Assembly (NCBI GenBank): GCA_017656135.1
Contig: JACDOJ010000013.1
Coordinates: 1 to 34,728, forward strand
Origin: Bacillota bacterium
GTDB taxonomy: Bacteria > Bacillota > UBA5301
DNA length: 34,728 nucleotides
Reading direction: 5' to 3'
The first letter of the stretch is position 1. Each line of letters begins with the position of its first letter. This document shows, in pieces, positions 1-34,728 of this stretch. The translations under genes and the position numbers were made by a program. Under the pieces are notes generated by a model. That model was not told the DNA's origin and searched no databases. It was given only the letters and a program-made list of their open reading frames with translations.

Positions 1-45
1 TAAAAAACCGGCCTTCATCCCCCTGGTCAGGGACGAAAACCGGTG
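1..45 (-). terminator. T-box regulated terminator hairpin
   Basis: On the minus strand, ACCGGTTTTCGTCCCT pairs across a short loop with AGGGGGATGAAGGCCGGT, with a few G-U pairs and a small bulge, followed by TTTTTT. It lies directly after the GGTGGTACCGCGG antiterminator element. This is the usual layout in which tRNA binding disfavours the terminator. Confidence 0.85.
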
Positions 46-265
46 TTTCCGCGGTACCACCCTTCTTGGCCACGCCTGGCCCTCTTTGCTGGGTACGTGT
101 TCATACCCGCCTCCTAGTAACGGTGGAGTGCCGTCAGCGCCTACTCGGTTTTCGGGCTGCCCTCCCAGGGGTATTTTGTACTCCGCATTGGTGCGGCTTG
201 CACCACCCGCCGCCTCTCTGTGCCTCTTTGGAGCCTACTCTTCCCGGTCATCGGTTTCGTATTAT
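1..265 (-). promoter_or_regulatory. T-box riboswitch leader (gene lies beyond the left edge)
   Basis: Read on the minus strand, positions 65-49 give the T-box hallmark AGGGTGGTACCGCG, which pairs with the uncharged 3' end of a tRNA in the antiterminator. Upstream, the leader has other expected parts: a GAGTAGG segment near 230, an AGAGAGG segment near 218, the GGTG...CAAGCCG apical part of Stem I near 203-190, and AGTAGGCGCTGACGG near 146-132. It ends in a terminator hairpin. The specifier region lies near 173-164 and reads AAAATACCCC. Depending on alignment the codon is UAC (Tyr) or ACC (Thr), and I cannot settle which. The controlled gene, probably an aminoacyl-tRNA synthetase or an amino-acid gene, is to the left of base 1. 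Confidence 0.93.
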
Positions 266-271
266 TTATAA

Positions 272-300
272 AGTATATGTTAAAAAAACGCATATGTCAA
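272..300 (-). promoter_or_regulatory. Sigma-A type promoter of the T-box transcript
   Basis: On the minus strand there is a perfect -35 hexamer TTGACA (295-300), a 17-bp spacer and -10 hexamer TATACT (272-277). Transcription would start near 265, just before the first T-box structural element. Confidence 0.85.
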
Positions 301-418
301 CTCATTTTTAGAAGAATTTAGTAATAAATAGGCTCGTTCTTTTCGGTTGTTGCAAGGTGCATAGGTCGGTAGGACCTGGGAAAAATAGATGTGTGTTACT
401 GGCAAAGGAGGTTAAGAT

Positions 419-667
419 ATGAGCAGATACGTTGCTGTCGATGACAAACTGGATAGCGTGAAAGCGGTGCTGGAGGCAGAGGGGTATCAGGTAACCGGTC
501 TTACTGACAACCTCTCCGATGTGCTGGCGGTGGTCGTCAGCGGTATGGATGATGACTTTCTGGGCCATCAAGCAATCTCCACTGAGGCGAAAGTCATAGA
601 TGCCAGCGGCCTAGATGCAAACCAAGTTGTTGCGGAAGTCAAGAAGGTGGAGGAGTTGGTGCGATGA
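419..667 (+). CDS. YkuS-family (UPF0180) small protein
   Basis: An 82-residue protein that resembles the YkuS / UPF0180 family of small Firmicute proteins of unknown function. Family-like features are the short N-terminal strand with VAVDDKL, the EAEGYQV turn, the central VVVSGMDDDFLG segment and the VIDASGLDANQV stretch. There is no signal peptide or membrane segment, so it is probably cytosolic. The ATG follows AAAGGAGG with about eight bases between. The gene overlaps the ferredoxin start by four bases (ATGA), so the two are almost certainly co-transcribed and translationally coupled. I know of no established role, and the ferredoxin link is only a positional clue. Confidence 0.82.
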   Translation: MSRYVAVDDKLDSVKAVLEAEGYQVTGLTDNLSDVLAVVVSGMDDDFLGHQAISTEAKVIDASGLDANQVVAEVKKVEELVR

Positions 668-852
668 AAGTCTCTGTCGATCCTGATTTGTGTATCAGCT
701 GCGGGCTCTGTATTTCATTGTGCCCGGATGTCTTTGAGTGGGATGGAAACGACAAGTCCTACGCCACTGTGGACACAGTCCCAAGCGATCAAGAGGACTG
801 TGTCCATGAAGCGGTGGACAGCTGCCCGACGGAAGCCATCAAAGAGGAGTAA
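664..852 (+). CDS. Single-cluster [4Fe-4S] ferredoxin
   Basis: A 62-residue monocluster ferredoxin acting as a soluble low-potential electron carrier. Cys10, Cys13 and Cys16 (CxxCxxC) with Cys54 (CPTEAI) are the expected [4Fe-4S] ligands. Cys20 and Cys46 stand where related ferredoxins, such as those of Thermotoga and Pyrococcus, have a disulfide in place of the second cluster. It is acidic throughout, as usual. It is coupled to the YkuS-family gene by ATGA overlap. Its stop lies one base from the stop of the convergent permease gene. Possible partners nearby, such as the hydrogenase 15 kb away, are not demonstrated by the sequence. Confidence 0.92.
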   Translation: MKVSVDPDLCISCGLCISLCPDVFEWDGNDKSYATVDTVPSDQEDCVHEAVDSCPTEAIKEE

Positions 853-853
853 T

Positions 854-1573
854 TTAAGGGGTGGTTTGGGCTCCAATGTCCCCGGCCATTATCTCTGGTT
901 CGGGGATTTTTTCATTTTTGGTTTCACCAACTCGCCGCCGTTTCTCCAGGTACTTGGCGAACCTGGACATGGCGTAGCAGAGGACGAAGTAAATCAGGGC
1001 GGTGAAGGTGAAAATCTCAAAGGACTTGAACTCCCGGTTGTTGATGATCGTTGCTCGCCTGGTGAGCTCCAAGACCCCGATGATATAAGCCAAGGATGTA
1101 TCCTTGAAGAGGGAAATGAACTGGCCCACCAGTGGCGGTATCATCCTGGTGATGGCCTGAGGCAGGATGATGTAGCGCATAGCCTGCCAGTAGGTCAAGC
1201 CGGAAGCCAGAGCTGCTTCGGTTTGCCCTACTGGGATGGAGTTGATTCCGGCCCGGACAATTTCGGCTATATAGGCGCTGGTAAAAATGGTAAAGGCTGC
1301 CACAGCGCTGGTGAAGGGCTGAATGGAGTGTCCCACCAGAATGGGGATGAGGAAGAAAACCCAGAAAATGACCATGATTAAGGGGGTCCCCCGGACGATT
1401 TCGACGTAGAGAGTTGCCGGAATCCGAATGAGAGCCCTTTTGGAGAGCTTGGCCATTCCTAAAAGCGTTCCCAAAACAAAGCTTAAGCCGATGGAGATTG
1501 CCGCCAGTTTCAGGGTAGTTTTTAGGCCTTCCCAGAGGTACGGAATATTATTGGTGATCACATCAAAGGACAT
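854..1573 (-). CDS. Polar amino-acid ABC transporter permease (second permease)
   Basis: A 239-residue inner-membrane permease of the His/Glu/Gln/Arg/opine (HEQRo, GlnP/HisM-like) family. It has an N-terminal membrane segment near residues 15-40 (KLAAISIGLSFVLGTLLG), the substrate-path region TPLIMVIFWVFF, and the EAA loop EAALASGLTYWQAMRYIILPQA that docks on the ATPase (residues about 137-158). The C-terminus has a charged tail that is probably cytosolic. It is the last gene of the leftward operon, 15 bases after the sister permease, with which it would form a heterodimeric pore. The likely substrate is a polar amino acid; the exact one cannot be read from the sequence. Confidence 0.93.
   Translation of the reverse strand: MSFDVITNNIPYLWEGLKTTLKLAAISIGLSFVLGTLLGMAKLSKRALIRIPATLYVEIVRGTPLIMVIFWVFFLIPILVGHSIQPFTSAVAAFTIFTSAYIAEIVRAGINSIPVGQTEAALASGLTYWQAMRYIILPQAITRMIPPLVGQFISLFKDTSLAYIIGVLELTRRATIINNREFKSFEIFTFTALIYFVLCYAMSRFAKYLEKRRRVGETKNEKIPEPEIMAGDIGAQTTP
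879..912 (+). terminator. Probable intrinsic terminator of the ferredoxin operon, inside the convergent permease gene
   Basis: TCCCCG (879-884) pairs with CGGGGA (901-906) across a 16-base loop, followed by six T residues on the plus strand. It lies about 27 bases beyond the ferredoxin stop, inside the last codons of the leftward permease gene. The stem is short and the loop large, so confidence is moderate. Confidence 0.5.
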
Positions 1574-1588
1574 CTGCTGCTAACCTCC

Positions 1589-2293
1589 TTACGCTGCCAT
1601 CGGTCTTTGGCCCTTGGCCGCCCAGCGTTCCACTTTGCCCATGACCAGGGAGATAGTCAGGGTCAGACAGATATAAATCAGGGTGGCGGCTGTAAAGGCT
1701 TCAAAGCCCCGGAAGGTCAGGGATTCAATGGCCTGGGCCTGATAGGTCAATTCAGGCACGGCTATAGTCATGGCCAGGGAAGAGTTTTTGGTCAGGTTCA
1801 AAAACTGGTTGACAACGGGGGGGATTACTATCCTGATGGCCTGGGGAAGGATGACGTACCAGAGGGTCTGAAAGCCGGTGAGCCCACTGGCCAAGGCAGC
1901 CTCCCTTTGGCCCTTATCAATGGATTGAATTCCCGCCCGCACTGCTTCGGCGATGAAGGTGCTGGTGTAAATGGTAAGCCCTATGACACTGGCGATAAAC
2001 TCGTAGTTGTGGGCCCACAGCCAGCTCTGCAACCACCCGGGAAGGGCCATCGGCAGGGCAAAGTACCAGAAAAAGAGCTGGATAATTAAGGGCGTATTTA
2101 AAAAGAACTCTACATAGGAGGAGGCTATTAACCTGATAATCAAACTTTTCGAGAGGCGCATGATGCCGAAGATGGTACCGACAATGGTACTGAGGACTAT
2201 GGAAATTGCTGAGAGCTTTATGGTTAATACTAGGCCTTCAAGGAGCAAGTCACGATACTCCCACAGGACCAACCAGTTGAATTCGTAGTCCAT
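1589..2293 (-). CDS. Polar amino-acid ABC transporter permease (first permease)
   Basis: A 234-residue permease of the same HEQRo family as its neighbour. The first membrane helix is near residues 17-42 (VLTIKLSAISIVLSTIVGTIFG), NTPLIIQLFFWYFALP is the conserved core, and EAALASGLTGFQTLWYVILPQAIR is the EAA coupling loop. It keeps the ELTYQAQ segment usual near the C-terminus. Two divergent permeases in one operon suggest a heterodimer, as in HisQM or GltJK. It sits downstream of the binding-protein gene, after a strong intercistronic hairpin that may lower permease output relative to the binding protein. Confidence 0.93.
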   Translation of the reverse strand: MDYEFNWLVLWEYRDLLLEGLVLTIKLSAISIVLSTIVGTIFGIMRLSKSLIIRLIASSYVEFFLNTPLIIQLFFWYFALPMALPGWLQSWLWAHNYEFIASVIGLTIYTSTFIAEAVRAGIQSIDKGQREAALASGLTGFQTLWYVILPQAIRIVIPPVVNQFLNLTKNSSLAMTIAVPELTYQAQAIESLTFRGFEAFTAATLIYICLTLTISLVMGKVERWAAKGQRPMAA

Positions 2294-2326
2294 ATCTGTC
2301 CCGCCTTACTTAATGATCTCTCCGGT

Positions 2327-2352
2327 CGGGGTGGGAGTTCACTCCCACCCCG
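2327..2352 (-). other. Intercistronic stem-loop between binding-protein and permease genes
   Basis: CGGGGTGGGAGT and ACTCCCACCCCG form a perfect 12-bp inverted repeat with a two-base spacer. No run of U follows in the direction of transcription, so a classic terminator is unlikely. An RNA-stabilising or attenuating stem that keeps binding-protein mRNA in excess is the usual explanation at this position in ABC operons. Confidence 0.75.
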
Positions 2353-2365
2353 GAGTCACTGCCTT

Positions 2366-3181
2366 TTACGGCCAAACTTCGATCTCTCCGCCCAGAGGAA
2401 TCGGGTAATCGCTGTTAGGACCGAACCATTTGTTATAAACCTTCTTGTAGACACCGGTTTCCCACATCTCCATCAGGGCGAAGTTGATGGCATCCCGGAA
2501 ATCGGAGTCATTCTCTCTGACACCGATCCCATAGGGTTCAGGAGCGATGAAAGGACCTACAATTTCGTAACCTTCTTTGACAAAACCGGCTAAAATACTG
2601 GCATCGGTGGTCATGGCCTGAGCCCGGCCCTGCTGCAGGGCTAAGAAGGCCTGAGGATATTCTTGGAAGGTAAGGATTTTGGCTTTAGGCTGAGCCTTGG
2701 CGATGTTGTGCTCACTGGTCGAGCCCTGGACGGTGGATACGGTCTTGCCTGCCAGGTCCTCGACGCTCTTGATCCCGCTGCCTTTTTTAACCAGCAGCCT
2801 CTGGCCGGTGAAGAAATAGGTGATGCTGAAGTCAATGTTCTCATCCCGAGCTTTCTGGTGGGTCATGGTGGCTACCACCATGTCCACGGTTCCCTCGGTG
2901 AGCATGGGGATACGGGTCTTGGACGTGACCTGTTTGAGCTCGAGCTCGACTCCCAGATAGTCGGCGATGTACTGAGCTACGTCAATGTCAAAACCGACTA
3001 CCTTGCCGCTTTCATCGACAAAACCAAAGGGTGGAGCGTCAAATTTAACTCCGGCCACCAGTTTCCCCGTGGATTTAACTTTCTCCAAGGTGTTCTGGGG
3101 CGCGGCGATGGCTGTAAGGCCCATGCCCAGTGCCAAAACAAGCGTTAAGGCGCAAAGAACTACTCTCTGCTTAAACTTCAT
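2366..3181 (-). CDS. Polar amino-acid ABC transporter substrate-binding protein
   Basis: A 271-residue family-3 extracellular solute-binding protein. Residues 1-27 form a signal peptide: KFKQR, then a hydrophobic core ending LTAIAAPQ. The mature part starts with the usual VKSTGKLVAGVKFDAPPFGF, followed by the VGFDIDVAQYIADYLG and GTVDMVVATMTHQKAR segments that line the ligand cleft, and FFTGQRLLVKKGS. The ATG is preceded by AGGAGGG. There is no Cys after the hydrophobic core and hence no lipobox, which is unusual for a monoderm Firmicute, where such proteins are normally lipid-anchored. It would be processed by signal peptidase I. Amino-acid specificity cannot be assigned. Confidence 0.93.
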   Translation of the reverse strand: MKFKQRVVLCALTLVLALGMGLTAIAAPQNTLEKVKSTGKLVAGVKFDAPPFGFVDESGKVVGFDIDVAQYIADYLGVELELKQVTSKTRIPMLTEGTVDMVVATMTHQKARDENIDFSITYFFTGQRLLVKKGSGIKSVEDLAGKTVSTVQGSTSEHNIAKAQPKAKILTFQEYPQAFLALQQGRAQAMTTDASILAGFVKEGYEIVGPFIAPEPYGIGVRENDSDFRDAINFALMEMWETGVYKKVYNKWFGPNSDYPIPLGGEIEVWP

Positions 3182-3299
3182 TACGCTTTCCCTCCTGATT
3201 TTTTTTTGGTAAACAGGTGCAAAGTGACTTTAAATGACAGTGAATCCCTAACAGTCACCTCCTCAAATTGCCTCAAAGACTCATTTCACTGGAATTAGC

Positions 3300-4223
3300 T
3301 TACAGGATTTGGCGCAGGAAAAGTTTGGTCCGCTCTTCTACCGGATTGACGAAGAAGTGCTCTGGGGTTCCTCTTTCCACGATCACTCCTCCGTCCATAA
3401 AGAGAACCCTATCAGCCACCTCCCGGGCGAAACCCATTTCGTGGGTGACCACAACCATGGTCATTCCCTCTCGGGCCAGGGCTTTCATGACATCAAGGAC
3501 TTCTTTGATCATCTCCGGATCCAGGGCTGAGGTGGGTTCATCGAAGAGCATTATTTTCGGCCGCATGGCCAAGCCCCGGGCGATGGCGACCCTTTGCTGC
3601 TGTCCACCGGAGAGCTGGGAAGGGTAGGCGTGGGCTTTTTCCGGAATTCCTACCTTTTCTAAAAGCTCCAGAGCGATCTCTTCTGCTTCAGCTTCCGACA
3701 TCTTCCGGACTTTCCGGGGAGCAAGGGTGATGTTCTCCAGCACGGTCATGTGGGGGTAGAGATTAAAGTGCTGGAAAACCATGCCAATCTCGGCCCGGAC
3801 CGGGGTGATGTTCAACTTGGGGTTGCTGATTTCGTAGCCGTCTACGAAGAGCTTGCCCTTTTGGATGGTCTCCAGCCGGTTAATACACCTCAGCATGGTG
3901 CTCTTGCCAGAACCTGAGGGACCGATGATGACTACTACTTCACCGGGATATATTTCCTCGTTAATATCTTTAAGGACGTGTAGCTTGCCGAACCACTTAT
4001 TGACGCCTTGGAAACTGATGATCGGTTCGCCGGAGGGCTTTTTTGGGGTTGGTGTCTCCGGGATTTTTGGTTTTTCCACTACGGTGAGCCCGGCACTTTT
4101 TTGGCGCCAGCACTCAGTGTGGTGAGGGACGCCACACTTGGAGCAATAGGTGATCTCGTCCTCGCGGGTGATAGGCTCTAGGCAATACGGGCAAATCTTG
4201 TTGGAGGTTTCTTGGTTGGGCAT
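3300..4223 (-). CDS. Amino-acid ABC transporter ATPase with an N-terminal RING-like zinc domain
   Basis: A 307-residue protein. Residues about 65-307 are a standard GlnQ/HisP-type ATPase: Walker [11 protein letters not shown]-loop [10 protein letters not shown], signature LSGGQQQR, Walker B IMLFDEP and switch His in VVTHEMGF. It energises the two permeases encoded downstream. Before this comes an extra region of about 65 residues: CPYC (11, 14), CSKC (27, 30) and HHTEC (His34/35, Cys38) followed by Trp39, resembling a prokaryotic RING / treble-clef finger. A Pro-rich linker ([13 protein letters not shown]) follows. The last Cys pair of a full two-zinc RING seems absent. The start ATG has GAAAGGAG upstream. 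It is first in the operon, with about 118 bases before the binding-protein gene. Confidence 0.93.
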
Positions 4224-4293
4224 AAATGCCTTCTACTCCTTTCTCCACACCAACTGTAGCGTAAGGTACTGGTTCAGAGCCGGTCGGAATATG

Positions 4294-4322
4294 ATAGTAC
4301 AGAAAATTAGCTAGAGTTCTAA
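4294..4322 (-). promoter_or_regulatory. Possible promoter of the amino-acid ABC operon
   Basis: On the minus strand TTAGAA (4317-4322), a 17-bp spacer and TACTAT (4294-4299) form a weak match to a sigma-A promoter, about 70 bases upstream of the ATPase start. It is the best candidate I see in the 203-base divergent gap. Confidence 0.4.
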
Positions 4323-4370
4323 TTATCGTTCTGGAATTCCTCTCAAATTCCTCCTAACTTACCTCGAGTA

Positions 4371-4398
4371 TTGTGTATACATGGGGTTTGCATATACT
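4371..4398 (+). promoter_or_regulatory. Probable promoter of the DUF5658-like gene
   Basis: TTGTGT (4371-4376), a 16-bp spacer and TATACT (4393-4398). It lies just upstream of GGAGG and ATG 4427, which supports that start rather than the in-frame ATG at 4373 inside the -35 region. Confidence 0.55.
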
Positions 4399-4426
4399 AC
4401 TACCAGCGAACAGCTGGAGGTTGTTT

Positions 4427-4720
4427 ATGCTTCCTCTCGGGATCCTAGTCATCATTCTCAATTTCTTTGACGCGGTCTTAACCACAGCCGGCCTGGCCCA
4501 AGGGGTGGTGACGGAAGTTAATCCTCTGCTGAACTTCTTTTTCAGCCTGAACCCGCTTCTGACTTTCGCCGGCAAAGTGGCTCTGGTGCCTTTAGGGGTC
4601 ATGGTGGTTGTCTGGAAAGGCCAAGGCAGGACCTGGGTTTACTGGGGACTTCTTTTTTGTGCCCTGATCTATACCTGGGCAGCCGGCCTTCACCTGGTTT
4701 GGCTGGCAAACCTTTTCTAG
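4427..4720 (+). CDS. DUF5658-like small integral membrane protein
   Basis: A 97-residue hydrophobic protein with about three membrane helices. The first helix runs into LNFFDAVLTTAGLAQGVVTEVNPLL. The LNxxDAxLTxxGL...E-NPLL signature matches small membrane proteins of the DUF5658 type, whose function is unknown. I chose ATG 4427 because GGAGG lies six bases upstream. The alternative ATG at 4373 would add 18 residues without a ribosome site and would overlap the promoter. It is divergent from the ABC operon and followed by the endonuclease III-like gene in the same reading frame about 85 bases on. Confidence 0.75.
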   Translation: MLPLGILVIILNFFDAVLTTAGLAQGVVTEVNPLLNFFFSLNPLLTFAGKVALVPLGVMVVVWKGQGRTWVYWGLLFCALIYTWAAGLHLVWLANLF

Positions 4721-4804
4721 CGGAAGCAAAGTAGCAGGAGTTTTTCCCTCTTCTGTGTAATTGGAAAATGTTGCATAGACGGCAAGTCAAAGGAAGCGGT
4801 CACA

Positions 4805-5494
4805 ATCGATATCGAAAAAAAACTGCGAAAGCTGTATCAAAAGTTATCTTCCCATCTCTCTCCCGCCCAAGAGCTGCATTCGGCCAGCCCTCTTTCCTTA
4901 GGGAAAGGAGACCCTCTAAAGGTTCTCATCATTGCCGTCCTTTCCCAGGCAACTACAGATCTCAACTGCCGCCGGGCCTATGAGGCCCTGGTGAAAAGGT
5001 TCCCTACCTGGGATGAACTGGTTCAAGCTGACTCCAGGGAGATCGCCCGGGCCATAGCTCCTGGGGGATTGGCCAATAACAAGGCCCCTCGCCTGCAGCA
5101 GATCCTCAAAGTCATCAGGGACCAGGAGGGGGAGTTTTCCCTGAACCGGCTGGGCGAGGTTAGCCGGGATGAGGCCTATGCTTACCTGACTAGTTTGCCT
5201 GGAGTGGGCACCAAGACTGCTGCTTGTGTCTGGGCCTTTGGTTTCGATAAGCCGGCTCTCCCGGTGGACACCCATGTCGGCAGGGTTTTGATCCGCTTGG
5301 GCTTATTTGATACCTCCGATCCGGTGAAAATCCAGAAGGCTCTGGAAGAAGCCGCTCCCAGCGAAATTCAAAAAGACCTGCACATCTTACTTATAGAGTT
5401 CGGCCGGCGGTTTTGCACCAAGCGTAAACCTAAGTGTGCTGAGTGCCCCCTGGCGGCCGAATGCAACTACCGAACCAGAGGTGAAACCCAGTGA
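4805..5494 (+). CDS. Endonuclease III-like DNA glycosylase; start codon uncertain
   Basis: A base-excision repair DNA glycosylase/AP lyase of the endonuclease III (Nth) family. The reading frame is open and family-like from about 4802: IEKKLRKLYQKLSSHL, then DPLKVLIIAVLSQATTD. It continues through the helix-hairpin-helix LPGVGTKTA (Lys is the expected catalytic residue) and PVDTHV (catalytic Asp). It ends with the C-x6-C-x2-C-x5-C [4Fe-4S] loop CTKRKPKCAECPLAAEC. A start at GTG 4991 would cut away the first helices. No ATG, GTG or TTG exists in frame between the upstream stop (4718-4720) and 4991 at a sensible place. ATC 4805, preceded by AGGAAG, is the best guess. Alternatively, the A8 run at 4815-4822 hides a frameshift joining ATG 4768. 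The stop overlaps the next start (GTGA). Confidence 0.85.
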   Translation: MDIEKKLRKLYQKLSSHLSPAQELHSASPLSLGKGDPLKVLIIAVLSQATTDLNCRRAYEALVKRFPTWDELVQADSREIARAIAPGGLANNKAPRLQQILKVIRDQEGEFSLNRLGEVSRDEAYAYLTSLPGVGTKTAACVWAFGFDKPALPVDTHVGRVLIRLGLFDTSDPVKIQKALEEAAPSEIQKDLHILLIEFGRRFCTKRKPKCAECPLAAECNYRTRGETQ

Positions 5495-8127
5495 AGACAT
5501 GGCATGCTTATCCGGTGGAAAGGGTCTTCCAAGAGTTGGGGATTTCGCCGGAGGTCGGACTCACTCTAGAGCAAGTCCAAGAGCGCCAGAGACAGTACGG
5601 AGTTAACGAGTTAAAGGAGGCACCGCCGCGCTCTCTCTGGATTATGCTGGTGGAGCAGTTTACTGACTACCTGATTTTAATCCTCATCGGTGCTGCCTTG
5701 GTTTCCGCCTTTTTAGGAGAAATCCAGGACAGTGTGGTAATTATGATTATCGTGCTGATCAACGCCCTGCTCAGTGTGATTCAAGAGCGAAAAGCCGAAA
5801 ATGCCCTGGCTGCCTTAAAGGCCATGTCCGCACCTCAGGCCACAGTGAAACGAGGTGGCCGAATCCAGGAGATCCCTGCCAATCAGCTGGTTCCCGGGGA
5901 TATTATCTTTTTTGAGGCCGGAAAATATATCCCTGCCGATGCCCGGATTATCCACAGTGCCAATCTTCAGGTTCAAGAGGCGGCGCTAACCGGTGAATCG
6001 GTGCCGGTTGAGAAGACCACTGAACCGGTCCAGGCCGAGGCAGGGCTGGGGGACCGTACCAATATGGTCTTTATGGGCACTGTGGTTTCCTACGGTCGTG
6101 GCAGCGCAGTGGTAACCGGGACCGGGATGGAGACCGAGATCGGGAAGATCGCCGGGATGCTTCAAGAGGTGGAGACGGAGAGCACCCCCCTCCAGAGACG
6201 CCTGGATTCTTTCGGCAAACGCCTTGGACAGGCTATTCTGGGGATCGTGGTCTTCATCTTCATCGTAGGTGTTGTCAGAGGGTTTCCGGCCTTTGAGATG
6301 TTCATGACTGCGGTTAGTTTGGCGGTGGCGGCGATCCCAGAGGGGCTGCCGGCCATTGTCACCATCGTCTTGGCTTTAGGAGTTCAGAGAATGAGTATAC
6401 GCAATGCCATCATCCGGCGCCTCCCTGCTGTGGAAACCCTGGGGGCGGCTACGGTGATCTGCTCGGATAAGACCGGTACCCTGACCATGAACGACATGAC
6501 CGTACGCCAGCTGGTGGCCGGCCTCGAAAAAATCCCGTTGGACGAGGCGGATTTGACCGATTCCGGGCACCGTCTGCTCCTGGAGGCGGGTATGCTTTGC
6601 AATGACTCTGAGCCAGAGGAGGGCGGACGCTTCATCGGAGACCCCACAGAAACGGCTTTAGCCGCTGCCGGGGTCAAAGCGGGTCTGGATTTCCGGGAGC
6701 TTAAGGAGAAGCACCCCCGGCTTAAGGAGATACCCTTTGACTCAGAGCGGAAAAGGATGACCACTGTCCACCGCTGGCCGGAGGAGGAACTGTCGGCGGT
6801 GGTCAAAGGGGCCCCTGACACCGTCCTTCCCCACTGCACTCGGATTTATGATTCTGGAGAGGTTAGAGAGCTGACCCAGGCAGACCGGGAGAAAATCCAG
6901 GCCCTCAATGAGGAAATGGCCGGCCAGGCTTTGCGGGTTCTAGCCGTGGCTTACCGGCCGGATATCGACCCGGAGAGGGACGACTTAGAAGAGGATCTAA
7001 TCTACCTCGGTCTTCAGGGTATGATTGACCCGCCAAGGCCTGAGGCCCTGGAAGCGGTTAAGGTGGCCCAGAGAGCTGGGATCCGGACGATCATGATAAC
7101 CGGGGATCACCGCAGAACCGCCATGGCTATCGCCGATGAGCTGGGTATACTCAAAGGGCAGGAGATTGTTACCGGAGCCCAGTTGGAGGAGATGAGCGAT
7201 GAGGAGCTCGCCTCCCGGATTGATGGCATCAGTGTCTTTGCCCGGGTGGCTCCCCAACACAAGGTGCGAATTGTCAAGGCCCTCAAGAGCAGAGGAGAGA
7301 TTGTGGCCATGACCGGTGACGGAGTTAATGACGGTCCGGCTTTGAAGCACGCCGACATCGGTGCGGCCATGGGGAAAGTCGGCACCGATGTAGCCAAAGA
7401 GGCTTCAGACATGGTCTTGGCTGATGATAACTTCGCAACTATTGTGGCTGCGGTCAAAGAGGGACGGGTGATTTTTGAGAATATTCGCAAGGCCATTTAC
7501 TTTCTCTTGGCCTGCAACGCCGGAGAGGTCCTGTCCATTTTTGCCCCCATCATGTTGGGTTGGCGAGCGGTTCCCCTTTTGCCCATTCAAATTCTCTGGA
7601 TCAATTTGATCACCGACAGTTTCCCGGCCCTGGCCCTGGGAGTGGAACCTGCAGAGGATGGGTTGATGGAACGGCCTCCCAGGCCGGTTTCCGAAGGGCT
7701 ATTCAGGCCTGGTACCGGGTTCTTCCTGGGCCTGGCCGGAGTTTTCATCGGCGGCATTACCCTGGTGGCCTATTTCTCAGGTCTGAAGGACAGTTTGCTT
7801 GCCGCTCGGAGCATGGCCTTTGCCACTCTCTCCCTGGCCCAGCTCTTCTTCGTCTTCAACTTCCGGTCGTTGACCCAGCCCTTGACTGAGGTCGGACTTT
7901 TTGGCAACCCTAAACTGGTGTTGGGAGTAGGGGTTTCCATATTGCTTCAACTGATTGTCTTTATCCTGCCTCCCTTGAGGGAGATCTTTGGCCTTACGCT
8001 GCTCTCACCAGGTGAGGTGTGGACGGTGGTTTTTTTGGCAGGTGCGACCCTTCTCTTCGGCGAACTTGCTAAGAGGCTTTTGGTGATGAAACCTTCAGAG
8101 TATCTTCACAAGTCTCCGGTAAAGTAG
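5491..8127 (+). CDS. P-type Ca2+-transporting ATPase (PacL/SERCA-like, P2A)
   Basis: An 878-residue cation pump. In order: N-terminal actuator helices, actuator loop AALTGESVPVEK, M4 AIPEGLPAIV, the phosphorylation site DKTGTLT (Asp326), the nucleotide domain with KGAPD, the hinge TGDGVND (608-614), and six C-terminal helices. Of the SERCA Ca2+ ligands I can match PEGL (Glu309), NAGEV (Asn768, Glu771) and NLITD (Asn796, Thr799, Asp800). The M8 Glu908 position reads Gln (FATLSLAQLF), as in plasma-membrane pumps, which suggests one Ca2+ per cycle. It would export Ca2+, possibly Mn2+. The GTG start overlaps the endonuclease stop (GTGA). The response-regulator gene follows after 28 bases, which suggests co-transcription. 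Confidence 0.93.
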   Translation: MKTWHAYPVERVFQELGISPEVGLTLEQVQERQRQYGVNELKEAPPRSLWIMLVEQFTDYLILILIGAALVSAFLGEIQDSVVIMIIVLINALLSVIQERKAENALAALKAMSAPQATVKRGGRIQEIPANQLVPGDIIFFEAGKYIPADARIIHSANLQVQEAALTGESVPVEKTTEPVQAEAGLGDRTNMVFMGTVVSYGRGSAVVTGTGMETEIGKIAGMLQEVETESTPLQRRLDSFGKRLGQAILGIVVFIFIVGVVRGFPAFEMFMTAVSLAVAAIPEGLPAIVTIVLALGVQRMSIRNAIIRRLPAVETLGAATVICSDKTGTLTMNDMTVRQLVAGLEKIPLDEADLTDSGHRLLLEAGMLCNDSEPEEGGRFIGDPTETALAAAGVKAGLDFRELKEKHPRLKEIPFDSERKRMTTVHRWPEEELSAVVKGAPDTVLPHCTRIYDSGEVRELTQADREKIQALNEEMAGQALRVLAVAYRPDIDPERDDLEEDLIYLGLQGMIDPPRPEALEAVKVAQRAGIRTIMITGDHRRTAMAIADELGILKGQEIVTGAQLEEMSDEELASRIDGISVFARVAPQHKVRIVKALKSRGEIVAMTGDGVNDGPALKHADIGAAMGKVGTDVAKEASDMVLADDNFATIVAAVKEGRVIFENIRKAIYFLLACNAGEVLSIFAPIMLGWRAVPLLPIQILWINLITDSFPALALGVEPAEDGLMERPPRPVSEGLFRPGTGFFLGLAGVFIGGITLVAYFSGLKDSLLAARSMAFATLSLAQLFFVFNFRSLTQPLTEVGLFGNPKLVLGVGVSILLQLIVFILPPLREIFGLTLLSPGEVWTVVFLAGATLLFGELAKRLLVMKPSEYLHKSPVK

Positions 8128-8155
8128 AGGTGAAAAGGGGAGGGTTAGCGGCCTC

Positions 8156-8854
8156 ATGCCCTGTAAAGTCCTGGTGGTAGATGACGAAAAGAAAATTACC
8201 GAGGTGCTTAAAGCCTACCTCGAGAGCGAGGGCTACAGCGTTATTACAGCCTACACCGGCCTGGAGGCTCTGGATAAAGTGGCCTCAGAAGACCCGGATT
8301 TGATCATCTTGGACCTGATGCTCCCGGAGCTTTCCGGCGAGGAAGTCTGCGGGCGCCTTCGGGAGTTCAGTGAGGTGCCGATCATCATGTTGACCGCTAA
8401 GACCAGCGAAAGCGATCGCATCGGTGGCCTCAACTTAGGGGCTGACGATTACGTGATTAAGCCCTTCAGCCCTCGGGAGGTAGTGGCCAGGGTCAAAGCT
8501 GTCCTGCGCCGCACCGCTAAAACCAGATGCAGAGGGGGCAGGTTGAGTTTCAAGAACAAAGATTTGGAGATCGATTTGAACGGCCATGAAGTTTACAAAC
8601 GGGGAGAGCGGGTGAATCTCACCCCCACAGAATTTAAACTCTTGACTCTTCTGGCCCAGTCTCCAGGGCAGGTTTTCTCCCGGTCCGTTCTAACCGAGCG
8701 CCTTCAGGGCTACGATTACGAGGGGTACGACCGGACCATCGACGTTCACGTCAAGAACTTGCGCAAAAAGGTGGAGGATAACAGCCAGAAGCCTGAATAC
8801 ATCCTGACGGTCTACGGTGTCGGGTATAAGTTCGGAGTTGATCCCGATGAGTAA
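8156..8854 (+). CDS. OmpR/PhoB-type response regulator
   Basis: A 232-residue transcription factor. The receiver domain (residues 1-120) has the acidic pair Asp9-Asp10, phospho-acceptor Asp53 (LIILDLMLP), Thr in MLTAK and Lys in VIKPFSP. The C-terminal winged helix (about 130-230) has LTPTEFKLLTLLAQ and the recognition region DRTIDVHVKNLRKKVE, ending YGVGYKF, which is typical of PhoB/PhoP-like proteins. It overlaps the kinase gene by eight bases. The phased TTCACA-like repeats just after the kinase gene are of the sort such regulators bind as head-to-tail dimers, so local control is likely. The exact signal is unknown. Confidence 0.95.
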   Translation: MPCKVLVVDDEKKITEVLKAYLESEGYSVITAYTGLEALDKVASEDPDLIILDLMLPELSGEEVCGRLREFSEVPIIMLTAKTSESDRIGGLNLGADDYVIKPFSPREVVARVKAVLRRTAKTRCRGGRLSFKNKDLEIDLNGHEVYKRGERVNLTPTEFKLLTLLAQSPGQVFSRSVLTERLQGYDYEGYDRTIDVHVKNLRKKVEDNSQKPEYILTVYGVGYKFGVDPDE

Positions 8855-10259
8855 GAGACTTAAGGGATTGAAATTAGGCTTGCGGGCCAAAGTCTTACTG
8901 GTCGTCTTAGGAACAGCCCTGCTGACGTCGGGGCTTTTTGCTTTTGGTATTAATGCTGTGCTCAAAGAACGCTTTGACGTCTATTTGGACCGGTCCATCG
9001 AGCAGAGAAACGAGCGTATCGTCGAAGTGATCGAGGAGCTTTACGGCTATTACGGAGACTGGCGGGCGGTGGCGGAGCGCTTGGACAGTGTGGCACCTAC
9101 CATGAACACTGTCATCAGAGTACGGGATACTCGGGGTGTGTTGGTTTTAGACAGCTCCTCCGGTTACATGCACGGCTGGATGATGCGAGAGGGCATGATG
9201 GGCAGAATGTGGATGAGAGGTCGCTCTTGGGGCCAGACACCCGAAAACACTTACTCCTATCCTTTAGAGTACCGGGGGGAGCGCATTGGGACTGCTGAAA
9301 TCACTGTTATCGGAGTGAGCGGACGTCTCACCGAAGAGGACTTGGAGTTCAAAAATACTATCCAGGACGTTGTTACCACAGCATCGGTGACGGCAGGTTT
9401 GTTGGCCCTGGTGCTCAGTCTCATTTTTGCTCACCGGGTAACCAAACCGGTCCTGGACATGACTAAAGTTGCACAGGAGCTGCGGGCTGGAAGGTTCAGC
9501 GCCCGGGCCAGGGTCGGCCGCCAAGACGAATTGGGCACCCTGGCCAGGACTATCAATGACATGGCCAGGCGTCTGGAGGAAGTAGATAGGATGCGCAAGA
9601 AGTTCACTGCCGATGTGGCTCATGAACTGCGTACCCCGGTGACAACCATTCGCAGCTACATCGAGGGTTTTCAAGACGGGGTTTTGGAGCCTACTCCGGA
9701 GCGTTTAAAAGAGCTGGAGGAGGAGACGATAAGGCTTACTGATCTGATCACTGATCTACAGAGCCTGACCATGGTTGAGAGCGGCCGTTTAAAACCGGAG
9801 CTGACCTCTTTTGATTTAGCGGCTGAGATCAGAGGTTTGGTTCAGCGGATGACCCCTCTTTTTGCGGAAAAGGAGATCGCTTTCAGGTGGGACTTACCTG
9901 AGCGGTTGGTGGTCCAGGCCGACCGTAAGCTGCTTCTCAGGGCAGTGGGGAACTTGGTGAACAACGCCTTGAAGTACACTGACCCCGGCGGTGAGGTTAC
10001 TGTCCAGGCCAGGTTCCACGGCAAAGAGGTGGAGATTTCAGTGGCCGACACTGGCATCGGGATTCATGAGAAGGACTTGCCCTACGTTTTTGACCGGTTC
10101 TACCGGGCGGATCCCTCCCGGGCCAGGAGCACCGGAGGTAGCGGCATCGGACTCTCTCTGGTCAAAGAGATTGCCGAAGTCCACGGCGGACGGGTTTCTG
10201 TGGAAAGCGCCCCCGGTCAGGGGAGCGTGTTTACCCTGGTGATTCCCGCTAAAAAGTAA
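8847..10259 (+). CDS. Sensor histidine kinase with a methionine-rich sensor loop
   Basis: A 470-residue membrane kinase paired with the preceding regulator. Layout: TM1 about residues 15-38, extracytoplasmic sensor about 39-175, TM2 about 178-198, HAMP about 199-250, H-box FTADVAHELRTP (His259), N-box NLVNNALKY, then DTGIGI and GGSGIGLSLV ATP-binding boxes. ATG 8847 follows GGAG by nine bases, so the extra residues of the longer reading frame are not used. The sensor contains YMHGWMMREGMMGRMWM (107-123), with seven Met plus a His in 17 residues. This recalls Cu(I)/Ag(I)-binding Met motifs, but metal sensing is only an inference. Overall architecture is PhoR/BaeS-like. Confidence 0.94.
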   Translation: MSKRLKGLKLGLRAKVLLVVLGTALLTSGLFAFGINAVLKERFDVYLDRSIEQRNERIVEVIEELYGYYGDWRAVAERLDSVAPTMNTVIRVRDTRGVLVLDSSSGYMHGWMMREGMMGRMWMRGRSWGQTPENTYSYPLEYRGERIGTAEITVIGVSGRLTEEDLEFKNTIQDVVTTASVTAGLLALVLSLIFAHRVTKPVLDMTKVAQELRAGRFSARARVGRQDELGTLARTINDMARRLEEVDRMRKKFTADVAHELRTPVTTIRSYIEGFQDGVLEPTPERLKELEEETIRLTDLITDLQSLTMVESGRLKPELTSFDLAAEIRGLVQRMTPLFAEKEIAFRWDLPERLVVQADRKLLLRAVGNLVNNALKYTDPGGEVTVQARFHGKEVEISVADTGIGIHEKDLPYVFDRFYRADPSRARSTGGSGIGLSLVKEIAEVHGGRVSVESAPGQGSVFTLVIPAKK

Positions 10260-10261
10260 TC

Positions 10262-10316
10262 TTCACAACATCTTTACAACCAGCTTCACAATCTCTTCAC
10301 AGCTGCCGGTTATACT
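10262..10316 (+). promoter_or_regulatory. Promoter with four phased TTCACA-like repeats (PhoP/OmpR-type operator)
   Basis: TTCACA at 10262, TTTACA at 10273, TTCACA at 10285 and TTCACA at 10296 are spaced 11, 12 and 11 bases, about one helical turn. A -10 hexamer TATACT lies at 10311-10316. No good -35 hexamer exists; its place is taken by repeats three and four. This is the arrangement of PhoP-type activation (TT-x-ACA repeats with about five-base spacers). The array begins two bases after the kinase stop and drives the secreted-protein gene. Confidence 0.75.
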
Positions 10317-10349
10317 GAAGGCACAAAAACAAAGGAGGTTGTGAAACGG

Positions 10350-10745
10350 ATGAAAAAAGTGTTGGTAATGGCTTTGACCGTAGTTTTGGCTCTTGGTGTC
10401 GTGGTTCCGGCTTTCGCCTCTGAGAATGGTGATGCTCTGGTCAAGGCATACACCCAGAGGCTCGAGGCTCAGAAGGAGTACATCGACGCCTTGGTTGAGG
10501 CCGGTCAGTTGACCCAGGCTCAAGCCGATCTGATCAAGAAGAACATCGACATTCGCATCGAGTGGATCAACTCCGATGAGTTCGATCCTACCTACACCGC
10601 TCCCGGCTTTTGGGGTTGGGGTCGCCGCGGTGGTCGTTTTGCCGGTCCGATGAGGGGATTCGGCCCTATGATGGGCGGTTTCGGCCCCGGTTTTTGTGGC
10701 GGGGCCTGCTTCGGATACGGTGCTTTTCCCGCGCCGGTTCGGTAA
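10350..10745 (+). CDS. Secreted DUF2680-like small protein with Gly/Met/Cys-rich tail
   Basis: A 131-residue exported protein. Residues 1-24 are a signal peptide (KKVLVMALTVVLALG, cleavage near AFAS). Residues about 26-75 are a helical segment, YTQRLEAQKEYIDALVEAG then LTQAQADLIKKNID, resembling the DUF2680 helical repeat of Firmicute secreted proteins. The tail is extraordinary in composition: Gly, Phe, Trp and Arg, then GPMMGG and GFCGGACFG. ATG 10350 is chosen; the upstream GTG 10341 sits almost on top of the AAAGGAGG ribosome site. It is governed by the TTCACA-repeat promoter and followed by a strong terminator. The role is unknown; a target or accessory of the adjacent two-component system is likely. 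Confidence 0.8.
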   Translation: MKKVLVMALTVVLALGVVVPAFASENGDALVKAYTQRLEAQKEYIDALVEAGQLTQAQADLIKKNIDIRIEWINSDEFDPTYTAPGFWGWGRRGGRFAGPMRGFGPMMGGFGPGFCGGACFGYGAFPAPVR

Positions 10746-10762
10746 TCGAATACCAGTCTTCG

Positions 10763-10797
10763 CCACCCACCTTTCCGCCGAGGTGGGTGGTTTCATT
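10763..10797 (+). terminator. Intrinsic terminator after the secreted-protein gene
   Basis: CCACCCACCT (10763-10772) and AGGTGGGTGG (10781-10790) form a perfect 10-bp stem with an eight-base loop, followed by TTTCATTT. The U-tract is interrupted, so some read-through into the phosphate-symporter gene is possible. Confidence 0.85.
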
Positions 10798-10875
10798 TGG
10801 AGAAAGGATATTGCACCAATCTGCAGAAACACAATAAGGGTGCTAACTCAGACTACGGAAGATTTGAGGTAGAAT

Positions 10876-12504
10876 ATGGATACAGTCAAAATGATCTTCG
10901 ACTTTCTTGGCGGACTTGGTGTATTTCTTTTCGGCATGCGAGTGATGGGTGACGGCCTGCAGAAAGTGGCCGGGGATCGGATGCGGAGAGTGTTGGAGGT
11001 CCTGACTACCACAGCTTTCCGGGGCGTCATCGTCGGTGCGCTGGTTACAGCAATTATCCAGAGCAGCAGTGCTACCACGGTTATGCTGGTGGGCTTTGTG
11101 AATGCTGGGCTGATGACCTTGAAACAGGCCTTTGGGGTCATCATGGGAGCCAACATCGGTACCACTATGACCGCCCAGCTCATAGCCTTCAAGATCACCA
11201 AACTGGCCCTGGCCTTTGTCGGGGTCGGTTTTCTCATCAACCTTTTTGGCCGGCGCAAACTGCACAAGTATTTCGGACTGGTTCTCTTAGGCCTGGGTCT
11301 GCTCTTCATGGGTCTGGACTTTATGAGCGGGGCGATGAAACCCCTGCGGGGGAGCCAAGCTTTCATTGACCTTATGGCGACCTTCGGCAAGTATCCGCTG
11401 CTCGGGGTTTTGATAGGAGCCGCAATGACCAGCCTCATCCAGAGCAGCAGTGCCACAATCGCTATGCTCATGGCTGTGGCCAGTCAAGGTCTGATCTCTT
11501 TCGATGCCGCTTTGCCCATTCTCTTCGGTGATAACATCGGGACCTGTATTACGGCGGCTCTGGCCAGTATCGGGGTGAGTAAGGCAGCCAAGCGTACGGC
11601 GCTGGCCCATGTTCTATTCAATGTTTTCGGAGCGGCTCTCTTCATCCTCTTACTCCCTTGGTTTAAATCCTTCGTTCTGGCCATCTCCGGTGATGCTGAC
11701 GTTACTCGGCTCATCGCCAATGCCCACACCTCGTTTAACGTAATGAATACAATGATCTGGCTGTTTATGGTCAACTTGATGGTTAAGATAGTAACCAGGG
11801 TCATTCCTGGAGCTGAGGGTGAAATCTCCGGCCCGGTTTACCTGGACAAACACCTGTACAACACTCCTTCGGTAGCCTTGGGCCAGGCCACCAGGGAGTT
11901 GGTGAACATGGCTTCCTTAGCTTCTGAGATGATGGAGAAGGCTGAGACAGCCGTGGCTAATAAGGATATGAAGGCAGTCCAACGCATTTACGAGTTGGAG
12001 AATATGGTCAATCACTTCCAAAAAGAGATTACCATCTACCTGACTGAGCTTTCCCAAGGTTCTTTGACGGAGGAACAATCTGACCGCTTAACCAACCTGA
12101 TGCACGTGGTTAACGACATCGAACGGGTCGGAGACCACCTGGAAAACATCGCTGAATTGGCAGAGTTCAGGGTGGATTCCCGAATCGAGTTCTCCCAGCA
12201 GGCCTACCAGGAGCTAGCCGAGATCTTCACTTTGGTGAAAGGCACCTTCTCCGAGACCATCAAGGCTTTGGAAACCGATGATTATAACTTGGCACGCTCG
12301 GTTTTAGAGCGGGAGAATGAGACCGATGAGATGGAGAGGGAGCTCAGAAACAACCATATCTTCCGGCTCAATGAAGGATCGTGTATACCGAAAGCAGGTA
12401 TTATTTATCTGGACATTCTCAGCAACTTAGAGCGGGTTTCAGACCATGCTGCCAACATTGCCCAAGCGGTTTTGGACCGTGAAGGGGAAGTCGTTCTAAT
12501 CTGA
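10876..12504 (+). CDS. Na+/phosphate symporter with C-terminal PhoU-like domain (NptA/YjbB type)
   Basis: A 542-residue type II Na+/Pi cotransporter. The membrane part (1-315) holds two inverted-repeat copies of the signature: QSSSATT at Gln62 and QSSSAT at Gln189, each followed by GANIGTT or GDNIGTC. Residues about 335-540 form a helical PhoU-like domain containing two ERVGDH/ERVSDH metal-binding motifs (VVNDIERVGDHLENIAE; NLERVSDHAANIAQ). Family members move inorganic phosphate, in or out depending on gradients, and the PhoU part probably gates this. GAGGT precedes the ATG. It lies downstream of a PhoB-like regulator and operator array, which agrees with phosphate-linked control but does not prove it. 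Confidence 0.93.
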   Translation: MDTVKMIFDFLGGLGVFLFGMRVMGDGLQKVAGDRMRRVLEVLTTTAFRGVIVGALVTAIIQSSSATTVMLVGFVNAGLMTLKQAFGVIMGANIGTTMTAQLIAFKITKLALAFVGVGFLINLFGRRKLHKYFGLVLLGLGLLFMGLDFMSGAMKPLRGSQAFIDLMATFGKYPLLGVLIGAAMTSLIQSSSATIAMLMAVASQGLISFDAALPILFGDNIGTCITAALASIGVSKAAKRTALAHVLFNVFGAALFILLLPWFKSFVLAISGDADVTRLIANAHTSFNVMNTMIWLFMVNLMVKIVTRVIPGAEGEISGPVYLDKHLYNTPSVALGQATRELVNMASLASEMMEKAETAVANKDMKAVQRIYELENMVNHFQKEITIYLTELSQGSLTEEQSDRLTNLMHVVNDIERVGDHLENIAELAEFRVDSRIEFSQQAYQELAEIFTLVKGTFSETIKALETDDYNLARSVLERENETDEMERELRNNHIFRLNEGSCIPKAGIIYLDILSNLERVSDHAANIAQAVLDREGEVVLI

Positions 12505-12521
12505 GAAAGGAGATTCACTGG

Positions 12522-13091
12522 ATGGCCAAAGGCAAACAACATCACAAAGGCACAAGCCCTATGCGGAAGCTTCGCAACAGTCAAGGCATCATCATCTTTG
12601 TTGCTCTAGGTTTGGTTTTAGGTATGAGCGTTCTCTTCGTCGGTAGGGCTCCCCTGACGCCCTCCGGAGGAACCTCCTATACCGACACAGCCAGCCCTGG
12701 GTCAGTTACCGACCTGGTGAACAGGGGTAACGCGGCCTATGACAGCGAGAATTTTGCCGATGCCATTAAATATTACGAACAGGCTTTGGAGCAGAACCCG
12801 AACATGGTAGGGGTTCTGGCGGATCTGGGGACATCTTACTGGTATCTGGAGCCGCCGCAGCCCACTAAAGCGGTGGAACTTTATAACCGGGCCATTGCCT
12901 TGGAACCCACCTTCATCAATGCTCACTACAACAAGGGCCTCGTACTGTTCTACGGGTTAAATAAACCTCAGGAGGCTATTGAGGAGTGGGAGAAGGTTTT
13001 GGAGCTTGACCCACCCCAGAACTACATTGATACTATTAAAAACAAATTGATTCCCGCGGCCAAAGAGAAGTTGGCCAGTGTAGGAGAGTAG
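12522..13091 (+). CDS. Membrane-anchored TPR protein
   Basis: A 189-residue protein with a basic N-terminus (MAKGKQHHKG), a single membrane anchor at about residues 22-43 (IIIFVALGLVLGMSVLFVG), then an extracytoplasmic TPR domain. The repeats can be read as NRGNAAYDSENFADAIKYYE, LADLGTSYWYLEPPQPTKAV and YNKGLVLFYGLNKPQEAIEE, each with the Ala/Gly/Tyr pattern of TPR helices. There are no catalytic motifs. It follows the phosphate-symporter gene by 17 bases with AAAGGAG before the ATG, so it is probably in the same transcript. A scaffold role is likely; the partner is unknown. Confidence 0.85.
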   Translation: MAKGKQHHKGTSPMRKLRNSQGIIIFVALGLVLGMSVLFVGRAPLTPSGGTSYTDTASPGSVTDLVNRGNAAYDSENFADAIKYYEQALEQNPNMVGVLADLGTSYWYLEPPQPTKAVELYNRAIALEPTFINAHYNKGLVLFYGLNKPQEAIEEWEKVLELDPPQNYIDTIKNKLIPAAKEKLASVGE

Positions 13092-13113
13092 CGAGTACTA
13101 CGGGGGGCTCAGT

Positions 13114-13794
13114 GTGCTGGGAACAATCATTAATGTTGTCCTGATTTTTGCCGGCAGCCTTGCCGGCCTTTTCCTTAGGGGCCGCTTGCCAGAGCAGTAT
13201 GTGATGAGGGTGATGGAAGGAGTGGCCCTCATCATCCTGTTGTTAGGTCTGGACATGGCCATGACCGAAACCAACATCCTCTTGGTCTTGACTAGCCTGG
13301 TTATCGGGGGACTTCTTGGAGAGTACCTGCAAATCGAAGAGAGACTGCATAACTGGAGTCAGCGGGTGGAAAAGCGTTTTGCCACCAAGGGGGGAGACGG
13401 CTTCGCCCGGGGTTTCATCACCGCCAGCCTGCTCTTTGCCGTCGGACCTTTGGCTATCATGGGGGCTTTTGATGCCGGATTGAGAGCGGACTACACTATC
13501 CTTATTAACAAAGGTATCATCGACGGTGTGACTGCCGCGGCATTGGCCGCTAGTTTAGGCTGGGGGGTTGCTTTCTCCGGTGTGACCATTTTGGTCTATC
13601 AGGGCGCTCTCACCCTGCTGGCCTTCTATCTAAAAAACTTATTAAACGACCCCGCAGTGGCAGCTATGACTGCCACTGGGGGCCTGTTGATTGTGGCTTT
13701 GGGCCTGGGAATGCTGGAGATCAAAAAGATCAAGGTGGCCAACTTCTTGCCATCACTGTTTGTCGCGGTGTTTTTGGCCTTTTTCTGGGTCTAG
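13114..13794 (+). CDS. DUF554 (YdfK-like) integral membrane protein
   Basis: A 226-residue membrane protein of the DUF554 family: N-terminal [25 protein letters not shown], the [14 protein letters not shown] segment, the conserved [20 protein letters not shown] and [19 protein letters not shown], and a final hydrophobic helix [15 protein letters not shown]. Family members have about six or seven helices and unknown substrate. A GTG start is taken, preceded by the weak GGGGGG. The family-typical N-terminus supports it. The last stop codon overlaps the stop of the convergent glutamine synthetase gene within CTAG. Confidence 0.88.
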
Positions 13795-15116
13795 AAACGG
13801 GCCAGGTACTGCTCAATCTCCCAGGGGTGCACCTGACAGCTGTAGGCCTCCCACTCCAGCCACTTGGCTTCCATGAACTTGTGGTAGACATGGGGGCCCA
13901 AAGCATCTTTAACCACTTCATCCTCAGCCAAGTGTTCCAAGGCCTCCATTAGGTTAGCAGGCAGGTTTCCGATGCCCTCAGCCGCTCTCTCTTCAGGGGT
14001 CATGGTGTAAATGTTTTTGGTGGTTGAAGGTGGGGGAGATATTTTATTGATGATGCCGTCCAATCCCGCTGCCAGAATTACAGCGAAGGCCAGGTAAGGG
14101 TTGCAGGCAGGATCAGGGCTGCGCAGTTCGATCCTGGTGCTCAAACCCCTGGCTGTGGGCACCCGGATCAGCGCAGTGCGGTTGGCAGCGGACCAGGCTG
14201 TGTAAACCGGCGCTTCGTAGCCGGGTACCAAACGCTTGTAGGAGTTGACCAGGGGATTGGCGATGGCAGTGATGGCTCCGATGTGTTTCAGCAATCCGCC
14301 GATGAAATAGAGGGCCACATTGCTGAGCTGTAACTCTTTGTTCGGATTGTAGAAGGCGTTTTCACCGTCTTTGAAGAGGGAAAGGTTCACGTGCATTCCG
14401 GAGCCGTTGATCCCGTAGATGGGCTTGGGCATGAAGGTGGCGTGCAGGTTGTGTTTTAAAGCCACGGCCCTGGTGATGAACTTGAAGGTCTGGACCCGGT
14501 CAGCTGTGGTCAGGGCATCGGCGTACTTGAAATCGATTTCATGCTGGCCAGGGGCAACCTCGTGGTGGCTGGCTTCCACATCAAAGTTCAGCTTCTCCAA
14601 TAGAAGGGTGATTTCCCGGCGGGCCTCCTCCCCTTTGTCGATGGGAGAAAGGTCAAAGTAGGAGCCTTCATCATTGGTGATGGTGGTCGGTTCTCCGTCA
14701 GCGGTCTTTTTGAAGAGGAAAAACTCAGCCTCCGGGCCGGCCATCATAGTGTAACCCAATTCACGAGCCCTCTCCATCTGGCGCTGCAGCACGTTTCGAG
14801 GGCAGCCGATGAAAGGTTTGTTGTCAGCGGTGTAGACATTGCAGATGATCCGGGCGATTTTGCCGCCGCCATTGGTCTTCCAGGGGTAAATTGTGAAGGT
14901 ATCAAAGTCGGGTTTAAGGTACATGTCCGATTCTTCGATGCGGGTGAAGCCTTCGATGGACGAGCCGTCAAACATGATCTTCCCATCTAAGGCTTTAGGC
15001 AGCTGGTTGACGGGTATTGCTACATTTTTCATGATTCCCAGGATGTCCACAAACTGAAGCCTGATAATCTCCACATCTTCCGTCTTAACCGCCTGTAAGA
15101 TTTCATCTCTCGTCAT
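13791..15116 (-). CDS. glnA: Glutamine synthetase, type I (GSI-alpha length)
   Basis: A 441-residue glutamine synthetase (glutamate + NH3 + ATP to glutamine). The beta-grasp N-terminal domain includes [14 protein letters not shown] and the [11 protein letters not shown] signature. The catalytic domain has [11 protein letters not shown] (metal ligands), [22 protein letters not shown] and NRTALIRVP. The length, without the roughly 25-residue insert, and the absence of an obvious adenylylation segment match the GSI-alpha form of Bacillus and Clostridia, which is controlled by feedback inhibition and GlnR-type regulators rather than adenylylation. GAAGGAG precedes the ATG. It stands alone in its own leftward transcript with a good promoter; I see no clear GlnR box. 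It shares CTAG at its stop with DUF554. Confidence 0.97.
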
Positions 15117-15161
15117 TGGACTGATCTCCTTCGTTATTAAGTTTGATTAACGTTCCACCTA

Positions 15162-15190
15162 AAAATAGAGAAATCAAGGACAGATGTCAA
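15162..15190 (-). promoter_or_regulatory. Promoter of glnA
   Basis: On the minus strand TTGACA (15185-15190), a 17-bp spacer and TATTTT (15162-15167), 46 bases upstream of the glnA ATG. No TGTNA-N7-TNACA GlnR-type box was seen. Confidence 0.7.
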
Positions 15191-15270
15191 GGTTTTCCTC
15201 AGTAAAAACCTAAAATCTTTAGCAGGAAAAGGCAATTCATGGGTGAACTAAAAGATTATAGGGTGCGGTT

Positions 15271-15286
15271 CGTGTATTTACACACG
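15271..15286 (+). promoter_or_regulatory. Palindromic candidate operator upstream of the hydrogenase operon
   Basis: GTGTA-TT-TACAC (15272-15283) is a perfect 12-bp palindrome set in CGTGTATTTACACACG, in the divergent gap between glnA and the hydrogenase genes. It lies about 10 bases after a possible -10 (GATTAT/TTATAG, 15254-15261), the place where a repressor would act. The binding factor is unknown; it does not match a canonical FNR or Rex site exactly. Confidence 0.4.
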
Positions 15287-15302
15287 GTTTTAAGGAGGGG
15301 AA

Positions 15303-15359
15303 ATGGTAGCAAAGAGGAATTTTTTTACCAGCCGGAATGTATTAATATCTCTAAAATGA
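15303..15359 (+). CDS. Possible 18-codon leader ORF before the hydrogenase operon
   Basis: An ATG at 15303 stands two to four bases after the strong ribosome site AAGGAGGGG. Its frame runs 18 codons and ends with TGA at 15357-15359, directly at the AAAGGAG ribosome site of the hydrogenase small subunit. The peptide would be MVAKRNFFTSRNVLISLK: basic, with an FF pair, not like any protein I recognise. The placement suggests a translated leader coupling or tuning hydrogenase synthesis. It could also be chance, since only the ribosome site and stop position support it. Confidence 0.4.
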   Translation: MVAKRNFFTSRNVLISLK

Positions 15360-15375
15360 AAGGAGTTGTCGTTTA

Positions 15376-16461
15376 GTGAGTCGTGAATTGTTTCGCGAGG
15401 TCAGCCGTAGGGACTTTCTGAAACTCTGCGGCGGAGTCGCAGCTGCCCTTGGCCTTTCCGAAGTCTCCGTTCCGGAAGTTGCTGAGGTTTTAGCAGCTAG
15501 CTCTAAAAAGCCACCGGTAGTTTGGCTTGAATTCGGTTCTTGTTCTGGTTGTAGTACATCATTTTTAAACGCTGACTCACCCAATGCTGTGGATGTACTT
15601 CTCAACCACCTCTCTGTGCGCTATATTGAGGTTATTATGGCCGCTCAGGGCGCTATGACCGAAGAAGTGCTGCATGAGACTATCACCAACGAAGCCGGTG
15701 AGTACATTGTAGTAGTTGAGGGCGTCGTGCCCACCAAGGACGGTTACGGCATGATCGCCGGCCGGAACTTCTATGAGGTTCTGGAGGAAGTTGCGGCGAA
15801 TGCCAAAGCTGTCATCGCATTGGGTTCTTGCTCTGCTTTTGGCGGCATCCCGGGAGCCAAGCCCAATCCTGGTGAGGTCAAACCTGTCAGTGAATTGATC
15901 GGTAAAGAGAAAGTTATCAACATTCCTGGTTGTCCTGCCAACCCCAGTTGGTTGTTGACCACTGTTGTTCACGTACTGATGTTCGGTATGCCTGAGCTTG
16001 ACAGTTACGGTCGTCCGAAGGTCATCTTCGGTCAGTGCATCCATGATAACTGCGAACGTCGTGCTTCCTTTGACGAAGGCATGTACGTGGAAAAATACGG
16101 GGATGAAGAGATTGGCCGCGACTACTGCTTGGTCAAGGTCGGCTGCAAGGGCCCGAACACCTTCTCCAACTGCCCGCAGGTTCGCTGGAACTCCGGGAAG
16201 AGCTGGTGTGTCGGTGTCGGTGCCGGTTGTATCGGTTGTGTGGAACCGGGTTGGCCGGATGCCTTCATGCCCTTCCACGACAGGCTGCCTGACATTGCCC
16301 TGCCGGGTTACGCAGGATTGCGGGCCGACGCAGACTTGGTTGGTACAGTTCTCGGAGCTGCTACCGCCATCGGTATCGGTGCCCATCTGGTTGGTGCCGC
16401 AGCCAAAGGCAAGTTAGGAAAGCATGAGGCTAGCGAAGACAAGGCCAAAACCGAGGCCTAA
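15376..16461 (+). CDS. [NiFe]-hydrogenase small subunit, Tat-exported (HyaA/HupS type)
   Basis: A 361-residue electron-transfer subunit of a membrane-bound uptake hydrogenase. The twin-arginine motif SRRDFLKLCGG (residues 10-20) sends the folded heterodimer across the membrane. The Fe-S ligands include GSCSGC (Cys56, Cys59), GSCSAFGG (Cys152) and NIPGCPANP for the proximal cluster, HDNCERR...CLVKVGCKGP for the distal cluster, and NCPQVRW...SWC...GCIGC for the medial one. The two extra Cys of O2-tolerant enzymes are Gly58 and Gly157 here, so a standard O2-sensitive proximal [4Fe-4S] cluster is expected. A C-terminal hydrophobic helix (TVLGAATAIGIGAHLVGAAA) anchors it near the cytochrome. The GTG start is ten bases after AAAGGAG. 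Confidence 0.96.
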   Translation: MSRELFREVSRRDFLKLCGGVAAALGLSEVSVPEVAEVLAASSKKPPVVWLEFGSCSGCSTSFLNADSPNAVDVLLNHLSVRYIEVIMAAQGAMTEEVLHETITNEAGEYIVVVEGVVPTKDGYGMIAGRNFYEVLEEVAANAKAVIALGSCSAFGGIPGAKPNPGEVKPVSELIGKEKVINIPGCPANPSWLLTTVVHVLMFGMPELDSYGRPKVIFGQCIHDNCERRASFDEGMYVEKYGDEEIGRDYCLVKVGCKGPNTFSNCPQVRWNSGKSWCVGVGAGCIGCVEPGWPDAFMPFHDRLPDIALPGYAGLRADADLVGTVLGAATAIGIGAHLVGAAAKGKLGKHEASEDKAKTEA

Positions 16462-16485
16462 AGGCGAAAGGAGGAAGCTAACTAG

Positions 16486-18027
16486 ATGAGTCGCATTATT
16501 ACTGTCGACCCGGTAAACCGAATTGAGGGACACCTCAAAATTCAGGTTGAAGTAGAAAACGGTAAAGTTGTCAATGCTTGGACATCCGGAACCCTGTTCC
16601 GTGGTTTGGAAAATATCTTGCGAGGACGCAAATCCGAGGACGCGGTCTTGATTACTCAGCGGGCTTGCGGTGTCTGCCCGATTCCTTATTCCGTGGCTAG
16701 CTCCAAAGCCATTGAGGATGCTTACGGCATTGAGATTCCCGACAATGCCCGGGTAATCCGGAACCTGATTCAGGCCTTCCAGTTCCTAAACTCTCACATT
16801 CTCCACTTCTACCACCTGGTAGCCCTGGATTACGTTGATCCGGCCGCCGTTGCTGAGTATAAAGGAAGCGATCCGGAGCTCTTGGATCTGAAGAGCTTGA
16901 TCGCCGCCGGTGACACTGCTCCGTTCACTCCTCGGTGGGACAATGACTTCCGTCTTCCCACTGACTTGAATATCCTGGCTACCAAGCACTACATCGATGC
17001 GATACACATCTACAAGCGCTGCAACGAGGCTATCGCTCTCTTAGGCGGTAAGTTCCCGCACGCTGTAGGTATCGTACCCGGCGGTGCCACCGTCAAAGTG
17101 ACCCCGACTCTCGTCACTGAGTTGGTTGGCTACGCCAAAGAGCTCAAAGACTTCTGTGACAACACCTATGTGCCTGATGTCCTGGCTATCGCTCCTTACT
17201 ATCAGGATTACGGCCACATCGGTGTCGGTCCCGGCAACTTCTTGGCATACGGCATGCTGGAAGGCGCCGATCGGGATCCCTATAACTCCATCCTGCCCCG
17301 GGGGGTCATCTTCGACGGAGACATTAACAACGTTCAGGAACTTGATCCCGCCGGCTTCAGTGAGCACGTTGCTTACTCCTACTATGAGGATGGCAATCCG
17401 AGGCACCCGTCTGAAGGCGAGACCCAACCTAACTTTACCGGTGTACCCGCCGATCCCAGAGACGGTGGCAAATACTCCTGGCTCAAGGCTCCTCGCCTCA
17501 ATGGCAAGCCGATGGAAGTCGGTCCTCTGGCCCGTATGCTCGTCCGTCAGGACGCTGGTCTCTTGGATCTGGCTGCCAAGCTCAAGATCGGTCCTTCCGT
17601 TCTGGCCCGTATCGCAGCCCGCGCACTAGAGGCTCAGCTCATCGCCGACCACATCCCAGAGATGATCGCCGAGCTCAAGCCAGACGGCAAGGTCGCCTGC
17701 GCTCAGTACGAGCCCACCAGCGGCCGGGGTGTCGGCTTAGACGAGGCTCCGCGCGGTGCCATCGGTCACTGGATCGAAGCGGAAGGTGGACGTATCGCCA
17801 ACTACCAGATGATCATTCCGACCACCTGGAACGCAGGCCCCCGGGATGCTATGGGACAGCCTGGCCCCTATGAGCAGGCTCTCATCGGCACCGAGGTCAA
17901 AGACCCCGAGAGACCCATTGAGCTGACCCGTATCATCCGTTCCTTCGACCCGTGTATCGCCTGTGCGGTCCACGTAGTGGACTTGGAGAAGGAGAAGATT
18001 GCTGCCAAGTTCCAGGTCGGTTGCTAA
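16486..18027 (+). CDS. [NiFe]-hydrogenase large subunit (HyaB/HupL type)
   Basis: A 513-residue catalytic subunit that splits H2 at a Ni-Fe(CN)2CO centre. The four Ni/Fe thiolates are Cys61 and Cys64 (RACGVCP) and Cys490 and Cys493 (DPCIACAVH). The N-terminal region VNRIEGHLKIQVEVENGKV is typical of group 1 enzymes. A 17-residue C-terminal peptide (VVDLEKEKIAAKFQVGC) follows His496 and should be removed by the protease encoded two genes downstream after nickel insertion. There is no signal peptide; export rides on the small subunit. AAAGGAGG lies ahead of the ATG, 24 bases after the small-subunit stop. Confidence 0.97.
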   Translation: MSRIITVDPVNRIEGHLKIQVEVENGKVVNAWTSGTLFRGLENILRGRKSEDAVLITQRACGVCPIPYSVASSKAIEDAYGIEIPDNARVIRNLIQAFQFLNSHILHFYHLVALDYVDPAAVAEYKGSDPELLDLKSLIAAGDTAPFTPRWDNDFRLPTDLNILATKHYIDAIHIYKRCNEAIALLGGKFPHAVGIVPGGATVKVTPTLVTELVGYAKELKDFCDNTYVPDVLAIAPYYQDYGHIGVGPGNFLAYGMLEGADRDPYNSILPRGVIFDGDINNVQELDPAGFSEHVAYSYYEDGNPRHPSEGETQPNFTGVPADPRDGGKYSWLKAPRLNGKPMEVGPLARMLVRQDAGLLDLAAKLKIGPSVLARIAARALEAQLIADHIPEMIAELKPDGKVACAQYEPTSGRGVGLDEAPRGAIGHWIEAEGGRIANYQMIIPTTWNAGPRDAMGQPGPYEQALIGTEVKDPERPIELTRIIRSFDPCIACAVHVVDLEKEKIAAKFQVGC

Positions 18028-18052
18028 AGACCAGGAGAAGGAGGTTTAATTG

Positions 18053-18655
18053 ATGGCTGAAAAAGCTGTACGCAGAGAGCCTGATCAGCCCTTAGCGATC
18101 CGGATTATGCACTGGGTCCATGCCCTGTGTATCGTCCTGTTAGCCTGGTCAGGAATGTTTATCCACTATCCTGGTAGCTTCTGGTTCCCGGGTTCAATGA
18201 ATGGTGCCCGTTACGTCCACTTCCTCGCGATGTACGTGGTAACCATGAATTTGATCATTAAAGTCTACCATGCTTTGGTCACAGGCTACTATAAGCAGAT
18301 CTGGTTCTACATGCGGCACACCAAGGACTTGGTTCCCTTGGCTAAGTACTACCTATGGATGAGCGATGTAGAGCCTAAAGACGGTCACCTCAACCCTGGC
18401 CAGCGTGCTACATACAGCATGTGGCTATTCCTGATGATCATCGAGGCCTTGACCGGCTTCGCCCTGTATCAGCTGCCCGGATTTGGTTGGGTAACAGCTC
18501 TCTTGGGCGGTTCCCTGTATTGGGTTCGGGTGGTCCATTTCTTAGGCAACTGGCTCTTCATCATCACCACTGCGGTTCATATCTACCTCAGTCTCTACCA
18601 TGGCCTTGGCCTGCTGCGTGGTATGATTACGGGGTATGAAGAACCTGTCAAATAA
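18053..18655 (+). CDS. Hydrogenase cytochrome b subunit (HyaC type)
   Basis: A 200-residue di-haem b cytochrome that carries electrons from the small subunit to the quinone pool. It has four membrane helices with the expected His residues: RIMHWVHALCIVLLAWSG (helix 1), YVHFLAMYVV and VYHAL (helix 2), and VHFLGNWLFIITTAVHIYLSLYHG (last helix). I chose ATG 18053, eight bases after AGGAGG; the TTG just upstream is in frame but less likely. The operon context of small subunit, large subunit, cytochrome b and protease is the classic uptake-hydrogenase order. Its last 20 bases overlap the maturation-protease gene. Confidence 0.95.
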   Translation: MAEKAVRREPDQPLAIRIMHWVHALCIVLLAWSGMFIHYPGSFWFPGSMNGARYVHFLAMYVVTMNLIIKVYHALVTGYYKQIWFYMRHTKDLVPLAKYYLWMSDVEPKDGHLNPGQRATYSMWLFLMIIEALTGFALYQLPGFGWVTALLGGSLYWVRVVHFLGNWLFIITTAVHIYLSLYHGLGLLRGMITGYEEPVK

Positions 18656-19130
18656 TTCTAACCAGGATGCAAAGGAGAAGGTACCGGTCCTCGTTGTGGG
18701 GATCGGTAACCTTCTTCTTAAGGACGATGGTTTAGGTATCCATGCTATCCGGCGCCTGGAGGAGATGGGAGTTCCTCCCGGAGTGGAACTCATCGACGGG
18801 GGTACATCCGGGCTGGATCTCTTGAACGACTTCGGAAGGGCCAAGAAGGTCGTGGTCATTGATGCGGTCAAGGGCGGCGGAGAACCGGGGGCTATCTACC
18901 GGTTTTCCGCTGATGAAGTCCACCCGGACCGGATGCCACTCACTTCTATGCATCAGCTAAACCTGCATGAGGTCTTGGCCGTGGCTAAACAGACCGGAGA
19001 CATGCCTGATAAGGTCATCGTCATAGGCGTCGAACCTAAGGCCATTGAGGTAGACCTGGAACTGAGCCCCGAGGTTGCCGCGAAGCTGGACAGGGTTTGT
19101 GAGCTAGTCTTGCAGGAAATCAAGGGTTAA
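18636..19130 (+). CDS. Hydrogenase maturation protease (HyaD/HybD type)
   Basis: A 164-residue nickel-dependent endopeptidase that trims the C-terminal peptide of the large subunit. VVGIGNLLLKDDGLGIHAI (residues about 19-37) carries the acidic nickel ligand, here Asp where many members have Glu. IDGGTSGLDLL has the second Asp and SMHQLNLHEVL the His ligands. The ATG lies inside the end of the cytochrome gene (20-base overlap), implying translational coupling. The N-terminal KNLSNNSNQDAKEK extension is not conserved in the family. A strong terminator follows 12 bases downstream, closing this half of the cluster. Confidence 0.94.
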   Translation: MKNLSNNSNQDAKEKVPVLVVGIGNLLLKDDGLGIHAIRRLEEMGVPPGVELIDGGTSGLDLLNDFGRAKKVVVIDAVKGGGEPGAIYRFSADEVHPDRMPLTSMHQLNLHEVLAVAKQTGDMPDKVIVIGVEPKAIEVDLELSPEVAAKLDRVCELVLQEIKG

Positions 19131-19142
19131 AGTGTAACTTTC

Positions 19143-19188
19143 TAGACGGTGTGATAAATTAAGGAATATCACTCCGTCTATTTTTTTT
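19143..19188 (+). terminator. Intrinsic terminator between the hydrogenase and hyp genes
   Basis: TAGACGGTGTGAT and ATCACTCCGTCTA pair almost perfectly (one mismatch) across a short loop, followed by eight T residues. It separates the structural genes from hypA. Confidence 0.9.
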
Positions 19189-19209
19189 CAGATTTTTAGG
19201 AGGATTTTC

Positions 19210-19554
19210 ATGCATGAGCTATCCATCGCCATGTCCCTGATGGAGATCATTGAGGAAGAGTGCCGCAAAAACCAGGTTAAGAAAGTCAGAAAGGTAAAAG
19301 TTGTGGTCGGGGAGATGGCAGGTATTGTCCCAGATTCCTTGAAATTTAGCTTTGAAGTGGTGAGCCAGGATACCGTGGCTGACGGCGCTGAGTTGGAACT
19401 GGAGGTCCGGCCTGTTACAGCCCTCTGCCAGGACTGTAGCGAGGAGTTTGTGGTGGAAGAATTCCGGTTTCGCTGCCCCAAGTGCGGCTCCCGCAATGCT
19501 AAGCGGCTGGGCGGCGATGAACTGTACATAGATTACATTGAAACCGATGACTGA
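19210..19554 (+). CDS. hypA: HypA, hydrogenase nickel-insertion protein
   Basis: A 114-residue metallochaperone that delivers Ni2+ to the hydrogenase large subunit with HypB. N-terminal MHELSIA includes the invariant His2 and Glu3 of the nickel site. The zinc ribbon uses CQDC (about residues 76-79) and CPKCGS (about 95-98). AGGAGG sits seven to eight bases before the ATG. It opens the hypABFCDE run just after a terminator, so either terminator read-through or a promoter hidden in the 20-base gap must feed it. Confidence 0.97.
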   Translation: MHELSIAMSLMEIIEEECRKNQVKKVRKVKVVVGEMAGIVPDSLKFSFEVVSQDTVADGAELELEVRPVTALCQDCSEEFVVEEFRFRCPKCGSRNAKRLGGDELYIDYIETDD

Positions 19555-19587
19555 TGAACAATTCCAACTGCACTGGAGGCTGGATAG

Positions 19588-20247
19588 ATGGAAATTAAAG
19601 TTAAGAAGAATGTGTTGGGGAAGAACGATAGGCTGGCGGCTGAGATCCGCAAGTACCTGAGTGAAAAGGGTATTTTCGCCATCAACCTGATTAGCTCCCC
19701 GGGAGCCGGTAAGACCACGATTTTAGAGGAAACCTGCGCCCGGTTGAAAGACAAGCTGGGTATCGCCGTGGTCGAAGGGGATATCACCACCACCAGAGAT
19801 GCTGACCGCATTGCCCGGCACGGTGTCCCGGTACACCAAATTGAGACCCAGGGAGCTTGTCACCTGGACGCCCGGATGCTGGAGAACGCTTTGGAGCACC
19901 TGGATCTGGATAAGGTTGATCTCTTGATCATTGAAAACGTGGGAAATCTGGTCTGTCCTGCCACCTTTGACCTGGGGGAGGATGCTAAAATTGTGGTTCT
20001 CAGCGTCCCCGAGGGAGACGATAAACCGGCCAAATACCCCGGTATCTTCCGGAGGGCTAAGGTGCTGCTTTTAAATAAAATCGACCTTTTGGAGATCAGC
20101 GGTTTTGACAAAGAGAAAGCCTTGAGGGATTTGGCCGAAATCAACCCCGATATCACCGTTTTTGAAACCTCTGCCACCAAGGGGACCGGTATGGATGAAT
20201 GGTGCCAGTGGCTAGCGGACAGGGTTGCTGAGAAAAAGAAGAAGTAA
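19588..20247 (+). CDS. hypB: HypB, hydrogenase nickel-incorporation GTPase
   Basis: A 219-residue SIMIBI-class GTPase. It has the P-loop SSPGAGKTT, the switch region EGDITTTRDADRI, the metal site GACHLDARM with NVGNLVCP (the Cys-His and Cys residues that bind Zn/Ni at the dimer interface), and the guanine-specificity motif LLLNKIDL. The Cys-rich or His-rich N-terminal nickel stores found in some HypB proteins are absent. GGAGG precedes the ATG, and hypA lies 33 bases upstream. Confidence 0.97.
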   Translation: MEIKVKKNVLGKNDRLAAEIRKYLSEKGIFAINLISSPGAGKTTILEETCARLKDKLGIAVVEGDITTTRDADRIARHGVPVHQIETQGACHLDARMLENALEHLDLDKVDLLIIENVGNLVCPATFDLGEDAKIVVLSVPEGDDKPAKYPGIFRRAKVLLLNKIDLLEISGFDKEKALRDLAEINPDITVFETSATKGTGMDEWCQWLADRVAEKKKK

Positions 20248-20272
20248 GGCAACTAATTTGGGGGAGAGAGTA

Positions 20273-22615
20273 ATGGCAGGGGCTGTAATCCGGCTGAACG
20301 GCGTGGTCCAAGGGGTGGGGTTTCGCCCTTTTGTTTACCGTTTGGCCAAAAAGTACCAGTTAAAAGGTAAAGTCTACAATTCCTCAGGCGGAGTGGTTAT
20401 CGAGGTCCAAGGACCAAAGGAAGATATCGAAGCCTTCTACCGGAGCATCCCAGAAGAAAAGCCTCCCCTGGCTCAGATCCTCCAGTCAAAACTGGAGTGG
20501 GCTGAGGTAGGCGGGTACGACGACTTCACCATTGATACCAGTGTAGGGGAGCAGGAGACCACCGTTTTAGTCACCCCCGATGTAGGTATCTGCCCTGACT
20601 GCCAGCGGGAGCTCTTTGACCCCGAGGATAAGCGATACCGGTATCCTTTCATCAACTGCACTAACTGCGGACCGCGATTCACCATTGTTAAAAACCTGCC
20701 TTACGACAGGCCCTACACCACCATGGCCCCTTTCATCATGTGTCCATCCTGTCAGGGTGAATACGACGACCCGCTGGACCGGCGGTTTCACGCCCAGCCT
20801 AATGCCTGTCCCCGGTGCGGTCCGTGGGTCTGGCTGGATGAGGGCCCTGAGGCCCCAGAAAAGCGGCCTGACCCAGATGAGGTCTTCAGGCAGGCCCGAG
20901 CAAAGATCCGCCAAGGCCAGATTTTGGCGGTCAAAGGCCTAGGAGGTTTCCATCTGATCTGTGATGCCACAAACGAAGAGGCGGTCGCCGCTCTGCGAAA
21001 GCGGAAACGCCGTCCGGCCAAACCCTTCGCGGTCATGTTTAAAGACCTGGCCAAGGTCAAAGACTACTGCCGGGTCTCTGAGGAAGAGGAGGAGCTTCTC
21101 ACTTCCTGGCGCAAACCCATCGTGCTTTTGGACGTGTTACCAGGGGGCAAGCGCCTGGCCCCTTCGGTGGCTCCCGGGTTGGATAAGCTCGGGGTGATGT
21201 TAGCCTACACTCCTTTGCACCTACTGCTTTTTGAGGACGGAATCGAGTGCCTGGTGGCCACCAGCGCCAATTTCTCCGACTACCCCCTAGTGACTGACAA
21301 CGCTGTAGCCTGGGAGAAACTGAGGCCCATTGTTGATTCGTACCTCTTCCACAACCGAGAGATCTTCAATCGCTGTGACGACTCGGTGGTCAAGGTAGAT
21401 GACGGGGAGTTTCGGCCGATCAGGCGGGCCCGGGGCTATGCGCCCCAGCCTTTGAATTTCCGCCTTAGTGCCGGTCGAACCTTGGCCTTTGGTGGAGACG
21501 AGAAGAACACCTTCTGCTTGAGCCGGGGAAGGAGCTACTTCGTCAGCCAGCACATCGGGGAGATCAACAACCTGGAGTCCGTCAGTTTCTTGGAGAAGGC
21601 CATCAGCCGGTTTGAACACTATTTTCAGGTCAATCCGGGGCTGGTTGTCCATGACCTTCACCCGGAGTACCGCAGTACTAAAATCGCCAAAAAATGGGCT
21701 CAGGAGAGAGGCTTGCCTACGGTGGCAGTCCAGCACCATGAGGCCCACTTGGCGGCCTGCCTCTTGGAGTACGACTGCACCGACCCTGTTCTCGGGGTTG
21801 TCTGCGACGGTACCGGCTACGGTTCGGACGGAAAATTGTGGGGATTTGAGATCTTTACAGGAGCCTTGCCCAACTTTCGCCGAATTGGTCATCTAAGCTA
21901 CACGCCACTGCCGGGGGGAGAGATCGCCATCAAAGAACCCTGGCGGATGGCCTTTAGCCACCTCTACACCCACTTGGGTCCGGCGTGGGCCCGGGAGTTC
22001 GCAGCGGAACAAGGCAGACCGGCCAATCAGGCCAAACTAGTCGAGCGCCAACTGGAGTTGGGTTTGAACAGCCCGGAGACCTCCAGCGCCGGCCGGTTTT
22101 TCGATGCGGTTTCGGCCTTTTTGGGCATTGGAACTCAGGGAACCTATGAAGGGCAGCCGGCTATTGAACTGGAGGTAGCAGCCAAAGGGTCGGGCCTGGC
22201 CGGGAAGTGGAACGAGGGACTGGCCTTTGACGTTAAGAGGCAGGAGGGAAGCTACATCATTGATCCCGTGGCTACCTGGCGTGATCTCTGGGAGAGGCAG
22301 TCGGCCGGCGAGGATCCCCGAGACTTAGCGGCCCGGTTTCACCATACCATTGCGGCCATAATTACCAGCATCGTTGAACAGGCAGCCTCAGAGTACGACC
22401 TGGATACAGTTGCTTTAAGCGGCGGGGTTTTTCAGAACAGCTATCTAAGCACCTACTTGCCGAAACACCTCGCAGCCAAAGGTTTCAAGGTTTTGTTTCC
22501 CCGGCTGCTGCCGGTGAATGATGGCGGCATATCTGTAGGTCAAGCCGTACTGGGTCACCTGCTAACAGAAGGAGGTTACAATAATGTGTCTAGCTATTCC
22601 AGCCAAAGTAACTGA
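20273..22615 (+). CDS. hypF: HypF, carbamoyltransferase of cyanide-ligand synthesis
   Basis: A 780-residue multidomain enzyme that turns carbamoyl phosphate into the carbamoyl-AMP used to make Fe-CN ligands. In order: acylphosphatase domain (GVVQGVGFRPFVYRL, about 9-24), two zinc fingers (CPDC...CTNCGPRF; CPSC...CPRCG), a YrdC-like domain (about 200-380, with KGLGGFHL and RKRRPAKPFAVM), and a Kae1-like domain with HHEAH (about 500-504) and the DGTGYGSDG and SGGVFQN loops. ATG 20273 follows GGGGGAGAG; a longer in-frame start at 20225 would reach into hypB. It overlaps hypC by 32 bases, and the hypC ribosome site GGAGG lies within its last codons. Confidence 0.96.
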   Translation: MAGAVIRLNGVVQGVGFRPFVYRLAKKYQLKGKVYNSSGGVVIEVQGPKEDIEAFYRSIPEEKPPLAQILQSKLEWAEVGGYDDFTIDTSVGEQETTVLVTPDVGICPDCQRELFDPEDKRYRYPFINCTNCGPRFTIVKNLPYDRPYTTMAPFIMCPSCQGEYDDPLDRRFHAQPNACPRCGPWVWLDEGPEAPEKRPDPDEVFRQARAKIRQGQILAVKGLGGFHLICDATNEEAVAALRKRKRRPAKPFAVMFKDLAKVKDYCRVSEEEEELLTSWRKPIVLLDVLPGGKRLAPSVAPGLDKLGVMLAYTPLHLLLFEDGIECLVATSANFSDYPLVTDNAVAWEKLRPIVDSYLFHNREIFNRCDDSVVKVDDGEFRPIRRARGYAPQPLNFRLSAGRTLAFGGDEKNTFCLSRGRSYFVSQHIGEINNLESVSFLEKAISRFEHYFQVNPGLVVHDLHPEYRSTKIAKKWAQERGLPTVAVQHHEAHLAACLLEYDCTDPVLGVVCDGTGYGSDGKLWGFEIFTGALPNFRRIGHLSYTPLPGGEIAIKEPWRMAFSHLYTHLGPAWAREFAAEQGRPANQAKLVERQLELGLNSPETSSAGRFFDAVSAFLGIGTQGTYEGQPAIELEVAAKGSGLAGKWNEGLAFDVKRQEGSYIIDPVATWRDLWERQSAGEDPRDLAARFHHTIAAIITSIVEQAASEYDLDTVALSGGVFQNSYLSTYLPKHLAAKGFKVLFPRLLPVNDGGISVGQAVLGHLLTEGGYNNVSSYSSQSN

Positions 22616-22826
22616 GATTGAGGGGTTTTTAGCCAGGGTGGAAGTCTACGGCAACATCCGGGAGGTTGGAACCAGGTTGGTGCCGGACCTAAAAGTGGGA
22701 GACTGGGTTTTGATTCACGCCGGTTTTGCCCTGGAGAAGATTGACGAAGAACGGGCTATGGAAACCCTCAAGATCCTCGAGGAGATGGCGGAGGCTGTGG
22801 AAAAAGAAGAGGAGGCTGGGGCATGA
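22584..22826 (+). CDS. hypC: HypC, hydrogenase assembly chaperone
   Basis: An 80-residue chaperone of the HypC/HupF family. The N-terminal MCLAIPAKV provides the essential Cys2 that, after Met removal, binds the Fe(CN)2CO moiety with HypD and the precursor large subunit. VGDWVLIHAGFALEKIDEE is the conserved OB-fold segment. GAAGGAGG lies ahead of the ATG, inside hypF. It overlaps hypD by four bases (ATGA), indicating coupled translation of the two partners. Confidence 0.97.
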   Translation: MCLAIPAKVTEIEGFLARVEVYGNIREVGTRLVPDLKVGDWVLIHAGFALEKIDEERAMETLKILEEMAEAVEKEEEAGA

Positions 22827-23947
22827 GTATAAAAGACCGCTTTCGCGACCCTAAGCTCGCCACCCATCTCTTGGATCGAATCAAAGAAGGCTGTAAGGTT
22901 TTGGGGCGCCAGATCAACTTGATGGAGGTCTGCGGCACTCACACCGTCAGCATCAGTCGAGCTGGCATCCGCCAGATCCTGCCGGAAAACCTGAGACTTG
23001 TTTCCGGTCCTGGCTGTCCGGTTTGTGTCACCGATCAAAGGGATATCGACCTTATCATCGAAGTAGTCAGTGAACCGGAGGTAATTTTAACCACTTATGG
23101 GGATATGATCCATGTCCCTGGGACGAAGGGCAGTTTGCAGGAGGCCAAGGCCCAAGGTCGGGCGGTGCAGGTGGTTTACTCACCCCTTGACGCCTTGAAG
23201 CTGGCCAAACAAAACCCGGACAAAACAGTGATCTTTTACTCCGTCGGCTTTGAAACCACTGCTCCGATGGCAGCTGCCACTTTGGAGATGGCGGCCAGTG
23301 AAAAAGTGAAGAACTTCAAGATCTATTCGGTGCACAAGACCGTTCCTCCGGCCTTGGATATCCTGGTCAGCGCGGAGGATGTGAAAATTGACGGCTTCAT
23401 CCTGCCGGGACACGTCAGCACGGTATTGGGAGGACAGGCTTACCGCCCTGTTACTGAAGAGCGGGGGGTACCGGCGGTAATCACCGGCTTCGAGCCCTTA
23501 GATATCATCATGGGGGTGGAGAGGCTGGTAACCCAGCTGGTGGAAGGTCGTGCTGAGGTTGAGAACGCTTACACTCGGGCGGTGAAATGGGAGGGTAACC
23601 CGGTGGCCCAAGAGATGCTGGCCGAGTTCTTCATCCCAGTGGATGCCACTTGGCGGGGCATCGGGACCATTCCCCAAAGCGGTCTGGAACTCGCCCCTCA
23701 ATACGCTGACTACAACGCTAAGTACACGTCGGCAGTAGAGAGGGCCAGCCGGCGTCTGGAAGGAGTTAAATCTGAAATTAAAGGCTGCCGCTGCGGTGAT
23801 GTGCTCAAAGGGGTCATTTTGCCTTATGATTGCCCTCTCTTTGGCCGGGCTTGCACGCCCAGCCGACCGGTGGGCCCCTGCATGGTTTCCCTCGAGGGTT
23901 CCTGCGCCGCCTACTACAAGTACGAACGCCGCAGTAAAGCTGTTTAG
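22823..23947 (+). CDS. hypD: HypD, hydrogenase Fe(CN)2CO assembly protein
   Basis: A 374-residue Fe-S scaffold on which iron receives CN and CO ligands. It has the CGTHT motif (VCGTHTVSISR, about residues 35-45), the GPGCPVCVT motif (Cys at about 69 and 72), the GFETTAP loop, and a C-terminal [4Fe-4S] set: CRCGDVL, CPLFG, CTPSRPVGPCM and GSCAAYY. Together with HypC it forms the central complex of cofactor assembly. Its start overlaps hypC, and hypE follows 14 bases later. Confidence 0.97.
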   Translation: MSIKDRFRDPKLATHLLDRIKEGCKVLGRQINLMEVCGTHTVSISRAGIRQILPENLRLVSGPGCPVCVTDQRDIDLIIEVVSEPEVILTTYGDMIHVPGTKGSLQEAKAQGRAVQVVYSPLDALKLAKQNPDKTVIFYSVGFETTAPMAAATLEMAASEKVKNFKIYSVHKTVPPALDILVSAEDVKIDGFILPGHVSTVLGGQAYRPVTEERGVPAVITGFEPLDIIMGVERLVTQLVEGRAEVENAYTRAVKWEGNPVAQEMLAEFFIPVDATWRGIGTIPQSGLELAPQYADYNAKYTSAVERASRRLEGVKSEIKGCRCGDVLKGVILPYDCPLFGRACTPSRPVGPCMVSLEGSCAAYYKYERRSKAV

Positions 23948-23961
23948 GTAGAGGTGATCAG

Positions 23962-24969
23962 ATGAGTGAGAAGATTCTGCTCAGCCACGGGGCCGGTGGC
24001 GGGGCCAGCCAGCGGTTGATTGATGACTTGTTTATGAAGAAACTCGGCAACGAACTGCTCCTGCAGAAAAACGATGCCACGGTTCTGCCGGAGCTACCTG
24101 GGAGAATTGCCATGAGCACTGACTCTTTTGTGATTCAGCCGATTTTCTTCAAAGGAGGCGACATCGGCAAGCTGGCGGTCTGCGGGACCGTGAACGATTT
24201 GGCAGTTCAAGGGGCGGAACCTAAATTTCTCACCTTGGGCTTGATCATCGAAGAGGGTTTCCTCTTCAGCGATTTAGAACGGATCGTGGGATCCATCGCT
24301 GACACCTGTGCTCAGGCCGGTGTGAAGATCGTGGCCGGGGATACTAAGGTTGTCAACAGGGGGCAAGCCGACGGCATTTACATCAACACCACCGGCGTCG
24401 GTTATGTTCCCCGGGGCCGCCAGGTCGGCGGGAGTCTGGCCAAGCCTGGAGATGTGGTTATTATCAACGGGGGCATCGGCGAGCACGGCATGGCCGTCAT
24501 GTCCCAGCGCTCCGGAATCGACTGGGAGACTGATTTGGTCAGCGATTGTGCTCCTTTGAACGGACTGATTACCGAGATCTTCAAAGTCACCCCCAATGTC
24601 CATGTGATGCGGGATCCCACCCGGGGCGGCGTGGCCACAACTCTCAACGAGATCGCCGGTCAGTCCGGTGTCGGGATTAAACTGGTGGAAGCTGACCTTC
24701 CCATCTCCCAGGGAGTACTGGGAGCCTGTGAGATGCTGGGTTTTGATCCTCTCTATGTTGCCAATGAAGGAAAGGTCCTGGTAATAGTTCCCGCCGCAGA
24801 GAGTGAGGAAGTCTTGGCGGCCATGCGCCGGCATCCCTTAGGAAAGAAATCGGCTGTGATCGGTGAAGTCGTGGCAGAGCATCCTGGCATGGTTACTCTG
24901 CGGACTGCATTTGGGGGAGAGCGGATTTTGGATATGATGGAAGGGGAACTCTTGCCCCGGATTTGCTAA
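23962..24969 (+). CDS. hypE: HypE, thiocyanate/cyanide-forming maturation ATPase
   Basis: A 335-residue PurM/AIRS-fold enzyme that dehydrates the thiocarboxamide to thiocyanate. N-terminal LSHGAGGGASQRLI, TDSFVIQPIFFKGGDIG, the ATP-binding stretch VAGDTKVVNRGQADGIYINTTG, and DPTRGGVATTLNEIA are family hallmarks. It ends with ELLPRIC: the C-terminal Cys accepts the carbamoyl group from HypF. GAGGTGATC precedes the ATG. It is the last gene of the hyp cluster and completes the set A, B, F, C, D, E. Confidence 0.97.
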   Translation: MSEKILLSHGAGGGASQRLIDDLFMKKLGNELLLQKNDATVLPELPGRIAMSTDSFVIQPIFFKGGDIGKLAVCGTVNDLAVQGAEPKFLTLGLIIEEGFLFSDLERIVGSIADTCAQAGVKIVAGDTKVVNRGQADGIYINTTGVGYVPRGRQVGGSLAKPGDVVIINGGIGEHGMAVMSQRSGIDWETDLVSDCAPLNGLITEIFKVTPNVHVMRDPTRGGVATTLNEIAGQSGVGIKLVEADLPISQGVLGACEMLGFDPLYVANEGKVLVIVPAAESEEVLAAMRRHPLGKKSAVIGEVVAEHPGMVTLRTAFGGERILDMMEGELLPRIC

Positions 24970-24985
24970 AACGGAGGTGCTTTCA

Positions 24986-26479
24986 GTGCGGGTATTGCTG
25001 GCCGATGACAGTATGACCATCTTGAAGGTGGTGGGGTCTCTCTTAGAAAGCGAGGGATTTGAAGTTATTACTGCCTCAGACGGCGTAGAAGCGGCTATAA
25101 AGGCCTTCTCGGAGCGTCCAGACCTTATCCTTTTGGATGTTACCATGCCCAAGATGAATGGGTACCAGGTCTGCCGTCTGCTCAAAAACGAGCCGGCCAC
25201 CCAAGCCATCCCTATCATCATTTTGACCTCTAAAGACCAGCCCCGGGAGAAGTTCTGGGGCTATCAGACCGGGGCCGACAAGTACGTCACCAAAGGTTTT
25301 GACCAGGGCCCGCTCCTGGCGGCGGTAAAGGAGCTCACCGTCGGAAGAGCTGAGGCCGCGGCCGGCTTGGCTGAACCGAGCGGAGACCTGATTGCCGATG
25401 AATTCGATATTTTGGCCCGTTCCAACGATCTTTTAGACGCCAAGCTTTTTGAAGCCACCATCATCAATGAGATCGGTAAGCTGGCCACCAATTTGAGTAC
25501 CTTTCAGGAGACGGTTTCTGGGTTATTTGACCTTATGGCCAACTTAGGCACCTTTTCCGCCGGCGTGCTGGCCTTCTCCCATGGGGAAGAGGGCCTGATG
25601 CTGGTGAAGGTGCTGCTTAACGTGGACAAGGGGTATCTTCAGGATTATCGGCACTATCTGGAGGCCAAGATTAAGAGAGAGCACCCAGAGAGCATTCCCC
25701 CGGCCGGATACAGCTGGGAGGTCCTTGATAGGGCCAAGACAGGGATCATCCCCGATACCGGTGAAGCCGAGTTCGATCCCCAGGCGACCTGCACGGTTTT
25801 TCTTCAATCCAAAGGCAAGGTTGTTGGCCTGTTATCAGTGGCCGGTGATAAGAAACGAGCCCTGCGCATGGACCAGAGTTCTCTGGAACTTTTTGGGGTC
25901 CACGGCACAGTGGTAGTGGAAAACGCCTGGCTGTATGAACAGATCCGACAGCTCTCCATCACCGACGGTTTGACCAAGGTCTATAACCGCCGGTACATCG
26001 AAGAGCGCCTTAAGGAAGCGATCCGCCTGAGCAGAAGGCATAAAGCCAGTCTTTCCCTGGTCATGATGGATGTAGATCACTTTAAAAAGGTCAACGATAC
26101 CTATGGCCACCAGGCCGGGGATGATGTTCTTAAACACCTGATGGAGGTCTGCCGGACTAGTACCCGGGCCACCGATATTTTGGGACGGTACGGTGGGGAG
26201 GAGTTCATTCTAGTGCTGCCGGAGACCGATTCTCAAGGCGCTCAGATTGTCGCCGAGCGAATTCGAGCCAAAGTGGAGGCTATGCCTTTCCCGACTTGTG
26301 CCGGACGCATCCCGATCACCATCAGCCTTGGTCTAGCCACCTTCCCCGCCGTATCTATTGATACGGCCGAGGCTTTTATTAAAGCGGCTGACCTGGCCCT
26401 GTACCGGGCCAAGGAGTCCGGCCGGAACCGAGTGGTAGCCTACGATCCCAAAGTTGATGGACTGCCGCAGGAAGAGTAA
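24986..26479 (+). CDS. Response regulator-diguanylate cyclase (REC-GGDEF)
   Basis: A 497-residue protein. Residues 1-122 are a receiver domain (LLADDS, LILLDVTMPKMNGY with the phospho-acceptor Asp, and LTSKD). Residues about 150-325 are a middle region of unassigned fold, with INEIGKLATNLSTFQETVSGL and helical/GAF-like spacing. Residues about 330-490 are a GGDEF domain with GGEEF (403-407) and the inhibitory I-site RATD (394-397). It should make c-di-GMP under phosphorylation control and be subject to product inhibition. GTG 24986 is preferred, because GGAGG lies eight bases upstream and overlaps the alternative GTG 24977. It starts 16 bases after hypE. Confidence 0.93.
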   Translation: MRVLLADDSMTILKVVGSLLESEGFEVITASDGVEAAIKAFSERPDLILLDVTMPKMNGYQVCRLLKNEPATQAIPIIILTSKDQPREKFWGYQTGADKYVTKGFDQGPLLAAVKELTVGRAEAAAGLAEPSGDLIADEFDILARSNDLLDAKLFEATIINEIGKLATNLSTFQETVSGLFDLMANLGTFSAGVLAFSHGEEGLMLVKVLLNVDKGYLQDYRHYLEAKIKREHPESIPPAGYSWEVLDRAKTGIIPDTGEAEFDPQATCTVFLQSKGKVVGLLSVAGDKKRALRMDQSSLELFGVHGTVVVENAWLYEQIRQLSITDGLTKVYNRRYIEERLKEAIRLSRRHKASLSLVMMDVDHFKKVNDTYGHQAGDDVLKHLMEVCRTSTRATDILGRYGGEEFILVLPETDSQGAQIVAERIRAKVEAMPFPTCAGRIPITISLGLATFPAVSIDTAEAFIKAADLALYRAKESGRNRVVAYDPKVDGLPQEE

Positions 26480-26492
26480 GATCCCTCTTCAC

Positions 26493-26522
26493 TTGTCAGG
26501 GTTCGGAAACTAACTCTATTGT
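26493..26522 (+). promoter_or_regulatory. Possible promoter of fabI
   Basis: TTGTCA (26493-26498), an 18-bp spacer and TATTGT (26517-26522), in the 59-base gap before the fabI ribosome site AGGAGG. It is a moderate match only. Confidence 0.4.
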
Positions 26523-26538
26523 ACTAGGAGGAGAGAGT

Positions 26539-27315
26539 GTGAACCAGCTTTTAAAGGGTAAGAACTTTTTAATTATGGGAGTTGCCAATCAGCGCAGCAT
26601 CGCCTGGGGCATAGCCAGGTCCCTCCATAATGCCGGGGCCAGGTTAATCTTTACCTACCAGGGAGAACGATTAAAAGACAAGGTCGAGGCTCTGGTTTCT
26701 ACTTTGGAAGGCCAGGACAGCCTCTTGATACCCTGTGATGTCACCAGCGATGCCGAGATAACCAATGCTTTCGAAACCATCAAGAACAAGGTCGGAACCC
26801 TCCACGGTTTGGCCCACTGTATCGCTTTTGCCCAAAAGGAAGACCTGGAAGGTATGTACGTGGACACCACCAGAGAGGGTTTCCGGATAGCCCTGGATAT
26901 CAGCACTTATTCCCTAGTGGCCGTGGCAAATGCCGCCAGAGGTTTGATGACCGAAGGTGGGAGCATCGTCACCTTGACTTACTTGGGCGGTGAGCGAGTG
27001 GTCTCCAACTACAACGTCATGGGAGTGGCCAAGGCAGCTTTGGATGCCTCCGTCAGATACCTGGCCAATGACTTGGGCCCCGACGGTATCCGGGTGAACG
27101 CCATTTCCGCAGGACCCATCCGGACTTTGGCTGCCAAAGGGATCTCAGGCTTTAACCAAATCCTCAAGGAAATCGAGGAAAAAGCTCCCCTGCGCCGCAC
27201 GGTAACCCAAGAAGAAGTGGGGGATACCGCCCTCTTCTTGCTCAGCGACCTCTCCCGGGGAATCACCGGCGAGATCATCCACGTTGACGCCGGCTACAAC
27301 ATCTTGGGCCGGTAA
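26539..27315 (+). CDS. fabI: Enoyl-[acyl-carrier-protein] reductase (NADH), FabI
   Basis: A 258-residue short-chain dehydrogenase-fold enzyme catalysing the last step of fatty-acid elongation. N-terminal KNFLIMGVANQRSIAWGIA is the FabI-type nucleotide-binding motif. HCIAFAQKEDLEG, SIVTLTYLGGERVVSNYNVMGVAKAAL (with the Tyr-x6-Lys catalytic pair) and VNAISAGPIRTLAAKGI distinguish it from the FabG ketoreductases. It ends GYNILG. The GTG start has AGGAGG about six bases upstream. It appears to be a single-gene unit between the cyclase gene and an unrelated membrane protein. The family is the target of triclosan-type inhibitors. Confidence 0.95.
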   Translation: MNQLLKGKNFLIMGVANQRSIAWGIARSLHNAGARLIFTYQGERLKDKVEALVSTLEGQDSLLIPCDVTSDAEITNAFETIKNKVGTLHGLAHCIAFAQKEDLEGMYVDTTREGFRIALDISTYSLVAVANAARGLMTEGGSIVTLTYLGGERVVSNYNVMGVAKAALDASVRYLANDLGPDGIRVNAISAGPIRTLAAKGISGFNQILKEIEEKAPLRRTVTQEEVGDTALFLLSDLSRGITGEIIHVDAGYNILGR

Positions 27316-27379
27316 GAGATATAGTTGCAGGTGGCGCACCATAGGATAGTACTAATCTGGAAACTCTGAGGTGAGCGGC

Positions 27380-28177
27380 TTGTACATCCGGGTGCGCTGG
27401 TACCATCTTTTGGTTCTGTTGGCTCTCGTGGTGATGGGGGGCTTGTGGGTTGTCTTTTCCAATTACGCCATCAGAGTCGATTTGACTATTCCTGATCGGG
27501 AGTTTCCTGATACCGGAGTGGTTACCGGCAAGGTTTGTGATGTCTTTGGTGATCCGCTGCCGGGGGTTTCGGTTACCCTGGCGGGAAAACACACCGTTAC
27601 CGGGGAAAAGGGAGAGTTCTCCTTTCTCCGGATCCCCATGGGGCATCAGCAGTTGGCTTTGGAAGCAGAGGGATACAAGCCTTTTACCCAAGTGGTGCGG
27701 ATCGATGCCGGATCCAACTACCTGGAGTTCAAGTACGATCACGGGCTGTTTCCCAACAGTTTCGCTTTGGATTTTCACATCTACTACACCGAAGCCAGCC
27801 TGGAGCAGGGGCGGTGTTTTGGGGAGATCGGCATCGCCAACGGCTCCTCGGAAAACTATTACCTCCTGGAACTTGTGGTTTACAATCCCCTGGGTGTGGA
27901 GAGCTTGAACCTCCTCAAGACCGAGGATGACTACCGGGAGATCACCGGAACCTTAAGTGACACCAATTTTGTCAGCAAACCCCGGATGGCCGTCTTTTAT
28001 CAGCCGGGAGAGCACTATATCATCAACCTGCCTCCCCTCCCTAACCCCATTGCCGACGGGCTTTATACCCTCAAGTGCGTTTACGCCTCTCAGGCCCAGT
28101 GGGATGCCAGTCTGGCCATAATGGAATTATTGGAAACCCAGTGCGTTTTGGATGACGATTGGAACCCCCACACCTAG
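27380..28177 (+). CDS. Unrecognised membrane-anchored protein with a carboxypeptidase-regulatory-like domain
   Basis: A 265-residue protein, function not recognised. Residues about 8-28 are a signal anchor (WYHLLVLLALVVMGGLWVVF). Residues about 45-115 look like a CarboxypepD_reg-type beta-sandwich: GVVTGKVCDVFGDPLPGVSVTLAG, GEKGEFSFLRIPMG and ALEAEGYKPFTQVVRID. The remainder (about 116-265) has a beta-rich pattern with ENYYLLELVVYNPLGVE and no catalytic motif that I know. It is probably exposed outside the cell. TTG 27380 has GAGG eight bases upstream, whereas the alternative GTG 27371 lies on that ribosome site. Such domains often occur in surface or adhesion proteins, but no partner is evident here. 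Confidence 0.75.
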   Translation: MYIRVRWYHLLVLLALVVMGGLWVVFSNYAIRVDLTIPDREFPDTGVVTGKVCDVFGDPLPGVSVTLAGKHTVTGEKGEFSFLRIPMGHQQLALEAEGYKPFTQVVRIDAGSNYLEFKYDHGLFPNSFALDFHIYYTEASLEQGRCFGEIGIANGSSENYYLLELVVYNPLGVESLNLLKTEDDYREITGTLSDTNFVSKPRMAVFYQPGEHYIINLPPLPNPIADGLYTLKCVYASQAQWDASLAIMELLETQCVLDDDWNPHT

Positions 28178-28206
28178 CCTGAAAAAATCATCTTGGCTTG
28201 TATAAT
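28178..28206 (+). promoter_or_regulatory. Possible promoter of the amidase-murI-murD-rph-rdgB run
   Basis: A perfect -10 hexamer TATAAT at 28201-28206. The -35 position 17 bases upstream (28178-28183, CCTGAA) is a poor match. It is the only good hexamer in the 123-base gap before the amidase gene. Confidence 0.45.
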
Positions 28207-28300
28207 ATGATTGCTAGAAGCTGCCAACAAAACCCCGGGAGAGGAATAGGCTGACCAGAGTAGAACTGTTACTCTGTAGCTTGAACAAGGGGTAGAAGAC

Positions 28301-30448
28301 GTGGCTAAAACCGTCGCGCTGACGTATAGATGGATATCGGTTGCTCTGGTCGTTTTGTTCCTGTCTTTTTTCTTTTTTCCCATCTATGTCGCGGCCGAAA
28401 ACGGATCAGCTAATGTTATACCTGTGGTCATCAACGGCCGGGAACTGCCTTTCACGGCTATCCCCGGCAGTTCAGAGGGTGAGTGGCTGGTATCCCTGCG
28501 GGATGTGGCCGGTGAAACCGGGCTTACCGTGGGCTGGCTGGAGGAAACCAAGACGGTTCGCTTAAAGGACAGCAGCACAGTGGCCTACCTCCAGGTAGGG
28601 TGTGAAGTGGCTCTGGTGGGCACCACCCAATACAACCTTTCGGAGGCCTTGCGCCTTTCTCAAGGGCGTCTTCTGGTTCCGGTGAGCTTTTTTGAGGATG
28701 TCTTTGGTTATAAGGCAGTGGTGGAGGAGGGGAAGCTGGTGATCACCACTCCCACTGAGAAGATCACCGGGATAGACTTTGCCATGAAGGACGGTCGCCC
28801 GAACGTTACTATCAAAACCTCCGGGATTCCCCGGTTCGAGTCGTATCTCTTGACGGAACCGGACCGGATTGTGGTGGACTTTTACGATACCCGCTTGGAT
28901 CTCAATGGTGACGTGGCCACCTGTACCGATTTGCCCCCGGAAAGCAGAATCAAGGGTATCCGGTGGGACCAGTTCAAGTCCAATGTGGCCAGAATCGTTA
29001 TTGACCTCGCGCAGGGGATCGGCTATGAGATCTTGCCTTCTCTGGATGGTAAAGGGCTGACAGTGGCCCTCTTTCGACAAGTGGAAGGAGTTTCTTTCCA
29101 ACGTGTCTTTGGCAAGGCCCAGCTGACTGTGGAAGGAGTGGGGCAGGAGGACTATTCGGTCACCTACCTAAAGAACCCAGACCGGCTGGTCGTAGATTTA
29201 GAGAAGGCCACCTTGGTCACAGAGGGCGAAGAGATTGAAATCGATGATCCCCTGGTGAAAAGAATCAGGATGCACCAGTTTCTGCCGAACATCGTCAGGG
29301 TGGTGTTGGATTTGAAATACCCTGCCGGCTACGTGGTAGCACCTGCCGATGATGAAAATACACTGGTTTTGGAGCTGGTGAAAAAGATCACCGGTGTGGC
29401 GGTCTCCGCCTATCAGGGGCGGGAGTCCCTCCTCATCAAGGGTTTCGGCATCGATGAGTACCGGGTGGAGTATTTCCCCGATCTGGCCCAGATTTTGGTG
29501 GATATCCCCTCGGCTATGCTGAGCACGGATCAGCCCCGACTGAGTTTCACCCGGGGCCCGGTGACTGACATCAAGCTGCTCCAGGTGGCTCCCACCACAG
29601 TGCAAGTCCAGATCGGTCTCAGGGGTTATCTGGGGCATGAGACGCGGCGGGTGGCAGACGGTCTCCAGGTATTGGTAAACAACTCGCCTCTGGCCGGCCG
29701 ACGGATTGTCTTGGATCCGGGGCACGGAGGGCAAGACCCTGGGGCCATTGGCCGAAGTGGGCTGATGGAGAAAGATGTGGTCTTGGATATCGCTCTGAAA
29801 CTGGAGAAGCTCTTGGAGAGCCAAGGGGCAGAGGTCATCATGGTTCGGGATGCTGATTACTATGTGCCACTGATGGAGCGGGCGGCACTCGCCAATACCG
29901 CTAATGCCGACGTCTTCATCAGCATCCATGTGAATTCGTCGATCAATAGAGCAGCCAACGGAGCGGAAACCTACTATTACTATGCTGATGCCGAGGGACA
30001 AGAACTGGCTGCCTTGATCCAGCGGGAGATGCTGGCTGCCCTGGATCTGAACAACCGGGCTCCCCGGCCTAACCGAGATTTCGTTGTTCTCAAAGAAACC
30101 AAGCTGACCTCAGTTTTGACTGAGGTGGCTTTCATCAGCAACCGGGCTGAGGAGAAAAAGCTTAAAGACCCAGAGTTTCGGCAGAAAGCGGCTGAGGCTA
30201 TAGCCCGGGGTTTGGCCTCCTATTTTGGCGGACCCAGTTGGCAGTTTAGGGATTTGATCGTCGAAAGCCCTCAAGAAGCTAAGGAACCCGAGGCTGCTCC
30301 AGAGGAAGAGGCCGCCCCGGAAGCCAAGGAAGAGGCTGAAAAAGCTCCTTCCGGCGTAAAGGTGTTTACCTGGGAGTCCTTGAAGGTAACTCCAACCAAA
30401 CCAGGTGAAGGTATAGTGGATAAGGTTAAAGTGATAGAAATACAATAG
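28301..30448 (+). CDS. N-acetylmuramoyl-L-alanine amidase with copper-amine-oxidase-N-like and AMIN domains
   Basis: A 715-residue secreted cell-wall hydrolase. Signal peptide about residues 1-31. A Cu-amine-oxidase-N-like domain (about 38-150) has VVINGRELPF and SLRDVAGETG. Three AMIN-like repeats begin near ITGIDFAMKDGRPNVTIKTS, VEGVSFQRVFGKAQLTVEG and ITGVAVSAYQGRESLLIKG. A zinc Amidase_3 domain (about 467-648) has DPGHGG (His475), METDVV-like MEKDVV, SIHVNS and TEVAFISN (catalytic Glu). The tail is a low-complexity Glu/Ala/Lys/Pro stretch (about 660-685) and a short conserved end. It cuts between muramic acid and L-Ala in peptidoglycan; the AMIN repeats likely bind the wall or septum. The GTG start follows AAGGGG. 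Confidence 0.92.
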   Translation: MAKTVALTYRWISVALVVLFLSFFFFPIYVAAENGSANVIPVVINGRELPFTAIPGSSEGEWLVSLRDVAGETGLTVGWLEETKTVRLKDSSTVAYLQVGCEVALVGTTQYNLSEALRLSQGRLLVPVSFFEDVFGYKAVVEEGKLVITTPTEKITGIDFAMKDGRPNVTIKTSGIPRFESYLLTEPDRIVVDFYDTRLDLNGDVATCTDLPPESRIKGIRWDQFKSNVARIVIDLAQGIGYEILPSLDGKGLTVALFRQVEGVSFQRVFGKAQLTVEGVGQEDYSVTYLKNPDRLVVDLEKATLVTEGEEIEIDDPLVKRIRMHQFLPNIVRVVLDLKYPAGYVVAPADDENTLVLELVKKITGVAVSAYQGRESLLIKGFGIDEYRVEYFPDLAQILVDIPSAMLSTDQPRLSFTRGPVTDIKLLQVAPTTVQVQIGLRGYLGHETRRVADGLQVLVNNSPLAGRRIVLDPGHGGQDPGAIGRSGLMEKDVVLDIALKLEKLLESQGAEVIMVRDADYYVPLMERAALANTANADVFISIHVNSSINRAANGAETYYYYADAEGQELAALIQREMLAALDLNNRAPRPNRDFVVLKETKLTSVLTEVAFISNRAEEKKLKDPEFRQKAAEAIARGLASYFGGPSWQFRDLIVESPQEAKEPEAAPEEEAAPEAKEEAEKAPSGVKVFTWESLKVTPTKPGEGIVDKVKVIEIQ

Positions 30449-30481
30449 CCAAGATATTTGAGAACAAACGAGGAGTTATGG

Positions 30482-31315
30482 ATGAACAGCGAAAGAGAGA
30501 AACCCATTGGGATATTTGATTCTGGTTTAGGCGGCCTGACCGTTGTCCGGGAGATCTGGCGTGATTTACCACAGGAGAGAATCACCTATTTCGGGGATAC
30601 CGCTAGAGTGCCCTACGGGGGCCGCAGCGCCGCTGAGATTACAGAATTTAACTCACAAATCATCGAGTTCATGCTTCAAGAAGGGATCAAGGCCGTCATT
30701 TTCGCCTGTAACACCTCTTCTGCCTTGGCCCTACAGGAGATGCGAAAGCGTTACCCGGTTCCCATGTTCGGAATCATCAAACCGGGGGCCAAAGCGGCCT
30801 TGGCCACCAGTTCCAACCGGCGAATTGGTTTGCTTGCCACTGAGGCCACTGTAAAGAGCGGTGCCTACGAACGAGCCATCCTAGCTCTGGAGCCGACGGC
30901 TCAAGTCTTTCCGATGGCTTGCCCAAAATTGGTGCCGTTGATTGAAAAGGGAGAGCTGGACTCACCGGAGACGGAAGGTGCCCTCCAGGAGTACATCGAC
31001 CCTCTGGCTGAGGCCGGGGTGGATACCTTGATTTACGGCTGTACCCACTATCCTTTCTTGGATTCTGTGATAACTAGACTCTACCCAGGGCGGTTCAAGC
31101 TGGTTGATCCAGCCAAGAGCTGTGTTCGGGAGGTTCGGGAATACCTGCAGCAAAATGCGCTTTTGGCCCAGGAAGCCAGGGGAGAAGACCGTTATTTTGT
31201 CAGCGGCGATCCTGGACACTTTGCTGCTTTGGGGTCCCGCTTGGCCGGCAGGATCCTACCGGCGCCTCAGAAAGTGGACGTCTTCGGCGAAAATGCTTTG
31301 AAAGTATTACCTTAG
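30482..31315 (+). CDS. murI: Glutamate racemase
   Basis: A 277-residue cofactor-independent racemase that makes D-glutamate for peptidoglycan. N-terminal IGIFDSGLGGLTVVREI; the catalytic cysteines are Cys76 (FACNTSS) and Cys187 (YGCTHYPFL); the YFGDTARVPYG loop is conserved. I chose ATG 30482, six bases after AGGAG; the longer frame from 30458 would include this ribosome site. It lies 33 bases after the amidase gene and upstream of a murD gene, whose enzyme consumes D-glutamate. Confidence 0.96.
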   Translation: MNSEREKPIGIFDSGLGGLTVVREIWRDLPQERITYFGDTARVPYGGRSAAEITEFNSQIIEFMLQEGIKAVIFACNTSSALALQEMRKRYPVPMFGIIKPGAKAALATSSNRRIGLLATEATVKSGAYERAILALEPTAQVFPMACPKLVPLIEKGELDSPETEGALQEYIDPLAEAGVDTLIYGCTHYPFLDSVITRLYPGRFKLVDPAKSCVREVREYLQQNALLAQEARGEDRYFVSGDPGHFAALGSRLAGRILPAPQKVDVFGENALKVLP

Positions 31316-31329
31316 AAAGCTGGGTGTTT

Positions 31330-32694
31330 ATGTTTGCAGATTTAGGACCAGGGAAAACGGCTGCTCTTGTCGGCCTGGGTATCACCAACCAGGCCGTAGC
31401 CGCCTATCTGGTCGGGTTGGGGGTCCAAGTGACAGGCTATGACCAAAAGACCCCCGAGGCCTTGGGAGATGCCGCCAAGAGCCTGGAGGAGCTTGGGGTG
31501 GACTTGGTTTTGGGTCCGGAAAGTTTCAAGTCTGATCTGACCGGTTTCGACTACATTTTCGTTACCCCCGGGATCCGGCCGGACATTCCGATGATCGCTC
31601 AAGGGGTGCGAGCAGGGGCCATTGTCACCAGCGAGATTGATCTTCTTCTGCAGAAGGCTCCGGGCTTTGTGGTGGGCATAACCGGTTCCAGCGGAAAGAC
31701 TACCACCACCAGCTTAATCGGCCACATCTTCCGCAAGGCGGAAAGAAGAGTGCTGGTTGGTGGCAATATCGGTGAGCCCCTGATTAAGGCGCTGCCCGAG
31801 ATGACACTCGAGACCTATTTGGTTTTAGAACTCAGCAGCTTTCAGTTGATGACTGTCCGGAAAAGCCCTAATCTAGCGGTGATCACCAACATCACACCCA
31901 ACCACTTGGATTACCATCCGACCATGGCCGAGTACATCGAAGCTAAGAGCAAAATCTTTGCCAACCAAACGGAGAGCGGAGTCCTGGTGGCCAATGCTGA
32001 TGACCCCATAGTTTTCGAGCTGGCACGCAAAGCCCCTGGACAGGTGATTCTCTTCTCCCGGCAGCAGGCTTTGGACGAAGGGGCCTGTCTGAAAGATGGT
32101 CAGGTGGTCTGGGTACACCAGGGCCAAGCCGAACCGGTGCTGACTCTTGCGGAGATTCCCTTACGGGGCCAACATAACTGGGAAAATGTTCTGGCGGCCG
32201 CAGCTGTGGCCAGGGCCAGTGGGATTGAAGCGAGCACCATTCGAGAGGCGGTCAGAGAATTCAAACCTATCGAACATCGGTTGGAGTTTGTCCGGGAGAT
32301 TGACGGGACAAAATACTATAACGACTCAATAGCTACTTCGCCTGCTCGGGCTGTAGCCGGATTGCGTTCTTTCGAGGAGCCGGTTATACTTATTGCCGGT
32401 GGCTACGATAAAAAAATCCCCTTCGATGATTTCGCTAAAGAACTGCCCGGACGGGTGAAACACCTTTTGCTTCTGGGAGACACTGCTCCGGCCATAGCCA
32501 AACTTGTCGATCAGCTGCCTGATGGTCCAGGGTATACACTTACCAATTCCTTGCAGGAGGCGGTGGAGAAGGCTAGAAGTCTTAGTGAGCCAGGAGATGT
32601 GGTTTTGCTCTCCCCGGCCTGTGCCAGTTTTGACATGTTTCCCAACTACCGGGAGCGAGGGCGAATTTTTAAGGAGATCGTCAACAATTTGTAA
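31330..32694 (+). CDS. murD: UDP-N-acetylmuramoyl-L-alanine--D-glutamate ligase (MurD)
   Basis: A 454-residue Mur ligase adding D-Glu to UDP-MurNAc-L-Ala. The N-terminal Rossmann-like domain has ALVGLGITNQAVAAYLVGLG. The ATP site is GITGSSGKTTTTSL. Conserved stretches are GGNIGEPL, ELSSFQL, ITNITPNHLDYH, RLEFV, YYNDSIATSP, IAGGYDKKI and LLSPACASFDMFPNYRERG. The start is ambiguous: GTG 31324 and ATG 31330 are both in frame and no strong ribosome site is visible; I used ATG. It is translated right after murI with an eight- to fourteen-base gap, which couples D-Glu supply with use. It lies outside a division-cell-wall cluster. Confidence 0.94.
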   Translation: MFADLGPGKTAALVGLGITNQAVAAYLVGLGVQVTGYDQKTPEALGDAAKSLEELGVDLVLGPESFKSDLTGFDYIFVTPGIRPDIPMIAQGVRAGAIVTSEIDLLLQKAPGFVVGITGSSGKTTTTSLIGHIFRKAERRVLVGGNIGEPLIKALPEMTLETYLVLELSSFQLMTVRKSPNLAVITNITPNHLDYHPTMAEYIEAKSKIFANQTESGVLVANADDPIVFELARKAPGQVILFSRQQALDEGACLKDGQVVWVHQGQAEPVLTLAEIPLRGQHNWENVLAAAAVARASGIEASTIREAVREFKPIEHRLEFVREIDGTKYYNDSIATSPARAVAGLRSFEEPVILIAGGYDKKIPFDDFAKELPGRVKHLLLLGDTAPAIAKLVDQLPDGPGYTLTNSLQEAVEKARSLSEPGDVVLLSPACASFDMFPNYRERGRIFKEIVNNL

Positions 32695-32716
32695 TCGTTG
32701 AACAGGAGGGTATTCA

Positions 32717-33478
32717 TTGGAGCGTATTGACGGACGGCAACCAAACCAATTAAGACCGATAAAGATAACTCGCAACTACCTAAAATACCCGGAAGGCTCC
32801 GTCTTGATCGAAACCGGTGATACTAAAGTGATTTGTACCGCCTCAGTGGAAGAACGAGTGCCGAGTTGGCTTAAAGGGACCGGGAAAGGGTGGATTACCG
32901 CTGAATATTCCATGCTTCCCCGGGCTACAGAGATCAGGAACGTCCGGGAATCCTCCAAGGGAAAACTGGGGGGTCGGACCATGGAGATCCAGCGCCTGAT
33001 TGGCCGGGCCTTGAGGTCGGTAGTGGACCTGGAGGCTTTAGGGGAGCGGACCATTTGGTTGGACTGTGATGTCATTCAAGCCGACGGCGGTACGCGAACT
33101 GCTTCTATTACCGGCGCTTTCATCGCCCTGGTAGATGCTTTGCTTAACCTCTGGCAAAACAGCACCGACCTTAACTGGCGGACCATACCGATAACCCATT
33201 ACGTGGCTGCGGTCAGTGCCGGCATCGTCGAAGGGATTCCCCTTCTGGATCTCAATTTCAGCGAGGACTCTGCCGCTCAGGTGGACATGAACTTTGTGAT
33301 GACGAAGGGGAATCAGGTCATCGAGATTCAGGGAACGGCGGAAGAGTATCCTTTCACCCAAGAAGAATTAGGCCAACTGCTCGCTCTGGCCCAAAAGGGG
33401 ATTGAAGAGCTCATCCAGATTCAAGAGGAGGTACTGGGTGAAGACGCCTTGAAAGTGGGGCGGTGGCCCCTTGCGTAA
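32717..33478 (+). CDS. rph: Ribonuclease PH
   Basis: A 253-residue phosphorolytic 3'-5' exoribonuclease that trims tRNA precursors. N-terminal [29 protein letters not shown], the [41 protein letters not shown] core (Arg and Asp residues for phosphate and catalysis), and [16 protein letters not shown] are family features. A TTG start lies six bases after GGAGGG. The last eight bases overlap rdgB, so the two are coupled. Three tRNA genes that this enzyme would help mature lie just downstream. Confidence 0.96.
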
Positions 33479-34070
33479 ACTGGTTTTAGCCACCCGCAAC
33501 CTGCACAAGGTGGAAGAGATCAAAGCTATGCTCGCCGGGTTGCCTCTGGAGGTTGTTTCCGTCAGCGACTATCCAGAGGCGCCAGAAGTTGTTGAGGACG
33601 GTAAGACATTTCAGGCCAATGCGGCCAAAAAGGCGGAGACTATAGCCAGGTACACCGGAGAGTGGACTTTGGCCGATGATTCCGGCCTGGAAGTGGAGTT
33701 CCTCCAAGGCAAGCCAGGGGTGTACTCAGCCCGTTTTGCCGGCGAAGACGCCTCGGATGCCGAGAATAACGCCAAGCTTTTAGGGCTGATGAAAGACGTT
33801 CCTAGGGAAAAGCGGGGGGCTCAGTTCCGGTCGGTGATCGCCATTGCCCGGCCGGGAGAAGAAACCCTCTTTGCTGAAGGCATTTGCCGGGGTCTCGTAG
33901 GCACTGAAGCCAAGGGTTTCAATGGTTTTGGTTATGATCCCCTGTTCGTCCTGCCTGAGCTGGGTAAAACCTATGCCGAACTCACCCCGGAGGAGAAGAA
34001 CAGAGTCAGCCACCGAGCCCGGGCCATGGAGAAGGCTCGGGAAATTTTGGCCAAATTAACTGCTTCCTAG
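33471..34070 (+). CDS. rdgB: dITP/XTP pyrophosphatase (RdgB/HAM1 family)
   Basis: A 199-residue housecleaning NTPase that hydrolyses ITP, dITP and XTP to monophosphates. [16 protein letters not shown] binds the nucleotide, LADDSGLEV carries the metal-binding Asp pair, [12 protein letters not shown] follows, then [10 protein letters not shown] and the C-terminal SHRARAM are conserved. The TTG start lies within the end of rph. This rph-rdgB pairing is common in Firmicutes. The tRNA promoter begins seven bases after the stop. Confidence 0.95.
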
Positions 34071-34076
34071 ATGCTG

Positions 34077-34105
34077 TTGACAGAGTTAGACTCTCATGTT
34101 ATCAT
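34077..34105 (+). promoter_or_regulatory. Promoter of the tRNA cluster
   Basis: A perfect -35 TTGACA (34077-34082), a 17-bp spacer ending in an extended -10 TGT, and TATCAT (34100-34105). It lies 27 bases before tRNA-Pro. Confidence 0.85.
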
Positions 34106-34131
34106 AATAAAGCACTGTTCGGATAGAGGTT

Positions 34132-34208
34132 CGGGGCGTGGCGCAGCTTGGTAGCGCACTTGCCTTGGGAGCAAGGGGTCGCTGGTTCGAATCCAGTCGC
34201 CCCGACCA
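34132..34208 (+). tRNA. tRNA-Pro (anticodon TGG)
   Basis: Acceptor CGGGGCG pairs with CGCCCCG. The D-arm is GCGC/GCGC, the anticodon stem CTTGC/GCAAG has loop CTTGGGA (anticodon TGG), the T-loop is TTCGAAT, and the encoded 3' end is ACCA. Length 77. Confidence 0.97.
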
Positions 34209-34221
34209 TTTTTTAAAATGT

Positions 34222-34297
34222 GCGCCTGTAGCTCAGGGGATAGAGCAACGGACTTCTAATCCGTGGGTCGTAGGTTCGATTCCTACCAGGCGCGCCA
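34222..34297 (+). tRNA. tRNA-Arg (anticodon TCT)
   Basis: Acceptor GCGCCTG pairs with CAGGCGC. The D-arm is GCTC/GAGC, the anticodon stem ACGGA/TCCGT has loop CTTCTAA (anticodon TCT), the T-arm is GTAGG/CCTAC, and the 3' end is GCCA. Length 76. Confidence 0.97.
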
Positions 34298-34314
34298 GTA
34301 AATGCAATATACAT

Positions 34315-34392
34315 GGTGGGTGTAGCTCAGTTGGTTAGAGCGCCAGGTTGTGGCCCTGGAGGTCGTGGGTTCGACTCCCATCACTCACCCCA
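34315..34392 (+). tRNA. tRNA-His (anticodon GTG)
   Basis: Acceptor GTGGGTG pairs with CACTCAC (one G-U). An encoded G at -1 (34315) faces the discriminator C, as required for tRNA-His. The anticodon stem CCAGG/CCTGG has loop TTGTGGC (anticodon GTG), and CCA is encoded. Confidence 0.97.
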
Positions 34393-34409
34393 TGATTATT
34401 CTAGAAGAC

Positions 34410-34438
34410 AGAGATTACGTTAAGTAGTCTCTTTTTTT
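34410..34438 (+). terminator. Intrinsic terminator of the tRNA cluster
   Basis: AGAGATTAC (34410-34418) pairs with GTAGTCTCT (34424-34432), with one T-G wobble and a five-base loop, followed by a run of T to 34438. Confidence 0.88.
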
Positions 34439-34573
34439 GTGTCTGAATTTCGCAAGGGAAGCATTAGAGGGAAAAGGGCCTGCTCTAATGAAGATTATTA
34501 TCCTAATGAACTGTAGGCACAGTAAGGCGGTCTGGGAGACGCTGCAGGGAAAACGTCAGCTGAGGTGATTTGC

Positions 34574-34728
34574 TTGTTGTATAGAAGAATGCCCAAATCT
34601 GGCCAGGAACTGTCGGTTTTAGGTTTTGGGTGCATGCGCTTTCCCACCGATGCGGAAGGAACAATTGATGAGACCAAAGCTACCGAAATGCTCCATTACG
34701 CCATCGAAAACGGGGTCAACTACATCGA
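34574..34728 (+). CDS. Aldo/keto reductase, N-terminal part (cut by window end)
   Basis: The first 51 codons of an aldo/keto reductase-family protein: MLYRRMPKSGQELSVLGFGC, then MRFP and a segment ending ENGVNYI at the window edge. The LSVLGFGCMR and AIENGVNYID pattern is typical of the NADP-dependent TIM-barrel oxidoreductases of this group, several of which carry a C-terminal ferredoxin domain that would lie beyond the edge. The TTG at 34574 follows GAGGTGATT by eight bases. It is separated from the tRNAs by a terminator. The 135-base gap ahead holds no clear promoter. Confidence 0.85.
   Translation, partial: MLYRRMPKSGQELSVLGFGCMRFPTDAEGTIDETKATEMLHYAIENGVNYI

Follow-up and report, generated by a model that had tools for sequence, protein, structure and literature searches.

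Four direct repeats in front of a DUF2680 gene

Between a sensor kinase gene and the gene for a small exported protein in a Bacillota bacterium lie four TTCACA-like hexamers, and these raise the question of which regulator reads them and in response to what. The window (the whole stretch of 34,728 nucleotides that was analyzed; the genes and sites described below between 8094 and 12504 are on its forward strand) comes from a 1.9-Mb genome that is 99.4% complete in 86 contigs. It is probable, taking the full reading together, that the repeats are a new operator of a known class, driven by a two-component system that regulates itself and that tentatively responds to envelope or soft-metal stress. 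The switch looks like one for cell-envelope (possibly metal) stress, rather than phosphate.

All four hexamers are present at the spacings (11-12-11) given in a preliminary description of this DNA. The operator (10262..10301), defined by sequence, pattern counts, and conserved architecture, consists of TTCACA (10262-10267), TTTACA (10273-10278), TTCACA (10285-10290), and TTCACA (10296-10301). The fourth unit is followed by 9 nt (GCTGCCGGT) and then by TATACT (10311..10316), a -10 element recognized by its sequence and by the peak of the same gap in relatives. The operator is noncoding and lies in the 90-nt gap between the stop of the kinase gene at 10259 and the ATG of the DUF2680 gene at 10350. 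With up to three mismatches allowed, the 40-nt pattern matched once in the window and never in 100 shuffles; it matched once in the 1.9-Mb genome, where the reversed pattern, used as a control, had no match.

Units 3 and 4 take up the -35 zone, in agreement with the earlier placement of the repeats ahead of TATACT. No -35 could serve here: at spacers of 16 to 18, no hexamer matched TTGACA at more than one of its six positions, and a sigma-70 scan called no promoter at the operator site. In PhoB promoters, the -35 is likewise replaced by the operator. Two features of direct-repeat operators of the OmpR/PhoB family were found here, head-to-tail half-sites at the 10-11 bp period of the helical turn and a -35 that is replaced at a fixed distance from the -10. 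The four units can be taken as a pair of 11-bp dimer boxes separated by one additional base; at the center the spacing is 12 in the window, versus 11 in aligned relatives.

The DUF2680 gene (10350..10745), with a ribosome-binding site, AAAGGAGGT, evident from the sequence at 10331..10339, is the probable principal target of the operator. Its 131-aa product has a signal peptide, a two-helix core, and a tail containing Gly, Met, and Cys, and it passed the gathering score for DUF2680 (PF10925; 42.7 bits versus a cut-off of 25). A secreted protein had been predicted to belong to the regulon, and this gene, directly behind the operator in an arrangement that is conserved in relatives, probably represents it.

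The period and the distance to the -10 are conserved in the phylum

A lack of conservation in related genomes had been named as an outcome that would count against the repeats; we examined this and found that they are conserved. In genomes G002 (kinase 57% identical) and G005 (41% identical), found in a search of the class for relatives of the kinase, a DUF2680 gene follows the kinase gene and is preceded by four units at 11-11-11 and a 9-nt gap to a -10 of TATATT or TATACT. In G001, the DUF2680 gene is elsewhere in the genome and the four-unit site is kept. Five units, again with a 9-nt gap to the -10, precede a DUF2680 paralogue elsewhere in the window's genome.

The same architecture emerged from a larger sample. 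We searched for PF10925 in 249 genomes of the phylum and found matches in 76 genomes; the upstream regions analyzed are those of 76 DUF2680 genes. This set does not correspond to the 76 genomes, and two weaker paralogues from the window's own genome are among its members. Counting as units TTCAYA-like hexamers with 5/6 matches or better, pairs at 11 nt were found in 48 regions compared to 2.6 in shuffles, and pairs also peaked at 22 and 33 nt. Gaps between a unit and the -10 peaked at 9, 20, 31, and 42 nt. When four units plus a -10 were scored over a grid of periods and gaps, the combination of period 11 and gap 9 was the unique maximum, with 46 of the 76 regions reaching the threshold score of 22. 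That score was reached by 0.07% of shuffles and, elsewhere in these loci, by 0.14% of positions, and at periods of 10, 12, 13, and 14 it was reached by none of the 76 regions. The conserved period and 9-nt gap support the earlier proposal of an OmpR/PhoB-family direct-repeat operator, probably in an activator-dependent promoter, and the rule of four TTCAYA units at 11 bp, 9 nt, and a -10 can serve as a search key for the regulon in unannotated genomes.

We infer that the regulator binds here, and that it activates rather than represses. A repressor that sits at the -35 zone and blocks the promoter until released would be consistent with an operator that overlaps the region polymerase would occupy, but this is very improbable, since an unaided polymerase would find no -35 and the distance to the -10 stays at 9 nt throughout the phylum, as contact with polymerase would predict.

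Two smaller regularities were seen. In the 76 upstream regions, unit pairs were also more frequent than expected at 8 nt, though less markedly so (14 regions versus 2.2 expected). In the aligned sites, GG (often CCGG or CGGT) tends to directly precede the -10, which could reflect contacts with polymerase or the regulator.

An exact-pattern scan of 84,980 species gave 92 matches, and reading of the listed sites found the 9-nt -10 architecture in none of them. The scan therefore says little about this regulon; its matches, many of them in Nitrosomonas, seem to be 11-mers in tandem or repeats that are dispersed. Dispersed elements of TTCACA x4 with similar 11-mer spacers were noted in several genomes of Nitrosomonas and Nitrosospira (TTCACAAAAAGTTCACACTTATTTCACATTTAATTCACA-like; loci L039, L048, L066, L072, L080, L087, L100, and others).

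The adjacent regulator and a second site in its own promoter

The operator adjoins an OmpR/PhoB-type regulator, as the preliminary description had it. The response regulator gene (8156..8854) encodes a receiver and an OmpR/PhoB winged helix (PF00072 and PF00486), and a genome-wide search for Trans_reg_C (PF00486) gave two matches, this regulator and a fragment at contig C1. No other intact regulator of OmpR/PhoB type was detected in the genome and, because the sole other match is a remnant, the window's regulator is the one intact candidate with a suitable fold. The fragment (L254; G000:C1:117631-117732 and flanks) looks like the remnant left by a deletion in an OmpR-type regulator gene, now decayed: the beginning of a receiver runs directly into the last part of a winged helix, beside a broken kinase start.

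A second site, at 8094-8125 and absent from the preliminary description, lies in front of the regulator gene. A pattern search and conserved geometry identified a two-unit operator, TTCAGA-5-TTCACA (8094..8110), inside the 3' end of the upstream P-type ATPase gene, and 9 nt past the second unit, by sequence and geometry, the -10 element of the regulator operon, TAAAGT (8120..8125). The pattern TTCANA-N5-TTCANA-N9-TANANT, with no mismatches, had only two matches in the genome: this site and the DUF2680 operator. The two-unit geometry is kept upstream of the regulator in G001, G002, and G040, and one unit is kept in G005. That the regulator gene has such a site in front of it implies autoregulation, and we propose 8094-8110 as the autoregulatory site.

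It is more doubtful still than repression that a regulator of some other type binds the repeats. Roughly one in four of the DUF2680 genes sampled has no recognizable site and most have no adjacent regulator, a regulator-kinase pair being found within a few kb in about 20 of the 76 DUF2680 loci, and both observations would fit such a regulator. Against it, 11-bp head-to-tail hexamers match the binding of the OmpR/PhoB family, and the adjacent regulator, the only intact one found, has the motif in its own promoter.

The regulator did not fall within the described subfamilies that we compared. It scored 245.7 bits with the YycF equivalog (cut-off 340), 182 with CpxR (cut-off 341), and 226.5 with BaeR (cut-off 380), and by sequence its winged helix is nearest to MtrA and WalR/VicR chains. 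The site of B. subtilis YclJ is a TTCATA-type direct repeat of similar period, and a literature search did not find a YclJ consensus. The PhoP of M. tuberculosis binds as a tandem dimer to direct repeats of TCACA type with an 11-bp period, and binds three or four repeats more tightly (PMC4832192). Its site (TCACAGC, 4-bp spacer) shares the TCACA core and the 11-bp period with the window, whereas the window's regulator belongs to a different subgroup. The WalR box, with the consensus TGTWAH-N5-TGTWAH (PMC9210968), is like the window a direct repeat of hexamer-N5-hexamer, the regulators are related, and an M23/LysM gene is a possible target in the window's genome. The complement of the WalR unit would be DTWACA, whereas position 3 of the window's unit (TTCAYA) is C. 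Neither the box nor a YycF equivalog, by which a WalRK regulon would be recognized, was found.

A 500-aa open reading frame at 24977-26479 of the window has a receiver domain that is 43% identical to that of the regulator.

Candidate sites elsewhere

We scanned the window's own genome with patterns and with a sequence-only model built from 26 sites, the E-values of which are rough. The sites before DUF2680 and its paralogue had been used to train the model and the M23/LysM site had not; matches of the model to the DUF2680 site are therefore no independent confirmation of it, whereas the tests of geometry are independent. The model matched the DUF2680 operator, the site of the paralogue, and, weakly (E = 0.013), a site upstream of a gene for an M23/LysM cell-wall peptidase. 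The earlier prediction of a regulon with further genes elsewhere is supported; in this genome the five-unit paralogue and, more weakly, the M23/LysM gene are candidates. There was no convincing site at a DUF2680-like gene on contig C9 of the same genome (L239), and a site at C1:115993 was dropped because, by eye, it lacks the -10 geometry.

In G003, the model matched units upstream of three genes: four that are near-perfect at a SHOCT gene, three at a DoxX-type gene, and three of weaker fit at an outer-membrane efflux gene. Over 119 genomes, it found sites in 34. We read forty sites away from known DUF2680 genes for their downstream products: the recurring ones were SHOCT proteins (three, or four with G003), HtrA-type PDZ proteases (three, with gene starts 178-290 nt from their sites), LTXXQ/metal-resistance proteins (two), and weak DUF2680 proteins (three). 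Others were DUF2933, MscS, SLH, and polyferredoxin, and many further products were single and unrelated. The sites before HtrA and LTXXQ genes are in other genomes of the phylum, with none of this kind in the window's own genome; the genomes compared are drafts. In distant genomes, it may be paralogous regulators that bind the sites. A model match upstream of dnaA (L276) was discarded, as it looks like DnaA boxes. Small SHOCT membrane proteins recur behind such sites at L265, L341, L373, and L376.

Phosphate is an unlikely signal

Downstream of the DUF2680 gene is a gene (10876..12504) for a Na/Pi symporter with C-terminal PhoU repeats (PF02690 and PF01895), and the preliminary description had placed it in the regulon by read-through and had spoken of activation by PhoP/PhoB-family regulators. 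We found a terminator-like hairpin (10762..10791; 12-bp stem, loop of 6) between the two genes, with an equivalent in G002, which speaks against read-through; neither membership of the symporter in the regulon nor an identity as PhoP/PhoB proper is supported.

A genuine phosphate PhoPR system, in which the repeats would be a Pho box and both DUF2680 and the symporter would respond to phosphate limitation, is improbable, although several observations point toward it. The PhoU-repeat symporter is downstream in the window and in G002 and directly follows the kinase gene in G001. The symporter gene contains the only PhoU matches in the genome, with no stand-alone PhoU found, and the genome has no other intact OmpR/PhoB-type regulator. 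Pho boxes, whether for PhoB of E. coli or for PhoP of Streptomyces (GTTCACC) and B. subtilis, resemble the window's operator in having head-to-tail 11-bp units for tandem binding by OmpR/PhoB-family proteins; those of E. coli and Streptomyces are also 11-bp direct repeats (PMC4415409).

The evidence against phosphate comes from several sides. In addition to the hairpin, which is ahead of the symporter in both the window and G002, G005 and G040 have the two-component system and DUF2680 with no symporter adjoining. G005 and G006 carry an additional PhoU/pst-linked pair, and the pst-linked repeat in G006 is of TTAAC type, in contrast to TTCAYA here. The regulator scored 228.9 bits with the PhoB equivalog TIGR02154, below the cut-off of 296.2. 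The system has no linked pst gene, and its candidate targets differ from those of Pho boxes in being DUF2680 and envelope-type genes, with sites in other genomes ahead of SHOCT, HtrA, and LTXXQ genes. The marks of a Pho regulon (pst and phosphate boxes, PhoU linkage) were thus not found at this operator, and where the phylum has separate PhoU-linked systems, as in G005 and G006, they are distinct from this one.

A methionine-rich sensor and a model for the switch

The kinase gene (8817..10259) encodes a sensor histidine kinase with HAMP, HisKA, and HATPase domains (Pfam) and, from its topology, two membrane segments around an extracytoplasmic sensor of ~139 aa. The sensor has a Met-rich loop, YMHGWMMREGMMGRMWMRG, that contains Met/His. 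Similar loops are found in most DUF2680-linked kinases and not in most other kinases of the class: Met content of the sensor was 4.5% in 17 DUF2680-linked kinases versus 1.9% in 11 others, a control set that includes one kinase (L012) that is itself DUF2680-linked, a contamination in the conservative direction. The tails of DUF2680 proteins are likewise Met/Gly-rich and, together with the Met-rich sensor, make a soft-metal or methionine-oxidation signal plausible. We regard an envelope or soft-metal signal as a tentative assignment, suggested by these compositions.

In the model that we favor, the phosphorylated regulator (8156-8854) would bind head-to-tail, one protomer per 11-bp TTCAYA unit and two dimers in all. 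The promoter-proximal dimer would sit at the -35 position and recruit RNA polymerase to a -10 exactly 9 bp downstream, and the two-unit promoter before the regulator gene would provide positive autoregulation. The kinase would sense something outside the membrane through the domain with the Met-rich loop, and the output would be the exported DUF2680 protein and other envelope proteins. A more specific version is somewhat less likely than the signal assignment itself: a phylum-wide stress regulon in which the Met-rich sensor detects a soft metal, e.g. Cu(I), or methionine oxidation, and in which the main and self-reinforcing output, an exported DUF2680 protein rich in Met and Gly, would bind the ligand that the sensor detects, with possible feedback on the kinase. 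Such a stress regulon has apparently not been described so far and, if real, would provide the first function for the DUF2680 family. The Met-rich sensor suggests which signal to try first.

The logic would be like that of CpxRA-CpxP, BaeSR-Spy, and ZraSR-ZraP, each of which is a two-component system adjoined by a small exported protein that it controls. In Gram-negative bacteria, envelope-stress systems of the Cpx/Bae type typically act on HtrA and Spy/LTXXQ genes. The present system resembles these modules in its pairing with a small exported protein and in a kinase that is nearest to BaeS in NCBIfam (264.7 bits); the HtrA and LTXXQ genes behind sites elsewhere in the phylum would be candidate targets of a similar kind. 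The system differs from them in that the DUF2680 core is not detectably related to ZraP or CpxP and the equivalog cut-offs are missed (500 for BaeS).

DUF2680 is a common exported family of unknown function, and the shared promoter ties it to a specific type of regulator and to a testable regulon. A literature search gave nothing useful on DUF2680 function or yckD regulation. We rejected DUF2680 as a homologue of ZraP/CpxP (LTXXQ), as the ZraP match was lost when the signal peptide and Gly tail were removed. A single-sequence structure model predicts helices at residues 24-50 and 56-73, and a fold search with this low-confidence model gave no match at E <= 0.001. By eye, a motif of the SHOCT proteins (RYARGEIT-type) resembles the DUF2680 core (KYVEAGEIT).
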